Below are positions 1-64,000 of a stretch of 64,000 bases of DNA, piece by piece (the stretch's first letter is position 1; the number at the start of each line of letters is the position of its first letter). Source of the stretch: an uncultured Opitutia bacterium (GTDB lineage Bacteria; Verrucomicrobiota; Verrucomicrobiia; Opitutales; Coraliomargaritaceae); NCBI GenBank assembly GCA_937136395.1, contig CAKZOI010000072.1, positions 62,001 through 126,000 on the forward strand, given 5' to 3'. The translations under genes were made by a program, and so were the position numbers. Under the pieces are notes generated by a model, which saw only the letters and a program-made list of their open reading frames with translations, had not been told where the DNA came from and made no database searches.

Positions 1-875
1 CCATACTTACGAGCAATGGTTGCAGGATACTCACCAGCTTTAACTGTATGCGTGCGCCCTGAACCAATCGCTGCTGGCGCAACCGTTGTCACCGAGGTCG
101 TCGGTGCTGGTTTCGGAGCGACGGAAGAACTCGACGTTGATGACGTGCTGCCAGCATCAGGAATGACTAATGTTTCACCAACTCGAATCATATCGGATGT
201 TTTGCTGTTGGCAGCCTTAATTGCGCCAACGGTGGTGCCGTATTGGCTAGCGATTCTCGAAAGCGTATCACCGCGCTTTACAGTGTAAGTCTGTGAGCCG
301 GTATTGAACGAAGTCGGCTGATAGGCATCTGCTGTTACTGTGCTGACTGTGGCAGAACTTCCTTCGACAGGAATCTGGATTAGCTGACCGATTTTCAAGA
401 CTGAGTTCTTATTTAAACCGTTGGCCGCATAAAGCTCGTTTAGGGAGACATTATAACGCTTAGAAATTGCCCAGAGGCTGTCGCCTTTTTTGACTGTATA
501 TGTTTCGAAGGATGGGCCAGCGATATCGACGGATGGAGCCGCCAAATCGGCCGATGGACCTTGTGAAATAATCGGGTCGATCGGTTGCACATTATCAAAT
601 TCACCAAAATCTTGCGTCGGTGCAAAATCATCGCCTTCAATCCCTGCATTAAACGCAGCATCTAGAGTGGAACCCTGTTCAATACGGGTCGCCTCGATCA
701 AGCCATCAGAAGTGCGCGCCGCGCCCTTTACATCGCTGCGAATGGTTGATGTGCGATTTTGCTGATAAGTTTGCGTCGGCGGTTGAGTCGTCCGGCACCC
801 TGGCTGAACAATTAACACGGCGCCTACACCAAGGTGTAAACAGAGAACAAATCCGAAGATTTTAGAAACTTTCAT
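1..875 (-). CDS. LysM-repeat lipoprotein (3' end beyond window)
   Basis: Secreted or membrane-anchored protein expected to bind peptidoglycan through LysM repeats. Translation from the ATG at 875 shows a hydrophobic leader ending in Q-P-G-C (near residue 27), a weak lipobox, then a low-complexity linker. Two clear LysM modules follow (starting YTVKKGDSLWAISKRY and YTVKRGDTLSRIASQYG), then a Ser/Thr/Pro-rich linker and the start of a third (HTVKAGEYPATIARKYG), where the window ends. It lies 36 bp downstream of murD on the same strand, so it probably belongs to the cell-wall cluster. The partner enzyme or structural role is unknown. The LysM call is secure; the lipoprotein call is an inference. 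Confidence 0.9.
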   Translation of the reverse strand, partial: MKVSKIFGFVLCLHLGVGAVLIVQPGCRTTQPPTQTYQQNRTSTIRSDVKGAARTSDGLIEATRIEQGSTLDAAFNAGIEGDDFAPTQDFGEFDNVQPIDPIISQGPSADLAAPSVDIAGPSFETYTVKKGDSLWAISKRYNVSLNELYAANGLNKNSVLKIGQLIQIPVEGSSATVSTVTADAYQPTSFNTGSQTYTVKRGDTLSRIASQYGTTVGAIKAANSKTSDMIRVGETLVIPDAGSTSSTSSSSVAPKPAPTTSVTTVAPAAIGSGRTHTVKAGEYPATIARKY

Positions 876-911
876 AATATAAAATTTTAAGTGATTCAGG
901 TGAACGCCAGA

Positions 912-2177
912 CTAATGTGCAGCCTGCACGCAATTCAAACTTAAAACAGTCGAAATGAAGCATTTTCCGCGTGATTCATAGCTAGAGAACTGGTCAAAAC
1001 TAGAAAAACCAGGACTGAGCAGCACATTTGCCCGTTCTCGCTTCTCTGCTGCCTTTGCTGCCGCCAAAACAGTGTCTTCAAATTTATCATGAATAAGCAC
1101 TTTTTTGAGGTGTTTCTTCAGCTCAGTTGCCAAACGACGGCCCACTTCACCATAGACAAATGCAGCCTCTACATGCGTGGCCACTTCACGCGCAAATGCC
1201 TCCACATCACCGCCCTTCATCTGTCCTCCACCGATCCAAAAAATAGGTGACTCCATCCCCGTCAAGGCGGCTAATGTCGCGTGAAAATTCGTCGCTTTCG
1301 AATCATTCCAAAAAGCAACACCTGCGCGCTTCGCCTCGCATTTCAGCCGGTGCGCGGCGAGCTCGAACGAATTGGCAGTGTCAAACAAGGCTTGCTCCGG
1401 CAATTCAAGTATCCACCACAACTCAGCAAGCAGGGAGAAATTCTCGCTTTGCGGATAATGTAAAAAAGGAGAATCAGGGCTCAGCCGATCAAATAAAAGT
1501 GGATCTTCATAGGCGACCGAACAGGCATTGAACGGCGAATTCATTAGATTCATCCAGTAACTGACCTGAGGACTGAGCACACACACGCCATCCTGCCGCA
1601 GGCAATCGAAGAGTTTAGCCTTCGCCGCGAAGTAATCTGCCATCGATTCATATCGATCTAAATGGTCCTCAGCAAAATTCGTCCAAATCAAGCCATCGAG
1701 TTCTAACCCAAAGGGCATTTCCGCTTGAAACGAACTCACTTCAAGGATCGCAAAGGCATCGGGTGTATTTACCTCCGACTGGACAGCAGCACTTAATGGG
1801 TAACCGATATTACCTGTAGCGACGGCCTGCTGTCCCGCAGCGCTCATCGCCTGAGCTAAAAATTTGGTGAGTGTGCTTTTGCCATTTGTTCCGGTAATCG
1901 CAATCATCTTCCCCTTCCAGAATCGTGCCGCATAGCCAAGTTCACCAAAACATGGGATCGACGACTGCTCCGCAATTTGCCGCCAAGGATGCGCTGAGCC
2001 GAAACCAGGGCTCACAATTACAGTATCGAATGTTTCAACGATAGATGCGGTAAAAACATCGCGATCTCCTTTGCCATTTTGATCAAACACACAAACAGTG
2101 TGCCCTTGAGAGACAGCCAATTGGCGTGCCGCCTGCCCGCTGACCCCAGCCCCAAGTATAGCGATAGTATGTCTCAT
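912..2177 (-). CDS. murD: UDP-N-acetylmuramoyl-L-alanine--D-glutamate ligase MurD
   Basis: Cytoplasmic Mur ligase that adds D-glutamate to UDP-MurNAc-L-Ala using ATP. The N-terminal Rossmann-like domain starts with ILGAGVSGQAARQL. The ATP-binding P-loop GTNGKST is near residue 97 and the Mur-ligase centre carries EVSSFQ and NFAEDHLDRY. About 421 aa fits the family, although slightly short. I chose the ATG at 2177 because it places the Rossmann motif directly at the N-terminus; a TTG at 2198 would add seven residues. It is separated from mraY by a gene on the opposite strand, which breaks the usual co-directional order, and it is followed closely by the LysM lipoprotein gene. Confidence 0.95.
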   Translation of the reverse strand: MRHTIAILGAGVSGQAARQLAVSQGHTVCVFDQNGKGDRDVFTASIVETFDTVIVSPGFGSAHPWRQIAEQSSIPCFGELGYAARFWKGKMIAITGTNGKSTLTKFLAQAMSAAGQQAVATGNIGYPLSAAVQSEVNTPDAFAILEVSSFQAEMPFGLELDGLIWTNFAEDHLDRYESMADYFAAKAKLFDCLRQDGVCVLSPQVSYWMNLMNSPFNACSVAYEDPLLFDRLSPDSPFLHYPQSENFSLLAELWWILELPEQALFDTANSFELAAHRLKCEAKRAGVAFWNDSKATNFHATLAALTGMESPIFWIGGGQMKGGDVEAFAREVATHVEAAFVYGEVGRRLATELKKHLKKVLIHDKFEDTVLAAAKAAEKRERANVLLSPGFSSFDQFSSYESRGKCFISTVLSLNCVQAAH

Positions 2178-2353
2178 CTGATATAGAATAAGGAACAATC
2201 AAGAATTCAAAAGCAAGCAGTTTGAAATGTAGACAGCCTGAACTCCGAAGATCAGGCCTTTATACAGATACAAGGCATAAAGCATAAAGCTTTACGCTAC
2301 AAAACATTGCCTACATATACAGGAACTGCGTTAATTGTTAATACGAAGTTATT

Positions 2354-3262
2354 ATGGCGGATAAAAAGAGCACTCCCAAATTCAATTTAGTTAAAAAAAC
2401 TGTGACAGCGAGCGAAGCGTCGCCCGAACCACTCGACACCGAAGAACAGCCAGCGAGCCCCTCGAAGCTAAGTCTTAAAGAATCTGGACCAGAAAAACCC
2501 AGCGCACCACAAGCTAGTGAAGAAATCGAAGTCACAAAGCTATTGGACGACGCTTACGCTCCTGAAGAAAAACGCAGACAAAAATCCATACTCGCAACAC
2601 GCATTCGCAAACTCAGCCTCATCTTAGCCGCCAGTGCACTCTCCATTTTTTTGATGTATGCCTACGCGCATATCTGGCAAAAATGGCCGCTATTGGATGA
2701 AGTTACTTGGTATATTCCATTTGTCGCCTCGATCTTTATCGCCCTCTTCGCCTGCGCTAAAGCATTCAGTATATTAAGCAAGGAACGTAGTTACATAATG
2801 GCCGCTACAGGTCTTTGCATTGCTGGCGCACTCACTTACTGGAACGCAATCGTCTTAGAAGTCGCGGCACAACCCGAGCACTATGCACCTGACAACCTTT
2901 TCTGGGAATCTGAAGATGAACTCGAACGTCTACTCGCATATGAGATTAATGCCTGTCGCGGATGGAGTCTGAGTCCGGCCCCTTATGTGCAAATCAGTGA
3001 GGACAGGTATAAAAAAGCCTTTCGCGCACGTCCACGTATTGAATGGAAACCCTACTTCTATTCGCATTTGAACAGCGAGGAACTCAGCAAGACGACCCCC
3101 ACGAATATCGACTTACAGATGCGAGTGGTCTCGCAGAGAATGCTGCAAAAGCGCACTGAAACCTGGAATAACTTCGATGCTCAATATCAAGACCCAGACT
3201 ATAGCTTAAGACTCAAACGCGTGTTGATGCTTCCTTATGTCTTAGCCTTTAAGTTTCTCTGA
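2354..3262 (+). CDS. Unknown membrane protein inside the dcw cluster
   Basis: I do not recognise a family. The 302-aa product has a hydrophilic, Ser/Pro/Glu/Lys-rich N-terminus (about residues 1-85, probably disordered). Three hydrophobic segments follow, around residues 90-107, 117-135 and 143-165, and then a charged C-terminal domain of about 130 residues rich in Tyr, Arg and Trp. The gene is on the plus strand, divergent from murD and convergent with mraY, so it interrupts an otherwise minus-strand division and cell-wall cluster. The ATG at 2354 has no strong Shine-Dalgarno sequence. It has no obvious signs of foreign origin. A cell-envelope role is only suggested by position. Confidence 0.75.
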   Translation: MADKKSTPKFNLVKKTVTASEASPEPLDTEEQPASPSKLSLKESGPEKPSAPQASEEIEVTKLLDDAYAPEEKRRQKSILATRIRKLSLILAASALSIFLMYAYAHIWQKWPLLDEVTWYIPFVASIFIALFACAKAFSILSKERSYIMAATGLCIAGALTYWNAIVLEVAAQPEHYAPDNLFWESEDELERLLAYEINACRGWSLSPAPYVQISEDRYKKAFRARPRIEWKPYFYSHLNSEELSKTTPTNIDLQMRVVSQRMLQKRTETWNNFDAQYQDPDYSLRLKRVLMLPYVLAFKFL

Positions 3263-3337
3263 TTTCGACTCGTAAGATCGACAGCGGCAACACCTGAGCT
3301 GAGCTCCAGCGACGCAAGCGATATTCGATCATGTTAA

Positions 3338-4438
3338 TTAACGTAGCTTCAATGTTGCCAAGCCTGCCATCGCAAAAATCAACGAAAGGATCCAAAACCG
3401 GATCACGACCTTGTTTTCATGCCAGCCCTTCAACTCAAAATGGTGGTGAATCGGTGACATTCTGAAGATACGTTTTTTGCGCAATTTAAACGACCCGACT
3501 TGTAAAATAACTGAGCCTGCTTCCATCACAAATATACCACCAACGATGATCAAGGTGAGCGGTTGATGAACCATAAAGGCGATCATACCGATTAAGCCCC
3601 CCAGTGCCAATGATCCAGTGTCTCCCATGAAGACCTCCGCGGGATGCGAGTTATACCAAAGAAACGCAAGACTCGCCCCGAGTAATGCAGAACACATCAC
3701 TGCCAGCTCTCCGGCTCCAGGTATGTAGCTGATAAACAGATACTCGGAAATAATCATATTACCTGCGGCATAGGCCATGATCGCAAAAGTCAGGGCTGCG
3801 GTGACCGTGCAACCTATCGCTAAGCCGTCGACGCCATCCGTTAGATTAATCGCATTACTAGAGCCCGCGAGGACTAGAAACAAAAACGGCGCGAGTAGGA
3901 AAATCGGCATTTCAGCGATCAGCACATTCTTATAGAATGGAACCCACAACTCCCTCATCTTACTCGCAGACTCCGGAAAGCTCAACAATACCACCAAGGC
4001 CAGACCTGTAATAAATGCCTGTCCAACAAGCTTCCAGCGACTCGACAAGCCATCACTATTACCCTTGGTGACTTTTAAATAATCATCGAGAAAGCCAATA
4101 ATAGTCAGCCCAACATAAACCATTAAAGCCGTATATACATACACATTGGGCCGCGCCCATAGAACAGTGCTAACGACGATGGAAGCGCAGATCATCAAGC
4201 CACCCATTGTCGGCGTTTGTGCCTTTGAAGCGTGTAGCTCTGCCAATTCACCCACTTCATCTTTACCTCTAAATGCTTGCTTGGCACTCAATTGACGCAG
4301 CTTGGCAAACAGCCAAGGCCCCATCAAAAAGCCGACACCCATCGCCGTCATACCCGCAAATGCTGCACGCAATGTAAGATAGCGAAAGAGACGGAGCGGA
4401 CCGAAGTAGGATTCGAAATCGGCAAGGTAACTAAGCAT
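3338..4438 (-). CDS. mraY: Phospho-N-acetylmuramoyl-pentapeptide-transferase MraY
   Basis: Integral membrane enzyme that transfers phospho-MurNAc-pentapeptide from UDP to undecaprenyl phosphate, forming lipid I. The 366-aa length and about ten hydrophobic segments match the family. Visible signatures are FLDDYLK (Mg/substrate Asp pair), NAINLTDGVDGLA, the GDTGSLALGG loop and MSPIHHHFELKGWHE near the C-terminus. The ATG at 4438 gives the expected N-terminus. It lies 34 bp downstream of murF on the same strand and is probably cotranscribed. The plus-strand gene at 2354 converges on its 3' end. Confidence 0.97.
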   Translation of the reverse strand: MLSYLADFESYFGPLRLFRYLTLRAAFAGMTAMGVGFLMGPWLFAKLRQLSAKQAFRGKDEVGELAELHASKAQTPTMGGLMICASIVVSTVLWARPNVYVYTALMVYVGLTIIGFLDDYLKVTKGNSDGLSSRWKLVGQAFITGLALVVLLSFPESASKMRELWVPFYKNVLIAEMPIFLLAPFLFLVLAGSSNAINLTDGVDGLAIGCTVTAALTFAIMAYAAGNMIISEYLFISYIPGAGELAVMCSALLGASLAFLWYNSHPAEVFMGDTGSLALGGLIGMIAFMVHQPLTLIIVGGIFVMEAGSVILQVGSFKLRKKRIFRMSPIHHHFELKGWHENKVVIRFWILSLIFAMAGLATLKLR

Positions 4439-4472
4439 AATTCAAGTAGTATGTGGCGTAATTAAAGTAAAA

Positions 4473-5852
4473 TTAAGTGGCATTCGAAAGCAGTTTTTCG
4501 AGTTGATAGCTACGGCTACCCTTGAGAAACAGTGCACCCTGGAATTGCGCAATCTCCGATTTTACATTTTCGAGTGTTTCACAAACATTCAACTGACTCG
4601 CTAGGTTACCAGCTTCCAGCGCCCCCTTCTGATACGCGCCAGATAATGCCTGCGGCCCGATGAAAATAGCCTGATCCTGTGGGCGCAGTTTTAACTGCTT
4701 ACCCACAGATTCATGCAGCTCAACTGCAGACGCACCCAATTCATTCATCGCACCAAGCACATACGCCCTTGGCTGCGTGCCTGCCACCGCGTCAAAAGCG
4801 TCTAGTGCATCCGCCATCGAGGTTGGATTTGCATTATAGCAATCCACATAAAAAAACTGCCCGTCTTTCTGCAATGTATGCCCACGATTCAAAGCAGGTC
4901 GCCACTCTGCGATACGTTCCTGTAACTCAACACAATCAACGCCTAACTCATACGCTGCAGCAATCCCGAGAGCGGTATTTGTCGCAATTCCAAGACTCGA
5001 CGTATGCACGACATATTTAGCAGATCCAATCAATAATTCATAGCCGGGGCCTTTGCCATCAATTGGATATAATTCATACTGAACCCATTTACCGACTTCA
5101 ATATCAGGCATAGGCTCGCCTGAGCGATGAAGCACGATCGCACGGTCAGCCACCGTTGAAAACACAGGGTATTTCAACAACTCACTGGAAAATACAACAT
5201 GAGAGTCTGGTCTTGCCTCTTGAAATAGGCGTGCCTTCTCAACGGCAATCCCGTCTAGGCTTCCCAGTAGTTCTAAATGTGCCGCACCGATATTGGTTAT
5301 GATCGTCAGATCTGCTCGAATCATTTCACCGAGCAATTGCATTTCGCCAGGTTGATTAATTCCAGCTTCAACCACTGCAGACTTAGCCGTTGCAGGATCG
5401 AGATCAATCAAGGTGAGTGGCACCCCAATACGATTATTCAAATTGCCCTTTGTTGCATGTGTCTGCTCGACTCCCAACAACCTGCGCAGCATTTCTTTCG
5501 TCGATGTTTTGCCACAACTTCCAGTGATGCCGACTACTGGACCGTCGAACCGAGCGCGTGCCGAAGCACCGATTAACCCGAGCGCGCATAGCGAATCGTC
5601 AACGACTAACTGTGGAAGCGAAATATCTACGATCCGCTCGACCATTACAGCTGAGGCACCTCCAATGGCTGCTTGCTCCACAAAGTCATGCCCATCACGA
5701 ACACCGCCACTTAGTGCGACAAAGCAATCCCCTACTTCTATTTGACGTGCATCAAAGCAAAATTTTGTAAGCGGCTGCCCAGCTCGCGAACCATGCCATT
5801 TTCCCTTGGTGATCTGTGCAAGTTCGTCTGGTGCATAAGCATACATAGTCAT
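4473..5852 (-). CDS. murF: UDP-MurNAc-tripeptide--D-alanyl-D-alanine ligase MurF
   Basis: Cytoplasmic ligase that adds D-Ala-D-Ala to UDP-MurNAc-tripeptide, the last soluble step before MraY. The 459 aa include an N-terminal substrate domain (FCFDARQIEVGDCFVALSGG), the P-loop GSCGKTSTKEML (about residues 111-122), the central motif ITNIGAAHLELLGS, and a C-terminal domain with VDCYNANPTSM. The ATG at 5852 lies 13 bp after the murE stop. No anomalies. Confidence 0.95.
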   Translation of the reverse strand: MTMYAYAPDELAQITKGKWHGSRAGQPLTKFCFDARQIEVGDCFVALSGGVRDGHDFVEQAAIGGASAVMVERIVDISLPQLVVDDSLCALGLIGASARARFDGPVVGITGSCGKTSTKEMLRRLLGVEQTHATKGNLNNRIGVPLTLIDLDPATAKSAVVEAGINQPGEMQLLGEMIRADLTIITNIGAAHLELLGSLDGIAVEKARLFQEARPDSHVVFSSELLKYPVFSTVADRAIVLHRSGEPMPDIEVGKWVQYELYPIDGKGPGYELLIGSAKYVVHTSSLGIATNTALGIAAAYELGVDCVELQERIAEWRPALNRGHTLQKDGQFFYVDCYNANPTSMADALDAFDAVAGTQPRAYVLGAMNELGASAVELHESVGKQLKLRPQDQAIFIGPQALSGAYQKGALEAGNLASQLNVCETLENVKSEIAQFQGALFLKGSRSYQLEKLLSNAT

Positions 5853-5865
5853 ACTAGCAGTCGAC

Positions 5866-7335
5866 TCAGTAGCCCTTTAAACTCAATAGCTCACGAGCGA
5901 CCTGTGCATCATCAAATGGAATCACCGACCCATCAAATTCTTGGTAAGTCTCATGGCCCTTTCCTGCAATCAGCACACAATCACCTGGCATTGCAGAATC
6001 GAGTGCTAGTGAGATCGCACGTTTACGATCTTCAATAAATTCAGCATTTTCAGATTTTTTGGATGCACGCATATCATCAAAAATTTGCGCCAGTTCTTCC
6101 GAGCGTGGATTGTCGGCAGTTACAAAAACTTGATCGGCACCTTGCAATGCTGCCTCAAGCATAGGCGCACGTTTGGTTCGGTCACGATCGCCACCACAGC
6201 CAAACACTACAATCAGTCGGCCTTCAGTAATTTCAGACAGCATCTCGCAGGCAAGTCTAACAGCGTCGTCGGTATGTGCATAATCAACCAAAACATTATA
6301 GGGCAGATTACTTTTAACTTTTTCCATGCGACCAGGCACACCTGGAAAGGCCTGCAAGCGTAAGAGCATCGCGGCGATCTCATGTCCTTTAGCGCGTCCA
6401 ATCGCGATAGCAGCGATTAGGTTGCTAACATTATATCGACCTAACAAGGGTGATACTATCGATGCGCGACCCTCTGGCCATGACAACTCAAATTCTGTGC
6501 GATCCGCATATAGCTTTATATTGCTCGCACGTATAATCGCATTGGCAGCCATACCAAATGTAACAACAGGCAGCCCTCTCGGCAGTTCACTGAGTAATCG
6601 CTTTCCATACGGGCAATCGATATTAATGACACCTGCCTTTGGCTTTGCACCGATCTCACCAGTGAATAGGCGCTTTTTCACCGAGTAATAAGACTCCATG
6701 GTTTTATGGTAATCAATATGGTCGCGCGTGAGATTTAGAAAGACAGCAACATCAATATCGATTCCATAAACACGTTTTTGATCAATACCATGCGAACTCA
6801 CTTCCATCACGACTTGCTCGCAGTCGTTCGAATGCATCTGGCTTAGTAAGGCAAAGGTATCAACAGACTCAGGTGTGGTCCTAAAAGAAGGCAAGGTGCG
6901 TTTTCCGATATCATAACGGATCGTGCCGATCAAACCAACATTATCACTGCCGCCTATTAAATGCTGGGTCAGCATAGAGACCGTGGTCTTACCGTTCGTT
7001 CCAGTAATTCCTGCAATGCTTAGCCTTTCGTCTGGGCGATCATAGAATTCACGGGATATTTGCGCTAGCGCCTTACGAACATCTTTTACTTGAACAAAAC
7101 CAATAGGAAAATGTGCACCTAGGTCTTGCTCTGTCACAATTGCAACCGCTCCGCGATCCACAGCTTCCTCAACATAATGGTTGCCGTCTGTGCGGAGGCC
7201 ACCGATCGCAAAAAACAAAGCACCAGGCACGACGCGGCGACTATCCGTAATCAAGCAAGTTACTGATGCATCGTTTTTATGTCTATTCGCGACGATCTCG
7301 ATCCCTTCAATTAATTGCGTCAATGTCGGGTTCAT
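5866..7335 (-). CDS. murE: UDP-MurNAc-L-Ala-D-Glu--2,6-diaminopimelate ligase MurE
   Basis: Adds the third peptide residue to the peptidoglycan precursor. The P-loop is ITGTNGKTT. The specificity motif DNPR (in VTADNPRSEEL) is the signature of meso-diaminopimelate-adding MurE, so the wall should be of the mDAP type. GKGHETYQ near the C-terminus is also typical. I placed the start at the ATG at 7335, which gives 489 aa and the normal N-terminus. An ATG at 7449 would add 38 unusual residues and overlap the 3' end of ftsI by 29 bp; neither start has a clear Shine-Dalgarno sequence. Cotranscription with ftsI and murF is likely. Confidence 0.93.
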   Translation of the reverse strand: MNPTLTQLIEGIEIVANRHKNDASVTCLITDSRRVVPGALFFAIGGLRTDGNHYVEEAVDRGAVAIVTEQDLGAHFPIGFVQVKDVRKALAQISREFYDRPDERLSIAGITGTNGKTTVSMLTQHLIGGSDNVGLIGTIRYDIGKRTLPSFRTTPESVDTFALLSQMHSNDCEQVVMEVSSHGIDQKRVYGIDIDVAVFLNLTRDHIDYHKTMESYYSVKKRLFTGEIGAKPKAGVINIDCPYGKRLLSELPRGLPVVTFGMAANAIIRASNIKLYADRTEFELSWPEGRASIVSPLLGRYNVSNLIAAIAIGRAKGHEIAAMLLRLQAFPGVPGRMEKVKSNLPYNVLVDYAHTDDAVRLACEMLSEITEGRLIVVFGCGGDRDRTKRAPMLEAALQGADQVFVTADNPRSEELAQIFDDMRASKKSENAEFIEDRKRAISLALDSAMPGDCVLIAGKGHETYQEFDGSVIPFDDAQVARELLSLKGY

Positions 7336-7420
7336 CGGAGAGCGACGATCACTTTGAACATTTATCGAAGTGTTCTGGCGTGAATAAGATTGGCGAGAGC
7401 TGGCAGCTGAGAGCAGTGTG

Positions 7421-9229
7421 CTAATTTGAAAGTCGGCGAGTCCGATCATAAATAAAAGTTGGTTGGTAGGCGATGTCTTGTCTCGAGGAACGGATACCTA
7501 AATAGGCGATACAGGCTTCCGCGATATTGCGGAAGGCGGGTGCAGCTACTGAACCTCCATAGCCGACACCCTTAAATTTTGGTTCGTCGACCACGACTGT
7601 GATAACGAGTGCAGGATTGTTCGCAGGAAAAAATCCACTGAATGAGGCAACGTGATGCTGGCGTGAATATTGTCCGTTCACTATTTTCTGAGTTGTGCCG
7701 GTCTTACCGGCAACCATGTAGTTTTTGATCGCTGCCTTGCGCGCAGTGCCTTCCTCACCCACCACATCGGCAAGCATTTGACTCACAGTTGCCGCCACTT
7801 CTGCAGAAACCACTCGGCGTTTCGCTTTAGGTGCAAAACGAATCACGTCCTCACCTGTCGAGTCGAAAATACGTTTTGTAAGCAGTGGCTCCATCAGCAC
7901 ACCATCATTTGCGATTACCGACATAGCCGTATGCACCTGCATCGGTGTTGCACTCACAGCGTGCCCCATGGGCAGGCGTGTAATTGTGAGTCCATCCCAG
8001 TTCTTCACCTTGTGTAAAGTCCCAGAAACTTCACCACCTAGATCACAGCCAGTCTTCTCCCCAAAGCCAAAAGCTGCAGCGTAATCATGTAGACGAGTTT
8101 CACCTAGCAACATACCTAAGTGAGCAGCACCACGGTTACTTGATTTGACTACAATATCGTGAACCGAAAGCTCGTCGTAAACATGGTGATCGCCAGGCAA
8201 CTTCAGGCTCCGCCCACGATAAGTGACACGAGAGACACCCGTCTTAAACATGTCGTCTGGAGATACCACTCCCTCATTCAACGCAGCCGCAGCGGGCACG
8301 ATCTTGAATGTCGATCCAGGCTCAATCACATCGGTAAGCGCACGATTACGCTGCGAATCGATCGGGTATTTTTTCGTATTAAAAAACTCATTTGGATCAT
8401 ATGTCGGGTAGTTGGCCATCGCGAGCACAGCTCCTGTAGCGGGTTCACTCACAATGACACTGATTCCATTCGGATTATACTCCTCTGCTAACTTCGTCAC
8501 TTCCGCTTCAACAATATGCTGAACCATTAGGTCGATACTTAGTTCAACGTTCAATCCGTCGAAAGACTCGACTTCACGTTCGCGAAATTCTGCAAGTTCA
8601 CGGCGTTTGCCATCTTTCTCGGTTTCGCGCCAACCATCTTGGCCACGTAAGTAATAATCAAAGAAGCGTTCAATTCCAGTAACGGGTGTTTCCTCTTTAT
8701 TCACATAGCCTAAAATATGTGCAGCAAGCTTACCTGACGGATACGTTCGGCTGTATTTACTATTCCCATACACACCACGAATACCTAGTTCACGAACTGC
8801 CTCGTTCGTAGATTCGTTGGCATTTTTTGCAAGTGCCGCCCAACGAATCAAGCGAACTTCTTTTGCATGTTCGCTACCTTTGCGTGTTTTGGTATCCACC
8901 AAGCGTTCGATCTCCGCCAAAGGCTTGTCCAAGACCTCGGCTAACTCAGCTAGTTTTTCACGATCGCTTTCTTGAAAAGCTTGTGGATCCACTCCGATGT
9001 CATAAGCGGTGCGCGTCGTAGCTAATAGATTTCCACGTGAATCCACGATATTACCGCGACGCGCCTCGATCACATTGATCATTTTCCGATTACTGGAAAC
9101 ATGCTCCATGAGCTCCTCTTGTTCCCATACGTGCAAATAAAATAAGCGCCCAAGAAGCACACAGAACGCAAAAGCGACTGCACACGAAACGAGCGATGCA
9201 CGATAACTGGAAACAAAGGCTTTACTCAT
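7421..9229 (-). CDS. ftsI: Division-specific transpeptidase FtsI (PBP3 class)
   Basis: Inner-membrane class B penicillin-binding protein that crosslinks septal peptidoglycan. The 602 aa comprise a short cytoplasmic tail, one transmembrane segment (about residues 10-28), a PBP dimerisation domain, and a transpeptidase domain with all three catalytic motifs: SxxK in EPGSTFKIVPAA, SxN in KSSNRGAA, and KTG in AGKTGTTQK. No PASTA domain is seen. The ATG at 9229 overlaps by 4 bp (ATGA) the stop of the small upstream gene, which suggests translational coupling. It lies in the dcw order ftsL-like / unknown / ftsI / murE. Confidence 0.96.
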   Translation of the reverse strand: MSKAFVSSYRASLVSCAVAFAFCVLLGRLFYLHVWEQEELMEHVSSNRKMINVIEARRGNIVDSRGNLLATTRTAYDIGVDPQAFQESDREKLAELAEVLDKPLAEIERLVDTKTRKGSEHAKEVRLIRWAALAKNANESTNEAVRELGIRGVYGNSKYSRTYPSGKLAAHILGYVNKEETPVTGIERFFDYYLRGQDGWRETEKDGKRRELAEFREREVESFDGLNVELSIDLMVQHIVEAEVTKLAEEYNPNGISVIVSEPATGAVLAMANYPTYDPNEFFNTKKYPIDSQRNRALTDVIEPGSTFKIVPAAAALNEGVVSPDDMFKTGVSRVTYRGRSLKLPGDHHVYDELSVHDIVVKSSNRGAAHLGMLLGETRLHDYAAAFGFGEKTGCDLGGEVSGTLHKVKNWDGLTITRLPMGHAVSATPMQVHTAMSVIANDGVLMEPLLTKRIFDSTGEDVIRFAPKAKRRVVSAEVAATVSQMLADVVGEEGTARKAAIKNYMVAGKTGTTQKIVNGQYSRQHHVASFSGFFPANNPALVITVVVDEPKFKGVGYGGSVAAPAFRNIAEACIAYLGIRSSRQDIAYQPTFIYDRTRRLSN

Positions 9230-9459
9230 ACAGCAATATGGGCGACGTGATTCTTATTCGTTGATTTATAGCGTCGCTCAAGACGACGAAGCGTGCGACC
9301 AGATGGGCGGAGTGGCTTCACAGCCCGAGGCCATTCGCAATATTGTGGTTCTGCTTCGAGTGCGGCATGCTCAACAATATGCGCCATCCCACTACCTACA
9401 CCGAGATCCAGCGTGTCTTTATGCTGCCGACAACGATAGTAATTAGATGTGATATACAT
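9226..9459 (-). CDS. Small unknown basic protein between ftsL-like gene and ftsI
   Basis: A 77-aa open frame with an ATG at 9459 and a stop that overlaps the ftsI start in an ATGA arrangement. The product is hydrophilic and basic in its C-terminal half (RPSGRTLRRLERRYKS), with no signal peptide or transmembrane segment and two Cys residues. I recognise no family. The tight coupling to ftsI and the lack of any other gene in this gap argue that it is translated; alternatively the frame is open by chance and this is the ftsI leader. Confidence 0.5.
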   Translation of the reverse strand: MYITSNYYRCRQHKDTLDLGVGSGMAHIVEHAALEAEPQYCEWPRAVKPLRPSGRTLRRLERRYKSTNKNHVAHIAV

Positions 9460-9497
9460 AATTGGTAGGTGTTAGCACTGGGCAGTTAGAATGAAGG

Positions 9498-9866
9498 CTA
9501 TTCGAAATCCAACAATGCAAGATCCATGGATACCTCGTATGGAGCGGAGAGCGCATACGCACGTCCTGTCGCAACGTTCTGCTCATTCACCCATACGATT
9601 TGATTGTCCAATGAAGGACGAAGCACTCCGGCGACTTTGCCCTGAAGCACCACGGGCTGATGCATCGTCGCAATACGTTCATCGAGATAGCGAAGTTTAC
9701 GAACAGTTTCGGCAAACTTTGCCTCGTTCTCTTTACTATTTTGAGCGGTGCGTGAGATTTGCTGCTGCATCCACACAATGGAAAATGCACTCATCACGGT
9801 AATCGCGATCATTGAGATAACGAGCATGTAGATCCGCTTGCGAGACTGGGGTGACATGGAGTTCAT
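9498..9866 (-). CDS. ftsL: FtsL-like division protein
   Basis: The 122-aa protein has a short basic cytoplasmic tail (SPQSRKRIY), a single transmembrane helix (about residues 13-31) and a periplasmic segment of coiled-coil character (roughly residues 33-68). This is the topology of FtsL. Its position between rsmH and ftsI is where ftsL lies in most dcw clusters. FtsL sequences are poorly conserved, so the assignment rests on topology and position. The predicted role is to scaffold FtsB/FtsQ and FtsWI at the septum. The ATG at 9866 lies 23 bp after the rsmH stop. Confidence 0.7.
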   Translation of the reverse strand: MNSMSPQSRKRIYMLVISMIAITVMSAFSIVWMQQQISRTAQNSKENEAKFAETVRKLRYLDERIATMHQPVVLQGKVAGVLRPSLDNQIVWVNEQNVATGRAYALSAPYEVSMDLALLDFE

Positions 9867-9889
9867 AGTAGGTGCTAGCTTGTTGTTGA

Positions 9890-10846
9890 TTAAAGTTTGC
9901 GAATCGCGCGTAAGCGTGAGCTACGGCTGCGGGGGTTGCTGAGGATTTCTTCGTCGGAAGGTGCGATTGGACGGGTGGAAATCATCTTTGCGGAGACAAC
10001 GCGTTCGTCTTGCGTGCGATAGTCACCTGAATGCTCTGGGCGACCCGCCATCTTACGGCAGAAGCGTTTTACGATGCGGTCTTCTAGGGAATGAAAACTA
10101 ATGGCGGCGAGCACGCCGTTGGGTAGGAGACGATCGAACGCAGCTGGCAGGCCGCGCTCGATCGCGCTCAACTCATCATTAATCTCAACTCTTATACCTT
10201 GAAAAGTGCGTGTAGCCGGATGCACTGCCTTACGACCACGTGGCGTCGGACCGACAGCCTCTGTAACGAGCTCAGCAAGTGAATGCGTGCGCTGCAAACG
10301 GCCTGTGCCGCGGGCCTTGATGATTGACTCAACGACTCGGCGCCAGCGTTTCTCTTCGCCGTAATTACGAACGGCACGAATGAGCGACTCCTCATCTGCA
10401 GTTTCCAGAAACTCTGCAGCACTCAGTCCAGCATCTGGATTCATTCGCATATCAGCAGGCGCATCCGAACGAAAGGAGAAGCCACGTTCAGCAGTATCCA
10501 ATTGGAAGGAGGACAAACCAAAATCAAAAAGGATACCATCAAAGCCGGTCTCATCGAGATCCCCCAAATCACCAAAGTTAATTTGATGGATGCGGAAACG
10601 ATCGCCAAATTCAGCTTTTAAAACGGCTGAACGTTCGATGGCTGCAGGGTCTCGATCTAAGGCGACAACTATGACGCCTTCCGCCGCTTCAAGAAGCGCC
10701 CGAGTGTGTCCTCCACCACCAAATGTTCCATCGAGAATCTTTGCACCTGCGCGCGGAGCCAATAATTCCAGTGCCTCAGCGAGCAAGACTGGAACGTGGC
10801 CACTTGAAGCAGCAGGTGTTAAAGAATCATCTGTGGAAAAAAGCAT
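9890..10846 (-). CDS. rsmH: 16S rRNA (cytosine(1402)-N(4))-methyltransferase RsmH
   Basis: SAM-dependent methyltransferase (formerly MraW) that modifies C1402 in the 16S rRNA decoding centre. The conserved start HVPVLLAEALELL is followed by the SAM-binding motif DGTFGGGGHTRALLE. Further family motifs include DGILFDFGLSSFQLD, NYGEEKRWRR and AAISFHSLEDRIVKRF. I place the start at the ATG at 10846, 14 residues before HVPVLL, as in homologues. An ATG at 10939 would add 31 basic residues that overlap a candidate small gene. Second gene of the dcw cluster. Confidence 0.95.
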   Translation of the reverse strand: MLFSTDDSLTPAASSGHVPVLLAEALELLAPRAGAKILDGTFGGGGHTRALLEAAEGVIVVALDRDPAAIERSAVLKAEFGDRFRIHQINFGDLGDLDETGFDGILFDFGLSSFQLDTAERGFSFRSDAPADMRMNPDAGLSAAEFLETADEESLIRAVRNYGEEKRWRRVVESIIKARGTGRLQRTHSLAELVTEAVGPTPRGRKAVHPATRTFQGIRVEINDELSAIERGLPAAFDRLLPNGVLAAISFHSLEDRIVKRFCRKMAGRPEHSGDYRTQDERVVSAKMISTRPIAPSDEEILSNPRSRSSRLRAIRKL

Positions 10847-11063
10847 TGAAGCAGTTCTGTATAAAATTCGTTTTTTGAGTTTGGCGGTGCTGCGCATTCT
10901 CACGCCTTTGAAGTGTGCCGCGAAAAATGTCAGTGGCATGAATGGGGCGAGTCGGCGGTTTGGAAAATATCCAGGAACTGCGGCGCTCGCTCTTCGGGCG
11001 GGTAATATAACCTGAGCTGCGGAAATTTTCGCGGGCGATGTTTTCGAGGACGTTGTTCGACAT
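10827..11063 (-). CDS. Possible small protein between mraZ and rsmH
   Basis: A 78-aa open frame starting at an ATG 17 nt after the mraZ stop and ending 20 nt inside the preferred rsmH start. The product is basic and Ser/Arg-rich with no membrane segment, and I recognise no family. For: it fills an otherwise empty 234-bp gap and is spaced like a cotranscribed gene. Against: most dcw clusters have no gene here, and the rsmH frame is also open through this region. Confidence 0.3.
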   Translation of the reverse strand: MSNNVLENIARENFRSSGYITRPKSERRSSWIFSKPPTRPIHATDIFRGTLQRRENAQHRQTQKTNFIQNCFNAFFHR

Positions 11064-11080
11064 ATGGCTCAATGCTTTAG

Positions 11081-11542
11081 TTATAGACCGAAACGCTTGA
11101 AAACGGCGGCTTGTGATTCCGGATCTACCGGAGCTTCCGCTTCAATCGCATTATAGATTTCTTCGCTGTAGATACTGAAGGAGGACAACTTACCGAGGAG
11201 AACAGCGCCCTTCCCGATCTTCGCATGCTTGACTAATTTCTCATTCAAATTGATGCGCCCCTGCTTATCGCAAGCAAAGCTGTGTGCCATGGACATAAGG
11301 TCTTCGACTGCCTTCTGACCTTCTGTATCTCCCAAGCTAATTTGAGAAATACGCTCTTCGAGCTGCGCAATCATCTTTGGTGGATAAACCGTGACGTAGC
11401 CGCTGGGGTTCGGAAGCGCTAGAAATGAATTCTGATCCGATCCGATTTCTGGACGCCACTGCGACGGGATCGTTAGGCGACCTTTGTCGTCTAAATTGTG
11501 GTGGTGAGTCCCCACATATAATCCTGTTTTGAAAAGTGCCAT
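11081..11542 (-). CDS. mraZ: Transcriptional regulator MraZ
   Basis: First gene of the division and cell-wall cluster. MraZ is a ring-forming DNA-binding protein with two SpoVT/AbrB-like domains that represses its own promoter in E. coli. Here the first domain shows [16 protein letters not shown] and the second [18 protein letters not shown], the paired DxxGRxxIP-type signatures. The 153 aa from the ATG at 11542 match the family. An upstream TTG extension would translate the operator repeats and is unlikely. Three TGGGG repeats with 5-nt spacers lie just upstream, consistent with autoregulation. Confidence 0.95.
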
Positions 11543-11555
11543 CAGTCGCCAGTTA

Positions 11556-11590
11556 AACCATTTTGCCCCATATCGCCCCATATTGCCCCA
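11556..11590 (-). promoter_or_regulatory. MraZ operator: TGGGG repeats upstream of mraZ
   Basis: On the minus strand there are three perfect TGGGG direct repeats separated by 5-nt spacers (a 10-bp period) at 11586-11590, 11576-11580 and 11566-11570. A degenerate fourth copy (TGGTT) lies at 11556-11560. E. coli MraZ is known to bind TGGGN repeats with 5-nt spacers, so this is very probably the autoregulatory site. It lies 14 to 48 bp upstream of the mraZ ATG. Confidence 0.85.
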
Positions 11591-11598
11591 CAGGTCAA
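11569..11598 (-). promoter_or_regulatory. Candidate sigma-70 promoter of the dcw cluster
   Basis: On the minus strand TTGACC (11593-11598) is a good -35 hexamer. About 17-18 bp further on lies CGATAT/GATATG, a weak -10. The MraZ repeats fall between and over these hexamers, so MraZ bound there would block RNA polymerase. The -10 is poor, hence modest confidence. Confidence 0.4.
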
Positions 11599-11619
11599 GC
11601 CCAAAGAGACATTTAATTA

Positions 11620-11686
11620 CTGTGAACAACTTGTGGTAAGCACTTTAAGTAACTTCAAGCTAGCGACTTAAATCACTTGTTCACAG
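11620..11686. repeat. Inverted repeat upstream of the mraZ promoter
   Basis: Perfect 10-bp arms CTGTGAACAA (11620-11629) and TTGTTCACAG (11677-11686), 47 bp apart, in the 350-bp gene-free stretch between trpA and mraZ. Each arm contains TTGTTCACA, one mismatch from the DnaA-box consensus TTWTNCACA. It could be a regulator or DnaA site; nothing else coding is visible in this gap. Confidence 0.45.
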
Positions 11687-11891
11687 AGCGACTCGACTCA
11701 ACATTCTGCGAAATAATGGCTCCACTCTACCCCACTACGGATTTCCAAAGAAAACCAGCAGCCGTGCACACACAAAAAAGCGAACACAGTTAATCAGCCC
11801 GTCTAGAGCATTAATAGGGTCATATGCGCCGACATTCGGTCATTTTGCCCCCAAAAAGTGACGATTTGTTCGCCGCCTGCTCAAATATCGA

Positions 11892-12704
11892 CTAAGTCGA
11901 CTTGCTGAGCGCTCCGCCAGCCAATAGTCCCTGCATCTTGCTCTCAAGAGCAGAAACGGTCGCAGCGGTATCACCTAAATTCTCAGCAATACAATTTACA
12001 ATGGCACTGCCGACAACGACACCATCGGCGGCCTGAGCGACTGTTTTAACATGATCTGCATTTGAGATACCGAAACCAACCACAACGGGTAAATCTGTGT
12101 GCTGCTTAATCACGTCCACACGCTCACGGATGCCCTCGGACATCGCGGCCTGCTCACCAGTGACTCCCTCACGAGAAACATAGTAAACAAAACCCGTAGT
12201 CGCCTTTGTAATAATCTCTAAACGCTCATCCGGTGTGGTCGGCGCGACAATAAAAACTGTGCCCAAGCCATGCTTCTCGCAGGCTGCCAGATGCTCACCA
12301 GCCTCTTCAGGTGGCAAATCGAGTGTCAACAATCCGTCCACGCCCGCAGCCTTAGCTTTCTCAGCATAGGCATCGCTCCCCTGAGAATAGACCAAGTTAT
12401 AGTAAGTGTAAAAAACAAGCGGCACCTGGCTGAACTCGCGAATCGCACGAACCAAGTCCAAAACACGCTCACTCGTCATACCATTTTCCAATGCACGCTG
12501 CGCCGCCAACTGATTGGTCAATCCATCCGCAAGCGGATCAGAGAAAGGCACACCCAACTCAAGCACATCGACTCCATTCGCCAAAATGGCACGAGCCGAC
12601 TCGACAGAGGTTTCAAAATCGGGATCGCCTGCACATAGGTAGGCAACAAAAGCAGCGCGGTTTTCAGATCGAGCTTTCGCAAAGGCTTGTTCGAGACGGG
12701 ACAT
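11892..12704 (-). CDS. trpA: Tryptophan synthase alpha subunit
   Basis: Cleaves indole-3-glycerol phosphate to indole and glyceraldehyde 3-phosphate; the beta subunit then joins indole to serine. The 270-aa TIM barrel shows the catalytic region ELGVPFSDPLADG (Glu and Asp of the active site), FIVAPTTPDERL, YYVSREGVTG and VVVGFGISNADHV. The start is the ATG at 12704 (MSRLEQAFAKAR); the open frame extends upstream but the extra residues are unlike the family. No trpB or other trp gene lies in the window. The EIIA-DAC gene precedes it by 70 bp on the same strand. Confidence 0.96.
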   Translation of the reverse strand: MSRLEQAFAKARSENRAAFVAYLCAGDPDFETSVESARAILANGVDVLELGVPFSDPLADGLTNQLAAQRALENGMTSERVLDLVRAIREFSQVPLVFYTYYNLVYSQGSDAYAEKAKAAGVDGLLTLDLPPEEAGEHLAACEKHGLGTVFIVAPTTPDERLEIITKATTGFVYYVSREGVTGEQAAMSEGIRERVDVIKQHTDLPVVVGFGISNADHVKTVAQAADGVVVGSAIVNCIAENLGDTAATVSALESKMQGLLAGGALSKST

Positions 12705-12774
12705 AAAAAACAAGTTGAAAGTTGCTTGTGGTTCAATGCGAGTTTTTTCAGCACCTATCCTCAAGTTTCAAGAA

Positions 12775-14133
12775 TCAACTATTTCGAATCAAGGCTTTCT
12801 CAATCAGTGGCAACATTTCACCACGACGGAAAAGCGTCACTTGGCCAGTGCTACCTGAAACCACAATACAAAGACAATCCACTGCCTGAGAAATCGAAGC
12901 CGCTGCGGCATGTCGGCTGCCGAGGCCACTCGGTAAATTGTGCGTATAGTCTGGCGCATGGATCAACGATCCCGCGGAGACTAACACACCATCGCCACGT
13001 ATAATAAAGGCACCATCAATCGAGGACAGCTCTTTTACCGTCTCATCCATGAAGGGGTTTAAAATATTCCGATCCTCATCTTTGTATCCGTAGAATGGAT
13101 TCAGAATCAATGGTTTCGTATACTCGGAAATTTTTGCCGCATTACCTAATGCAAATAAACAACCGACTGGATGCCCCTCTCGACCTTCCACAGCGAGCTC
13201 TGTCGCAATCGCCAACACACGCTCGATTACTTCAGGTTTCACGCTGGCAGGCAGCATATCCGTTTTCTGCATCAGCATCGTCTGAAACTCGCGTTCAATA
13301 TCTACCACAGTAATACTGTCGAATTGATTACTTTGCGGCAGGCCGCCCACACAGCAAAGACGATCATGACTGCCGAAAATGCCGCGAGTCAGTCCTATCA
13401 ACACAGCACTACGTAACTGCGAGAAGCGATGATTGCTGTAAGAACGAATCGGTATAACCGCATCAATGGTGGAGTGCTCGGTAACACCTTCAGATGCCGC
13501 ATGGGCAATCAACACCGTGTTAAATTGGTTAAATAAATTTCCAACTTCAACCCCCCCACCAAAGGTATCTCCAAAGACTAATACCGATGTGCAATTAGCT
13601 CCTTTAGCAATCTTTGCCGCCTCTTTCAGTATCAGGTTGTTAAAACGATTATGCTTTTGCTTAGGCGTAGTGCCATCACCCGCAAAAACAGCTTTCAATT
13701 CCTTGCGAAAAACAGGTAATTCCTTAGCCGCCTCCAGCCTCGCCATTTGCGCGTGATCTTGAAACACGCGTGCCAACGAAGCTAAACCATATAAATAGCT
13801 GCGGGCGTTTTTAGCAGCCAACAAAAGAAAGACGTAACGTATTTCTTGATATTCGTCTTGCCCGTCATACTTGAGACCATTCGAGCAACGACCGACCGCG
13901 ATCATATAAGGTCGACTCATTGAAACTCGCGCATGCGGCAAACAGACTCCGTTACCCAAGTAAGTCGTCATCTGCTTTTCACGATCCAGCAGCTCCTTAT
14001 GCAATTTCTTCTTGGTCAGCCCCTTCTCTTTTGAGAAATCACAAACGTCGAGCAATTCCGCCAATCCCGATTCGAAATCAGTGCTTTCGAGATCGATCAC
14101 ACGTGATTGGGCAATGTAACGGTCTATGCGCAT
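12775..14133 (-). CDS. PTS EIIA domain fused to DacZ-like diadenylate cyclase
   Basis: Predicted cyclic di-AMP synthase with an N-terminal PTS IIA domain. Residues about 1-150 resemble the fructose/mannitol EIIA family, with candidate phospho-His H67 in GNGVCLPHARV. The middle (about 165-300) has an alpha/beta character (ANCTSVLVFGDT) and recalls the pyruvate-kinase-C-like domain of archaeal DacZ. The C-terminus (about 300-452) is a DisA_N/DAC domain: EGREGHPVGCLFALG, then the catalytic DGA (about 373) and GSRHAAAASIS (Arg about 407), both needed for c-di-AMP synthesis. The His phosphorylation state could couple sugar or nitrogen PTS status to c-di-AMP, which is an inference. The ATG at 14133 is clear. 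Confidence 0.85.
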   Translation of the reverse strand: MRIDRYIAQSRVIDLESTDFESGLAELLDVCDFSKEKGLTKKKLHKELLDREKQMTTYLGNGVCLPHARVSMSRPYMIAVGRCSNGLKYDGQDEYQEIRYVFLLLAAKNARSYLYGLASLARVFQDHAQMARLEAAKELPVFRKELKAVFAGDGTTPKQKHNRFNNLILKEAAKIAKGANCTSVLVFGDTFGGGVEVGNLFNQFNTVLIAHAASEGVTEHSTIDAVIPIRSYSNHRFSQLRSAVLIGLTRGIFGSHDRLCCVGGLPQSNQFDSITVVDIEREFQTMLMQKTDMLPASVKPEVIERVLAIATELAVEGREGHPVGCLFALGNAAKISEYTKPLILNPFYGYKDEDRNILNPFMDETVKELSSIDGAFIIRGDGVLVSAGSLIHAPDYTHNLPSGLGSRHAAAASISQAVDCLCIVVSGSTGQVTLFRRGEMLPLIEKALIRNS

Positions 14134-14247
14134 ATAATATTCACTAAAATTCGAGGGCGACTGTTTAGATGGGGCGACGTGCTCATACTAAACGTGTAGT
14201 TGCCGAACAAATCAACAACCAACAAAATATAAACAATTTCGGCTAAG

Positions 14248-14622
14248 TTATTTCTCCCACTCAATCGCCCCCTTCTTCAATTCGTAGATCAGTCCGAAAA
14301 CCAACACGAATAAGAAGAAGAAAACAGGCAATAGGATCGGTAAATTAACCAATAAAAATTCTCGGAAGACCAGCACCCACGGAATGAGGAAGACGACTTC
14401 GATATCAAAAAGAATGAATAACATCGCAGTGACATAGAACTTCACCGCAAAACGCGCGTGGCCAGATCCTTCTGCCAACATGCCACACTCATACGGACTA
14501 TCTTTTATCGAATTTGGCGTGCCGCGCTGCCCAAAGATATGCGACGCAACAAGAACAACCGCACCAATACCGGCTGCGATAGAAAATTGAACGAGTATCG
14601 GATAATAGTCCGCGATCTGCAT
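14248..14622 (-). CDS. nuoA: NADH-quinone oxidoreductase subunit A
   Basis: Small membrane subunit of respiratory complex I. The 124 aa have three hydrophobic segments. The family core is present: SPYECGM, then ARFAVKFYVTAMLFILFDIE with the conserved acidic residues, then VFLIPWV. The ATG at 14622 gives a normal start. Unusually it stands alone, with no nuoB or other nuo gene beside it. The DUF362 gene lies 27 bp upstream on the same strand. The rest of the complex is presumably encoded elsewhere. Confidence 0.93.
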   Translation of the reverse strand: MQIADYYPILVQFSIAAGIGAVVLVASHIFGQRGTPNSIKDSPYECGMLAEGSGHARFAVKFYVTAMLFILFDIEVVFLIPWVLVFREFLLVNLPILLPVFFFLFVLVFGLIYELKKGAIEWEK

Positions 14623-14649
14623 ATACTAGAAAGAAGGCGGCTTTTCCCG

Positions 14650-15813
14650 CTAGTTCAAGGTGTTTTTCGTCTCTGGACTAATTATTTCTGGAACCGACAC
14701 TGCTGGAGCAATCACCGTTCGAACAGATTCAATCTTAATCTTGGATTTCTCAAACTCGCCCATACCTAAACTTGCCGCAAAGGACAACTGACGCGGCAAG
14801 GGATCAATCTCGGGGAATCCCTCCAGCAAACGCCTCGCATTAAAGCGCTCATACAATAGACGATCTAAAGCCACAGGGTCGCCACTCATCCATAATTTTG
14901 GTTCCGAACGCGAATACATCGAATTAAAAAACGGGCCAGCAATGAACTGATATCGTTCGAGCGATATAAAGTTTAACAGCATCCGCTCTTCCAATTCCGG
15001 AATCGCTGCGATCTCGGCAACTGCCGCAGATGCCGTCGCTTGGTTCACTAGAAATCGTCGACTGTTACTAACATTCCACAGGGTGGCATTGGCCAAGGCA
15101 CCATCCACTCCGAGCGCCGGATCATCGACACCTACAGCGCAATTAATCCAAAAATCGACATCAAACAATAGTGGCTGAGGCAAGTAGCTCTTTCGCCCCT
15201 CATCACCCTCTTGCAGGGATTGCCGAGCACTGAAGTGCCCGAAAAGCTGAGGCTCTTGCTGCAGAGCCGGAGGCAAAGGGCTATCGTAAAACCACTCCGA
15301 GTCATAAAAGTCCCCACTATCCAAGGCGACCACCGGACAACCATCAAAACTCGCCCCAGCATCGCTCAAAGGGGGCATGATCCCAGCTTGGCGCATTTGA
15401 TGCCCTGAATAATCGACCAACAAAATGTCGCTTCGTGAAAACCCACGTAGTTCAAGCGCTTCAATCAAAGCTCTTAACAACTGAGTCGGCGTGCTGATGC
15501 CACGGCCTCCACGCGTATTCACCTTCAAGCCGACCTTGCCGCGTTCACCAGGTGACAACTGAACACCCATAACTTGCTCGTAGGCCGAAAGCAACGCCTC
15601 CACTTCCGCGTAGTAAAGCGCACCTTCCGCAATTTCCGACTCCCAAACGATACCATTCGGTGGCTTCGGCAAAAGTGCTGCCTGAAGCATACTGGACTGA
15701 AAAAACATGCAGACAAGGCATACCACTGCGCCGAGGAAGGTTCGCCTATCCACTTGACACCGATACACTGGAAACGAGAGTAGAATGGAAAGTGTTTTCG
15801 TAAATCGAAACAT
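14650..15813 (-). CDS. DUF362-like protein with Tat signal
   Basis: Exported protein of unknown function. The N-terminus has a twin-arginine motif (VDRRTFLG, about residues 21-28) followed by a hydrophobic stretch, as in Tat substrates. The body contains VGLKVNTRGGRGISTPTQLL and later ILLVDYS, resembling DUF362 proteins, a family sometimes linked to iron-sulfur proteins, though no ferredoxin CxxC cluster is seen here. The start is the ATG at 15813. It is divergent from the TPR lipoprotein gene with only 28 bp between the starts, so the promoters overlap. The DUF362 link is by pattern only. Confidence 0.65.
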   Translation of the reverse strand: MFRFTKTLSILLSFPVYRCQVDRRTFLGAVVCLVCMFFQSSMLQAALLPKPPNGIVWESEIAEGALYYAEVEALLSAYEQVMGVQLSPGERGKVGLKVNTRGGRGISTPTQLLRALIEALELRGFSRSDILLVDYSGHQMRQAGIMPPLSDAGASFDGCPVVALDSGDFYDSEWFYDSPLPPALQQEPQLFGHFSARQSLQEGDEGRKSYLPQPLLFDVDFWINCAVGVDDPALGVDGALANATLWNVSNSRRFLVNQATASAAVAEIAAIPELEERMLLNFISLERYQFIAGPFFNSMYSRSEPKLWMSGDPVALDRLLYERFNARRLLEGFPEIDPLPRQLSFAASLGMGEFEKSKIKIESVRTVIAPAVSVPEIISPETKNTLN

Positions 15814-15841
15814 AATACGCCTCCGAACAAAATTCCGAGAT

Positions 15842-17449
15842 ATGCCAAAAGCAAACTTCAAACGTCCTCTATTCATATTGCTGTCTCTGACAATGCTCGG
15901 AGTCATTGGTTGCAGTGGACCCGAAGAAAAGAAAGCGAGCGAACTACAGCAGGCCGCCAAACTTCAAGCAGCAGGCAATGGCGACGCAGCGCTCGACATT
16001 CTTGAGGCCCTCGCCGCTAAATACCCAAACGACCCTGAAATATTACAGCGTATCGGACAGATCTTTAGCGAACAAGGCGACACCACAATGGCTGCCTTTT
16101 TCCTGGAACAAGCACATCAACAGTCCCCCACGAACATAGAGCTACTCTACCAGACTTATAAAGCACTCGAAGCTGCCGAACAACCTTCTGGCGCACTCCT
16201 CGAGAAATTTTCCGTTCAAGCTCCAGAGTCGATGAACTTAAAACTATGGAGGGAACTCGGCCAATATTTCGCTGAAACAAACAAGCCACAATCCGCTCTC
16301 GATGCCTACCTAAAAGGCGTTGACCCAGACAACAGCACTCCGTCGGCGGAAACCGCTGTAGCAATCGGCAAGCTATTCATCCAATTAGACAACACTGCGC
16401 AAGCCGAATATTGGCTCAGCATTGCCGCCGAAAACAACAGTCCAGACGCATTACCCGCACTCTTTGGCCTTCTTGAAATCAAATTCGGGCAGGAAGACTG
16501 GGAAGCCGCTGAAGCACTGTTCTCACAACTCGACAATCAATTCCCAGGAGCCGTCGACGCAAGTGAATGGTCCACCCGTCGCAACGAACTTATACGCTGG
16601 CGAGAGGCGCAAGATGCCATACAGGCAGCACTCGCAGAAACAGCAGGCTCAGATGGCAGCGAAACAGTTACCGCCAACATCGAAGTAGGCACCGAAGCCA
16701 CAGACATTTCAGAAGGCAAAGCCCAGGTGATCAGCGATCTCGAAGCTGCCGAAGCGATGGCGAACACACCTGCAGTCGAAGTCGCTGAATCAACCGAAAC
16801 AGACAACAATTCGATCGTATTTAACCCGGAGATCGCCATCGAGCCAGCTGAACCCGACCTAACCATTGACGTCTCCTACGACCAACAGGGTAGCGATAAC
16901 CCAACGAGCTACACCGTAGAAAGCAGCAAAGCCGTCCAAGAAGTCGAAACGACACTCGCCGACGCCGTTCGACCAAGCAACCGCCCTCGCTCCATTGATG
17001 AATTACTCAAAGAAGCAAACGATGCGACCCTTGATAAAAACTATCGCCTCGCGATCACAAACTACTGGCAAGCACTTGGAGCCGCAAACGACCGCGACGA
17101 CATTTGGAACCTACTTTCACGCGCCTACCTAATCGATGGGCAATTCAAAAATGCGGAGACAACCGCGCTCGAAGCCATTCGCCTCTCTCCACGCGACATC
17201 AATTACACACTCGATTATTTACGCGTCGCGCAACGCTCGAAAACGCCGGAAGAGTTCTTCGCAGAGCTAGAGACGGCCTATGACCGCTTTCCGCAAAGCC
17301 CGGAGGTCACGCTTTCAATCGCACGTGGCTATGAGCGCATTGCCAAGAACAACAGCGCAGCCAGTATACTCTACCAGCGGTTCATCGACCTCGCCCCTAG
17401 TCATCCTCTCAGACCCGAGGCTGAAGCGGCGATTAACCGTCTGCAGTAA
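15842..17449 (+). CDS. TPR-repeat lipoprotein
   Basis: A 535-aa lipoprotein with a signal peptide ending in the lipobox GVIGC (about residues 16-20). Tetratricopeptide-like helical repeats occupy about residues 30-240 (for example AALDILEALAAKYPNDPEI). An acidic, low-complexity linker rich in Glu, Ala, Thr and Val follows (about 250-390), and a second TPR block lies at the C-terminus (NYRLAITNYWQALGAANDRD). TPRs mediate protein contacts; the partners are unknown. The ATG at 15842 puts the signal peptide at the N-terminus; an upstream in-frame ATG at 15785 would overlap the divergent gene. Confidence 0.85.
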   Translation: MPKANFKRPLFILLSLTMLGVIGCSGPEEKKASELQQAAKLQAAGNGDAALDILEALAAKYPNDPEILQRIGQIFSEQGDTTMAAFFLEQAHQQSPTNIELLYQTYKALEAAEQPSGALLEKFSVQAPESMNLKLWRELGQYFAETNKPQSALDAYLKGVDPDNSTPSAETAVAIGKLFIQLDNTAQAEYWLSIAAENNSPDALPALFGLLEIKFGQEDWEAAEALFSQLDNQFPGAVDASEWSTRRNELIRWREAQDAIQAALAETAGSDGSETVTANIEVGTEATDISEGKAQVISDLEAAEAMANTPAVEVAESTETDNNSIVFNPEIAIEPAEPDLTIDVSYDQQGSDNPTSYTVESSKAVQEVETTLADAVRPSNRPRSIDELLKEANDATLDKNYRLAITNYWQALGAANDRDDIWNLLSRAYLIDGQFKNAETTALEAIRLSPRDINYTLDYLRVAQRSKTPEEFFAELETAYDRFPQSPEVTLSIARGYERIAKNNSAASILYQRFIDLAPSHPLRPEAEAAINRLQ

Positions 17450-17528
17450 GCCATTGGGTTCCTCGTTGACCACTGCTGGCCCACGCAGCAACAGTGGTAT
17501 CCATCATTGCGTTTTCGCGTCTTCTTAA

Positions 17529-19361
17529 GTGCCAAGAATTGCTCAAAGATCTATCGAGACTCTCAAACATCAAGTTAACCTTGTTGATGTCGTATCTCCC
17601 TATGTGCAACTTAAGCGTGCGGGTAAGTCCTGGAAAGGACTGAGCCCATTCACGCAAGAAAAGACACCCTCTTTTTACGTGCACCCTGATCGAGGGTTCT
17701 ACAAATGCTTCAGTTCCGGCGAAGGTGGAGACCTCTTCTCCTTTGTGATGAAGCAAGAGAACTTGGAATTCATCGAAGCAGTGGAGTTCATTGCCCAAAA
17801 ATTCAACATCAACCTCGAATACGAAGAAGGTGGCCCATCGCGCGAAGAAGTTTCTGTGCGTAAGCAAATCTACGAGCTCCACGAAATAGCCACCTACTAC
17901 TTTCACCAGTGCTTTCTAAAGAGTGAAGAAGCCGCACCCGTCCGTGAATACTGGCAAGAACAGCGCGGCTTCAGTATGGAGACCGCCGACGAAGTAAAAA
18001 TCGGCTACGCACCGGCTGCACGCAACGCACTCGCGCTTCATTTCCGAGAAAAGAACGTCTCACTCGTAGCCATGCAACAGTCAGGCCTCTTTTTCGCCCG
18101 CGACGGCGAGCAGAACTACGAGAACTTCAAATCACGCTTTCGCGGCCGCCTAATGATCCCCATTCGTGATGTGCAAGGCCGCGTGGTCGCCTTCACCGCG
18201 CGCCAGCTACCGCAAACACCAGACGACGACCCAGCCAAAGACGCTAAATACGTAAATTCCCCAGAGACACCCATTTTCCACAAAGGGCGCATTCTCTTCG
18301 GCATGGATCATGCACGAACGCATATCAAAGACCAGGAAGGCTTCCTACTTGTTGAAGGCCAGCTCGACGCGATTCGTTGTTGGTCCGTCGGTTTACACAC
18401 TGCCGTCGCCCCCCAAGGCACTGCACTCACCGAAGATCAAGTGCACCTCATCCGCCGTTATGATCCCGCCTATGTAGAATGCTTGCTAGATGGCGACTCC
18501 GCAGGGCGCAAAGCTGCCGTCAAATACATCCCACTCGCTTTCAAAGCAGGGCTAGAATTTAACTTTCTACTGCTTCCCGAAAAAGCAGACCCCGACGACC
18601 TCCTACGGCAACATGGAGCAAAGGCGCTCGACCCACTCCGCAAACATTCAAAAAACGGCATAGAACTAGCGATCCAAGATAGCCTTCCAGAAAATCGAGC
18701 CCCGACAACCCGTGATAAAACCACCGCTTTACGCACGATCTTCGACCTCCTGCAACATGTCCCCTCAGAAGTCGCACGTGAGGACTACATACAAATCGCT
18801 TCTCGCTTGCTCAACGTCGACCCCCTCGCCGCCTTGCGCGATTTTAATAAAGCCCCCAAACCGACAATATACAATTCCACGTCACAATCGACACCAGCTA
18901 CCCCTAAACCAGCTAGAGACCCGCTATTGACACAAGCCACATGGGAACTACTTTGGCTCGTTTCACATCATCCGGAATACGGCAACAAACTATCAGAAAT
19001 CATTGATTACGAATGGATTAATACAAAGTCACCAGCAGGTCGCTTACTTGATCGCATACTCGCCGAACTCAAAGAAGGCTTAATCGATGATGCCACACAG
19101 ACCGAAAATTTAGTGGAAAGTGTTGAAGACCGCCAACTTCTGGCTGAAATAAACCTCAAAGAACTCGAAATCGAAAACCCCAAAGCACATATTGAAGCCT
19201 GCCTACAAACGCTTTATAAAAACTATTTAAACGCCCGAAGAAAAGATCTCGAACAAAGAATCACCAATGCTGGCGCTTCCTCTGAAGCTCAACTCCGCCT
19301 CATGCAAGAAGTCAGCAAAATTCGAAAAGCTTTAGCTCAACCGCTAAAGCTAGAACTCTAA
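17529..19361 (+). CDS. dnaG: DNA primase DnaG with degenerate zinc finger
   Basis: Makes RNA primers at the replication fork. The 610 aa from a GTG at 17529 keep the family layout: a CHC2-type N-terminal domain (about 1-100), a catalytic core with TOPRIM signatures ([10 protein letters not shown] near 280 and [13 protein letters not shown] near 320), and a C-terminal helicase-binding region. In the zinc-binding domain only one ligand remains. The family pattern CPFH...CFGC reads here SPFT (residues 39-42) and KCFSSG (59-64), so S39, T42 and S63 replace Cys, His and Cys while C60 is kept. The EKTPSF motif is intact. It is followed by rpoD, as in the classical dnaG-rpoD order. Confidence 0.95.
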
Positions 19362-19384
19362 GTAAGAACGACTCATCAAATATT

Positions 19385-21478
19385 ATGTCAGCTGCGAAAA
19401 AGAAAACCGCCAAGAAGACAGTCAAAAAAGCTGCGAAAAAAGTAGCCAAAAAAGCACCCGCAAAAAAAGCGGCTAAAAAAACGCCTGCTAAAAAAGTAAC
19501 CGCTACAAAAAAGGCGGTCGCCAAGAAGGTGCCAGCTAAAAAGAAAGTTGCTAAAAAGAAAGCTGCATCAGCAAAAAAACCCGTAGCCAAAAAGAAAGCT
19601 GCATCAGCAAAAAAGCCCGTAGCCAAAAAGAAAGCTGCATCAGCAAAAAAGCCCGTAGCCAAAAAGAAAGCTGCATCAACCAAGAAGGCTACAGTTGAAA
19701 AAGGCGCCACCAAAATTACCAAAGCTGATACCGAAAAAGCGATTGAAGCAGCGGCTGCAAAGCTTCCGAAAAAACGCAAGCTTACCGCTAAAGCACAAGA
19801 CAGGCTTAACGAGCGTATTCGCACTTTGATCCGCCTTTCCAAGGAACAAGGCTTCCTCACCTACAAGGATATCAACAAAGCGCTTCCTGATAGCGTCAAC
19901 AATCCTGACGAAATCGAAAACGTCATTTCCATTCTTCAAAACCTCGAAGTCGAGATACTCGACGACAGCGAAGTTGAAGCCTATAAAGCACGGCTCGAAG
20001 AGACCGAAGAGAAGGAAGTGCGCACCTCTCAAAATGACATTCTCGACGACCCTGTTCGGATGTATCTCAAGCAAATGGGCCAAGTCCCTTTGCTCACTCG
20101 TGAAGAAGAGGTCGCCATCTCTAAACGTATTGAAAAGGCTGAACTACGAGCACAAGATGCACTATTCTCCACTGCGCTGACACTCGAATTTCAAAACAAC
20201 ATCGTCACGAAACTCCTCAACCGTGAAGAGCGATTTGACCGTGTTGTGCTCGATAAAAAGATCGAAAGTCGTGAAGCCTATTTCAATAGCCTACCCAAAC
20301 TGCTCGAACAGGCACACAAGTTGGGCGAACGCATTTACGCAGCATGGGATAGCCATGTAGCGGCGACCAAAGAAGGCAACGACCCAATCGCAAAACGCTC
20401 ACGCACTCGTATGATTAAATACGAAAACGAGCTGCGCCTCGTGCTGCGTAAGTATTGCCTAAAGCTAAAAGTCTTTGAAGAATTCCTCAATGATCTAACC
20501 CCAATCTACCGTGAAATCACGAGCCTTTACGAAGACATCGAGGCGGCTGATTTGGTATCGACTCGTCGTAAGACAAAACTAGACGTCGCCGCAATCAACA
20601 AACGTCTCGAAGCTCTCAAAACAGAATTCAAAATTGATACGAAAGAGTTCATGGAGATCATCCGTGAAGTGCGCACCGGTGTCCGAGAAGCACACAAAGC
20701 GAAGACTGAAATGGTCGAAGCTAACTTGCGCCTCGTTATCTCCATTGCAAAAAAATACACCAACCGTGGTCTCTCGTTCCTCGACCTCATTCAAGAAGGT
20801 AACATGGGCCTCATGAAGGCCGTTGAGAAATTCGAATATCGCCGCGGCTACAAGTTCTCAACTTACGCAACATGGTGGATTCGCCAAGCGATTACACGTT
20901 CTATTGCCGACCAAGCACGCACCATTCGTATCCCGGTCCACATGATCGAGACCTTAAACAAGGTGATGCAGGTGCAAAAGCAACTCCTCCAAGAGCTCGG
21001 TCACGAGCCTACCGCAGAGGAAGTTGCCGACGAAATGAACCTTCCTATCGAGCGTGTGCAGTCCATCATGAAGATGGCACAGCAACCGATCTCCTTGCAA
21101 AGCCCAGTTGGAGATTCCGACGACACCAACTTCGGTGACTTCATTGAAGATAAAGGGGCGGAAAATCCATACGACATGACTGCATACAGTCTTTTACGTG
21201 AGAAGATCACCGACGTCCTCGACTCCTTAACCGAGCGCGAGCGCCGTGTGCTTTCACTACGCTTCGGCCTAGCCGACGGCTACTCACGCACACTGGAAGA
21301 AGTCGGCCGCCAATTTAAGGTGACTCGTGAGCGAATTCGCCAAATTGAGGCCAAGGCACTCCGTAAGATGCGCCACCCGACGCGTATTCGCCAGTTGCAC
21401 GGCTTCTTCGAGGGTGATATCAATCTCGAAAAACCAGGCATGGACAGTATCAAACGCGAAAACGCGAAACATAAATAA
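19385..21478 (+). CDS. rpoD: Primary sigma factor RpoD with histone-H1-like tail
   Basis: Housekeeping sigma-70 factor, 697 aa. After about 100 residues of Lys/Ala/Pro-rich sequence that resembles histone H1 or AlgP tails come region 1.1 (about 135-215), region 1.2 ([22 protein letters not shown]), and region 2 with [33 protein letters not shown] and the -10 reading helix. Region 3 ([12 protein letters not shown]) and region 4 ([20 protein letters not shown]) follow. The tail carries a 12-residue tandem repeat ([12 protein letters not shown]). Such a tail could bind DNA or nucleoids, which is an inference. It lies 23 bp after dnaG, probably in the same operon. Confidence 0.97.
19553..19678 (+). 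repeat. 36-bp tandem repeat within the rpoD 5' region
   Basis: Four near-identical 36-bp units begin at 19553, 19589, 19625 and 19661, the last one partial. Each encodes Lys/Ala-rich [12 protein letters not shown]. The unit length is a multiple of three, so gain or loss of copies would keep the rpoD frame and only change the tail length. Confidence 0.9.
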
Positions 21479-21519
21479 GAAGGAACGAATCCTTCATATT
21501 GAACACTATTAAAGATCCT

Positions 21520-21927
21520 ATGCGCCTCAAAAAAACAGCTCCTCTAGCCCTCGGCACCTGCCTCATCGTATTGCTTAGTGCATGCAGCTCAAACGGAGTT
21601 CGGGTCACACAAGGCGACGCACAAATCGGTGCAGCCAGCCCAGGCACGATTGTTCCCAGCAACTCATCATCCGTCGTCCACGTCGATATGTTCGAACGTA
21701 TCGCAACCATACGTAATGGCAACGCGCTCGCCTCGGGCTTCCTTGTCGCTAAAAATAGAGCCGGAGAACAGACCGCAGCCTTGAAAGCACGGCCGGCTCG
21801 AGCAGAAGGCCTACGCACGGCAGACATCTTAGAGGGTGAACCACGTATCAACGATATTATCTCCTCAGCCAGCTCTTCGGAGACAGCACGTCTAAGCAAA
21901 ATATACCGTGACGCGGACGCCGAATAA
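21520..21927 (+). CDS. Small lipoprotein of unknown function
   Basis: A 135-aa protein with an N-terminal signal (RLKKTAPLALGTCLIVLLSAC) whose lipobox LSAC sits at about residues 19-22. The mature part is short, Ser/Ala-rich and lacks a recognisable domain; it contains HVDMFERIATIRNGNALASG. The ATG at 21520 is preferred over an upstream TTG at 21499 because it gives a compact signal peptide. It lies between rpoD and tatA on the same strand. No function can be proposed. Confidence 0.75.
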   Translation: MRLKKTAPLALGTCLIVLLSACSSNGVRVTQGDAQIGAASPGTIVPSNSSSVVHVDMFERIATIRNGNALASGFLVAKNRAGEQTAALKARPARAEGLRTADILEGEPRINDIISSASSSETARLSKIYRDADAE

Positions 21928-21990
21928 GCGTATAGCCATATTATAAGCCACCTCTTTCAAAGATCCTCCATAACTTAGCATTTCATCATC

Positions 21991-22305
21991 ATGCACACTC
22001 TAGCTTTCCTCCAAAACCTAAGCAGCTGGGAAATTGTTCTCATTTTCCTAGTCGTGCTTCTTTTCTTCGGCGCTAAACGTCTCCCAGAACTTTTTCGCTC
22101 CCTCGGAAAATCCGTGAAGGAATTCAAGAGTGCCACCTCAGGTATTGAAGAGGATATACGCAACGCAATGGAAGCTGAAGAACCCGTCAAAAAGCCAACT
22201 CCAAGGGCAACTGTGGAAAGCCAGTCTGTTGAAGCCACGCCTGCCGCCAGCGAAACCATAGCAACTGAAACAGCTGACGCACCTGCTGAAAAAGACAAAG
22301 CTTAA
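21991..22305 (+). CDS. tatA: Sec-independent protein translocase TatA/E
   Basis: Pore-forming subunit of the twin-arginine translocase. The 104 aa show the expected short N-terminal membrane helix (WEIVLIFLVVLLFFG), the FG hinge, and the amphipathic helix AKRLPELFRSLGKSVKEFK, then an acidic, Ala/Thr-rich tail. The ATG at 21991 is clear. TatB and TatC are not in the window. The Tat-signal DUF362 protein at 14650 is one possible substrate. Confidence 0.93.
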   Translation: MHTLAFLQNLSSWEIVLIFLVVLLFFGAKRLPELFRSLGKSVKEFKSATSGIEEDIRNAMEAEEPVKKPTPRATVESQSVEATPAASETIATETADAPAEKDKA

Positions 22306-22314
22306 TTCTCAGGA

Positions 22315-22977
22315 ATGCCCTCCTGCACAATACAACCACTTCCCACAGCTGTGCTCTGGGATATGGATGGCACACTGATCGATCAGACCGCTGCGATTAT
22401 TCGCTGCTATCGCGATGTCATAATGGGTCTAGGATACCCAGAGCCAGAAACAGAAACAATCCGACGAAGCCTGGGTGGTCCTATGGCATCAACTATGTCG
22501 ATTTTCATTCAAGACGATCAATTCGACGAAGCCGCAAAGCGCTTTCGAGCACGATTCCCAGAAATCATGTATGAGGGCCTAATTATACTGCCAGGTGCCC
22601 ATGAACTCATCGAGAGCTTTCACCAAAACGGAATCCCTCAAGCAATTTTTACCAACAAACACGGTGACACTGCACGGCAAGTGAGCGCACATGCAGGATT
22701 TGATCAACGAGTCCCCATTTGCGTCGGCAGCAAAGACACCGAGTGGCACAAGCCACAAGCCGAACTCACAAACTATGTATTAAAACAAATCCAGTGCAGA
22801 GCAGAAGGTGCCTGCATGATTGGTGACTCTCCAACCGATATTGAAACCGCCCATAACGCGGGCCTCATTTGCTACTGTGTTTCAACCGGCGCGCACCGCG
22901 TCGAAGAACTCCAACATGCTGGCGCCGAAGCCGCATTTGAAGATTTAGAGCAACTTAAAACCGCACTCGCTTGGTAG
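22315..22977 (+). CDS. HAD-superfamily hydrolase (phosphoglycolate phosphatase-like)
   Basis: The 220-aa protein has the HAD motifs in order: [10 protein letters not shown] (motif I, nucleophile Asp near residue 16), IFTNKHGDT (motif II Thr), a Lys in HKPQAEL (motif III), and [16 protein letters not shown] (motif IV). The helical cap between motifs I and II places it with the Gph/PGMB-like subgroup. Its substrate cannot be read from the sequence; 2-phosphoglycolate or a sugar phosphate is likely. It lies 9 bp after tatA and precedes yicC. Confidence 0.85.
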
Positions 22978-23048
22978 CAAACATTCGCGAGGCTGTGGCT
23001 CTAAAAAAAGAGTTCGCCGACAGCGTAAAATCCGAACAGCTTTTAGAC

Positions 23049-23930
23049 ATGAAAAGCATGACAGGATATGGCTCTGGATCATCCCAGGCTGCAAAAGAGA
23101 ATTTACAAATCGAAGTCGAAATCACTTCCGTCAATCGTAAGACGCTCGACGCCTTTGTCTCCGCGCCCCGTGAGTGGAGCGGCCTCGACCAAAAGTGCAC
23201 CGAATGGCTCAAAAGTAGCTTCCAGCGTGGACGAGTCAACGTGCACATCAAGGTAACGTCGACCGAAGGAGTGCAATACGGTCTCACTTGGGACGCCCAG
23301 GCAATGGATGAAACCTTAGAGCGCCTAAAAGCATTTGCCGAAAGCCGAGGGCTGACATTTACCCCCGACGCCGCTGTGCTAGTGGACCTCGCCAAATCAC
23401 TCAAAGATAGTTCTGGCCTACCTGACTGGACGGATATCCAAGAAGCTCTACAGGCTGCATTCAATCAAGCACTCTCCGACATCGATTCCATGCGCGCCTC
23501 CGAGGGTGAAGCGCTCAAGCAAGACCTTCTGGAACGTATCGACTTACTCGATCAGCTGCGCTCCCAAATTGAGACACATGCCGCCGAAGCTGTCAGTAAG
23601 CACCGAGACGCCCTACTCGATCGCCTCAAGCAACTCGACCTCGAACTCGATATCAACGATGAACGCGTCCTCAAAGAACTGGCGATTTTTGCAGATCGTT
23701 CCGATGTCAGTGAAGAGATCACTCGCTTAAGCAGTCATTTCGAACAGTTCCGTGAATTCCTAAATTCCGATGAAGCTACGGGGCGAAAAATGGACTTCCT
23801 CTGCCAAGAAATTCATCGCGAATTTAACACCACAGGCAGTAAATCCAGCCAAATCGAAATCACACGTGCTGTGATCGAAGGCAAAAATACCCTCGAACGC
23901 ATCCGCGAGCAGGTGCAAAACGTCGAGTAA
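23049..23930 (+). CDS. yicC: YicC family endoribonuclease-type protein
   Basis: The 293-aa protein has the diagnostic N-terminus [10 protein letters not shown] and the C-terminal block [18 protein letters not shown], followed by [18 protein letters not shown], both hallmarks of the YicC family. E. coli YicC has been reported to take part in RNA turnover. The start is the ATG at 23049; the open frame continues upstream over the end of the HAD gene but the family begins at MKSMTGYG. In many genomes yicC precedes gmk and rpoZ; here rpoZ lies nearby but on the opposite strand. Confidence 0.93.
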
Positions 23931-23953
23931 GCGCCCCCAGCTTAATTCAAGCG

Positions 23954-24169
23954 ATGGATCCCGTAGCTCTTCGAAAATTAGTTGCAGGCATACTCTGCCT
24001 ACTCATTGCCAGCGGAGTAATCAAATGGGAGGAGATTCAGGAAAGGCGCGGCCTGCGAATTATCTTTTTCTGTTGCGGCTTATTTTTAACAGTCGCCAGC
24101 CCCCTTTATCAATTTGGTATCATCCCTGAATCTCAAGTCGACGCATGGTTTAGAGGGCTATTTAATTAA
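23954..24169 (+). CDS. Small two-helix membrane protein, unknown
   Basis: A 71-aa product with two hydrophobic segments (about residues 8-24 and 35-53) joined by a charged loop (KWEEIQERRGLR). No family is recognised. The ATG at 23954 lies 23 bp after yicC on the same strand, so it is probably cotranscribed. It is short but its frame and composition look coding. Confidence 0.6.
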   Translation: MDPVALRKLVAGILCLLIASGVIKWEEIQERRGLRIIFFCCGLFLTVASPLYQFGIIPESQVDAWFRGLFN

Positions 24170-24182
24170 ACTTTAAAATAAA

Positions 24183-25043
24183 ATGAAGCTAATCAAATAC
24201 ACACTATTCGCTCTAAGCCTATTTAATATGCATACAATTGTTTCGGCCGAAACGTTCACAATCAACGGAGACAATGTGATCGTGCCAAATCCAACAGGCT
24301 ACGTCGCGGCCGATGATAGCATGCCAAATGTCCAGCGAATCGTTCAATCCATGGTCGACCCCATGAATGATACGCTGGCATACTATGTAAGCGAGCAAGA
24401 TGCCGAACTCGCTCGTGCTGGCGAGATGCCTAACCTTGAAAACACATTCATGTTAAAGCTGAATAAACAGCTGAAGGGCAAAACTGTTAGCATTCGCGAC
24501 TTTGCAATGCTCTCAAAGGAAATCAAAAACCAGAACCAGCAAATTTTTGAAAAGATCCAACAGATGATGCCTGATATCATGGATCAAACGAGTCAAAACA
24601 TGAGCGATGAATTTGATTTCAAAATGGCATTATATGTGGGGCAGATGGTGCCGCTAGATCCACATGTCGTAGATGAAAATGCCTTTGCATACTCAATGAT
24701 GATCAATTACGGAGTTGAGGCAGCAGGCAGTTCCGAAGAACTCATCGTTGCGGCAACCGCGACAATACTGAATGTATCTGGGCACCTACTCTTCTTGTAT
24801 AGCTAAGGCTCAGAAGAGGAACTTGAGTGGACCCGCGAGAACTCAAAGCAATGGGCCTCTGATATGCTCTCGAAGAATGCACCCGCGCCACAGAAGTCGC
24901 CAAGCACACAAACGATTAATTGGGATACGGTCATAAAAAAAAGCATCATCGGCGCAATCATTGGCGGCATCATCGGCCTATATGCCATGTTCGCATCGAA
25001 AAAAAGCAATCGTAGCGGCTCTCCGCGCGGCTTTTACGTTTAA
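24183..25043 (+). pseudogene. Secreted/membrane protein gene with in-frame TAA
   Basis: From the ATG at 24183 the frame encodes a signal peptide (about 1-22, ending VSAET) and a conserved-looking domain (MVDPMNDTLAYYVSEQDAE). It stops at TAA 24804-24806 after SGHLLFLYS. The same frame then stays open to 25043: GSEEELEWTRENSKQWASDM, a linker, and a C-terminal membrane helix (IIGAIIGGIIGLYAMFA). Protein sense is continuous across the stop, which most likely replaced a Tyr codon (TAY to TAA). The product without the last 78 residues would lose its membrane anchor. Alternatives are a sequencing error or readthrough. I know no function. Confidence 0.75.
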
Positions 25044-25133
25044 AGATTATTAGCCTATCCTTTTTAATCCCGAGTGCAAAATGTGGAATAAATAGCAATG
25101 TCGCAAGGGATCGTGCGCACTAACCTCGCCCCA

Positions 25134-26042
25134 CTAAGCTGTCACAGTGAGCCCAGTATTGTCTGCGTTTAAGCGATAGACACGGGCTTTGGTATTGTTA
25201 ACCTTATAAACAGCTTCCATCGCTTCTCCAACAGCGCGAGCCTTCTCAGCATCAGTCACACAAACCACGGTAGAGCCACTACCACTCAACCAACCGGTAT
25301 AAGCGCCGGCATGCACACCTGCCTCTACGCTTTCGTGCCCAAATGGATTCAAGTGCACACGATACGGTTCATGGATATAATCGTTCACCGCATCTTTCAG
25401 TCGCTCAAATTCTCCGGATACCAACACGCCGACAAGAAAAGCGAGGCTATTGGTGCTGCGCACGACATCATTAAAGGGTATCGAGTCTGGCAATACACGG
25501 CGTGAGTTTTCGGTCAAAACTTGGTAGTCTGGAGAGACTGCAACAAATACTAAAGACTCCGGTAGCTCGAAACGCACGTGCTCTCGATAGCTAAATGTCT
25601 TCGGCTCGGTTCGAGCGATACAGAATCCACCAGCAAAGGCTGCGCATGCGTTATCGGGGGCATTATCGAGTTTCGTCGTCAGACGAATCATCGCCTCTTT
25701 ATCTAGAGGCTCACCGTGCAGCGCATTCAAGCCAGCAACCACACCTGCACGGACCGTCGAGCTCGAACCAAGCCCACGAGCCATCGGCACTTCGCCCCAA
25801 ATTTCATAATCAAAACCAGAGAGTTCCACCCCAGCAACTTGCGCAAAGCTCAGTGCAGTCTCTTCAACCATTTGCTGTGTGCCCTCTCCTACTTCGGACG
25901 TCGCGGCAATCGCATGATCGTCTCGCCGAGTTAGCCGCACGAAGTTATATAGCGATAGCGCAATACTCAACGTATCAAAGCCGGGGCCGCAATTAGAGGT
26001 GCTAGCTGGCACTTGCACGAGGACTGTAGACAGAGTTGTCAT
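25134..26042 (-). CDS. thrB: Homoserine kinase
   Basis: Phosphorylates L-homoserine for threonine synthesis. GHMP-kinase fold with VPASTSNCGPGFDTL at the N-terminus, the ATP-binding loop PMARGLGSSSTVRAG, and the C-terminal glycine loop GWLSGSGSTVVC. The 302 aa from the ATG at 26042 match the family; an upstream ATG adds 15 residues and overlaps the smpB end. It follows smpB by 10 bp. No other thr genes lie in the window. Confidence 0.93.
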   Translation of the reverse strand: MTTLSTVLVQVPASTSNCGPGFDTLSIALSLYNFVRLTRRDDHAIAATSEVGEGTQQMVEETALSFAQVAGVELSGFDYEIWGEVPMARGLGSSSTVRAGVVAGLNALHGEPLDKEAMIRLTTKLDNAPDNACAAFAGGFCIARTEPKTFSYREHVRFELPESLVFVAVSPDYQVLTENSRRVLPDSIPFNDVVRSTNSLAFLVGVLVSGEFERLKDAVNDYIHEPYRVHLNPFGHESVEAGVHAGAYTGWLSGSGSTVVCVTDAEKARAVGEAMEAVYKVNNTKARVYRLNADNTGLTVTA

Positions 26043-26052
26043 GAATGGTCTC

Positions 26053-26529
26053 TTATTTATGGCGACGCATTTCGCGCTCAGCTTCACGCATGGTGATCTT
26101 TTTCTTCATCGTTTCGCGCTTATCATGCAGCTTCTTACCCACGCACAGAGCAATTTCGATTTTAATTAAACCATGCTTCAGATAGATGCGTATCGGGATT
26201 AAAGATTTACCCCCCGCATCCGTGGCACCCATCAATTTGTGGATTTCACGTTTATGTAGCAGAAGCTTGCGTTTGCGGCGCGGTTCGTGGTTCTGAAAAT
26301 TGCCGAACTTATATTCGCCAATATGCGACTGGTAGAGCCAGACTTGCCCCTTTTCGACACGACAGAATGCTTCACTAATCTGCCCATTGCCCTCACGAAG
26401 GGCTTTGACTTCGGTGCCCTTCAACACGAGCCCAGCTTCAAAACGATCGCCCACGAAATAATTGTGGTTCGCCTTGGCATTGCGGATCTCTCTAAAGCGA
26501 TCCTCAGGGGTCTGTTTTTTCGCGCACAC
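26053..26529 (-). CDS. smpB: SsrA-binding protein SmpB
   Basis: Binds tmRNA and delivers it to stalled ribosomes for trans-translation. The 158-aa protein shows the SmpB core: NHNYFVGDRFEAGLVLKGTEVKALREG, WLYQSHIGEY, HEPRRKRKLLLHKREI, and the basic C-terminal tail KKLHDKRETMKKK. It begins with GTG at 26529. The tmRNA gene ssrA was not seen in this window. thrB follows 10 bp downstream. Confidence 0.95.
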   Translation of the reverse strand: MCAKKQTPEDRFREIRNAKANHNYFVGDRFEAGLVLKGTEVKALREGNGQISEAFCRVEKGQVWLYQSHIGEYKFGNFQNHEPRRKRKLLLHKREIHKLMGATDAGGKSLIPIRIYLKHGLIKIEIALCVGKKLHDKRETMKKKITMREAEREMRRHK

Positions 26530-26599
26530 GTTAATACAATCCCTCTAAACGGGAAACGCGGAGTAACGCGGATCGGCAGGAGTAAATCCAGCCAGTCGA

Positions 26600-26809
26600 T
26601 TAATCCTCGTCGGACTCAGCCAGTTGATAAGTAATCTTACCCTCCATGACCTCACGCAAGGCCATATCTTCTGCAGACAGGCGCTCAAGTGATTCGATAA
26701 GTGGCTTATAGCCACTTTTTAACTGTTTTGCACGACGAGAGATCACATTGATCAAAATCATTGGATCTGTGATAACTTCTTGTGCTGCTTGTAAATAGTC
26801 GTCTCTCAA
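26600..26809 (-). CDS. rpoZ: RNA polymerase omega subunit
   Basis: Small subunit that helps assemble RNA polymerase. The 69-aa product has the omega signature: LRDDYLQAAQEV, then ILINVISRRAKQLKSG, then AEDMALREVMEGKITY and an acidic tail. The start is TTG at 26809, preceded 8 nt upstream by GGAG, a good ribosome-binding site; homologues begin at this point, whereas the open frame upstream encodes non-family residues. It is divergent from rplM. Confidence 0.92.
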   Translation of the reverse strand: MRDDYLQAAQEVITDPMILINVISRRAKQLKSGYKPLIESLERLSAEDMALREVMEGKITYQLAESDED

Positions 26810-26916
26810 GGTAAATTCTCCGCTAAGGTTAGAATTGGAAAGGAGCGGAAAATGACGCAGACATTCCCCTTTGCAACAAAAAACAAGAAACTTCTGCATT
26901 TTGGCTAAAATTCCCA

Positions 26917-26944
26917 TTGACAGGCGGACTTGCCATTTTACTGT
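26917..26944 (+). promoter_or_regulatory. Candidate promoter of rplM-rpsI
   Basis: TTGACA (26917-26922, perfect -35), a 16-bp spacer, then TACTGT (26939-26944), a fair -10, about 20 bp before the rplM start. This would leave a very short leader. Confidence 0.5.
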
Positions 26945-26963
26945 TTGCCGCTTTTCCAAAATC

Positions 26964-27389
26964 ATGAAGACGACTTTAGCTACAAAATCTGATCACACCA
27001 AAGAATGGTATGTGGTCGACGCTGCCAATGAAACACTTGGTCGTGTATCCGTAAAAATTGCAAACGTGCTCCGTGGGCGCCACAAGCCTACCTATACACC
27101 GCATGCTGACACTGGCGACTTCGTCGTTGTGGTCAACGCTGAGAAAATCCGCGTAACAGGCAAGAAAAACAGCGATAAGAACTATATGTTTTATTCTGGC
27201 TGGATGGGCGGCGATAGCTACGTATCCATGGAAAAGATGCGTGAAAAGAAGCCTGAGTTCATTATCGAGCACTCAGTCAAGGGCATGCTTCCTCGTAACA
27301 AGCTAGGTCGTGCAATGATCAAAAAGTTGAAGATCCACGCTGGTCCAACACACCCATACGAAGCGCAGCAGCCTAAGCCGCTCGTTTAA
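26964..27389 (+). CDS. rplM: Ribosomal protein bL13 (uL13)
   Basis: Large-subunit ribosomal protein L13. The 141 aa contain [21 protein letters not shown], the [12 protein letters not shown] motif, the [17 protein letters not shown] segment and [18 protein letters not shown]. The start is the ATG at 26964, just before the conserved WYVVDA region. It forms the standard rplM-rpsI pair, with an 18-bp gap. Confidence 0.97.
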
Positions 27390-27407
27390 TTTTAGACAAT
27401 TTATACT

Positions 27408-27800
27408 ATGAGCGAACAAACATTTGTTACTGTAGGCCGTCGTAAGACAGCTACTGCACGTGTCCGCCTAACTCGCGGCACTGGCAAAATTGAAGTGAAC
27501 GGTAGTGAGCCTCGCGCTTACTTCAAAACTGAAGAATTTGCGAACGCAGCCCTCTCTCCTCTCAAGACTGTTGAGATGGCCGACCAAGTTGACATCAAGG
27601 TCCGCGCACAAGGTGGCGGTCTAAACGGTCAAGCTGGCGCCGTCCGCCTCGGCATCGCCCGTGCACTTGAAAAAATGAACGGCGAACTTCGCGTTGCTCT
27701 GAAGCAAGAAGGCCACATGAAACGTGACCCTCGTAGCCGTGAGCGTAAGAAACCAGGTCAACCTGGTGCACGTAAGCGCTTCCAATTCTCAAAACGTTAA
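27408..27800 (+). CDS. rpsI: Ribosomal protein uS9
   Basis: Small-subunit ribosomal protein S9, 130 aa, with its conserved VGRRKTATARVRL start, GGGLNGQAGAVRLGIARAL, and the C-terminal tail RERKKPGQPGARKRFQFSKR that reaches the P site (ends in SKR). It is followed by a strong terminator at 27831. Confidence 0.98.
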   Translation: MSEQTFVTVGRRKTATARVRLTRGTGKIEVNGSEPRAYFKTEEFANAALSPLKTVEMADQVDIKVRAQGGGLNGQAGAVRLGIARALEKMNGELRVALKQEGHMKRDPRSRERKKPGQPGARKRFQFSKR

Positions 27801-27830
27801 TCCGCACAGCGGCAAGGACGCAACTTTTGC

Positions 27831-27874
27831 AACCCTCCATAGCCGTGTTCACACGTGCTTTGGAGGGTTTTTTG
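27831..27874 (+). terminator. Rho-independent terminator of rplM-rpsI
   Basis: Perfect 9-bp stem AACCCTCCA (27831-27839) with TGGAGGGTT (27861-27869) followed by a T run; the 21-nt loop contains a smaller CACGTG-like palindrome. Confidence 0.9.
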
Positions 27875-27954
27875 TTTCCCAATTTTAAGATTCGGCAGAC
27901 TTTCTGCATAACCAATCAAGACCAACGGCCCTCTCTCGACTCACCACTAAAACA

Positions 27955-28980
27955 ATGAACGCAGCAATCATAGGAGCATCTGGCTATTCCGGAGAAGAAC
28001 TTGTTCGGTTACTTTCACGGCACCCGAACGTGCAACTGGCTGCCGTCACATCTCGGTCGCTCGCTGGCCAAAAGGTGGCCGACGTTATGCCCGCTCTACG
28101 GCACGCGGTCGGTGATCTAGAATTTACAAGCTCCGACCCGGTCGAACTTGCCCAACGTGATGACCTCGACGTCTTCTTTCTAGCACTACCGCACGGTGTC
28201 GCTAGCGAATTTGCCAGCCCACTTTATAAGGCAGGCAAAACAGTCATCGATTTAAGCGCCGACTTCCGGTTGAACTCCACTTCAACTTACGAAAATTACT
28301 ACGGGCATCCACACCCAGCGCCAGAACTACTCAAGGCAGCTCCCTACGTCATCCCTGAGCTCGCGGACGACTCGTGGAAAGAAGCCACCTTGATCGCATG
28401 CCCTGGATGCTATCCAACTAGCGTGCAGGTCCCTCTGATTCCGCTACTCAAGGCAGGTTTAATTAAGCCATCCGGTATTGTGATCAACAGTTACAGCGGC
28501 GTTTCAGGCGCGGGAAGGAAAGTCGCCGAAGACTTCATCTACTGCGAGCGCAACGAAAGCATGAAAGCTTACGGACTTCCGAAGCACAGACACCTTTCCG
28601 AAATTGAGGAACAACTCGAAAAAGCAGCCTTTGCCGACTGCCTAGTGCAATTCAATCCACACCTCGCTCCTATGGCTCGTGGCATTTCCACCACGATCGT
28701 TGCGAAGTCGAATAAAGCATCGATTGAAAGTATTTATTCGACATGGCAGAAAACTTATAAGGGCAAACCCTTCATCAGTATACTTCCGTCAGGCACCTAC
28801 CCAGACACGAAACATGTCACAGGCAGTAACAGAGCTGATATTTCTGCAGTCTACGACCCACGGACAGATAACTTCGTGATCACTTCTGTCATCGACAACC
28901 TACTCAAAGGTGCCAGCGGACAAGCCGTGCAGATTCTCAACTTAAAGTCTGGCTTCGAAGAAACCGCTGGCCTCATCTAA
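27955..28980 (+). CDS. argC: N-acetyl-gamma-glutamyl-phosphate reductase
   Basis: NADPH-dependent step of arginine synthesis giving N-acetylglutamate semialdehyde. The 341 aa include the N-terminal Rossmann motif IGASGYSGEELVRLL, the active-site motif IACPGCYPTSV (Cys near residue 149) and FNPHLAPMARGISTTI. First gene of argC-J-B-D-F, 154 bp after rpsI, beyond a terminator, so it should have its own promoter in 27875-27954. I did not identify an ARG box. Confidence 0.97.
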   Translation: MNAAIIGASGYSGEELVRLLSRHPNVQLAAVTSRSLAGQKVADVMPALRHAVGDLEFTSSDPVELAQRDDLDVFFLALPHGVASEFASPLYKAGKTVIDLSADFRLNSTSTYENYYGHPHPAPELLKAAPYVIPELADDSWKEATLIACPGCYPTSVQVPLIPLLKAGLIKPSGIVINSYSGVSGAGRKVAEDFIYCERNESMKAYGLPKHRHLSEIEEQLEKAAFADCLVQFNPHLAPMARGISTTIVAKSNKASIESIYSTWQKTYKGKPFISILPSGTYPDTKHVTGSNRADISAVYDPRTDNFVITSVIDNLLKGASGQAVQILNLKSGFEETAGLI

Positions 28981-29013
28981 ACCAATTTCGCAAAGCAAAT
29001 CTCGACAACTTTC

Positions 29014-30246
29014 ATGAGCGACACAATTACAGTCAAACTGATCGATAATCCGGGAGGCATCGCGGACTGCCCTGGCTTTAAAACGGCAGGTATCGCGTGT
29101 GACATACGTGAAAATGGAAAACAGCAACTCGATCTAGCACTTGTGACTGCTGAAAGTCCCTGTGCAGCTGCAGGTGTGTTCACTTTAAATGATGTTTGCG
29201 CAGCTCCGGTGCATGTTTGTAAAGAAATCCTTTCACATTCAGGCGTCAAAGTAGCTGGTTTTGTTGCGAATAGCGGCAATGCTAACGCTGCCACTGCAGA
29301 GCAAGGCATGGTCGACGCCAAAGAGATGTCCACCAACTCTCAGCTAGAAACAGGTATCGGATCGCCTTTCCTCGTATGCTCTACAGGTCGGATCGGACGG
29401 GTCTTGCCGATGGGCAAAATTAAAGCTGGCATCGCTGCAGCCGCACAAAGGCTAAACGAAAGCGAAGAGCAATCACTCAACGCCGCCGATGCCATACTGA
29501 CTTCTGACACGCGCCGAAAGGTCGCAACAGCACAATTTGTCTTCAATGGTAAAACGATTACTGTCGCCGGTATGGCGAAGGGGGCTGGCATGATCGAGCC
29601 GAACATGGCGACGATGCTTGCCTTTCTTACCACGGATCTCGAAGTCGAAAGCAGCACTCTGAAAGACACACTCGTTCGAGCCTGCAACAAAACGTTCAAC
29701 CGTATTTCCATCGACGGCGATATGAGCACGAACGACACCGTGTTACTACTTGCCAATGGCAAATCTGGCCTTGTCCCCAATGATCATCCAGAGCTACTGC
29801 ATGCATTCCGTGAAGCAGTCTTTATGGTCTGCGATACTTTGGCAGAAAAAATTGTAGGTGATGGAGAAAAGGTCACCAAACTCGTCGAGCTCGTCGTCGA
29901 AGGCTGTAAAACAGATAAAGATGCCGAGAAAATCGCGCGCTCTGTTGGCAACTCGCTCTTGGTTAAAACTTCATGGTATGGCTCCGATCCAAATTGGGGA
30001 CGCCTCGCCGATGCTGCTGGCTACGCACGCGTGGGACTCAAAGAGGAATGCTTCGATATCCACTATGACGAAGTCCCTGCACTCATCAAAGGTAAGCCGC
30101 AAGACAGCAAACTCTCCGAATGGAAGACCATCGTTTCTAAGAAGCGCTTCCGCATCACACTCAATTTAAATCAAGGCGATGGCAACTTCCGCCTCCTCAC
30201 CTCGGACCTCAGCGAAGCCTACGTAGATTTCAATAAGTCCGAGTAA
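29014..30246 (+). CDS. argJ: Bifunctional ornithine acetyltransferase / N-acetylglutamate synthase
   Basis: Recycles the acetyl group from N-acetylornithine to glutamate. The precursor is cleaved before a nucleophilic Thr; the site is visible in KGAGMIEPNMATMLAFL (Ala-Thr junction). Other motifs are NSGNANAAT and, near the C-terminus, WYGSDPNWGRLADAAG. The 410-aa length is normal. Presence of argJ implies the cyclic pathway. It follows argC by 33 bp. Confidence 0.97.
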   Translation: MSDTITVKLIDNPGGIADCPGFKTAGIACDIRENGKQQLDLALVTAESPCAAAGVFTLNDVCAAPVHVCKEILSHSGVKVAGFVANSGNANAATAEQGMVDAKEMSTNSQLETGIGSPFLVCSTGRIGRVLPMGKIKAGIAAAAQRLNESEEQSLNAADAILTSDTRRKVATAQFVFNGKTITVAGMAKGAGMIEPNMATMLAFLTTDLEVESSTLKDTLVRACNKTFNRISIDGDMSTNDTVLLLANGKSGLVPNDHPELLHAFREAVFMVCDTLAEKIVGDGEKVTKLVELVVEGCKTDKDAEKIARSVGNSLLVKTSWYGSDPNWGRLADAAGYARVGLKEECFDIHYDEVPALIKGKPQDSKLSEWKTIVSKKRFRITLNLNQGDGNFRLLTSDLSEAYVDFNKSE

Positions 30247-30252
30247 GCCCAT

Positions 30253-30300
30253 TTCAGCCTCTCAACTTTTCAAAATTTCAGCGTTTCAGCGTTTTCATAC
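30253..30300 (+). repeat. TTTCAGCG/TTTTCAA periodic leader before argB
   Basis: The 55-bp gap between argJ and argB contains short tandem words (CTCTCAA, CTTTTCA, then TTTCAGCG twice) running up to the argB start without a Shine-Dalgarno sequence. It is less regular than the 7-nt leaders at argD, argF, leuD, typA and der. Confidence 0.5.
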
Positions 30301-30301
30301 A

Positions 30302-31192
30302 ATGACCAACATCGACCACCTCGACGTCACCACCAAAGCAGCCGTGCTGCTCGAAGCATTGCCTTATATTCAACGCTTTCGTGACGCCATATTTGTCGTC
30401 AAATACGGCGGCGCATTCATGGACGATGCTGACCCATCTGTGCGCACGCGAGTCGCGACCGACATTGCATTTCTACATGCGGCTGGTATCAAAGTTGTCG
30501 TCGTGCATGGTGGCGGCAAGGCGATCACACGCGCCCTCGCCGAGTCTAACGTCGAAACACGTTTTGAGCATGGTCTACGTGTAACGGATGCCGAATCTGT
30601 AAAAGTCGTTGACCACACACTCAATAAAATAGTCAACCAAGACATCTGCGAAATTCTTCAACACAAGAACGCACGGCCAATTTCCATTCCCGGGAATAAT
30701 ATCCTCGTGTGCGATAAGAAGCAGGTCGTCGTCGATGACGAGGAGCTCGATCTCGGTTTCGTCGGTGAAATACATACAGTCAAAACCAAGATCATTAAAA
30801 AGGCACTCAACGATGGCTACATTCCAATTATATCGCCCATCGCCTGTGATGATAACGGACAAATCTATAACACCAATGCCGATGCTGCTGCAGGTCGCGT
30901 AGCTTCCGCACTGCGCGCACGACGCCTTGTTTACCTTTGTGACGTTCCGGGTTTAATGAAAGACATCAACGACCCAGAGTCGCTGATGTCCTCACTCAAG
31001 ACTCAAGACGTCGCCAGTCTCGTCGCTGATGGCACCATCAGTAAGGGGATGATTCCAAAGACCGACAGCGCTGTGAAAGCGCTACAGAACGGAGTGCATC
31101 GCGTGCACTTTATCGACGGTGAGCAACCACACAGTCTACTCCTTGAAATCTTCACCGACAAAGGCGTCGGCACCGAAATCCATAACGCCTAA
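30302..31192 (+). CDS. argB: Acetylglutamate kinase
   Basis: Phosphorylates N-acetylglutamate, usually the feedback-controlled step. The 296 aa contain VKYGGAFMDD, the glycine-rich VVVHGGGKAITRAL, the substrate-binding region EHGLRVTDAESV, and NTNADAAAGRVASALRARRL. An N-terminal extension helix (KAAVLLEALPYIQRF) is typical of the arginine-sensitive hexameric form, so feedback inhibition is likely (inferred from the family). In the arg operon. Confidence 0.97.
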   Translation: MTNIDHLDVTTKAAVLLEALPYIQRFRDAIFVVKYGGAFMDDADPSVRTRVATDIAFLHAAGIKVVVVHGGGKAITRALAESNVETRFEHGLRVTDAESVKVVDHTLNKIVNQDICEILQHKNARPISIPGNNILVCDKKQVVVDDEELDLGFVGEIHTVKTKIIKKALNDGYIPIISPIACDDNGQIYNTNADAAAGRVASALRARRLVYLCDVPGLMKDINDPESLMSSLKTQDVASLVADGTISKGMIPKTDSAVKALQNGVHRVHFIDGEQPHSLLLEIFTDKGVGTEIHNA

Positions 31193-31228
31193 AATCTCTG
31201 ATTTTAATACGTAATCTTTAATAAATAA

Positions 31229-31246
31229 TGACTAAATCATTAGTCA
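31229..31246. repeat. Short palindrome in the argB-argD gap
   Basis: TGACTAA (31229-31235) and TTAGTCA (31240-31246) form a 7-bp inverted repeat with a 4-nt spacer, next to the heptad leader of argD. It could be an operator or hairpin, or a by-product of the repeat expansion. Confidence 0.35.
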
Positions 31247-31294
31247 CCAAACATACCATTTAGCCATCAGCTATTAGCCATTAACCATTCAAGA
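31246..31294 (+). repeat. 7-nt periodic leader before argD
   Basis: The sequence up to the argD start reads as successive heptamers such as CATTTAG, CCATCAG, CTATTAG, CCATTAA and CCATTCA. No Shine-Dalgarno sequence is present. It belongs to the set of heptad leaders described in the findings. Confidence 0.75.
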
Positions 31295-31296
31295 TA

Positions 31297-32484
31297 ATGG
31301 AACATTATAAGACTCTCATGAAAAACTACGGTCCGCCCGCGTTCAACGCAGTGCGGGGGGAAGGCGTGTATCTCTATGACGAGTCTGGTAAGCGCTATTT
31401 GGATTTCGGCAGCGGGATCGCAGTGACCTCTGTTGGCCACTCACATCCAAAGTGGGTGCAAGCCGTGCAGGACCAAGCAGCAACCCTCACTCATTGCAGT
31501 AACCTTTACGGCATCCCTGATCAACAAAAGCTAGCAGATCGGCTTGTTGCACAAGCGGGCCCAGGTCGGGTGCTCTTTTGTAATAGTGGCGCTGAAGCCA
31601 ACGAAGCGCTGATCAAACTCGCTCGGCTACATGGTAAACACATCACTGGAGAAGAAGCTAAACGCTACACAGTAGTCGCGGCAAATAATGCGTTCCATGG
31701 TCGAACTTTTGGCGGGATGGGCGCAACACCGCAGGAAAAGATTCAAGGCGGCTTTCGTCCCATGCTTGAAGGCTTCAAGTTCGGCGAGCTCAACAACATC
31801 GAAAGCTTCGATAAGCTTGTCGACGAAACGGTTGCAGCTGTATTCATCGAAACAATACAAGGTGAAGGCGGATTGATTCCTGCCGAAGATAGCTTCTTAC
31901 AAGAACTACGGGCACTCTGCACCGAGCGAAACGCCATGCTCATTCTCGACGAGGTCCAATGCGGCATCGGACGGAGCGGACATTTTTTCGCCTTTGAAAA
32001 GAGCGGCGTCAAACCAGATGCCATTGGTATGGCCAAAGGATTAGGTGGCGGGTTCCCTATCGGCGCAATTTGGGTATCCGAACCTTATGCAGAACTTTTT
32101 CAGCCAGGCTCACACGGCACCACCTTTGGCGGCAGTCCTCTCGCGTCTGCAGCAGCCAACGCGGCGCTTGATATTATCGACGACGAACAACTCATCGAGA
32201 ATGTTGCCGTCAACAGCGTGCGTTGGCATAAAGCTCTCCAAGCTTTAGTCGAAAAATATCCAGATCAGATTCTGGGCATGCGGGGTGCTGGTTACATGGT
32301 CGGCCTCGTCCTCAAACCTGAAGGTCATAACCTTAAAATCACCGCCGCCGCTCGAGAAAAACAGTTACTCCTTGTCCCTGCTGGACAAAACGTCATCCGC
32401 CTACTCCCCGCACTCACAGCCAACTTGAAAGAACTCGCCGAAAGCGTCCGTATACTCGACGAAGTCTTCACCGAGTTAAACTAA
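31297..32484 (+). CDS. argD: Acetylornithine aminotransferase
   Basis: PLP-dependent class III aminotransferase that turns N-acetylglutamate semialdehyde into N-acetylornithine; the family can also act in lysine synthesis. The 395 aa show FGSGIAVTSVGHSHP, FCNSGAEANEALIKLAR, NAFHGRTFG, the LILDEVQCGIGRSG motif, and the PLP lysine in MAKGLGGGFPIGA. Within argC-J-B-D-F; the gap before it carries heptad repeats. Confidence 0.96.
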   Translation: MEHYKTLMKNYGPPAFNAVRGEGVYLYDESGKRYLDFGSGIAVTSVGHSHPKWVQAVQDQAATLTHCSNLYGIPDQQKLADRLVAQAGPGRVLFCNSGAEANEALIKLARLHGKHITGEEAKRYTVVAANNAFHGRTFGGMGATPQEKIQGGFRPMLEGFKFGELNNIESFDKLVDETVAAVFIETIQGEGGLIPAEDSFLQELRALCTERNAMLILDEVQCGIGRSGHFFAFEKSGVKPDAIGMAKGLGGGFPIGAIWVSEPYAELFQPGSHGTTFGGSPLASAAANAALDIIDDEQLIENVAVNSVRWHKALQALVEKYPDQILGMRGAGYMVGLVLKPEGHNLKITAAAREKQLLLVPAGQNVIRLLPALTANLKELAESVRILDEVFTELN

Positions 32485-32515
32485 CTTCTATTTTCTTACT
32501 TCTAACTACAATTTA
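32485..32515 (+). repeat. 7-nt periodic leader before argF
   Basis: Between the argD stop and the argF start the sequence is a run of TTCTA-containing heptamers (ACTTCTA, TTTTCTT, ACTTCTA, ACTACAA). No Shine-Dalgarno sequence is visible. Confidence 0.75.
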
Positions 32516-32517
32516 GA

Positions 32518-33462
32518 ATGCACCATTTTTTACAAGTTACCGACTTCACGCTCGAACAAGCGCAAGAAGTTTTCTCCCTCGCAAAAAGCTTCAAAGACAA
32601 GCGCCTCAATAGTCCACAACCATTGAATATGCAGTCTTGGGGTCTACTCTTCTACAAGAGTAGCACGAGGACACGTGTCTCCTTTGAGGTCGGCGTCAAC
32701 GAACTCGGCGGCTTCCCTGTTGTGCTCAATTCGCAACAAACGCAAATCGGTCGTGGCGAAAGCATCGAAGACAGCTCTAAGGTCCTATCACGCTATCTAC
32801 ATGGCCTCGTTATTCGTGCCTATGAGCACGAAACCGTCACGGAATTTGCCAAGCATGCGACCATGCCCATCATCAATGGCCTAACTGACTTCAACCACCC
32901 GTGCCAATTAATGGCCGATCTCTTTACCCTGCTTGAGCGTTACTCACCTGAAGACGTGGACATTCAATCACTCAAGGGTAAGAAAGTGGCCTTTCTCGGG
33001 GATAGCGCCTGTAATATGGCAAACTCTTGGATTCTCAGCGCAGCCATGTTTGGCATGGAGATCGTCGTTTCTGGACCCAAAGGCTACGAGCCTAAACCAG
33101 TCGTAACTGAAGCGCTCAATGCTGCTGGTCTACCAGTAAACTTCACCTATACCGACGATCCAAAAGCCGCCTGTAAGGGTGCTGATTGCATCTACACCGA
33201 CGTGTGGGTCTCGATGGGGGATGAAGCCGAAGCTGAGCAACGCCTCAATGAAATGGCACCCTATCAGGTCAACACCGAGCTTCTCGCACTCGCCAATCCA
33301 GACGCCTATTTCATGCACTGCCTGCCTGCCCACGCCGGTGAAGAAGTCAGCCAAGAAGTCTTAGATAGCCCAAAGAGCATCATTTTCGACGAAGCAGAAA
33401 ATCGCCTCCATGCTCAAAAGGCAATCATGGCGAAGCTAGTGGAATTGAATCAATCGGTATAA
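32518..33462 (+). CDS. argF: Ornithine carbamoyltransferase
   Basis: Makes citrulline from ornithine and carbamoyl phosphate. The 314 aa include the carbamoyl-phosphate loop KSSTRTRVSFEVG, NGLTDFNHPCQLMADL, the ornithine-binding DVWVSMGDE and the FMHCLPAHAGEEVS motif with the catalytic Cys. Last gene of the arginine cluster; argG and argH, which finish the pathway, are not here. Confidence 0.97.
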   Translation: MHHFLQVTDFTLEQAQEVFSLAKSFKDKRLNSPQPLNMQSWGLLFYKSSTRTRVSFEVGVNELGGFPVVLNSQQTQIGRGESIEDSSKVLSRYLHGLVIRAYEHETVTEFAKHATMPIINGLTDFNHPCQLMADLFTLLERYSPEDVDIQSLKGKKVAFLGDSACNMANSWILSAAMFGMEIVVSGPKGYEPKPVVTEALNAAGLPVNFTYTDDPKAACKGADCIYTDVWVSMGDEAEAEQRLNEMAPYQVNTELLALANPDAYFMHCLPAHAGEEVSQEVLDSPKSIIFDEAENRLHAQKAIMAKLVELNQSV

Positions 33463-33558
33463 GCGTTCCTTAAAAACACTGAGCTTCGTCGATAAACTCA
33501 GCTTGCTCGCTCGCCTTTTCATCGAAAATGGCGCATAGTAGTTAACGAAAGGGTTACT

Positions 33559-34056
33559 ATGTTGCAGAAGGAATTACGTATCTCATGTTACGAGCTTTTG
33601 GATGATGGCTCAAAGCGGCTAGGGCTTCCAGTTGGAATCGTCAGCCACGTTTACAACAACCTGTATCAAGTAGTCGCAATCAACCTTCGACAGGGTAATT
33701 TGATCCCTGGAGCCACATTTCCAGTCGATCAAACCTACTGCCGTGATGTCGTCGAAAAGGACAAAACTGTCGCGATTACAGAAATTGATGGCGTGCATGG
33801 GCTACAACGGCACCCGCTATACGTCAGCATGCCGCTCGAAGCATATATCGGAGCTCCGATCCACCATAGAGGTGCCGTCTGGGGCACAATCAACTTTAGT
33901 TCGCCGAAATTTCGCAATGCTTTTTCCAAAGACGAAATCAGACAGGTCGAAAGTTACGCCCAAGCAATCGGCAAACAACTCGATGAAATCGATGCACTGC
34001 CTAGAGGTGCTGAACACCGAACCCATGTAGCTAGTCGTGCTCCGTTTGAGCACTGA
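33559..34056 (+). CDS. GAF-domain protein
   Basis: The 165-aa product is essentially a single GAF domain, a small-molecule or cofactor sensing fold. Features are LGLPVGIVSHVYNNLYQV, the TYCRDVV segment, and PLEAYIGAPIHHRGAVWGTIN, which resembles GAF domains of histidine-kinase type sensors. No output domain, DNA-binding domain or membrane segment is attached. The ATG at 33559 lies about 96 bp after argF. Ligand and partner are unknown. Confidence 0.8.
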   Translation: MLQKELRISCYELLDDGSKRLGLPVGIVSHVYNNLYQVVAINLRQGNLIPGATFPVDQTYCRDVVEKDKTVAITEIDGVHGLQRHPLYVSMPLEAYIGAPIHHRGAVWGTINFSSPKFRNAFSKDEIRQVESYAQAIGKQLDEIDALPRGAEHRTHVASRAPFEH

Positions 34057-34108
34057 TGCTATCAGCTGACTTTTAATTCGCCCTGCAGCGTTTTCACAAG
34101 TGAATCCC

Positions 34109-35686
34109 CTACTTCTCGGAATCGAGGAGGATCTTATACTCCACCGAATCCACCAGTGCTTCCCATGTAGCTTCGATGATATTGTCGCTCGCGCCCACCG
34201 TGCCCCAGATCTCGTTGCCGTCAGTGGACTCGATCTGCACGCGGATGATCGCGTCGGCACCGTGTTGGCTCTCTAAAATACGGACCTTATAATCGATCAA
34301 CTCAACCGCCATGATCTCAGGAAAGACCGGCGAGATCGCTTTGCGTAGAGCATGATCCAATGCGCCCACAGGACCTGTAGCCTCAGCTACCGTGTGATGA
34401 ATTTCGTCGCCAACCTTCACCTGAACCGTCGCTTCTGAAACGGTTCGCTTCAAAGCAGTTTGATGTCCCACCATGACACGGTAACCGATCAACTCAAAGT
34501 CGTCTTTCTTACCCTTTAGGAAGCGATTCAACAATAATTTAAACGAAGCATCTGCGGCTTCATAACCGTAGCCCTTGAACTCGAGTTCCTTGAGCTCGGC
34601 GAGGAAGTCCTTCAGCTCAGGTGAACGCGCGTCCAAATCGACACCGATCTCCTTGGCTTTCATCATCACACTGCTGCGCCCGGACATATCGGAAACCAAC
34701 ACACGGGTGCGATTGCCAACGAGTTCTGGTTCGATATGCTCGTAGCTGTGCTTCACCTTTGCTGCGGCATCGGCATGCACCCCCCCCTTGTGCGCAAAGG
34801 ACGCAGGCCCAACAAATGGAGCATTGTTGTCAGACGGGCGATTCGCCATCTCATCGACGAAAAGTGAGAGGTCACGAAGCTTGGTTAGGTTCTCACCACA
34901 ATTCAGCACACGCTTCATTTTAAGAACCAAATTTGGAATGATCGTCGTTAAATTTGCGTTTCCATTGCGTTCACCGACACCGTTGATCGTGCCTTGAACC
35001 AAGGTGGCACCCGACTCGATACCGGCGAGCGAGACTGCAACACCCAAACCCGAATCGTTGTGACAATGTATGCCGATCGGTGTGTCTGGGAAATGCGCAA
35101 CGACCTTGGAAACAATCTCGTTCATTTCACTGACGAGTTTACCACCATTGGTATCACAGAGTGTAAGGTTAATCGCGCCGCCACGTTTCGCAGCTTCCAG
35201 AGTCTGCAAGGCATACTCTGGGTTGTCGCAATAACCGTCGAAAAAGTGTTCCGCATCGTAAATCACCTCGCGTCCGTTCTCGGTGAGAAAACGGACGGAG
35301 TCTTCGATCATCTTGAGGTTTTCCTCAGCAGTAGTGCGCAGAATCTCGGTCACATGCAAGAGCCACGTCTTGCCGAAAATGGTCACCACCGGGGTATTTG
35401 CATCCAACAGCAATTGCAATTGCGGATCCGCTTCCGCCTTGAGCTTCGCACGACGAGTGGAACCGAATGCTGCGATCTTGGCATGCTTGAGCTTCAGCTT
35501 TTGAGCCTCTTCAAAGAAAGCCATATCACGAGGATTCGACCCAGGCCAGCCGCCTTCAATGTAATCGATACCAAATTGGTCGAGCTTTTCAGCAACGCGA
35601 AGTTTGCCTGCCACAGTAAATGAAACGCCTTCGCCTTGTGTGCCATCGCGAAGGGTTGTGTCGTAAATTTTAATAGGTGCTTGCAT
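34109..35686 (-). CDS. cimA: (R)-citramalate synthase
   Basis: Condenses pyruvate and acetyl-CoA to citramalate, the start of the threonine-independent isoleucine route. The 525 aa have a DRE-TIM barrel with YDTTLRDGTQGEGVSFTV, IEGGWPGSNPRD, the LCDTNGG motif and IHCHNDSGLG, then a C-terminal LeuA-type dimer/regulatory domain (from about residue 385). GWPGSNPRD and the length favour CimA over LeuA, though the two are close. The leuCD isomerase at 43-45 kb could act on citramalate as well. Start ATG at 35686. Confidence 0.9.
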   Translation of the reverse strand: MQAPIKIYDTTLRDGTQGEGVSFTVAGKLRVAEKLDQFGIDYIEGGWPGSNPRDMAFFEEAQKLKLKHAKIAAFGSTRRAKLKAEADPQLQLLLDANTPVVTIFGKTWLLHVTEILRTTAEENLKMIEDSVRFLTENGREVIYDAEHFFDGYCDNPEYALQTLEAAKRGGAINLTLCDTNGGKLVSEMNEIVSKVVAHFPDTPIGIHCHNDSGLGVAVSLAGIESGATLVQGTINGVGERNGNANLTTIIPNLVLKMKRVLNCGENLTKLRDLSLFVDEMANRPSDNNAPFVGPASFAHKGGVHADAAAKVKHSYEHIEPELVGNRTRVLVSDMSGRSSVMMKAKEIGVDLDARSPELKDFLAELKELEFKGYGYEAADASFKLLLNRFLKGKKDDFELIGYRVMVGHQTALKRTVSEATVQVKVGDEIHHTVAEATGPVGALDHALRKAISPVFPEIMAVELIDYKVRILESQHGADAIIRVQIESTDGNEIWGTVGASDNIIEATWEALVDSVEYKILLDSEK

Positions 35687-35748
35687 CGATCAGAACAGAT
35701 TGAGGAAAAACCGATGAAGAGAAAGGTTTGCACGTGAAGGGGCAAACT

Positions 35749-35778
35749 AAAAAAGGCCGCCCACCGCAGGGACAGCCT
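35749..35778 (-). terminator. Terminator downstream of the amylase pseudogene
   Basis: On the minus strand AGGCTGTCC pairs with GGGCGGCCT (two G-U pairs) around a 7-nt loop, followed by a run of six T. It lies between the amylase pseudogene and cimA. Confidence 0.75.
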
Positions 35779-35805
35779 CTTCTGAAATTTGCGTCAACTG
35801 CGCAG

Positions 35806-37169
35806 CTATTTCGCTTCGAGCAATACGTAGCCCCAAGCTCCGAGTGTGAACTGTTCTTTGTGACTGAACAGAAGCTTTTGATCGCTTAATACGTCAATGT
35901 AACTGCCCGCTAAAGCAGGATCGTCGATCGTAAAGGTCGCTGCTCGCGGCGATAAATTCAGAATAGCTATAATTTTATCTCCATTCTTCTCACGGTGAAA
36001 GGCCCACACCTGCTCATCTGCACCCGTCTCAAAATAGACTAGATCACCACCATGCGCACCATTCCAGAGTGCTTGATTGCGCTGCTTCCACTTAAACAAG
36101 CGTGTCAAAGTCGCACGCTCTGGATGCGGCCTCCAGTCAATGAGATCTTTTTCGAAGAATAAAAGCATCTTATCCAGGCCCGCCTCTTCTCCATTATAAA
36201 TGAGTGGCATGCCACGCGAAGCGAAGGTATAGGCACGCAGGACGCCTGCTGCGGGCCCATAATCATCCGCGACAGTGCTGTGCCAGCTGTTTTCATCGTG
36301 GTTGCTCAGAAATTTCATACGGATCGCTTTGGGTGGATACTTCTCGTTTCGTTCGTATGCCTCGTAGTCGGCAAGGTCCTTGGCATTAATCTCTCCAGCA
36401 ACAAGCTTCCGCATTTCACCCATTTGATGCCAAGCATAGGTCATTTCAAGGCTTCATCGTGAAACTCCGGCAATTGCCCCTCTGCTAGCATAATCACTTG
36501 GTCGACTTGGTTCAGTGCTCGACGAGCTTCATTCCAAAAATCAGTCGGCACTTCCTCGGCAACGTCACAGCGGTAGCCATCTACACCAAACTCCTTTACC
36601 CAATAGACCATCGCATCGATCATTGCCGCGCGCAGTCCTGATTGATCGTAATCAAGCGAAATGACATCTGTCCAATCAGCCACGGGTGGTATGAATTCAC
36701 CAGCTTCGTTGGTCTCATAAAACTCTGGGTGAGTTTCTGTCCAGTGGTGGTCCCATGCGGTGTGGTTAGCGACCCAATCAAGAATCACATACATGCCGAG
36801 CTCATGTGCTCGATCTACAAACTCCCGAAAATCTTGCTTGTTACCAAACTCAGGGTTCACCGACTTGTAGTCTTTAATCGAATAATAACTGCCTAAACCA
36901 CCCTTGCGATTCTTTACTCCGATTTCATGTATCGGCATCACCCATACAATATCGATACCCATCGCCTTAATTTGTGGCAAATACTCCGTGACTTCATCAA
37001 AGGTGCCCTCTTCTGAAAACTGACGCACGTTCACCTCATAGATGCCCGCATTTTTCAGTCAATCAGGATACATGCCATACGGTGCGCCATCACCGCGACA
37101 TGCCAGTGCAGTCAGCAAGCAGAGCACGATACTAAAGAACACCGTGCGCCATGTATGATACATTTTCAT
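35806..37169 (-). pseudogene. GH13 alpha-amylase family lipoprotein, disrupted twice
   Basis: Reading from the ATG at 37169 gives a signal peptide with a Cys near residue 24 (TALAC), then PYGMYPD, then TGA (37059-37061) in place of an expected Trp codon. The same frame continues LKNAGIYEVNVRQFSEEG. The GH13 barrel follows: DWVANHTAWDHHW, the nucleophile region GVDGYRCDVAEE and the acid Glu in MLAEGQLPEF. The frame is lost near 36448, where one base seems deleted (two T instead of three). It resumes in the next frame with MTYAWHQMGEM, FLSNHDENS (third catalytic Asp) and a C-terminal beta domain. All three catalytic residues survive, so decay looks recent, or this is sequencing error. Confidence 0.85.
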
Positions 37170-37295
37170 ACCACTAGATATCAGCCACTCACATGATTAT
37201 GACCAACCGAGCCCTAGTGGACAGTTGAATAATTGAATTGTAGTCATCACAGCCTCTGCTTTACATACAACATATATACATTCACCCCCATCTCT

Positions 37296-37703
37296 GTGCC
37301 CAACGAAAGTAAAGAACTCCCTGGCCTTCGCGCTGAACTCGATAAACTGGTATACTTTCACGACACTGATAAACTGCCAAGCGATGCCCCGCACGCGTTT
37401 ATCTATTTCATTACAATCATTAATTTGTCGAACAGCACGGTCACCTTACGCGGGCGGCGCTGGGTGCTACGCGAAGTTGACGGGCATAGCCATGTGATCG
37501 AAGGTGAAGGCATCGTTGGCAAAGAGCCGACGCTCGCTCCCGGCGAACGTTTCAGCTACAACAGTTACCACATGACACACTGCGACTGCATCGCAACAGG
37601 TTCATTTCATGGTATTGACACCTCAGGATATCCCATCCATCTCCGCATACCTGAAATAGAAATGAAGATTCCACCGAACACCCCCGACAGCTCCCACGCA
37701 TGA
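37296..37703 (+). CDS. apaG: ApaG-domain protein
   Basis: The 135-aa protein matches the ApaG/FBXO fold, an immunoglobulin-like domain linked in E. coli to Co2+/Mg2+ and Ap4A phenotypes, with unclear biochemistry. The signature GRRWVLREVDGHSHVIEGEG, then VGKEPTLAPGERFSYNSYH, is plain. I chose the GTG at 37296; an in-frame TTG at 37233 would add 21 residues. Its stop overlaps the start of the next gene (ATGA), so the two are translationally coupled. Confidence 0.85.
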   Translation: MPNESKELPGLRAELDKLVYFHDTDKLPSDAPHAFIYFITIINLSNSTVTLRGRRWVLREVDGHSHVIEGEGIVGKEPTLAPGERFSYNSYHMTHCDCIATGSFHGIDTSGYPIHLRIPEIEMKIPPNTPDSSHA

Positions 37704-39058
37704 AGCTGATTGATTTAAATCGCCACGGTGCTATCGGAGCCAATTCGACCTATATTCAGATTGGTGCGTTTCATATTCTAGTGGATTCGGGGCTGCACCC
37801 AAAGATGATGGGCTTCGATGCAATGCCTGACTTCAAACCGATAGAAGACGTTGAACTGGACCTAATCATCCTGACTCACTGCCACCTCGACCACTTAGGC
37901 TCATTGCCTGTCGTCACCGCACACAATATGGACACGCCAGTCATTACGACCGCGCCGAATGCTGAGCTCGCACCTCGTATGTTGAGAAACTCGATCAATG
38001 TCATGAAGCGCCAGCGCGAAGAACATGGCATTACTGACTATCCACTGTTCCTACATCGCGACGTTATCCAATTGAATAAACAATTCGTGGTGCAGCGCTT
38101 TGAACACGGTGAGCTCTACTACAAGGATGAGGAAAAAATCGAAGTCATCCTACACCCTTCAGGCCACGTAGCTGGAGCCGCTGCGGTTGAACTCATCCAC
38201 AACGATCGACGCATCGTCTTCACAGGAGATGTGCTCTTCGATGCACAGCGCACACTTCCTGGCGCACATTTGCCACAGGGTAAAATCGACACCTTGATAC
38301 TCGAAACCACACGTGGTGCAAAAGCACGAGAACATGGAGTCACGCGTGCTTCCGAAGTCGATAAACTCGTCACTCGCATAGGCGAAATCCTCGAGCGAGA
38401 TGGCAGTTGCTTGATACCAGTCTTCGCCTTAGGGCGCATGCAAGAGCTGTTTAAGATCATATACGAAGCCCGCAGTTTCGGGCGCCTCCCCCACTGTCCG
38501 GTGCATGCAGCAGGGCTGGGCATGGACATTTGTAACTACTTTGATAAGATACGTAAACGCACGCACCTAATCGACTTCGACATCACTATGCTCGAAAAAA
38601 TGAAGGTGCGCACCGTAGATATGAATATGCGCCCGGGGCGTGATATGCCTCGCAAAGGCATCTATCTCGTCAGCAGCGGTATGATGGTTCAACACACTCC
38701 ATCTTATAAAATCGCCGCCTCATTACTCCCTCATGCACAGAACGGCATTTGCTTTGTCGGTTACTGCGATCCTGACACCCCTGGTGGCAAACTCTTAGAA
38801 GAAAAAGACAGCGGTAGTTTCTTCTTCGAGACGATGGATTACATCGCGCCGATTCGCGCATCCGTTGATCAATTTGACCTGAGCGGACATGCCGATCGAG
38901 AGGAACTCGCGGATTATGCAGAGCAATCGGAAGCACGTGCGATCGTCCTTAATCACGGCGAGGACCTCGCTCGCGAATGGTTCGAGAAGGCATTATTAGA
39001 GCGTATGCCCGCAACGAAGGTCTTGAATCCAACGCCCACTGTGCTTTACACTATTTAG
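37700..39058 (+). CDS. MBL-fold beta-CASP RNA-processing exonuclease-like protein
   Basis: Metallo-beta-lactamase fold protein of 452 aa with a beta-CASP insert, related to CPSF73 and RNase J-like nucleases. Metal ligands are seen in LTHCHLDHLG (motif 2), HPSGHVAGAA (motif 3) and FTGDVLFD (motif 4). The beta-CASP domain has LIPVFALGRMQELF, and the C-terminal motifs DLSGHADREEL and LNHGE follow. It should process RNA or DNA phosphodiesters, which is not proven for this protein. Coupled to apaG by a 4-bp overlap. Confidence 0.88.
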   Translation: MKLIDLNRHGAIGANSTYIQIGAFHILVDSGLHPKMMGFDAMPDFKPIEDVELDLIILTHCHLDHLGSLPVVTAHNMDTPVITTAPNAELAPRMLRNSINVMKRQREEHGITDYPLFLHRDVIQLNKQFVVQRFEHGELYYKDEEKIEVILHPSGHVAGAAAVELIHNDRRIVFTGDVLFDAQRTLPGAHLPQGKIDTLILETTRGAKAREHGVTRASEVDKLVTRIGEILERDGSCLIPVFALGRMQELFKIIYEARSFGRLPHCPVHAAGLGMDICNYFDKIRKRTHLIDFDITMLEKMKVRTVDMNMRPGRDMPRKGIYLVSSGMMVQHTPSYKIAASLLPHAQNGICFVGYCDPDTPGGKLLEEKDSGSFFFETMDYIAPIRASVDQFDLSGHADREELADYAEQSEARAIVLNHGEDLAREWFEKALLERMPATKVLNPTPTVLYTI

Positions 39059-39090
39059 CCCTAATATAGTTACCCTATACTCGCTAAGAT

Positions 39091-39480
39091 ATGAAATTTG
39101 AATACAGTATAATTAAAGAGCATAAGCTGATCATCGAGGTCGTTTCTGGTCAAACCACGATCGAAGGTCTCGCCGAAAAAACCAAAGCCCTATTCTCAGA
39201 CCCTAATTATGACTCAAACTATGTAGGTGTCGCCGACTATCGCAAAGCAAGCTCGCAGATCACACGCGCGGAGCTATACGGATTTGCGAATTTCATCAAC
39301 CAGAGTGGACAGTTTGGCAAAGCCAAATGGGCGATTTTGGCAGATGACCCCATGGTCGTCGCTTTGAGTCAGATTTTTCAACAGCGCTTAACCGAAGCCG
39401 CGATCATAGGCGTGTTTAGCTCCCCTGAAGCTGCCGCTCAGTTTATAGAAAATCCAGCAGTGCTCGATTACATCAAGTAA
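39091..39480 (+). CDS. Small SpoIIAA-like/STAS-like protein, unknown
   Basis: A 129-aa soluble protein without signal peptide. Its pattern (a beta-strand pair at the N-terminus, ADYRKASSQITRAELYGFA, then AKWAILADDPMVVALSQIF) resembles the single-domain SpoIIAA-like proteins, but I cannot name a family with certainty. It follows the beta-CASP gene by 32 bp on the same strand. Confidence 0.6.
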   Translation: MKFEYSIIKEHKLIIEVVSGQTTIEGLAEKTKALFSDPNYDSNYVGVADYRKASSQITRAELYGFANFINQSGQFGKAKWAILADDPMVVALSQIFQQRLTEAAIIGVFSSPEAAAQFIENPAVLDYIK

Positions 39481-39492
39481 TCACTCAAGCTC

Positions 39493-40454
39493 TTAGCGCC
39501 CGAAGAGACTCGAGAGCTTGCCGATAATACTACCACTGGTATTGCCGCCACTCTCTTTGACTCCAAAATGTAGCCGAGCTAGCGCCAATGCCACACGCTC
39601 GGTGCGCGGCGCATCATTGATCAAAAAGAAACGCTCAGGTCGGTCACCGCTCGTAAAGATCTCCTTTAACTCGGCCGCTTCGGCGGTGAACCATTCAGCA
39701 TACATTGGTCACTTTATCTAAGGCACCTGTTAATTGAGCTTCAGAATGACTGCCCTCAGCACTTGTGCGTAAGGCCATTTCTTTATCTGTTAAAATCGCA
39801 CCTGATTGATACAGTAACTCAACTTGCAAAGGCTCACTCAAATCTTCGGCAATCAGTCCAATCGCTTCAGCCAAATGTAGGCCTTTAAAGCCTCGGCGAT
39901 ATGGGATGTGCTTACGTATACCAATATCGTCTTTGTGAGCGAGACTGTTCATGAAAGCTCTGAGGTCTGCCCCAACAACAGTTGACTGATCCAATGTCTG
40001 TCCGAAATGAACGATATCAATCAAAGTCTTTGGGTTCTGTGACGACAGCAGCTCAATCGTCTCATCACTGAAATGAACAAACTGTGCGGGATAGTTGGGC
40101 ACTACGTTCAAGCGTGCTAGAATCACGTCAAAAGTCTCGTCCACTTCGCTTTCGGCCTCGACCTTGTCATTCATATCGCCAAAGGGATCATCAAACGCAA
40201 GTGTCTCACGGAGAATGTCGATCAACTTATGAATACGGTTTTTTACCGATTAAGCCGGGCACCGCATTGAGCTCGTCGAGCGTGAAATCGATATACTTAT
40301 TGGGAGTTTCATCGCTTCCCTTGAATGGCCATGAAATTCCAGCATTTTGCCCAAGCTTCGCGATCTCCGTTTCGTTGAGAATCGAGTTTGTAAAACGACG
40401 GCAAATAAATTCCCACTCTTCAGGAGAATATTTCACTAGGTGTTTCTTTGACAT
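39493..40454 (-). pseudogene. Unknown gene, frameshifted (three frames)
   Basis: Three overlapping minus-strand frames read as one protein: 40227-40454 (start MSKKHLVKYSPEEWEF), 39695-40225, and 39493-39705 (MYAEWFTAEAAELKEIF). The first junction is a run of six A (40239-40244); dropping one A gives GLIGKNRIHKLIDILRETL without a break. The second junction near 39700 could be another +1 shift or a separate gene whose start overlaps by 11 bp. The combined product is about 275 aa, soluble, of no recognised family. It may be a true pseudogene, programmed slippage on the A run, or a sequencing error. Confidence 0.6.
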
Positions 40455-40556
40455 AAATAGAAGTGTTCTGCGACCGCGCTGTGTAAAAAATTATCTTAGG
40501 CGCGAATACAAGAGTGTATTCTTGAACTATAAGCACTTAAATTACCAACTATAATC

Positions 40557-41540
40557 CTATAAAATCCAAGCGAAACTACAACTTGGACTGCGTTTAATGG
40601 GGAATTTTACGTTTCCCTCATAAAACAGAACGCTGGATTTATGCGACGACCTAAAAATGAGGACGCCAGTCTTTTCCCCCTGCTCATTAAGATAGTCTAC
40701 AGTGCTTGCCACAGTTTCCGCACCAGAACATATAATGACCACGACCGACTCGGCATCCGCTGCACCATGGTATTCATAGAATGAATACTGTCGGCCTGTC
40801 AGCTCAGCAAACTTGTTCATTTCAGCTTCAACCACATCTGCACACACATCATAAAAAGGGTACACTGCTTCACGTGCCTGAAAAAAGACATCCGGATTCT
40901 GCGCCGTGCCACGAATCGTTGGGTGATCTGGAGATAAACTATTGTTACGTATGCGTGCAATTGCTTCCGGATCAATCATCGCCTGCAATACGGAGTCCTC
41001 CAACGGATCGATTTTATTAATCTCATGCGAGGTGCGAAAACCGTCGAAGAAATGCAAAAATGGAATCCGGCACTTCAAAGTCGCAGCATGTGCAATACAA
41101 GCGATGTCCTGCGCTTCTTGAACTGAATTAGATGCCAACAGCGCAAAACCAGTTTGGCGACAGGCCATCACATCAGAGTGATCGCCAAAAATAGACAACG
41201 CATGCGTCGCCAACGCCCGGGCACTCACATGTAATACGAACGGCGTTAATTCACCCGCAATTTTATACATATTGGGGATCATCAACAAAAGGCCTTGCGA
41301 CGCCGTAAAGGAAGTCGCTAGCGCACCCGTTTGCAGCGCACCATGCAAGGCTCCTGCCACACCGGTTTCCGATTGTAACTGCACTACCTGTGGCACATCA
41401 GTCCATATATTTTCACGACCTGCGGCGGACCACTCGTCACATGCTTCACCCATGCTGGTCGATGGAGTAATAGGGTAAATTGCAATGACTTCGGAGACAC
41501 GATAGGCCACCGAGGCCACCGCATCATTCGCATCTGTCAT
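40557..41540 (-). pseudogene. nifJ: Pyruvate:ferredoxin oxidoreductase, N-terminal fragment
   Basis: The first 305 or so residues match the N-terminal thiamine-diphosphate domain of PFOR: SEVIAIYPITPSTSMGEACD, TGALATSFTASQGLLLMIPN and HFFDGFRTSHEINKI. After EKTGVLIFR the family sequence (normally LYRPFS and onward) is lost and about 31 unrelated residues lead to a stop at 40557. Full-length PFOR is about 1,200 aa, so three quarters is missing, including the iron-sulfur and CoA regions; the fragment cannot work as PFOR. The break coincides with a small inverted-repeat element. Start ATG at 41540. Confidence 0.88.
40560..40641. repeat. 82-bp inverted-repeat element at the PFOR break
   Basis: Imperfect terminal inverted repeats TAAAATCCAAGCG (40560-40572) and CGCTGGATTTA (40631-40641), with an internal hairpin of GGGAA/TTCCC near 40600-40617. 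It encodes the aberrant end of the PFOR fragment. It looks like a miniature repeat (MITE/REP-like); no transposase is present. Confidence 0.5.
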
Positions 41541-41701
41541 TAGGGTATTAGAGAGTTGTTTTCCTGCCTTCACTATAAGAAAAGCTAAATTCAATTAACA
41601 ACCTATTAATCATTCCTTATAGTAAGATGCCCCAATTTAGCACTGCTCATCAACTCTATAAGTTTAATGAGAGGCATAAAAAGCATCCTCGGTCCCAATT
41701 G

Positions 41702-42097
41702 CTAGCGAGACTGTAGCCGTATTTTATTGAGCTGATTCGCACGGCATATATCCATCACCGCAGTCACGTGCTTGAGAGGCACATCTTCGTCAGCAATCAA
41801 TAAAACCGGTAAGTCGGGAGTCAACTCACCGGCAAGTTCGATCGCTGACTTAAAGGCATCCAGCCCTAACCGCCTATCATTGAGATAGCGTTCACCTTCT
41901 GGGCTAAGCGCGATCACAATTTGCTCTTTAATTTCGTTCTTTCCAGCAGTCTCAATTTTAGGAACGGTAATATTCAAGCTACTCACCTGCTTGAATTGCA
42001 TCGTCACCAAAAAGAAGAATAATAGCACTGTCAGCACATCCACAAGCGGCACGATATTGATCGTCGGTTGACGACGTCTGCGGAGCAATAGTGACAT
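41702..42097 (-). CDS. exbD: ExbD/TolR-type biopolymer transporter
   Basis: The 131-aa inner-membrane protein has one N-terminal transmembrane helix (about residues 16-34, INIVPLVDVLTVLLFFFLV) with the conserved Asp of the proton path, then a periplasmic domain (LPVLLIADEDVPLKHVTAVM). Works with the ExbB-like gene 23 bp upstream to couple proton flow to outer-membrane transport. No TonB gene is present. Confidence 0.9.
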   Translation of the reverse strand: MSLLLRRRRQPTINIVPLVDVLTVLLFFFLVTMQFKQVSSLNITVPKIETAGKNEIKEQIVIALSPEGERYLNDRRLGLDAFKSAIELAGELTPDLPVLLIADEDVPLKHVTAVMDICRANQLNKIRLQSR

Positions 42098-42120
42098 AAC
42101 AATAGTAATAATTCAGAAGA

Positions 42121-42690
42121 CTATTCAGAACCTTGCTTGAGTTCGGTCAGACACTCGACACCCACACTAATGCGAGCGGCAAGTGACTCTACTCTACGCA
42201 TCAGATACGCATGCGCAGCAAGTGCAGGAATCGCAATCGCAAGGCCCAGAATAGTGGTATTCAAAGCCAAAGCGATCCCCTTAATAAAAGCAGCTGGGTC
42301 GGGTAAGCCCGTATCCGCAGAAAACCCACCAAACACCTGCGTCAAACCAGTCACAGTGCCGAGCAAACCAAGTAAAGGCGCTGCACCAATCACCACCTCC
42401 AAAAGAAACATCCCCCGCTCCATCCGACTCACTTCCAGCCGCGCAAATGCATTTAAGGCTTCGGCGTCTGGATTGCGCTCACGATAAAAAGTCACAATAC
42501 GACCTGTGACAGATGACATACTCGACGCGACCTTGTCGAGATCGCCCGCCACAAAAGCATCGACCATGCTTCGAGGAATCACCTTTGAATTGCGCAGCGC
42601 AATCAATCGCTCAATCGTAATAAAAACCGCGATGAACGAGCACACCGCGAGTGGGTAGACAAAGATGCCTGCGTTAATTAAAAGGTCCAT
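42121..42690 (-). CDS. exbB: MotA/TolQ/ExbB proton channel protein
   Basis: The 189-aa protein has three transmembrane helices (about 8-26, 97-120 and 140-162). The conserved region GAAPLLGLLGTVTGLTQVF and the third helix ALALNTTILGLAIAIPALAA match the MotA/TolQ/ExbB family. With the ExbD-like gene below it forms an energising pair; whether it serves TonB- or Tol-type transport cannot be told. Confidence 0.9.
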   Translation of the reverse strand: MDLLINAGIFVYPLAVCSFIAVFITIERLIALRNSKVIPRSMVDAFVAGDLDKVASSMSSVTGRIVTFYRERNPDAEALNAFARLEVSRMERGMFLLEVVIGAAPLLGLLGTVTGLTQVFGGFSADTGLPDPAAFIKGIALALNTTILGLAIAIPALAAHAYLMRRVESLAARISVGVECLTELKQGSE

Positions 42691-42752
42691 AAATGCATAA
42701 TAGGGTCACGCTTAGGTCAGCACGATCAAGACAAAGTTTCAAACAATTGAAT

Positions 42753-42782
42753 AAAAAAGGCGCAACCGAAATTGCGCCTTTG
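42753..42782 (-). terminator. Terminator after the yqaE-like gene
   Basis: On the minus strand AAAGGCGCAA pairs with TTGCGCCTTT around a 6-nt loop, followed by T residues. It lies between the yqaE-like gene and exbB, insulating the two. Confidence 0.85.
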
Positions 42783-42809
42783 CGATAAGAATAAGTCCTG
42801 CTCGTAGTT

Positions 42810-42979
42810 CTACTTAAGAACGTCAAAAACAACCAAGAAGGCATGAATGATCGCGCCCAAACCAAAGGTAAGCAATAGCAGCGCAATGTTGATGACGAGC
42901 GGTAAACCTGCGCCCTTCTTGAGAAACACCGCTACCGGCGGCAAGAAGATCGCGAGATGAGAACGATTTTGTTATCCAT
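42810..42979 (-). pseudogene. YqaE/Pmp3 family membrane protein, frameshifted
   Basis: Starting at the ATG at 42979 the frame gives MDNKIVLI, as in YqaE/Pmp3 (UPF0057) proteins. The next frame then gives LAIFLPPVAVFLKKG, then a second helix ending IIHAFLVVF, with TAG at 42810. The span is 170 nt, one short of 57 codons. A single base is missing near 42955-42958, where the frame switches. The two-helix architecture otherwise fits the family (about 55 aa). Either a genuine null allele or a sequencing error. Confidence 0.75.
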
Positions 42980-43057
42980 GATATATTAAGTTGTGCTAGT
43001 TAGTGTGAGCTTAATTAGCTTAAGCTGAGTCGTTACTAGCAATTTTCATGACAAATG

Positions 43058-43660
43058 TCACGCCTGCATATAAGACAACGCACCTGCAGTTTTCGCGACA
43101 TCATCGAGGCCTTCAAGCAATTCGCTCAATGGGTCGTAATTCCCGCTCAATAGGCTGTCACGGGCGCCGGGCTTGATTTCGCACGGAACCGACTGATCAC
43201 CGAAGTTTACCTTCAAGTTCTCAACGTCAATCGTCACCTCTAGTGTAGGATCCGCTTCGATCGCTGCTGCTATTGCTTCACGATCTGCATCGGTCGCAAT
43301 CACACAGACCACACCAAGGTTGGTGGAATTGCCGAAAAAGATCTCCGCAAAACTACCTGCGATCACTGCATTGTATCCCGCGCGTAGAATCGACTGTGGT
43401 GCGTGCTCGCGAGAGCTACCGCAACCGAAGTTGTTTCCGCTCACGAGGATCGAAGCTTCTGAGAAGCGTGGATCATTTAAGTTGTGCGCTTTATCTTCGC
43501 CAGACTCAGTCTTGCGCACATCGTAGAAGAGATATTCGCCTAGGCCGTCGAAGGTGATGCACTTCATGAAGCGGGCTGGGATGATGCGATCGGTATCGAT
43601 GTCGTCTCCAGGAACGAAAACGCCCTTACCGGAAACTTGTTTAATTGGTGTAGATGGCAT
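43058..43660 (-). CDS. leuD: 3-isopropylmalate dehydratase small subunit
   Basis: Small subunit of the isomerase in leucine synthesis. The 200 aa contain [13 protein letters not shown] and the substrate-loop region [18 protein letters not shown]. It pairs with leuC, which ends 32 bp upstream of the leuD start. The gap is filled by heptad repeats. The same isomerase may act on citramalate from CimA. Confidence 0.96.
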
Positions 43661-43692
43661 AATTAAAGAATTTAGAAATTAGAATGTAGAAG
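43661..43692 (-). repeat. 7-nt periodic leader before leuD
   Basis: On the minus strand the entire leuC-leuD gap reads as heptamers CTTCTAC, ATTCTAA, TTTCTAA, ATTCTTT, running into the leuD ATG. The repeat starts at the leuC stop codon itself. There is no Shine-Dalgarno sequence. Confidence 0.8.
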
Positions 43693-45117
43693 TTAGACGC
43701 CGACTGGAGCGACTCCGAAGACCTCACGAGCGTCAGAGACTTCACCAGTCACCGCTGCAGCGGCAACCATGAGTGGGCTCATGAGCATGGTGCGGCCAGT
43801 TGGGCTACCTTGGCGGCCCTTGAAGTTACGGTTAGAAGAACTCGCGCAGAGTTGATCACCGACCAACTTGTCAGGATTCATCGCCAAGCACATGGAGCAA
43901 CCTGCGGCGCGCCATTCGAAACCGGCTTCGACAAAGATTTTATCGAGACCTTTCGCTTCTGCAATCTTAGCCACGACTTGAGAACCCGGAACGATGATGG
44001 CTTGCACGCCTTCAGCGACCTTACGGCCTTCAACGAATTTGGCGACTTCTTCAAAGTCAGAAAGACGGCCGTTGGTGCAGGAACCGATGAATGCGACATC
44101 GATCTTCTTCCCCTTCATCGCACTGCCACCTTCGAACTTCATGTATTCAAGTGCTTCTGCAATGGAATCGCGCTCCGACTGAGTTTCACCCTCAGCAATC
44201 GCTGGGATGTTCTCATTGATACCCACACCCTGTGCAGGAGTAATACCCCATGTCACAGTCGGCTGGATTTCGGATGCGTCGATATTAACCACGTCGTCAT
44301 ACGAGCAGCCTTCATCAGACGCGAACGACTTCCACTCGGCAACCGCAGCATCCCACGCTTCACCGGTTGGTGAATATGGGCGGCCCTTCAAGTATTCGAA
44401 AGTCGTCTCGTCTGGATTGACGTAACCGACACGTGCACCGCCCTCGATGGACATGTTGCAGACGGTCATACGCTCTTCCATGGTGAAATTATCAAATGTG
44501 GTGCCCGCATACTCGTATGCGTAACCGGTGCCACCTTGTGTGCCGAGTAGACGGATGATGTGAAGAATCACGTCCTTCGCATACACACCGGGAAGCAAAT
44601 CGCCGTTCACATTGATCCGGCGCACCTTGAGCTGGTTCAACGCAATGGTCTGTGTGGCAAGCACGTCGCGCACTTGGCTGGTGCCGATACCAAAAGCAAT
44701 CGCACCAAACGCACCGTGAGTCGCTGTGTGAGAGTCACCACAAGCGATTGTCGTGCCGGGCTGTGTAATCCCCTGCTCTGGTCCCACGATGTGCACCACA
44801 CCTTGTTTACCGGTGTTGGTGTCAAAGAAAGTGACGCCGTTCTCCGCACAATTCTTACGAAGTTCCTCGATCATACCCTGAGCGAGCGGGTCACTGTAAG
44901 GCTCAACTGATTCATTCGTCGGCACGATGTGGTCCACCGTCGCGAAGGTGCGATGCGGGTATTGCACCTTCAGACCGTGGTCGCGAAGCATGCCAAAGGC
45001 CTGCGGGCTCGTGACTTCGTGAATCAAGTGCGTGCCGATCAATAATTGCGTCTGGCCGTTTGCCAATTGGCGAACTGCGTGCGCATCCCATACTTTTTCA
45101 AATAAGCTTTTGCTCAT
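43693..45117 (-). CDS. leuC: 3-isopropylmalate dehydratase large subunit
   Basis: Large aconitase-type subunit. The 474 aa include [46 protein letters not shown] (first cluster Cys) and [13 protein letters not shown] (CxxC of the [4Fe-4S] cluster). The ATG at 45117 is preceded by GGAGAGG at an 8-nt distance, a strong ribosome-binding site, unlike most neighbours. Confidence 0.97.
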
Positions 45118-45361
45118 AAATGTGACCTCTCCAGAGGGGTTAATCTCAAAAGCGTCTCAATAAGGATAGCTTTGGAGGGTCTGGCAACCGCAAATCTGAT
45201 TTTTGCATCAGTGCGCGATGAAACTGTCTCAAAAATTGGATTCTCCAGTATATTCAGCCCTCCACGGACCAAAAACTTACGCTTTAGGCTACTTTTTTCT
45301 AATTTGTAGCCGAAACGGTAACGTTTTGCTTAGTCTGCAAGTATTTTAAGGCAACTACCGA

Positions 45362-45470
45362 GGGAACGTCCAACGCTCAACTTTGAAGATCCAATGTTAG
45401 ATAACAATACACCCTCGAACCTAATACTCACTCTAAATTCGAAGTTGAACGTTCGACGTTCGACGTTCCC
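45362..45470. repeat. Imperfect inverted repeat with heptad arm, upstream of typA
   Basis: Left arm from 45362 (GGGAACGTCCAACGCTCAAC) and right arm 45438-45470, whose reverse complement begins GGGAACGTCGAACGTCGAAC. The right arm itself is built of TCGACGT-type heptamers. The 525-bp stretch between leuC and typA otherwise holds no gene that I can support. Confidence 0.65.
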
Positions 45471-45515
45471 ATGCCCCTCAAGGTCCTACTGATTCGCTAT
45501 ATAGGATCATTTCGA

Positions 45516-45547
45516 TTGACTTCCCGCCCCCGTCTGGGCGTTATGCG
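45516..45547 (+). promoter_or_regulatory. Candidate promoter upstream of typA
   Basis: TTGACT (45516-45521) followed after 19 bp by TTATGC (45541-45546) as a weak -10. The spacer contains a short GC hairpin (CGCCC/GGGCG). Direction fits typA, 96 bp downstream. Confidence 0.35.
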
Positions 45548-45561
45548 CGCTTTCATTAATC

Positions 45562-45591
45562 CCCGTCGCTATCCAAGTCGGCGGGTTTTTC
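45562..45591 (+). terminator. Terminator-like hairpin in the typA leader
   Basis: CCCGTCG (45562-45568) pairs with CGGCGGG (45579-45585), followed by five or more T. It lies downstream of the candidate promoter and upstream of typA, so it could act as an attenuator or end a short RNA. Confidence 0.55.
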
Positions 45592-45603
45592 ATTTCTTCA
45601 GAG

Positions 45604-45640
45604 CTAACTTCTACCTTCTAGCTTCTACCTTCTTAAAAAT
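45604..45640 (+). repeat. 7-nt periodic leader before typA
   Basis: Reads CTAACTT, CTACCTT, CTAGCTT, CTACCTT, CTTAAAA, that is a strict 7-nt period of TTCTANN, ending 2 nt before the typA ATG. No Shine-Dalgarno sequence. Confidence 0.85.
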
Positions 45641-45642
45641 CC

Positions 45643-47478
45643 ATGAACGCCAAAAACATCCGCAACATCGCCATCATAGCACACGTTGACCACGGCAAAA
45701 CAACGCTCGTCGACTGCTTGCTTGCACAAAGTGGCACTTACCGCGAAAATCAGCAGGTGCAAGAACGCGCCATGGACTCCATGGATTTGGAGCGCGAAAA
45801 AGGCATTACCATTAAAGCGAAGAATCTCGCCGTAAAATGGACAAACAAAAAGGACGGCGAAGAATACACCATTAACATTGTCGACACACCAGGTCACGCC
45901 GACTTCGGCGCTGAAGTGGAGCGCGTGATGAAGATGGTCGACGGCGTGCTCCTTCTGACTGACGCAGTGGGTGGTCCACAGGCGCAGACACGCTGGGTGC
46001 TTCGCAAGGCCCTCGACCAAGGCCTCAAGACAATTTGTGTGATCAACAAGGTCGACCGTGACTCGTCTCGCCCAGACTGGGTGCACGACAAGGTGCTCGA
46101 ACTCTTCCTCGACCTCGAAGCCGACGAAGATCAATTCAACGCGCCCTTCCTTTACGCATCCGCCAAAATGGGCTTTGCTGATCGCGAAGTCGATGGCCCG
46201 CGTGAGAACATGATGGATCTTTTCGAAACCATCGTTGAGCGCATTCCAGCACCAGTCATTGAAGAAGGTGACTTCCGCATGCTGGTTTCCAACATCGACT
46301 GGGATGACTATGTCGGCCGTATGGCGATTGGCCGCGTGCTTTCTGGTGAAGTCAAAGTCGGACAAACCATTTTCGCCCTTCGCAAGGACGGCAAACGCGA
46401 GCGCGTGAAAGTCACCAAGATGAAGAGCTTCTCTGGTGCAGGTAACACGGACGACGTGACCGACGCAGTCGCAGGTGATATCGTCGGCCTCGCAGGTTTC
46501 GATGATGTCGACATCGGCGATACACTCGCTGCGCAGCAAGACGCCGAAGCGATGCCATTCGTGCAAATCGATCCAGCGACTGTGCAAATGGAGTTCTCCG
46601 TGAACAACGGTCCTCTCGGCGGTAAAGACGGCAAGAAAGTCACTTCTCGCCAAATCCGTGAGCGCCTCATCCGCGAGACACAGTCCAACATTTCCATCAG
46701 CATCGAAGACACTGACGACGGCACACGCTTCCTCGTCAACGCACGTGGCTCCATGCAAATTGCAGTCCTCGTCGAAACCATGCGCCGCGAAGGCTTCGAG
46801 CTCCTCGTTTCTCGCCCTACAGTGCTTTACAAAGAAATCGACGGCAAACAACACGAGCCCTTCGAGCAAGTCTGGGTCGAAGTTCCCGAAGAGCAACTCG
46901 GTGGCGTCATGGAAAATCTTGCCAAACGTAAAGGTAAAGTCACCAACATGGAGCACCACAATGCAGGTGTGACGGTGGAAGCCGAATGCCCAACACGCGG
47001 CCTAATTGGTTTTGAAAGTGACCTGGTTACCATGACCTCCGGTCACGGTGTAATGAGCCACTCCTTCCTCGAGTATCGTCCACATTGTGGCGAAATCGTC
47101 ACTCGCCTCACCGGCACACTCGTGAGTATGGAACAAGGCAAGACCATGCCCTACGCATTGGATATGATCCAAAACCGCGGCAAGCTCTTCGTCGGCCCTG
47201 GTGAAGACGTTTACGCAGGTATGATCGTCGGCGAAAACCCTCGCACCGAGGACATGCCCGTCAACCCAGCCAAAGCAAAGCAACTCGATAACATGCGTGC
47301 TTCCGGTTCCGATAAGGGCATTCAGCTCGCACCACCAATGAAGTTCTCCCTCGAGCGCGCGATTGAATACATCGCACCCGACGAACTCGTCGAAGCCACA
47401 CCAAACTTCCTCCGCATGCGCAAACGCGAGCTCGACGAAAACAAGCGTCGCAAAGCAGCCAAAGCCGCAAAGAAGTAA
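45643..47478 (+). CDS. typA: Ribosome-associated GTPase TypA/BipA
   Basis: Translational GTPase of the EF-G/LepA class involved in ribosome assembly and stress or cold growth. The 611 aa show G1 AHVDHGKTTLVD, switch region MDSMDLEREKGITIKAKN, G3 DTPGHADFG, G4 NKVDRDSSRP, and the TypA C-terminal domain with YRPHCGEIVTR and a KRRKAAKAAKK tail. The ATG at 45643 follows a heptad leader. A terminator follows at 47503. A long antisense open frame over this gene is not a gene. Confidence 0.97.
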   Translation: MNAKNIRNIAIIAHVDHGKTTLVDCLLAQSGTYRENQQVQERAMDSMDLEREKGITIKAKNLAVKWTNKKDGEEYTINIVDTPGHADFGAEVERVMKMVDGVLLLTDAVGGPQAQTRWVLRKALDQGLKTICVINKVDRDSSRPDWVHDKVLELFLDLEADEDQFNAPFLYASAKMGFADREVDGPRENMMDLFETIVERIPAPVIEEGDFRMLVSNIDWDDYVGRMAIGRVLSGEVKVGQTIFALRKDGKRERVKVTKMKSFSGAGNTDDVTDAVAGDIVGLAGFDDVDIGDTLAAQQDAEAMPFVQIDPATVQMEFSVNNGPLGGKDGKKVTSRQIRERLIRETQSNISISIEDTDDGTRFLVNARGSMQIAVLVETMRREGFELLVSRPTVLYKEIDGKQHEPFEQVWVEVPEEQLGGVMENLAKRKGKVTNMEHHNAGVTVEAECPTRGLIGFESDLVTMTSGHGVMSHSFLEYRPHCGEIVTRLTGTLVSMEQGKTMPYALDMIQNRGKLFVGPGEDVYAGMIVGENPRTEDMPVNPAKAKQLDNMRASGSDKGIQLAPPMKFSLERAIEYIAPDELVEATPNFLRMRKRELDENKRRKAAKAAKK

Positions 47479-47502
47479 ACGTAGCGTTCAACTCTTTAAG
47501 CA

Positions 47503-47534
47503 AAAGCCATTCGGAAAACCGAATGGCTTTCTTG
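47503..47534 (+). terminator. Rho-independent terminator of typA
   Basis: Perfect 12-bp stem AAAGCCATTCGG (47503-47514) and CCGAATGGCTTT (47519-47530) with an AAAA loop, followed by CTTG rather than a full T run. Confidence 0.85.
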
Positions 47535-47539
47535 TTACT

Positions 47540-47563
47540 GGAGGGCTGTGCTCCGTTACAGCC
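47540..47563. repeat. REP-like hairpin downstream of typA
   Basis: GGCTGT (47544-47549) pairs with ACAGCC (47558-47563); an alternative GGAG/CTCC pairing overlaps it. It has no T run. It is similar in type to the hairpins at 48651 and 50334. Confidence 0.45.
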
Positions 47564-47685
47564 GCAGACACTTCGGGATCCCCAGAACACACCGCGGTTG
47601 CGACAGAGCACAACCCTCAATCCGACGATATTCCAATGGTGACAATTCACAACAATCTTGGGCAAGATGATGACCCTAAGTTCAA

Positions 47686-48638
47686 ATGAATAAAGAAAGC
47701 ATCATCTCCGCACTATCAGCGATCATTTTAACAGCAATCATTGGCCTGCTATTAGCCTACCTTTCTACCGAGTTTTTCGAAGTCTACGGATCAGGTGTGT
47801 TTTTACTCACACCAATAGTCTGCGGTGCGCTTTCCGTTTTGATCTATAATCGAAAAGGGCAGAAAACACTGGGCGGCTCGGCAGGTGTCGCAATATTGAG
47901 TGGATGGTTCACCTTGCTTGGTTTTCTAATCGTTGGATTTGAAGGGCTGATCTGCTTAGTTATGGTAGTCCCCATCATGCTGCCTCTATTTATAGTTGGT
48001 GGCATGATCGCCTATCCACTCTCACGAGCGATCGGTAGAAAACTATATGGCGACCTGAGCATCATTCTACTCATCGCATTCGTCCCGATGTTCATGGGCT
48101 TTGAGTCTAGGCAAGAATACATCCCAGAGATTCGAGAGGTGAACACAACTGTCATCATCGAAGGTAAAGTCGGCGATGTCTGGCAGGAGGTGATCGCCTT
48201 CTCAGAAATTCCAGAACCTACCGAAGGCTTTTCAAAGTTGGTATCGCCTACCCAACCGATGCCGAAATTGAAGGCGAAGGCGTTGGTGCGGTCCGCCACT
48301 GCAACTTCACAACAAGAACCTTCGTCGAGCCCATCACTCACTGGGAGGAAAACAAACGGCTCGCATTCGATGTTTTGGAGCAACCCATCCCAATGACTGA
48401 GCTTTCATTGCATGACCACATTCATCCACCCCATCTCGATTGGGCACTGCGCTCCGAGAAAGGCGAATTCCGTTTAACAGATTTAGGTAATGGTAGAATT
48501 GAACTCTCGGCCACAACATGGTTTCATGTAACCATGCAACTCGAACCCTACTGGGGTTGGATGAGCGATTACATGATCCACGCAATTCACCAACGCGTGC
48601 TCAACCACATCAAGCTGACCGTTAAAACCGCACCATAG
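47686..48638 (+). pseudogene. Membrane protein with SRPBCC domain, frameshifted
   Basis: The first frame (47686 on) gives an N-terminal membrane domain with about four helices (to residue 145), then REVNTTVIIEGKVGDVWQEV, the start of an SRPBCC (START/polyketide-cyclase-like) domain. At a run of four T (48229-48232) the frame breaks. Adding one T continues as KVGIAYPTDAEIEGEGVGAV, then FTTRTFVEPITHWEENKRLAF, DVLEQPIPM and on to TAG at 48638. The joined protein of about 317 aa is coherent. The fault is a one-base deletion or a sequencing error in a homopolymer. Ligand and function are unknown. Confidence 0.8.
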
Positions 48639-48650
48639 CTGATCACTGAT

Positions 48651-48670
48651 GGCGCGCAGGGACGCGCGCC
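48651..48670. repeat. GC-rich palindromic hairpin between convergent genes
   Basis: GGCGCGC (48651-48657), 6-nt loop, GCGCGCC (48664-48670), between the SRPBCC gene and der, which converge. It could act as a bidirectional terminator or be a REP-like dispersed repeat; there is no T run. Confidence 0.6.
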
Positions 48671-48727
48671 GCTACCTCTAGGTCGGTGTCTACGTGCCTC
48701 CGCGAGAACCCCTCACGTATGAATCGC

Positions 48728-50281
48728 CTAGCGTCGTTTTTTACCGCCCTTATTGTGGGCTGCTTTCTTCTGAACGATCTTTTTACGGCGTTCTGGGTGT
48801 TTGGTGTCTAGCTCAGCGGCATTCTCGCCCATCTTGCGGACACGGGCTTTATTCTGAATCGTATCGCTTTGACGCGGTGCGTTCTCAGCTCCGTCTTCGT
48901 AGCGCTTTTCTTTACCAACCAAATCAAAGCGCACGGGGCAACCGCTCAAGCGAAACTCGTGAATGATCGCTTTTTCAAGATAGCGGCGATAGCTCGGATC
49001 GAGACGTTCGATCCGATTACAGAAAAATCGAATACGCATTGGGCGTGATCCTGTTTGCACGGCATAGAAGACCTTGAAGCGTTTGGTGCCGACAATCTTT
49101 GGTGAGCGCGCTTCGAAAAGTTTTTCGATAGTATTATTCAAACGCCCTGTGGGTAACTTCATGTCGAGCGTCGCTTCAATGGAAGCTGCGCTTTCGAGCA
49201 TCGACTCAATCTTGAATCCACTCTTGGCAGACACAAACAATACAGGTGGATTTGGCAGGAAGAACATCTCCTTGCGTAAGGACTCCTCATACTTGGTGAG
49301 GAAATGCTTTAAGTTCTTGAAGCCTTCAATCGGATCGCGTTCCCAGCGTTCGATGATGAGGTCCCACTTGTTGACCACAATGACGAGTGCTTTGCCCGCA
49401 TCAAGGATTTCACCCGCAAGCGCTTGGTCCTGCTTAGTGACTCCATCTACCGCGTCGATAATCAGAAAAGCTACATCGGAGCGCTCCAGCGCCGCTTGAG
49501 TGCGAACCGTGGAAAAGTATTCAACCGGACTGTCGACCTTGCGCTTACCTCGCAAACCTGCGGTGTCCGCCATGCGAAACTTGAGGATCTCGCCGTCCTT
49601 ATGCTTGTAGTCGAGGTCGAGTTCAACCGAGTCGCGAGTCGTGCCGGCAACATCACTGACGATGAGGCGATTCGAATTGAGTAGTTTGTTGCCAATGGAG
49701 GACTTTCCGACATTCGGACGCCCAACCAAGGCAATACGGATACGCTTGGACTTATCGCTTTCGCTCTCCTCTGGCACAGGGCCAAGGGCAACTTCGATGG
49801 CCACATTGAGATCTGTAATACCACGCCCATGCTCTGCAGAGGTCATGTAAGGATCACCTAGCCCGAGACGGACAAATTCATCGGCTGTGCCTTCGTGCTC
49901 CTCGAAGTCGACCTTATTGGCCACAAGGATCACCTGCTTACCATAGCGGCGTAGCTTTTGCGCAACAATCTCGTCGAGCGATGTAATGCCTTCCTTGGCA
50001 TCGACCACAAACAGAATCACCGAAGCGGCTTGAATCGCGAACTCCACCTGATCTTCAGCCGCGACTGAAATCTTCTTGGCAGTCATTTCCAACTCCATAC
50101 CGATACCACCGGTATCGAGCAGCACATAGTTATCATTGACCTCGGTAGAAATCAAATCGCGGGTGACACCGGGCATATCGTGAACGATAGACATTCGTTT
50201 ACCGCAAAGCCGGTTGAAGAGACGGCTTTTTCCGACATTAGGACGGCCTACGAGGGCCACGGTTCTGGATGGATCGATCAT
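48728..50281 (-). CDS. der: Ribosome-assembly GTPase Der (EngA)
   Basis: Tandem GTPase needed for 50S subunit maturation. Two complete G domains are seen: GRPNVGKSRLFNRLCG with DTGG and NKVDFEEH, and GRPNVGKSSIGNKLLNS with DTAGLRGKRKV and NKWDLIIERW. A KH-like domain follows (about residues 355-440), and the C-terminus is a Lys-rich tail (ERRKKIVQKKAAHNKGGKKRR in part). The 517 aa is slightly long because of that tail. ATG at 50281 directly after a heptad leader. Confidence 0.97.
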   Translation of the reverse strand: MIDPSRTVALVGRPNVGKSRLFNRLCGKRMSIVHDMPGVTRDLISTEVNDNYVLLDTGGIGMELEMTAKKISVAAEDQVEFAIQAASVILFVVDAKEGITSLDEIVAQKLRRYGKQVILVANKVDFEEHEGTADEFVRLGLGDPYMTSAEHGRGITDLNVAIEVALGPVPEESESDKSKRIRIALVGRPNVGKSSIGNKLLNSNRLIVSDVAGTTRDSVELDLDYKHKDGEILKFRMADTAGLRGKRKVDSPVEYFSTVRTQAALERSDVAFLIIDAVDGVTKQDQALAGEILDAGKALVIVVNKWDLIIERWERDPIEGFKNLKHFLTKYEESLRKEMFFLPNPPVLFVSAKSGFKIESMLESAASIEATLDMKLPTGRLNNTIEKLFEARSPKIVGTKRFKVFYAVQTGSRPMRIRFFCNRIERLDPSYRRYLEKAIIHEFRLSGCPVRFDLVGKEKRYEDGAENAPRQSDTIQNKARVRKMGENAAELDTKHPERRKKIVQKKAAHNKGGKKRR

Positions 50282-50318
50282 TTGAAATAGAAGTTAGAAG
50301 CTAGAAATTAGAAGTCAG
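50282..50318 (-). repeat. 7-nt periodic leader before der
   Basis: On the minus strand the sequence before the der ATG reads as TCTAATT, TCTAGCT, TCTAACT, TCTATTT heptamers and then CAA. No Shine-Dalgarno sequence. Confidence 0.8.
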
Positions 50319-50333
50319 TATCAGAATGTGGTA

Positions 50334-50355
50334 GGATAGACACTCTTGTCTGTCC
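50334..50355. repeat. REP-like hairpin upstream of der
   Basis: GGATAGACA (50334-50342) pairs with TGTCTGTCC (50347-50355) with one G-U pair and a 4-nt loop. It lies between the aminotransferase stop and the heptad leader of der. Confidence 0.55.
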
Positions 50356-50381
50356 CCACTAAGCAGTCGCTAGCATGAGAG

Positions 50382-51572
50382 TTAGCCAAGAGTGCCTGAC
50401 TTACTGATTCTCTCGACGTAGCGCTCGATTCGGTTGGTGGCTTCGAGGATACGTTCGTAGCTAGTGGAGAAGCTTGCGCGAGCGAAGCCTGCACCGCTCG
50501 CGCCAAACGCAGTGCCGGGAACAATCGCGACCTCTTGGTCTTCGAGCAGACCTTTACAAAAATCAATGGATGAAAGTCCCGACTTTTGAATCGATGGGAA
50601 TGCGTAGAAGGATCCTTTGGGCAAGTGACAGTCCAGCCCGATCTCATTGAATCGGCGGACAATCAAATCTCGGCGTTTGTGATACGCCTCCTTCATTTCA
50701 GCGACAGCCGGGGCACCATTTTTAAGCGCTTCAATAGCAGCTTCCTGTGAGAGAATCGGCGCACAGAGCATGCTGTATTGGTGGATCTTCATCATCGCTT
50801 CGATGAGCGGCTGCGGGCCGCAAGCATATCCGATACGGAAACCGGTCATCGCAAATGCCTTGGAGAAGCCATGCAGGAAGATCGTGCGATCCTTCATCCC
50901 CGGCAAAGAAGCGATACTGGTGTGCTCGCCTTCAAAAGTGAGTTCAGAGTAAATCTCATCACTGATCACGAGGAGATCTTTCTCCACCGCAAACTTGGCA
51001 ATCTTTTCGAGCTTGGCACGCTCAGTCACCCCACCCGTTGGATTGGTCGGGAAATTTAAAATCAGCACCTTACAACCTGGCTCCCATGCTTCAGCAACCT
51101 TAGCTGGATCGATTGCAAACTTATCTTCCGCAGACGTCGCCACACAAATCGGCTTCGCATGAGTCAACTTAATGCTTGGACTGTAGGAAACATAGCAGGG
51201 CTCGTGATACATCACCTTATCACCCGGATTCAGCACCGCACGTAGCGCTATATCGAGCGCTTCAGATACGCCAACAGTGACCAAGACATCGGTATCCGGC
51301 TGATAGCTGATATCAAAGTTCTGCTCCACATATTTGCTAATCTCCTGACGCAATCGAATCAGGCCTAGATTGTCCGTGTAGCTCGTCTTGCCTTTTTCAA
51401 GCGCAAGCATAGCGGCCTCACGGATGTGCCACGGCGTGGAAAAGTCAGGCTCACCAATACCGAGCGAAATCGCTTGCGGCATCGCTGCGACAATCGCAAA
51501 GAAATCACGAATACCCGAACGCGGCAGACCACTTACATGATCCGCCACAAAGCGTTGACTAGACTCACTCAT
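50382..51572 (-). CDS. Class I/II pyridoxal-phosphate aminotransferase
   Basis: AspC/aromatic-type transaminase of 396 aa. Motifs are SLGIGEPDFSTP, SYTDNLGLIRLRQEI, ILNFPTNPTGGVT, ISDEIYSELTFEG and the PLP lysine in HGFSKAFAMTGFRIGYACG. Substrate specificity (aspartate, aromatic or other amino acids) cannot be read. The start codon overlaps the stop of the AsnC-type regulator by one base (TAATG), so the two are coupled, and the regulator may respond to an amino acid handled by this enzyme. Confidence 0.9.
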   Translation of the reverse strand: MSESSQRFVADHVSGLPRSGIRDFFAIVAAMPQAISLGIGEPDFSTPWHIREAAMLALEKGKTSYTDNLGLIRLRQEISKYVEQNFDISYQPDTDVLVTVGVSEALDIALRAVLNPGDKVMYHEPCYVSYSPSIKLTHAKPICVATSAEDKFAIDPAKVAEAWEPGCKVLILNFPTNPTGGVTERAKLEKIAKFAVEKDLLVISDEIYSELTFEGEHTSIASLPGMKDRTIFLHGFSKAFAMTGFRIGYACGPQPLIEAMMKIHQYSMLCAPILSQEAAIEALKNGAPAVAEMKEAYHKRRDLIVRRFNEIGLDCHLPKGSFYAFPSIQKSGLSSIDFCKGLLEDQEVAIVPGTAFGASGAGFARASFSTSYERILEATNRIERYVERISKSGTLG

Positions 51573-52054
51573 TAGGGACTAACGGAGGGTTTATCCCCGC
51601 TCTCTGTAGGTGAAAGAAGCAAATGCCCCTGCTCTTTGTAAGCACGCAGCATAAAGTGAGTTGCCGTCGAAAGCACTCCATCGACGCTCGCAAGGCGTTC
51701 CGAAACAAAGGATGCAACTTCGCGAAGGTCCTTACCAATGGCGAAGATCAACAAATCGTAGCTACCTGACATGAGGTAGCAGGACTCCACTGCGTCGAAG
51801 CGGCTGATGCGAGCAGCAAGACGGTCAAAGCCGCCATCGCCTTCGGGACTGATCCGAACCTCAATGACCGCTCGGACGACATCCTCAAGTGCGCGCTCAG
51901 GATTGAACACGGGACGCCAGCCAAGAAGGATATTCTCAGACTCTAGGCGCTTAATTTCAGCCGCGACCGCTGCTTCGGACAGATTTAGGATCTGTGCCAT
52001 TTGCGCAGTGTCGAGGCGCTCACCTTCAAGAAGTAGTTTCAGAACGGAACTCAT
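51572..52054 (-). CDS. Lrp/AsnC family transcriptional regulator
   Basis: The 160-aa protein has an N-terminal winged helix (LDTAQMAQILNLSEAAVAAE, about residues 14-33) and the RAM ligand-binding domain (RISRFDAVESCYLMSGSYDL). This is the Lrp/AsnC fold, which forms octamers that bind amino acids. It lies directly upstream of, and coupled to, the aminotransferase gene, which it probably controls. Confidence 0.9.
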   Translation of the reverse strand: MSSVLKLLLEGERLDTAQMAQILNLSEAAVAAEIKRLESENILLGWRPVFNPERALEDVVRAVIEVRISPEGDGGFDRLAARISRFDAVESCYLMSGSYDLLIFAIGKDLREVASFVSERLASVDGVLSTATHFMLRAYKEQGHLLLSPTESGDKPSVSP

Positions 52055-52144
52055 AAACGCGGCAGTAAATGCAGGTATTCAGAAAAAAGCAATTATGCTT
52101 TAATTGTGTTTTCGCATCGGTTTTCGCGCAAAATAGGCGAGCTA

Positions 52145-54931
52145 TCAAAGCACCGCTTCAATTTCCTGAGCGAGAATATGTAACTCAGAAACCAATTGGG
52201 CGGCATACACATCAACCTCATCAATCGAATTACGCCTACATGCATCTTCAATTGACTGGGCGAGGTTCACACAAGGCTGACATAAGAAAATACTGCTGCC
52301 CCCCTTTAGGCTGTGCGCCACAAAGCGAACTTGTTGACACTCACGAGTCTTCAATGCCATTTCTAAGCGCTTGATTTCATCAGGCATAGTCTGAGCAAAG
52401 ATAGCAGCCACTGAAAGCACATCTTGCCGATCTTCAGGGTCTAAAGTGAGCAGACGCTCCTCAAATGACACATGTTTATCATTAGTAGGACTAGCAACCT
52501 CCTTAGTTGATGTAGATATCGTCTGTGCAACAGTCACTCCCTCCAACACCGCTTTCATTTCTTTGACTCGAAATGGTTTTGAGATATATGCATTCATACC
52601 ACACTCGAGACAGCGCTCACGGTCACCTTTCATCACATGTGCCGTCATCGCGATAATGAATATAGGACTGGCACCCGACTGAGCTTCTTGTGTGCGTATG
52701 CGGCGCGTCGTTTGGTAGCCATCCAAAGTAGGTATTTGAATGTCCATCAAAATACAGTCAAAGCTATGCTCCGCCAGAAGCTCCAAGACCTTGACTCCAT
52801 CCTCAGCAATCATCACTGAATGCCCTAGCTTCTCTAACCTTCGGCGCGCGATGTTTTGATTTACTCGATTATCTTCAGCCAAAAGTATGGACAGTTTAAT
52901 CGCATCTTCAGCAGCGACATACTCAGAACTTACATCGGCACCATCACTCGCCATTTTATTGCTAACTTCAAAGGTCTCTAAGATCACTTCAAGCAAAGTC
53001 GAACGGCGCACAGGTTTCGACAGCGAACGTGACACACCAAATTTTGTCGCACGCTCGGCATCTTGCCGATTCAAGGAAGACGAGAGTAAAATAATACGGC
53101 AATCATCGAGCTCTGGACGATTGCGTACCACACTTGCGAGGTCTAAACCGCTCAAACCTGGCATCTGGTGATCGAGCAAAATCAATTGATACGGATCTCG
53201 ATCTTTCAATGCCCCCTCCAACATAGACAAAGCCTCTGGCCCGTCCTTCGCAAGGCCACTTCGGTAGCCCCAACCGGCACACATCTGTGCGTAGATGTCA
53301 CGATTCGTTTGATTGTCATCAACGACTAAAACATGCAGACCTGCCAACTCTGGATTATACGGCACTGGATCAGCACCATGACTAGGTGTGCATTCAAAAG
53401 GAATTTCAACAAAGAAGGCGGCCCCCTTCCCTTCGATACTTTCCACATCGATCTGTCCACCCATCAACTCCGCAAGCTCTTTACTGATCGATAAGCCCAA
53501 ACCTGTGCCGCCATACTTACGAGTCGTCGACATATCTGCCTGTGTAAAGCTACTGAAAATCGCATCACAACGGGAGGCATCGATCCCGATCCCCGTGTCG
53601 ATTACCGAAAAACGGAGACGCGCATCTAGCTCACTCAACTCCAAGGTATCGGCGCGTAAAGTGACCTCACCAGTATCGGTAAACTTGATTGCATTACTGA
53701 CTAAGTTATAGAGCACTTGCTTCATTCGTGTAGGATCGCCCATGACATATCGAGGCATTGAATCATCGTATGTAACAAGTAACTCCAACCCCTTCTTGCG
53801 CGCAACAGGTGAGAACTCTGCGGCGACATCTTCCAGTAATGTGACCGGACAAAAATTCAACTTCTCCAGGTTCAACTGTCCCGCCTCAATCTTGGAGAAA
53901 TCAAGCACGTCATTAATCAACGCCATTAATGTGCCACTACATTGCACTACAGTATCCAGATAATCACGCTGCTCCGCATCCAGATTTGTCTCTTGGCAGA
54001 GCTCCGATGCGCCGACAATTCCGTTGATCGGCGTGCGGATCTCATGGCTCATCGCCGCAAGGAACTCACCCTTCGCCCGACTCGCAGCCTTGGCCTCTTC
54101 AATTGCAAAACGCAAGTCAGATTCAGTTCGCTTCAAATCGCTGATGTCACGCGCCACACTAACCGACCCAATAATGACATCATCACTACTTCGCACCGGA
54201 ACCGTCGTCATCTGCAACCAATGCGTTTTCCCATTCTTAAAAGAGAAATGTGTCACCTTATTTACGGACGGCAGACCTTTCCCGATCACGTCAAGGTCAT
54301 TGGCCGCAACCCACTTCGTGCTTTCCTCTGTAATATGATCCGAAAGAAACTCACCTGCTAATGAAGAATTCACATCCACTGCCGCCGCTTTGCGAAATTC
54401 TCGATTCGTAATGATAAAGCGTCCATCGGTATCTCGTAAAAAGACGTATTCGAGAGTATTATCCAGCAGCGATTGCAATATCTTGAACTCACTACGCGTG
54501 CTAAAACGCAATTGCTCATTCACGGACGGATGTTCCAGCGTGTAGAGCCAAATACGCCCAGGCACTTCAGCATCAGAGTAAACCATCACCTCTACCGAAC
54601 TGATGCCATGCTGGTTCGCTAACGGCACCACACGCCCCGTCCAACTCACTCCAGCCAGCAAGCTCTCAAGCACACGGGACCAACCACCCTCTACGCGAAA
54701 ATGAAACTGCTCTTCAATCGACCGGGCACCAGGATTCGTATCGAAATAAAACATCTGCATATGCTTATTTGCTCTCCGCATATGCTTGCCAGATTCGTCA
54801 TACACAACCATTCCCCAAGGACATGACTCGGGGAACTGAATAGCTATTTCTGTATCGGATTCACTCAAAATGGAAGGGGACAAAGGGGTTAAGTAGATCA
54901 GCTTTTTAAGAAATTGACAATCGTCGTCCAC
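52145..54931 (-). CDS. Hybrid sensor histidine kinase (PAS-HK-REC-REC-HPt)
   Basis: Multi-domain signalling protein of 928 aa. A PAS-like N-terminal region (about 30-135) and a clear PAS domain (about 150-265, [20 protein letters not shown]) are followed by HisKA with the phospho-His at 296 in [14 protein letters not shown]. The HATPase_c domain has [16 protein letters not shown] and GGTGLGLSI. Two receiver domains follow ([14 protein letters not shown] with LLDHQMPG, and [12 protein letters not shown] with [10 protein letters not shown]), and a C-terminal HPt ([11 protein letters not shown]). No transmembrane segment is seen, so it is cytosolic. The GTG at 54931 overlaps oleB by 34 nt; TTG at 54883 or 54868 are alternatives. 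Signal and target are unknown. Confidence 0.9.
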
Positions 54932-55788
54932 ACTTCTTCACCGCCGTCTTCGAGTATATAGTGCCCGCATTTGGGGAACAACTGCATATCCGCATTCGGA
55001 TAGATTGACTGCCAACGACGATAAAAGTGCATGTTAAAACAAAAGTCCTTACCGCCCCAGACCATTTGAATCGGAATATCAGCAAGTTTAGTTAAATTGG
55101 CCTCCACCTCGGCCAAAGTTGCATAACTGCGATGAGTCTGACGCAGTGGAATGTCTTTCACGAAATTCCAGACAGCCACACGATCTGCCCAATTTCGATA
55201 CGGCCATAACATGCCTCGTTTCACCGTATCGGTCAATGGATACTTCACAGACATAACCGCCGCGGGACCTGCAAAGCCATTCAAGCCACGAATCACCGCT
55301 TCACCGAGTAGTGGCACTTTAATCGACGCAATGCGCAAAGGTATACGCTTCGATACAAACGCCGCTGTATTTAAAAGCACCAACTTCTCAATCGAATCTG
55401 GACGACGGCCTGCTAGACCACAACCGATCGCACCACCCCAGTCATGCACAACCAGACTAAAGGCCTCGATTCCCAAGTGGTCGACTAGGCTTTCAACATC
55501 TTTGATACGCTGCTCTAGTGTATAGGTATAGTCTTGCGGCTTATCTGAAAGACCACAGCCGACATGATCTGGCACGATACAACGATAGCCCCGAGCGGTC
55601 AGGGCTTTGATTAAATTCCGATAATAAAACGACCAAGTCGGGTTGCCGTGCAGCATCAACACCACTGGCCCAGTTCCTTCGTCAAGATAATGCATGTTCA
55701 CTCCGTTCCCAAGATCGAGTTCATTACTCGCAAAAGGATACTCCAGACGCACATCTGTAGGTAATTCAGTCGCTCTTGAATTATACAT
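54898..55788 (-). CDS. oleB: OleB-like beta-lactone decarboxylase (alpha/beta hydrolase)
   Basis: The haloalkane-dehalogenase-like fold has HGNPTWSFYYRNL (oxyanion and halide-type Asn/Trp), the nucleophile VVHDWGGAIGCGL, and the catalytic His in CGHYILEDGG. In olefin-making bacteria OleB removes CO2 from a beta-lactone to give the long-chain cis-olefin. The neighbouring oleA supports OleB over a haloalkane dehalogenase, which cannot be excluded from sequence alone. The ATG at 55788 overlaps the oleA stop by 8 nt. Confidence 0.78.
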   Translation of the reverse strand: MYNSRATELPTDVRLEYPFASNELDLGNGVNMHYLDEGTGPVVLMLHGNPTWSFYYRNLIKALTARGYRCIVPDHVGCGLSDKPQDYTYTLEQRIKDVESLVDHLGIEAFSLVVHDWGGAIGCGLAGRRPDSIEKLVLLNTAAFVSKRIPLRIASIKVPLLGEAVIRGLNGFAGPAAVMSVKYPLTDTVKRGMLWPYRNWADRVAVWNFVKDIPLRQTHRSYATLAEVEANLTKLADIPIQMVWGGKDFCFNMHFYRRWQSIYPNADMQLFPKCGHYILEDGGEEVWTTIVNFLKS

Positions 55789-56824
55789 CACTCGGCCACT
55801 CCACTGCCATCATCAAACTACTCAAACCACTGCCAATACCTAGCAATGCAGCTTTTTGACCGGGTCCAAAAGCCTCTGCCTCAATCGCATGCGCTAAAGT
55901 GATCGGGCAAGATACTGAACCCACATTGCCCAAAGTCTCGAAAGTCGCAAAATCCTTTTCCAAGTCTAGATTAAGCGCGGCAAACAACTCTCGAGTATGC
56001 GCCTTGCCGACTTGGTGCGTTATCACACGATCAGGCGTCTGCTCTGACCAACCAGTCGCCTCAACAAAGCGTGCCCACGCGCGAGTCGCCACTCCGATAC
56101 CCGCGACCAACAACTCTTCTGAGTCCGTCAGCATCTCCAAGGCATCCCCAGCACTATCCCCTTGGCACAGCTCGTTGTGCGAGGTGTCGGTCTCCACCAC
56201 AGCCGCCGTCAACAATGGAGACGACGCAGGGGCAAGGTCTTTGCGACATAGCACTGTAGCCACCGCGCCTGCACCGATCGTCAGATTCGCAAAATATGGC
56301 TTAATCGTCTTACGCGTCAGCTCTGGGTTCTGTAATTGCTTCAACGTATTTTCAACCAGCGGCCGACCATTCTCGCCCGAGCAAATGAGCGCCCTTTCGA
56401 TCTGTCCGCTCTCAATCATACTACCCGCGATCACCATTGCGTTTAAAAAACCAAGACATGCGTTGGAGACATCAAAAATCTGCGTGCCGCCAGAAAGCCC
56501 CAACAAACCATGCACATACGAAGCCGTCGCCGGCTCTAAACGATCCCTGCACACCGCCGAGTGGATCAATAAATCCATTTGCGCACGATCAAAAGAGGAC
56601 TTTGCCAAAACCGCTTCGCCCGCCTTGGCAGAGGCCACCGATGCAGGGGTGCCAGCTGGAAAAAAGCGACGCTCCTTAATACCAGTCATTAACTCCAAAC
56701 GCCCCTCAGGCAAGCGTAGGCGCTGATATACCTCCGCAAGTTTCGCCTCCACGTCCGCAGAGGTCCATACCTCATCTGGAAGCGCATACGCGATCGATTC
56801 TATAGCTACGTTCTTGAAATGCAT
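55781..56824 (-). CDS. oleA: OleA-like thiolase-fold acyl condensing enzyme
   Basis: The 347-aa thiolase-fold protein resembles KAS III. The catalytic Cys is in VSNACLGFLNAM, the His in THQVGKAHTREL and the Asn in LGNVGSVSCPITLAHA. OleA joins two acyl-CoAs head to head to a beta-keto acid. The adjacent OleB-like gene makes the Ole assignment likely; on its own it could be a 3-oxoacyl-ACP synthase III. OleC (ligase) and OleD (reductase), usually next in the cluster, are absent here. Start ATG at 56824. Confidence 0.78.
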   Translation of the reverse strand: MHFKNVAIESIAYALPDEVWTSADVEAKLAEVYQRLRLPEGRLELMTGIKERRFFPAGTPASVASAKAGEAVLAKSSFDRAQMDLLIHSAVCRDRLEPATASYVHGLLGLSGGTQIFDVSNACLGFLNAMVIAGSMIESGQIERALICSGENGRPLVENTLKQLQNPELTRKTIKPYFANLTIGAGAVATVLCRKDLAPASSPLLTAAVVETDTSHNELCQGDSAGDALEMLTDSEELLVAGIGVATRAWARFVEATGWSEQTPDRVITHQVGKAHTRELFAALNLDLEKDFATFETLGNVGSVSCPITLAHAIEAEAFGPGQKAALLGIGSGLSSLMMAVEWPSDV

Positions 56825-57029
56825 GACAACCTGCTAGCCTCATACCTCACTATTGCTGTTGCGAGTGAAAAATTGTAAAACTCCCCTTAATCTCTCATTA
56901 ATGTTGAAAGTAAAAATAAGATCCTGAATTTCAAGAATTTGGGGCAACGCTCTAGCCCAACAGCTATCACTCACGAGAAAAAGTAAGTGTGAATTGCTTT
57001 TTTTTTCCATCGTTCGTATCGTTTCAACC

Positions 57030-57848
57030 ATGAAGACCCTACTTCTCTGTATGACCCTAGCGATCCCCACGCTGCTATTCTCCGCCAATGAACTTAAAAT
57101 TGGCCAAACACTCGAAGAGACACTCGAACTCCTCGGCAAGCCGATGGGTTTGATCGAACTCCGTGAAAAGACTCTACTGCTCTACCCACAAGGTGAAGTT
57201 ACACTGAAAAATGACCGAGTGAGTGCGATCGACCTAATGAGCCAAGAAGCATTCGAAGCCGACCAAGAACGCCTCAAAAAAGAGCGCGAAGAATGGGTTC
57301 TCCAGAAAAAGATGGAGGCCGAAAAACGCATCGAGGAAGGGAAACAGTTGAAGGCATTTAAATTACAAAGTAGCGCCTTTGCCGCACTTCCAGCGAAAGA
57401 CCGAGTCGACTACTGGCGCAGCTATCAAATTCGCTTCCCCGAAATTGATGTTTCTGAGCAGATTGCCAGTGCACTCGAAGGCTATGAAACCGAATTGACG
57501 GAACTGAAAGCACAGCAACGCATCGCCGAACTGGAAGCACGTGTTGCACATGCCGAAAAAGAAGCGGCACTTGCGCGACTTGAGGCGCAAAAAGCACAAA
57601 GCGAAGCCGAAGCAAACAAGAACAACCGCTACTACGGTTTACGCTATTATACGGATCCAGTCATCGACCGTCGCTACTACTACCGCCCACCAACGGTCAC
57701 AATCTATACCGACGGCAATGGCAACACGACGACCCATCAACACAAACAGCGCAATAAGGTGAAGTGGTATTACAATAATGGGCAGACAAACAACGAAGGC
57801 ACCGCCGAGCGCGTAACTCGTATCTTAAACTCGAAGCTCACGCAGTGA
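57030..57848 (+). CDS. Secreted coiled-coil protein, unknown
   Basis: The 272-aa protein has a signal peptide (about residues 1-19) and a short domain containing LKIGQTLEETLELLGKPMGL and YPQGEVTLKNDRVSAIDLM, which resembles small periplasmic domains with an OmlA/SmpA-like rhythm. A long Glu/Ala/Lys/Gln-rich coiled coil follows (about 75-190), then a Tyr/Arg/Asn-rich C-terminal tail. I recognise no named family. The ATG at 57030 is preferred over the TTG upstream. Divergent from oleA. Confidence 0.7.
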   Translation: MKTLLLCMTLAIPTLLFSANELKIGQTLEETLELLGKPMGLIELREKTLLLYPQGEVTLKNDRVSAIDLMSQEAFEADQERLKKEREEWVLQKKMEAEKRIEEGKQLKAFKLQSSAFAALPAKDRVDYWRSYQIRFPEIDVSEQIASALEGYETELTELKAQQRIAELEARVAHAEKEAALARLEAQKAQSEAEANKNNRYYGLRYYTDPVIDRRYYYRPPTVTIYTDGNGNTTTHQHKQRNKVKWYYNNGQTNNEGTAERVTRILNSKLTQ

Positions 57849-57860
57849 TTCTCAAAGCAA

Positions 57861-58766
57861 TTAGCTATCTAAATTCATATAAAACGATTTACGACCACTC
57901 GTCGCTCCGGGAACACCGCATACTTTAGCCGCGAATGCGCTGGCAGAAGTAACGATCTGCTCGACTGACATATTGGACAAAATACCATGAATCGTGTATG
58001 CCGTAAATAGATCTCCCGCGCCCACTGCATCCACAAATGGCTGAGGCGTCGGCGCAGGGCTACAACGCGCATAGCCACAAGCCCCTTGGATCAATGCTCC
58101 TTGAGCGCCCCCGGTCAGTAACACGTTTTCAATTTCAAAGTCGTCGATCAATCGTTCCACATATTTATCACCATTCTGAAAAGTCACCGAGCGGTCTCCC
58201 AATACAATCGCCAGTTCATCGATGTTGAGTTTCAACCAATTCGCACCACGCATCCATTGCCTCAATGATTTCATCTCATAATAGGGTGCGCGTAAATTTA
58301 CATCAAAGAAACGAGTCGCAGGACTACACTCGATTAAGGCACGCAAGCTTGCCTCAGATACGGCACTCCTCGTCGCCAAAGAACCATGATAGATGATTCG
58401 CCGAGCGACTACACCCGTGACCTGAATAGAATCCCAAGCTCTCGGTGTGCCGATTTCATAGCTAGGCTCATCGTTCTCGATCGTCACATAGACCTCACCA
58501 GTTGCCAGCGAAGGGTCGACCTGCAGGCCTTCGACACTCAACTGCCAATCAGACATTCCATCACGAACTTGTCGCCCAAGAAGATCCGCACCCACAGCGC
58601 TCAGCAACAAGGGATCGTGCCCAAAACCTTTTAGCCCCCAAGCCACATTAAAAGGTGCCCCACCTAAAACACGCTTCCCATTTGGAAACACATCGTAGAG
58701 CACTTCACCGAAGCTCACGACCTCAGTAACACGCACTGACTGGGCTGGCATTGAATCGACCTGCAT
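57861..58766 (-). CDS. PfkB family carbohydrate kinase (fructokinase-like)
   Basis: Ribokinase-superfamily sugar kinase of about 301 aa. N-terminal SFGEVLYDVFPNGKRVLGGAP is the PfkB substrate motif; near the C-terminus FVDAVGAGDLFTAYT carries the catalytic Asp and anion hole. The sugar could be fructose, but other ketoses are possible. Start ATG at 58766. Convergent with the coiled-coil gene (12 bp between stops). Confidence 0.85.
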   Translation of the reverse strand: MQVDSMPAQSVRVTEVVSFGEVLYDVFPNGKRVLGGAPFNVAWGLKGFGHDPLLLSAVGADLLGRQVRDGMSDWQLSVEGLQVDPSLATGEVYVTIENDEPSYEIGTPRAWDSIQVTGVVARRIIYHGSLATRSAVSEASLRALIECSPATRFFDVNLRAPYYEMKSLRQWMRGANWLKLNIDELAIVLGDRSVTFQNGDKYVERLIDDFEIENVLLTGGAQGALIQGACGYARCSPAPTPQPFVDAVGAGDLFTAYTIHGILSNMSVEQIVTSASAFAAKVCGVPGATSGRKSFYMNLDS

Positions 58767-58893
58767 GGCCAAACACTACGAACACGCCGTTTTTTTGAAA
58801 AGCAAATTAGGATGAACTTAAAGTGGACGCTTAAATTCCCGTTGAGCAATGTGTGCTCCCCTATGGCCGAGCCTCTCTATTTAGGCAAGCAGG

Positions 58894-58930
58894 ACTAAGC
58901 CATTCACCATTAGCTCTCTCTAATCTTTTT
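58894..58930 (+). repeat. Heptad-like leader before the rhamnosidase remnant
   Basis: Reads approximately as CTAAGCC, ATTCACC, ATTAGCT, CTCTCTA, ATCTTTT up to the ATG at 58933. Its form is close to that of the argD leader. Less regular than the typA leader. Confidence 0.55.
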
Positions 58931-58932
58931 AA

Positions 58933-59160
58933 ATGAAAATCTCTCGTCTATACCTCCTCACGATACTAGGCTTGCTTCTTGTAAACGAACTTCGTCCACG
59001 CCAGTAACGTCGGTCTTCATGAACTCAAAGCTACGTATCAAACCAATCCCATCCAGCTAGACATGACACAGGCACGCGAGTCATCAACGCAGTGAATCAA
59101 ACTTACTTGGAACTCGATATCGGTTCTGGTTTCTACACATTCAGTGTAGAAAGGAATTAA
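58933..59160 (+). pseudogene. Alpha-L-rhamnosidase remnant (internal deletion)
   Basis: Starts as a normal secreted protein, ISRLYLLTILGLLLV after the ATG. The next frame continues NFVHASNVGLHELKATYQTN, then PIQLDMTQAR, which closely resembles the N-terminus of bacterial alpha-L-rhamnosidases (LxxEYxxNPxGxDxTQPR). A one-base insertion near 58981-58987 explains the shift. A third frame then ends VNQTYLELDIGSGFYTFSVE before TAA at 59160, like the end of the same family (VGSGxYxF). Everything between, usually about 800 residues, is missing. This is the 5' and 3' ends of one gene joined by deletion. Not a working gene. Confidence 0.65.
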
Positions 59161-59215
59161 TCCAATCAAATCACCCTAAATAACCCAACCATAGGCACAC
59201 ACTCTATTCAAACAA

Positions 59216-59911
59216 ATGAAACTCATAGCACTCCCTCTAATCGCCCTAATCGCAAGCTCAGCAGGTGCCATTGCTGCACCTCAAAATACGAGCGCGCAAG
59301 CAATCAATAGCGACCCAGAGCCAAACCTAAATGATGCAAACTTCATTTCTCTGTTCGACGGCAAAACCTTGGATGGATGGACGCCCAAACAAGGGACTAT
59401 GATCTTTGATGTGCAAGATGGCGCCATTGTAGGCACCTGCAGTAAGAGCCCAAGCACCTTCCTCTCCACAGACAAGGAATATACCAACTTTATTTTCACC
59501 TGTGAAGTGAAGTGGGAAGTGGATGGAAACTCTGGCATCCAAGTCCGATCTCGTATACGAAAGCAGAAAAACATGGATGTCGTGTTTGGACCACAAGTCG
59601 AATTAGAAGATCTCGCAAAAAAAGGCCGTGGCTGGTCTGGTGGAATCTACGGACAGGCCTGCGGTGGATGGCTCTATCCACTCAAGTCACCCGCACACAA
59701 ACCGCTTAAAAACATCATTGATCGGAGCGGCTGGAATCGTGTGACGGTAAAAGTCGAAGGCAAGGTCTTCAAAACATGGATCAATGGTCTGCCAGCCGCC
59801 AACTGGGTAGACGAAAAGAACGATTTTCCTAAAGGCTTCATCGGCCTACAAGTGCATGGAGGCAAGCAAGGCATTATCCATTGGAAAAATTTAAAAATCA
59901 AGGAGCTCTAG
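59216..59911 (+). CDS. DUF1080 (3-keto-disaccharide hydrolase) domain protein
   Basis: The 231-aa secreted protein has a signal peptide (about 1-20, ending GAIAA). One DUF1080 jelly-roll domain shows ISLFDGKTLDGWTPKQG, WEVDGNSGIQVRSR, GRGWSGGIYGQACGG and GFIGLQVHGGKQGIIHWKNL. These proteins are numerous in Verrucomicrobia and Planctomycetes and act on sugars; the substrate here is unknown. Lies next to the rhamnosidase remnant. Terminator follows. Confidence 0.9.
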   Translation: MKLIALPLIALIASSAGAIAAPQNTSAQAINSDPEPNLNDANFISLFDGKTLDGWTPKQGTMIFDVQDGAIVGTCSKSPSTFLSTDKEYTNFIFTCEVKWEVDGNSGIQVRSRIRKQKNMDVVFGPQVELEDLAKKGRGWSGGIYGQACGGWLYPLKSPAHKPLKNIIDRSGWNRVTVKVEGKVFKTWINGLPAANWVDEKNDFPKGFIGLQVHGGKQGIIHWKNLKIKEL

Positions 59912-59943
59912 CTCCGACTGTAGATGTAAGCTCTTTCTTTATC

Positions 59944-59978
59944 AAAAAGCCGATCCTCACAAAGGGTCGGCTTTTTTG
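59944..59978 (+). terminator. Rho-independent terminator of the DUF1080 gene
   Basis: AAAAAGCCGATCC pairs with GGGTCGGCTTTTTT across a short loop, followed by a T run to 59978. Confidence 0.88.
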
Positions 59979-60038
59979 TTGCTCCGGAAGCGTGCAGCTT
60001 CAGCAAACAAATTTGCCACTCTACCGCCACCAACGAAA

Positions 60039-60121
60039 TACCTGAGGAGGGACTCGAACCCTCACGCCATTACTGGCAAGGGATTTTAAATCCCCAGCGT
60101 CTACCATTCCGCCACTCAGGC
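60039..60121 (-). tRNA. tRNA-Leu (anticodon UAA)
   Basis: On the minus strand: acceptor GCCTGAG pairs with CTCAGGT; D arm GCGGAATGGTAGACGC; anticodon stem GGGGA/TCCCT with the loop TTTAAAA, anticodon TAA; a long variable arm; T arm GAGGGTTCGAGTCCCTC. The variable arm confirms a class II tRNA. CCA is not encoded. It reads Leu UUA/UUG codons. The discriminator is A. Confidence 0.95.
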
Positions 60122-60274
60122 TTACGTTTGTCAGCGATGACAAGCGTCGGAAAAAAGCAAGCCAACTTGAGCTTGGCAAGTCTCGATCTCAAATTGCAAC
60201 AATTCGCAGTAAATTCTTTAGAAAACGAATAAGAACTTGTGACTCTTCAGAGGCTTCCCTACTAGTCTCCCACT

Positions 60275-61330
60275 GTGAAAAAAGTCACCGACATCAATAT
60301 TACCTCCAAGACGCTCCTCCCCTCTCCGCTTGAACTATGCGCAGAGATCGAAAAGACGGAGGCTGCGGATAAATTTGTAGCTGAGAGCCGCGATGCGATC
60401 AATAAAATCATCTTTGGTGATGATCGACGCTTACTCGTCGTGATCGGTCCTTGCTCAATCCACGACCTGAAAGCCGGCCGCGAATATGCTGAAAAACTCG
60501 CAAAGCTCGCCAAGGAAGTCGACGACCGCATGCTTATCGTTATGCGGGTATACTTCGAGAAGCCACGCACGACTGTCGGCTGGAAAGGCTTGATCATGGA
60601 CCCCAACCTCGATGGCACGAGCGACATCCCCGAAGGGCTACGCATCGCGCGTCGCTTCCTGCTCGACATCATCGACCTCGGCCTACCAACGGCAACGGAA
60701 CTACTTGACCCGATCACTCCGCAATACATCGCTGACCTTATCAGCTGGTCTGCAATCGGCGCGCGAACAACGGAGAGTCAAACACACCGTCAAATGGCAT
60801 CTGGCCTGTCCATGCCTTTAGGCTTCAAAAATGGCACCGATGGCGGCCTCACGGTCGCGATTAACGCGATCAAAGCTGCTAGCCAAGAACAGACTTTTCT
60901 CGGCATCGATAATGAGGGCAAAGCCAATGCGCTCACCACCAAAGGCAATCCAAACTGCCATATCGTGCTACGTGGTGGCTCTAAGGGGCCAAATTACGGT
61001 GCAGATGATGTTGCAATGGCACGTGAACAACTTGAAAGCGCAGGGCTCACTCCAGCAATTATGACGGATTGCAGTCACGCCAACAGCAGCAAAGATCCGG
61101 CGAAGCAACCAGCCGTATTTTCTGAGATCGTGCGCCAGAGCCTTATCGATCCAAGCGTGATCGGCGCGATGGTCGAAAGTAATTTGCAACATGGTAACCA
61201 ATCCTTCCCTCAGCCAATCGAGGACCTCAAATATGGTGTCTCGATTACGGATGGATGTATCGACTGGGAAACCACAGAAAAAATGATTCGTGAGGGATAT
61301 GATGCCCTTGCCCCATTATTCGATGCATAA
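60275..61330 (+). CDS. aroG: 3-deoxy-7-phosphoheptulonate synthase (class I)
   Basis: First step of the shikimate pathway. The 351 aa show VIGPCSIHDLKAGREYAEKL, RVYFEKPRTTVGWKGLI, the metal/PEP-binding ATELLDPITPQYIADLISW, the GARTTESQTHRQMASGLSMP loop, and TDCSHANSSKDP. This is the AroG/F/H (type I alpha) class. Which aromatic amino acid controls it cannot be told. It begins with GTG at 60275. Confidence 0.95.
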   Translation: MKKVTDINITSKTLLPSPLELCAEIEKTEAADKFVAESRDAINKIIFGDDRRLLVVIGPCSIHDLKAGREYAEKLAKLAKEVDDRMLIVMRVYFEKPRTTVGWKGLIMDPNLDGTSDIPEGLRIARRFLLDIIDLGLPTATELLDPITPQYIADLISWSAIGARTTESQTHRQMASGLSMPLGFKNGTDGGLTVAINAIKAASQEQTFLGIDNEGKANALTTKGNPNCHIVLRGGSKGPNYGADDVAMAREQLESAGLTPAIMTDCSHANSSKDPAKQPAVFSEIVRQSLIDPSVIGAMVESNLQHGNQSFPQPIEDLKYGVSITDGCIDWETTEKMIREGYDALAPLFDA

Positions 61331-61441
61331 TCACTAATTAGGTCGGCTAATTTATATTCAAACACTCACTAGATTATTTCATCTACCCTCTGAAACTGTC
61401 TAACTAATTACCTCACTAAAATTAAATCTGAAAACGAAATT

Positions 61442-62425
61442 ATGAGTAAACAACCTATTCGTGTCGCCGTAACAGGTGCAGCTGGCAACATTGGCTACGC
61501 CCTTCTCTTTCGCATCGCTTCTGGTGCTGTCTTTGGACCCGACCAACCGGTCGCGCTCAATTTAATCGAAATCCCACCAGCCCTCGACGCGCTTAAAGGT
61601 GTTGTCATGGAGCTCGATGACTGCGCGTTTCCGCTTCTAAAAGACGTCGTTGCCACAACTGATCTCGAGGAAGGCTTTAAGGACGTAAACTGGGCACTCC
61701 TCGTTGGCTCGGTCCCGCGTAAGGCTGGCATGGAACGTGGCGACCTCCTCGGAATCAACGGTAAAGTATTCACTGGACAGGGCAAAGCCATCGCGGCCAA
61801 TGCGGCTGCGGATGTTCGCGTGCTCGTAGTCGGCAACCCATGTAATACCAACTGCCTCATCGCCATGAACAATGCAGAAGGCATCCCCAACGATCGCTTC
61901 TTCGCGATGACAATGCTTGATGAAAATCGTGCGAAAACACAGCTGGCTCAAAAGGCAGGAGTCGACGTCACCGAAGTCACAAATATGACAATTTGGGGTA
62001 ACCACTCAGCCACGCAGTATCCTGACTTTTACTCCGCAAAGATTGGCGGTAAATCAGTGGCAGAAGTTATTGGCGATGAAGCATGGCTTAAAGATACCTT
62101 CATCCCAGACGTGCAAAAACGCGGCGCAGCGATCATCGCAGCTCGCGGTGCTTCCTCAGCAGCATCTGCTGCAAACGGCGCGATCGATTCAGTTCGAAAA
62201 TTGATCAATGACACTCCAGAAGGTGATAGTTTCAGCATGTGCATTTGCTCCGATGGCAGCTACGGCACCAAGCCAGGCTTGATTACTTCCCTACCTTGCC
62301 GCGTCAAAAATGGTCAACTCGAAATCGTCCAAGGCATCGAGATCAACGAATTCAGCCGAGAGAAAATTGACGCCTCAGTCAACGAACTGGCGGAAGAGCA
62401 CGAAGCCGTCAAAGACTTGCTCTAA
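61442..62425 (+). CDS. mdh: Malate dehydrogenase (cytosolic-type, NAD-dependent)
   Basis: Oxidises malate to oxaloacetate in the citric-acid cycle. The 327 aa show the NAD-binding [17 protein letters not shown], the substrate-binding [23 protein letters not shown], and the catalytic His in [12 protein letters not shown]. The sequence fits the MDH type shared with eukaryotic cytosol. A terminator follows at 62453. Confidence 0.97.
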
Positions 62426-62452
62426 GTGCTTGAGTATAGGTTCTCTTTAGAG

Positions 62453-62483
62453 ACAGGCCCGCAGGAAACTGCGGGCCTGTTTA
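62453..62483 (+). terminator. Rho-independent terminator of mdh
   Basis: Perfect 12-bp stem ACAGGCCCGCAG (62453-62464) and CTGCGGGCCTGT (62469-62480), GAAA loop, then TTT. Confidence 0.92.
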
Positions 62484-62583
62484 TATCCATTAGTAAAAAT
62501 GATAATCCCTAACTAACGAAGATTTCCATACACGCGATCATTCATGTGATTGACTTCAATGGGGATCGATTCAGTATGCAAAC

Positions 62584-62895
62584 ATGAGCAATGATTTATA
62601 CGTTGGATGGACCACTTGCGATAATCAAGATGTCGCCGAACGTTTAGCGCAGGATATTGTTGAAAGAGGTTTGGCGGCTTGCGTAAAACTCGAACCTGTC
62701 CGCTCAATTTATCGCCACGATGGTGCGCTTCACCACGACTCGGAACTTCGGCTCTGCATCAAATTCACCGCATCAAAAATGGCTGCAATTGAAGCATACA
62801 TACATGCGAATCATCCCTACGAAATTCCTGAATGGATCGTCTTCAAGCCTGAACACGTCGACCCCAAATACTTACTCTGGGCGCAAGGCGATTGA
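62584..62895 (+). CDS. cutA: Divalent-cation tolerance protein CutA
   Basis: The 103-aa trimeric fold shows TCDNQDVAERLAQDIVERG, AACVKLEPVRSIYRHDG, the CIKFTASKM segment and HPYEIPEWIVF, all as in CutA1. It was linked to copper tolerance in E. coli; its role is uncertain. The ATG at 62584 is clear. Confidence 0.93.
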   Translation: MSNDLYVGWTTCDNQDVAERLAQDIVERGLAACVKLEPVRSIYRHDGALHHDSELRLCIKFTASKMAAIEAYIHANHPYEIPEWIVFKPEHVDPKYLLWAQGD

Positions 62896-62946
62896 TCCCT
62901 GCTAGAAGCACTTCGCTTCAAACAACAGAGGTGGCGAGTAAGCAAA

Positions 62947-64000
62947 TTAACTTTCAGAAGTGGCCTTAGATTTCTTGGCCTTTCTCGGCTCATTATGGTC
63001 GACCTCATATACTTCCATATCGGGCGGAACCGTAGCAATCGACTCTGACATCGTAGTGATACCTTCCCGAACCTTAAGCATACTATCTTGGTGCAGCGTC
63101 ATCATACCATTACGCATGGCGATACGCTTTAAGACGGCAGCCTCTTCGCCCGCATTGATCGCTTTGATCAACTCTTCACTTGTAGCCATGAGCTCGTGGA
63201 TACCTACACGGCCCTTATAGCCATTACCACTACAACTCGGGCATCCATCCATTTGTGCTCGATGAATCTTTCCACTCCAGTTTAAAGCACGGTTAATAAT
63301 TTCTGCCTCATTGCCCTCAGGGCGATACAACACACCGCAAGACTTACAAACCCGACGCATCAAACGCTGTGCACAAACACAGATCAAAGAAGCCGAAATC
63401 ATAAAAGGCTCAATGCCCATCTCCGTAAGACGGGAGATCGTGGTCGGCGCATCATTGGTGTGTAAAGTGCTAAATAATAGGTGCCCTGTTAATGCGGCCT
63501 CAACGGCAATGCCGGCCGTCTCTTTATCCCGAATTTCCCCCACTAGAATAACATCTGGATCCTGACGAAGGAACGAACGCAGGGCGGTCGCAAAGGTCAA
63601 CCCAATCTTACGCTGCATCTGCATCTGCAATAAACCTGGAAGCGTATACTCGATCGGATCTTCGGCTGTGCGGATACATAAGTCCGGGGTGTTGATCTCA
63701 TTTAAAGCCGAATACAAGGTCATCGACTTACCAGAACCAGTAGGTCCGCAATGTAGAATCATACCATAGGGGCGCTGAATCAAGTCACGATAAATCCCGA
63801 GGTTGCGATCAGAAAATCCGAGCGCTGGCAAAGGCAAGGTGCTCTTTTGCTTATCAAGAATACGCATCACCATGCCCTCACCATGATTCAAGGGTGCTGA
63901 AGATACACGTAAATCGACATCAATCCCCTTCTTGTTGTATTGCTTAAAGATAATACGCCCATCCTGCGGCAGGCGCTTTTCTGCGATGTCGAGTTGCGCC
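62947..64000 (-). CDS. PilB/GspE-type ATPase (5' end beyond window)
   Basis: Type II secretion or type IV pilus assembly ATPase. The C-terminal 350 residues are present: [20 protein letters not shown], Walker [18 protein letters not shown], Asp box, RTAEDPIEY, Walker [24 protein letters not shown], and a four-Cys zinc region (CKSCG ... GCPSCSGNG). The N-terminal part is cut by the window end. The family members PilB and GspE cannot be told apart here. The tail is Lys-rich. Confidence 0.93.

Follow-up and report, generated by a model that had tools for sequence, protein, structure and literature searches.

An EIIA-Fused Diadenylate Cyclase in Opitutales and Its Possible Control by the Phosphotransferase System

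Introduction

A gene for a protein in which a PTS EIIA domain, a pyruvate-kinase-C-like domain and a diadenylate cyclase (DAC) domain are joined in one polypeptide was characterized in a stretch of 64,000 nucleotides (hereafter the window). The protein, here called DacD after the class to which it probably belongs, is predicted to synthesize c-di-AMP as a member of the DacZ/CdaZ superfamily. In the order to which its genome belongs, the fusion is the sole DAC of nearly every genome examined. The joining of this DAC to the acceptor domain of a PTS that seems to have lost its sugar transporter suggests that the carbon-energy state of the cell directly tunes c-di-AMP. The signals to which c-di-AMP synthases respond in the cell are, to our knowledge, largely undescribed. 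In DacD, a candidate input can be read in the sequence, namely a PtsN-like phospho-acceptor on the order's only c-di-AMP synthase. If the proposal holds, c-di-AMP would be tied directly to PEP and carbon flux, in a covalent version of the proteobacterial link between the PTS and potassium.

The DacD class is already known. What is of interest is the mechanism, control of a DAC by an EIIA domain, which is put forward here as a proposal. Later censuses of DAC architectures reportedly list EIIA fusions too. No paper on an EIIA-DAC fusion or on EIIA control of a DAC was found in the open-access literature that was searched.

The Gene and Its Locus

The interval given for the gene in the initial annotation stands, since the ORF is exact there. 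The strand has been corrected: dacD is read from the minus strand, with its start ATG at position 14133, and a plus-strand reading of the interval was ruled out, as it is full of stops. The coordinates of the gene, its domains and its neighbors are collected in Table 1. The genome containing the window is 3.2 Mb in size and 99.96% complete, and its nearest named relatives are Opitutales/Puniceicoccaceae MAGs and Coraliomargarita sp. SDUM461004.

The gene for a NuoA-like subunit upstream of dacD occupies the same upstream, same-strand place in 32 of 42 dacD loci compared, distant families included. Other nuo genes are absent beside it in the part that was read. Downstream, trpA (likelier start, an in-frame ATG at 12704) is found in the same place in 20 of these loci, all from the window's own family. 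Elsewhere in the window (19385-21478, plus strand), an RpoD-like sigma factor is encoded whose N-terminal tail of about 100 residues consists of Lys/Ala-rich, histone-H1-like repeats.

Table 1. Position of dacD, its domains, key residues and neighboring genes in the window
Feature	Residues (aa)	Position	Strand	Basis
dacD-type gene, EIIA - DacZ_P - DAC	452 aa	12775..14133	-	ORF, Pfam, full-length relatives
PTS EIIA type-2 domain	1-152 (Pfam core 30-138)	13678..14133	-	PF00359 E 7e-21
R51, active-site Arg of EIIA	51	13981..13983	-	53/54; role by Neisseria PtsN
H67 (LPHAR), predicted phosphorylation site	67	13933..13935	-	alignment to PtsN and MtlA IIA (phospho-His)
R69, active-site Arg beside H67	69	13927..13929	-	52/54; role by Neisseria PtsN
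Y113, place of second active-site His (H111 of MtlA IIA)	113	13795..13797	-	alignment
DacZ_P domain, pyruvate kinase C-terminal fold	162-285	13279..13650	-	PF21755 E 3.5e-21
DAC (diadenylate cyclase) domain	314-439	12817..13194	-	PF02457 E 5e-20
DGA motif	373-375	13009..13017	-	D373, G374 invariant in 54 relatives
RHAAA motif	407-411	12901..12915	-	R407, H408, A410 invariant in 54 relatives
NuoA/NdhC-like complex I subunit, directly upstream of dacD		14248..14622	-	PF00507 E 5e-30
trpA, directly downstream of dacD		11892..12764	-	PF00290 E 5e-89

Domain Architecture and DAC Class

All three domains of DacD were recognized by Pfam profiles at more than twice their curated cut-offs. PTS_EIIA_2 (PF00359) scored 75.1 bits against a cut-off of 27, DacZ_P (PF21755) 76 bits, and DAC (PF02457) 71.7 bits against a cut-off of 27. 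The EIIA domain that had been proposed from the letters alone was thus recovered as a significant match, the pyruvate-kinase-C-like middle turned out to be a curated family with the C-terminal fold of pyruvate kinase, and the DAC domain carries the DGA and RHAAA motifs as described. A further DacZ_P match, in genome G178, was considered as a DAC and rejected. It belongs to a pyruvate kinase, whose C-terminal domain it forms, and as such it supports the relation of DacZ_P to that fold.

The structure used for comparison is an AlphaFold2 model built from 20 sequences. It is of moderate quality (pLDDT 71.9, pTM 0.42), so the comparison drew on the folds of the single domains, and not on how these are arranged or how far H67 lies from the cyclase site. 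In the model, residues 1-152 match E. coli PtsN (1a6j) with a Z of 19.1 and an rmsd of 2.2 over 145 residues; PtsN proteins are the best matches (Z 18-19), with mannitol IIA at 13.9. Residues 159-287 match C-terminal domains of pyruvate kinases, with the highest Z (VIA, 13.8) for residues 345-472 of the M. tuberculosis enzyme (5wrp). The modeled C-terminal part was matched to DAC structures (2fb5, Z 14.5; DisA 9y9y, Z 13.7; CdaA, Z 13.3), and its matches include CdaA, CdaM, CdaS and DisA. By profile and by fold, far beyond chance and with conservation across the order, the three domains of DacD are real.

The DAC type was assigned by profile scores. When the DAC part was scored alone against NCBIfam, DacZ reached 104 bits, followed by CdaA (39.5), CdaM (35.6), CdaS (34.9) and DisA (30.7). 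The initial annotation had held that this domain resembles archaeal DacZ more than DisA, CdaA or CdaS, and on profile scores (104 bits against at most 39.5) it does. All scores against CdaA, CdaS, CdaM and DisA (27.8-39.5 bits) lie below the NCBIfam cut-offs of 188-225. The best-scoring family of DacD is the haloarchaeal DacZ equivalog NF041371, at 110.8 bits against a curated cut-off of 430, which places DacD in the wider DacZ/CdaZ group, outside the haloarchaeal equivalog. The order of domains agrees, in that the pyruvate-kinase-C-like domain directly precedes the DAC domain (PF21755 then PF02457), as in the DacZ/CdaZ superfamily.

Representatives of the DacD class have been listed from Lacunisphaera, Puniceicoccaceae, Coraliomargarita and other Opitutae (PMC6741144). 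The class name is that of Corrigan and Gruendling (2013), as it is used in PMC6741144. To judge by its taxon and by its status as the sole DAC, the window protein probably belongs to this class. The fusion is then no singular find, but most likely the order-wide class that already bears this name.

Distribution of the Fusion

The survey covered 57 related genomes. A DAC was found in 50 of them, with one per genome in 49 and two in the remaining genome (G010), and in all 50 the DAC, or the main one where there are two, is the EIIA fusion. In G046 the fusion is broken into two parts that lie on separate contigs, a split apparently caused by contig ends. In the sample of the phylum that was surveyed, this order holds nearly all occurrences of the domain pair, and a few lie in other families.

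The second DAC of G010 (L080:5750-8024) is a DacZ-type protein of 296 aa that lacks EIIA, and a DUF2254 membrane protein is encoded directly after it on the same strand. An ORF of 818 aa on L086 was set aside, as it looks like a DacZ without EIIA whose frame has been over-extended, on a contig rich in GC. In G405 (L087:2710-8100), a dacD-like gene is clustered with genes for an APC permease-EIIA protein (618 aa) and a zinc-ribbon-EIIA protein (281 aa), with rlmN between.

The EIIA Active Site

The active site of Neisseria PtsN has been shown to consist of H67 with R51 and R69, and to be lined by L114, L117 and A121 (PMC1201152). All six residues are identical in DacD and bear identical numbers. 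H67, first singled out as a candidate phospho-His, aligns with the phospho-His of both PtsN and mannitol IIA. Residue conservation was counted over 54 distinct full-length relatives of DacD: H67 occurs in 52, R51 in 53, E52 in all 54 and R69 in 52. In a weighted analysis, with the relatives grouped into 13 clusters at 70% identity, these four residues rank with the most conserved positions of the EIIA domain, which on average is only moderately conserved.

The site differs from that of a phosphate carrier at one place. In mannitol IIA, H111 has been proposed to be necessary for the transfer of phosphate to IIB (PMC1201152). At the equivalent position, occupied by Y113 in DacD, none of the 54 relatives has a His (Tyr in 49, Phe in four, Leu in one), which fits a terminal acceptor and not a carrier.

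In one genus, the fusion is retained with H67 changed to Ser and R69 to Cys (L085:5497-6873 in G197; L094:5479-6852 in G229), and T57 is changed too. That H67, R69 and T57 have changed together fits a site whose residues are lost jointly after it falls out of use. A loss of H67 together with EI was expected and was not seen, as both genomes keep EI. Coupling of the EIIA domain to the PTS is thus not universal, and the fusion can be maintained in the absence of the switch. The DacD of G197 and G229 is in effect a natural uncoupled variant that would be useful as a control. Another departure was noted in G042 (L092), a reduced genome of 0.9 Mb, in which dacD keeps H67 and has R51 replaced by His. 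Neither EI nor HPr was found in this genome by profile search.

PTS Components and a Second EIIA Protein

The initial annotation had recommended looking for genes of EI and HPr, and both are encoded in the same genome as dacD. The EI protein (586 aa) has all three EI domains and no extra N-terminal domain, so it is not a PtsP-type EI; HPr (101 aa) has the motif GIHARPA. In profile searches, 48 of the 57 relatives had EI and 49 had HPr. The search for EIIC covered one family, PTS_EIIC (PF02378), which is present in four relatives and absent in the other 53, the genome of the window included. As EI and HPr are present and PF02378 EIIC is mostly missing, the PTS of these bacteria looks regulatory.

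The only other EIIA_2 domain of the window's genome lies at the C-terminus of a 749-aa protein with Na_H_Exchanger and TrkA_N domains (L075:3166-5412; G000:C21), and EIIA-bearing proteins of similar length (736-760 aa) occur in 23 genomes of the family. The His of the PH motif is kept in this antiporter EIIA. Its catalytic Arg is replaced by Gln in the window's genome and in 13 of 13 relatives read, which makes its phosphorylation doubtful and leaves DacD as the genome's only EIIA_2 protein with a full PtsN-type site.

Turnover and Outputs of c-di-AMP

The c-di-AMP hydrolase PgpH was found in 51 of the 57 relatives, including the window's own genome, whose PgpH sequence has the HD motif. Three genomes that are at least 90% complete lack a DAC: G053 and G054 lack PgpH as well, and G012 lacks the DAC only. 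Among genomes at least 90% complete, DAC and PgpH co-occur (Fisher p 0.005, uncorrected for kinship), which bears only indirectly on the predicted formation of c-di-AMP from ATP by DacD. In G054 (L079:1724-4924), a 184-aa EIIA protein is encoded directly downstream of a P-type ATPase that resembles Mg2+ transporters.

A c-di-AMP riboswitch is absent from the surveyed genomes except G052, a genome 50% complete in which no DAC was detected. This absence makes it more likely that the outputs of c-di-AMP are proteins. In other bacteria, c-di-AMP is a regulator of K+ and osmotic balance.

Proposed Mechanism and Alternatives

In the mechanism proposed here, PEP would phosphorylate Enzyme I, EI would hand the phosphate to HPr, and the EIIA domain at the N-terminus would receive it from HPr on H67. 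The phosphate would stop at H67, as EIIC of the usual kind and the second active-site His are both missing. The phospho-state of the EIIA domain would then reach the DAC domain via the pyruvate-kinase-C-like domain. The PEP/pyruvate state of the cell would thereby set c-di-AMP, which would most likely act on K+ and osmotic balance. The proposal draws on the observed set of three domains, the conserved active sites, the genes for EI and HPr, the lack of PF02378 EIIC, the status of the fusion as sole DAC, the co-occurrence of PgpH, and the EIIA domain on an antiporter in the same genome, seen beside the action of PtsN on YcgO. We infer the phosphorylation of H67, its effect on the cyclase and the output on K+, and we regard it as probable that DacD is a c-di-AMP synthase tuned by the PTS in this way. 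As to the direction of control, we lean only slightly towards unphosphorylated DacD as the more active cyclase, by analogy with PtsN, of which the unphosphorylated form is the one that binds a partner. Two observations count against a PTS-tuned synthase: G197 and G229 have lost H67 and R69 and keep EI, and G042 keeps H67 in a genome in which no EI or HPr was detected, with the reservation that its R51 is replaced by His.

A different role for the EIIA domain would be that of a docking module, one that brings the source of c-di-AMP to ion transporters or other partners depending on its phosphorylation, while the cyclase itself works independently of H67 phosphorylation. PtsN has been shown to work in E. 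coli by phosphorylation-dependent binding of YcgO (PMC11808508), and EIIA domains are found on or beside transporters in this order, as with the Na+/H+ exchanger, the APC permease next to dacD on L087 and the P-type ATPase on L079. In DacD, however, the EIIA domain is covalently attached and always N-terminal to DacZ_P (54 relatives), an arrangement that intramolecular control fits at least equally well, and docking is considered unlikely as the explanation. The retention of the full fusion without H67 and R69 in one genus (G197, G229) would agree with an EIIA domain that is a structural or oligomerization relic, one that accepted phosphate in the past and now mainly stabilizes the cyclase. 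Control of c-di-AMP would then fall to a ligand of the pyruvate-kinase-C-like domain; Pfam annotates DacZ_P as a probable sensor, and its fold is that of an allosteric domain. Yet the PtsN-type site is whole in all other clusters and is the best conserved part of the EIIA domain, which is not expected of a relic, and this explanation is judged quite improbable. It is very hard to credit that DacD contains a true sugar-PTS EIIA that passes its phosphate to an EIIB and carries the DAC as a passenger sensing transport: the EIIA family does take in fructose and mannitol IIA, and the NCBIfam FruA-type profile scores higher than PtsN (44.9 against 38 bits), but EIIC was rarely found within the range of the search, the equivalent of mannitol IIA H111 is never His, and the folds of PtsN match better than that of mannitol IIA.

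A direct relay from PEP through EI and HPr to DacD may control c-di-AMP across the whole order. Two regulators of K+ homeostasis, c-di-AMP and the regulatory PTS, which in other systems act apart, would then be joined in one polypeptide. The balance tips slightly in favor of this wider reading.

Comparison with Known Systems

DacD has its closest counterparts among synthases in archaeal DacZ and in CdaZ/DacY. DacZ and DacY/CdaZ have been described as one family with a pyruvate-kinase-C-like N-terminal domain and with members in bacteria too (PMC6741144). DacD has in common with them this domain followed by the DAC domain, for which NF041371 is the best match, and differs from them in the extra EIIA domain in front. 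With the DacD class itself there is nothing known to differ, and the genomes with this fusion as their sole DAC belong to the group from which DacD representatives have been listed.

With PtsN (EIIA-Ntr), DacD shares the fold (Z 19.1), the residues R51, H67 and R69, and a setting with EI and HPr and without the usual EIIC. PtsN is a free protein, whereas the EIIA domain of DacD is fused to a cyclase and carries a Tyr where the second His would stand. Potassium homeostasis has been described as a unifying theme of PTS-Ntr (PMC13104625). In E. coli, unphosphorylated PtsN has been shown to bind and inhibit the CPA1 K+/H+ antiporter YcgO (PMC11808508), and the presence of an EIIA domain on a CPA-type antiporter in the window's genome echoes this action of a regulatory EIIA on cation transport. 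The two cases differ in that the EIIA domain and the antiporter are covalently fused here, with Gln in place of the catalytic Arg.
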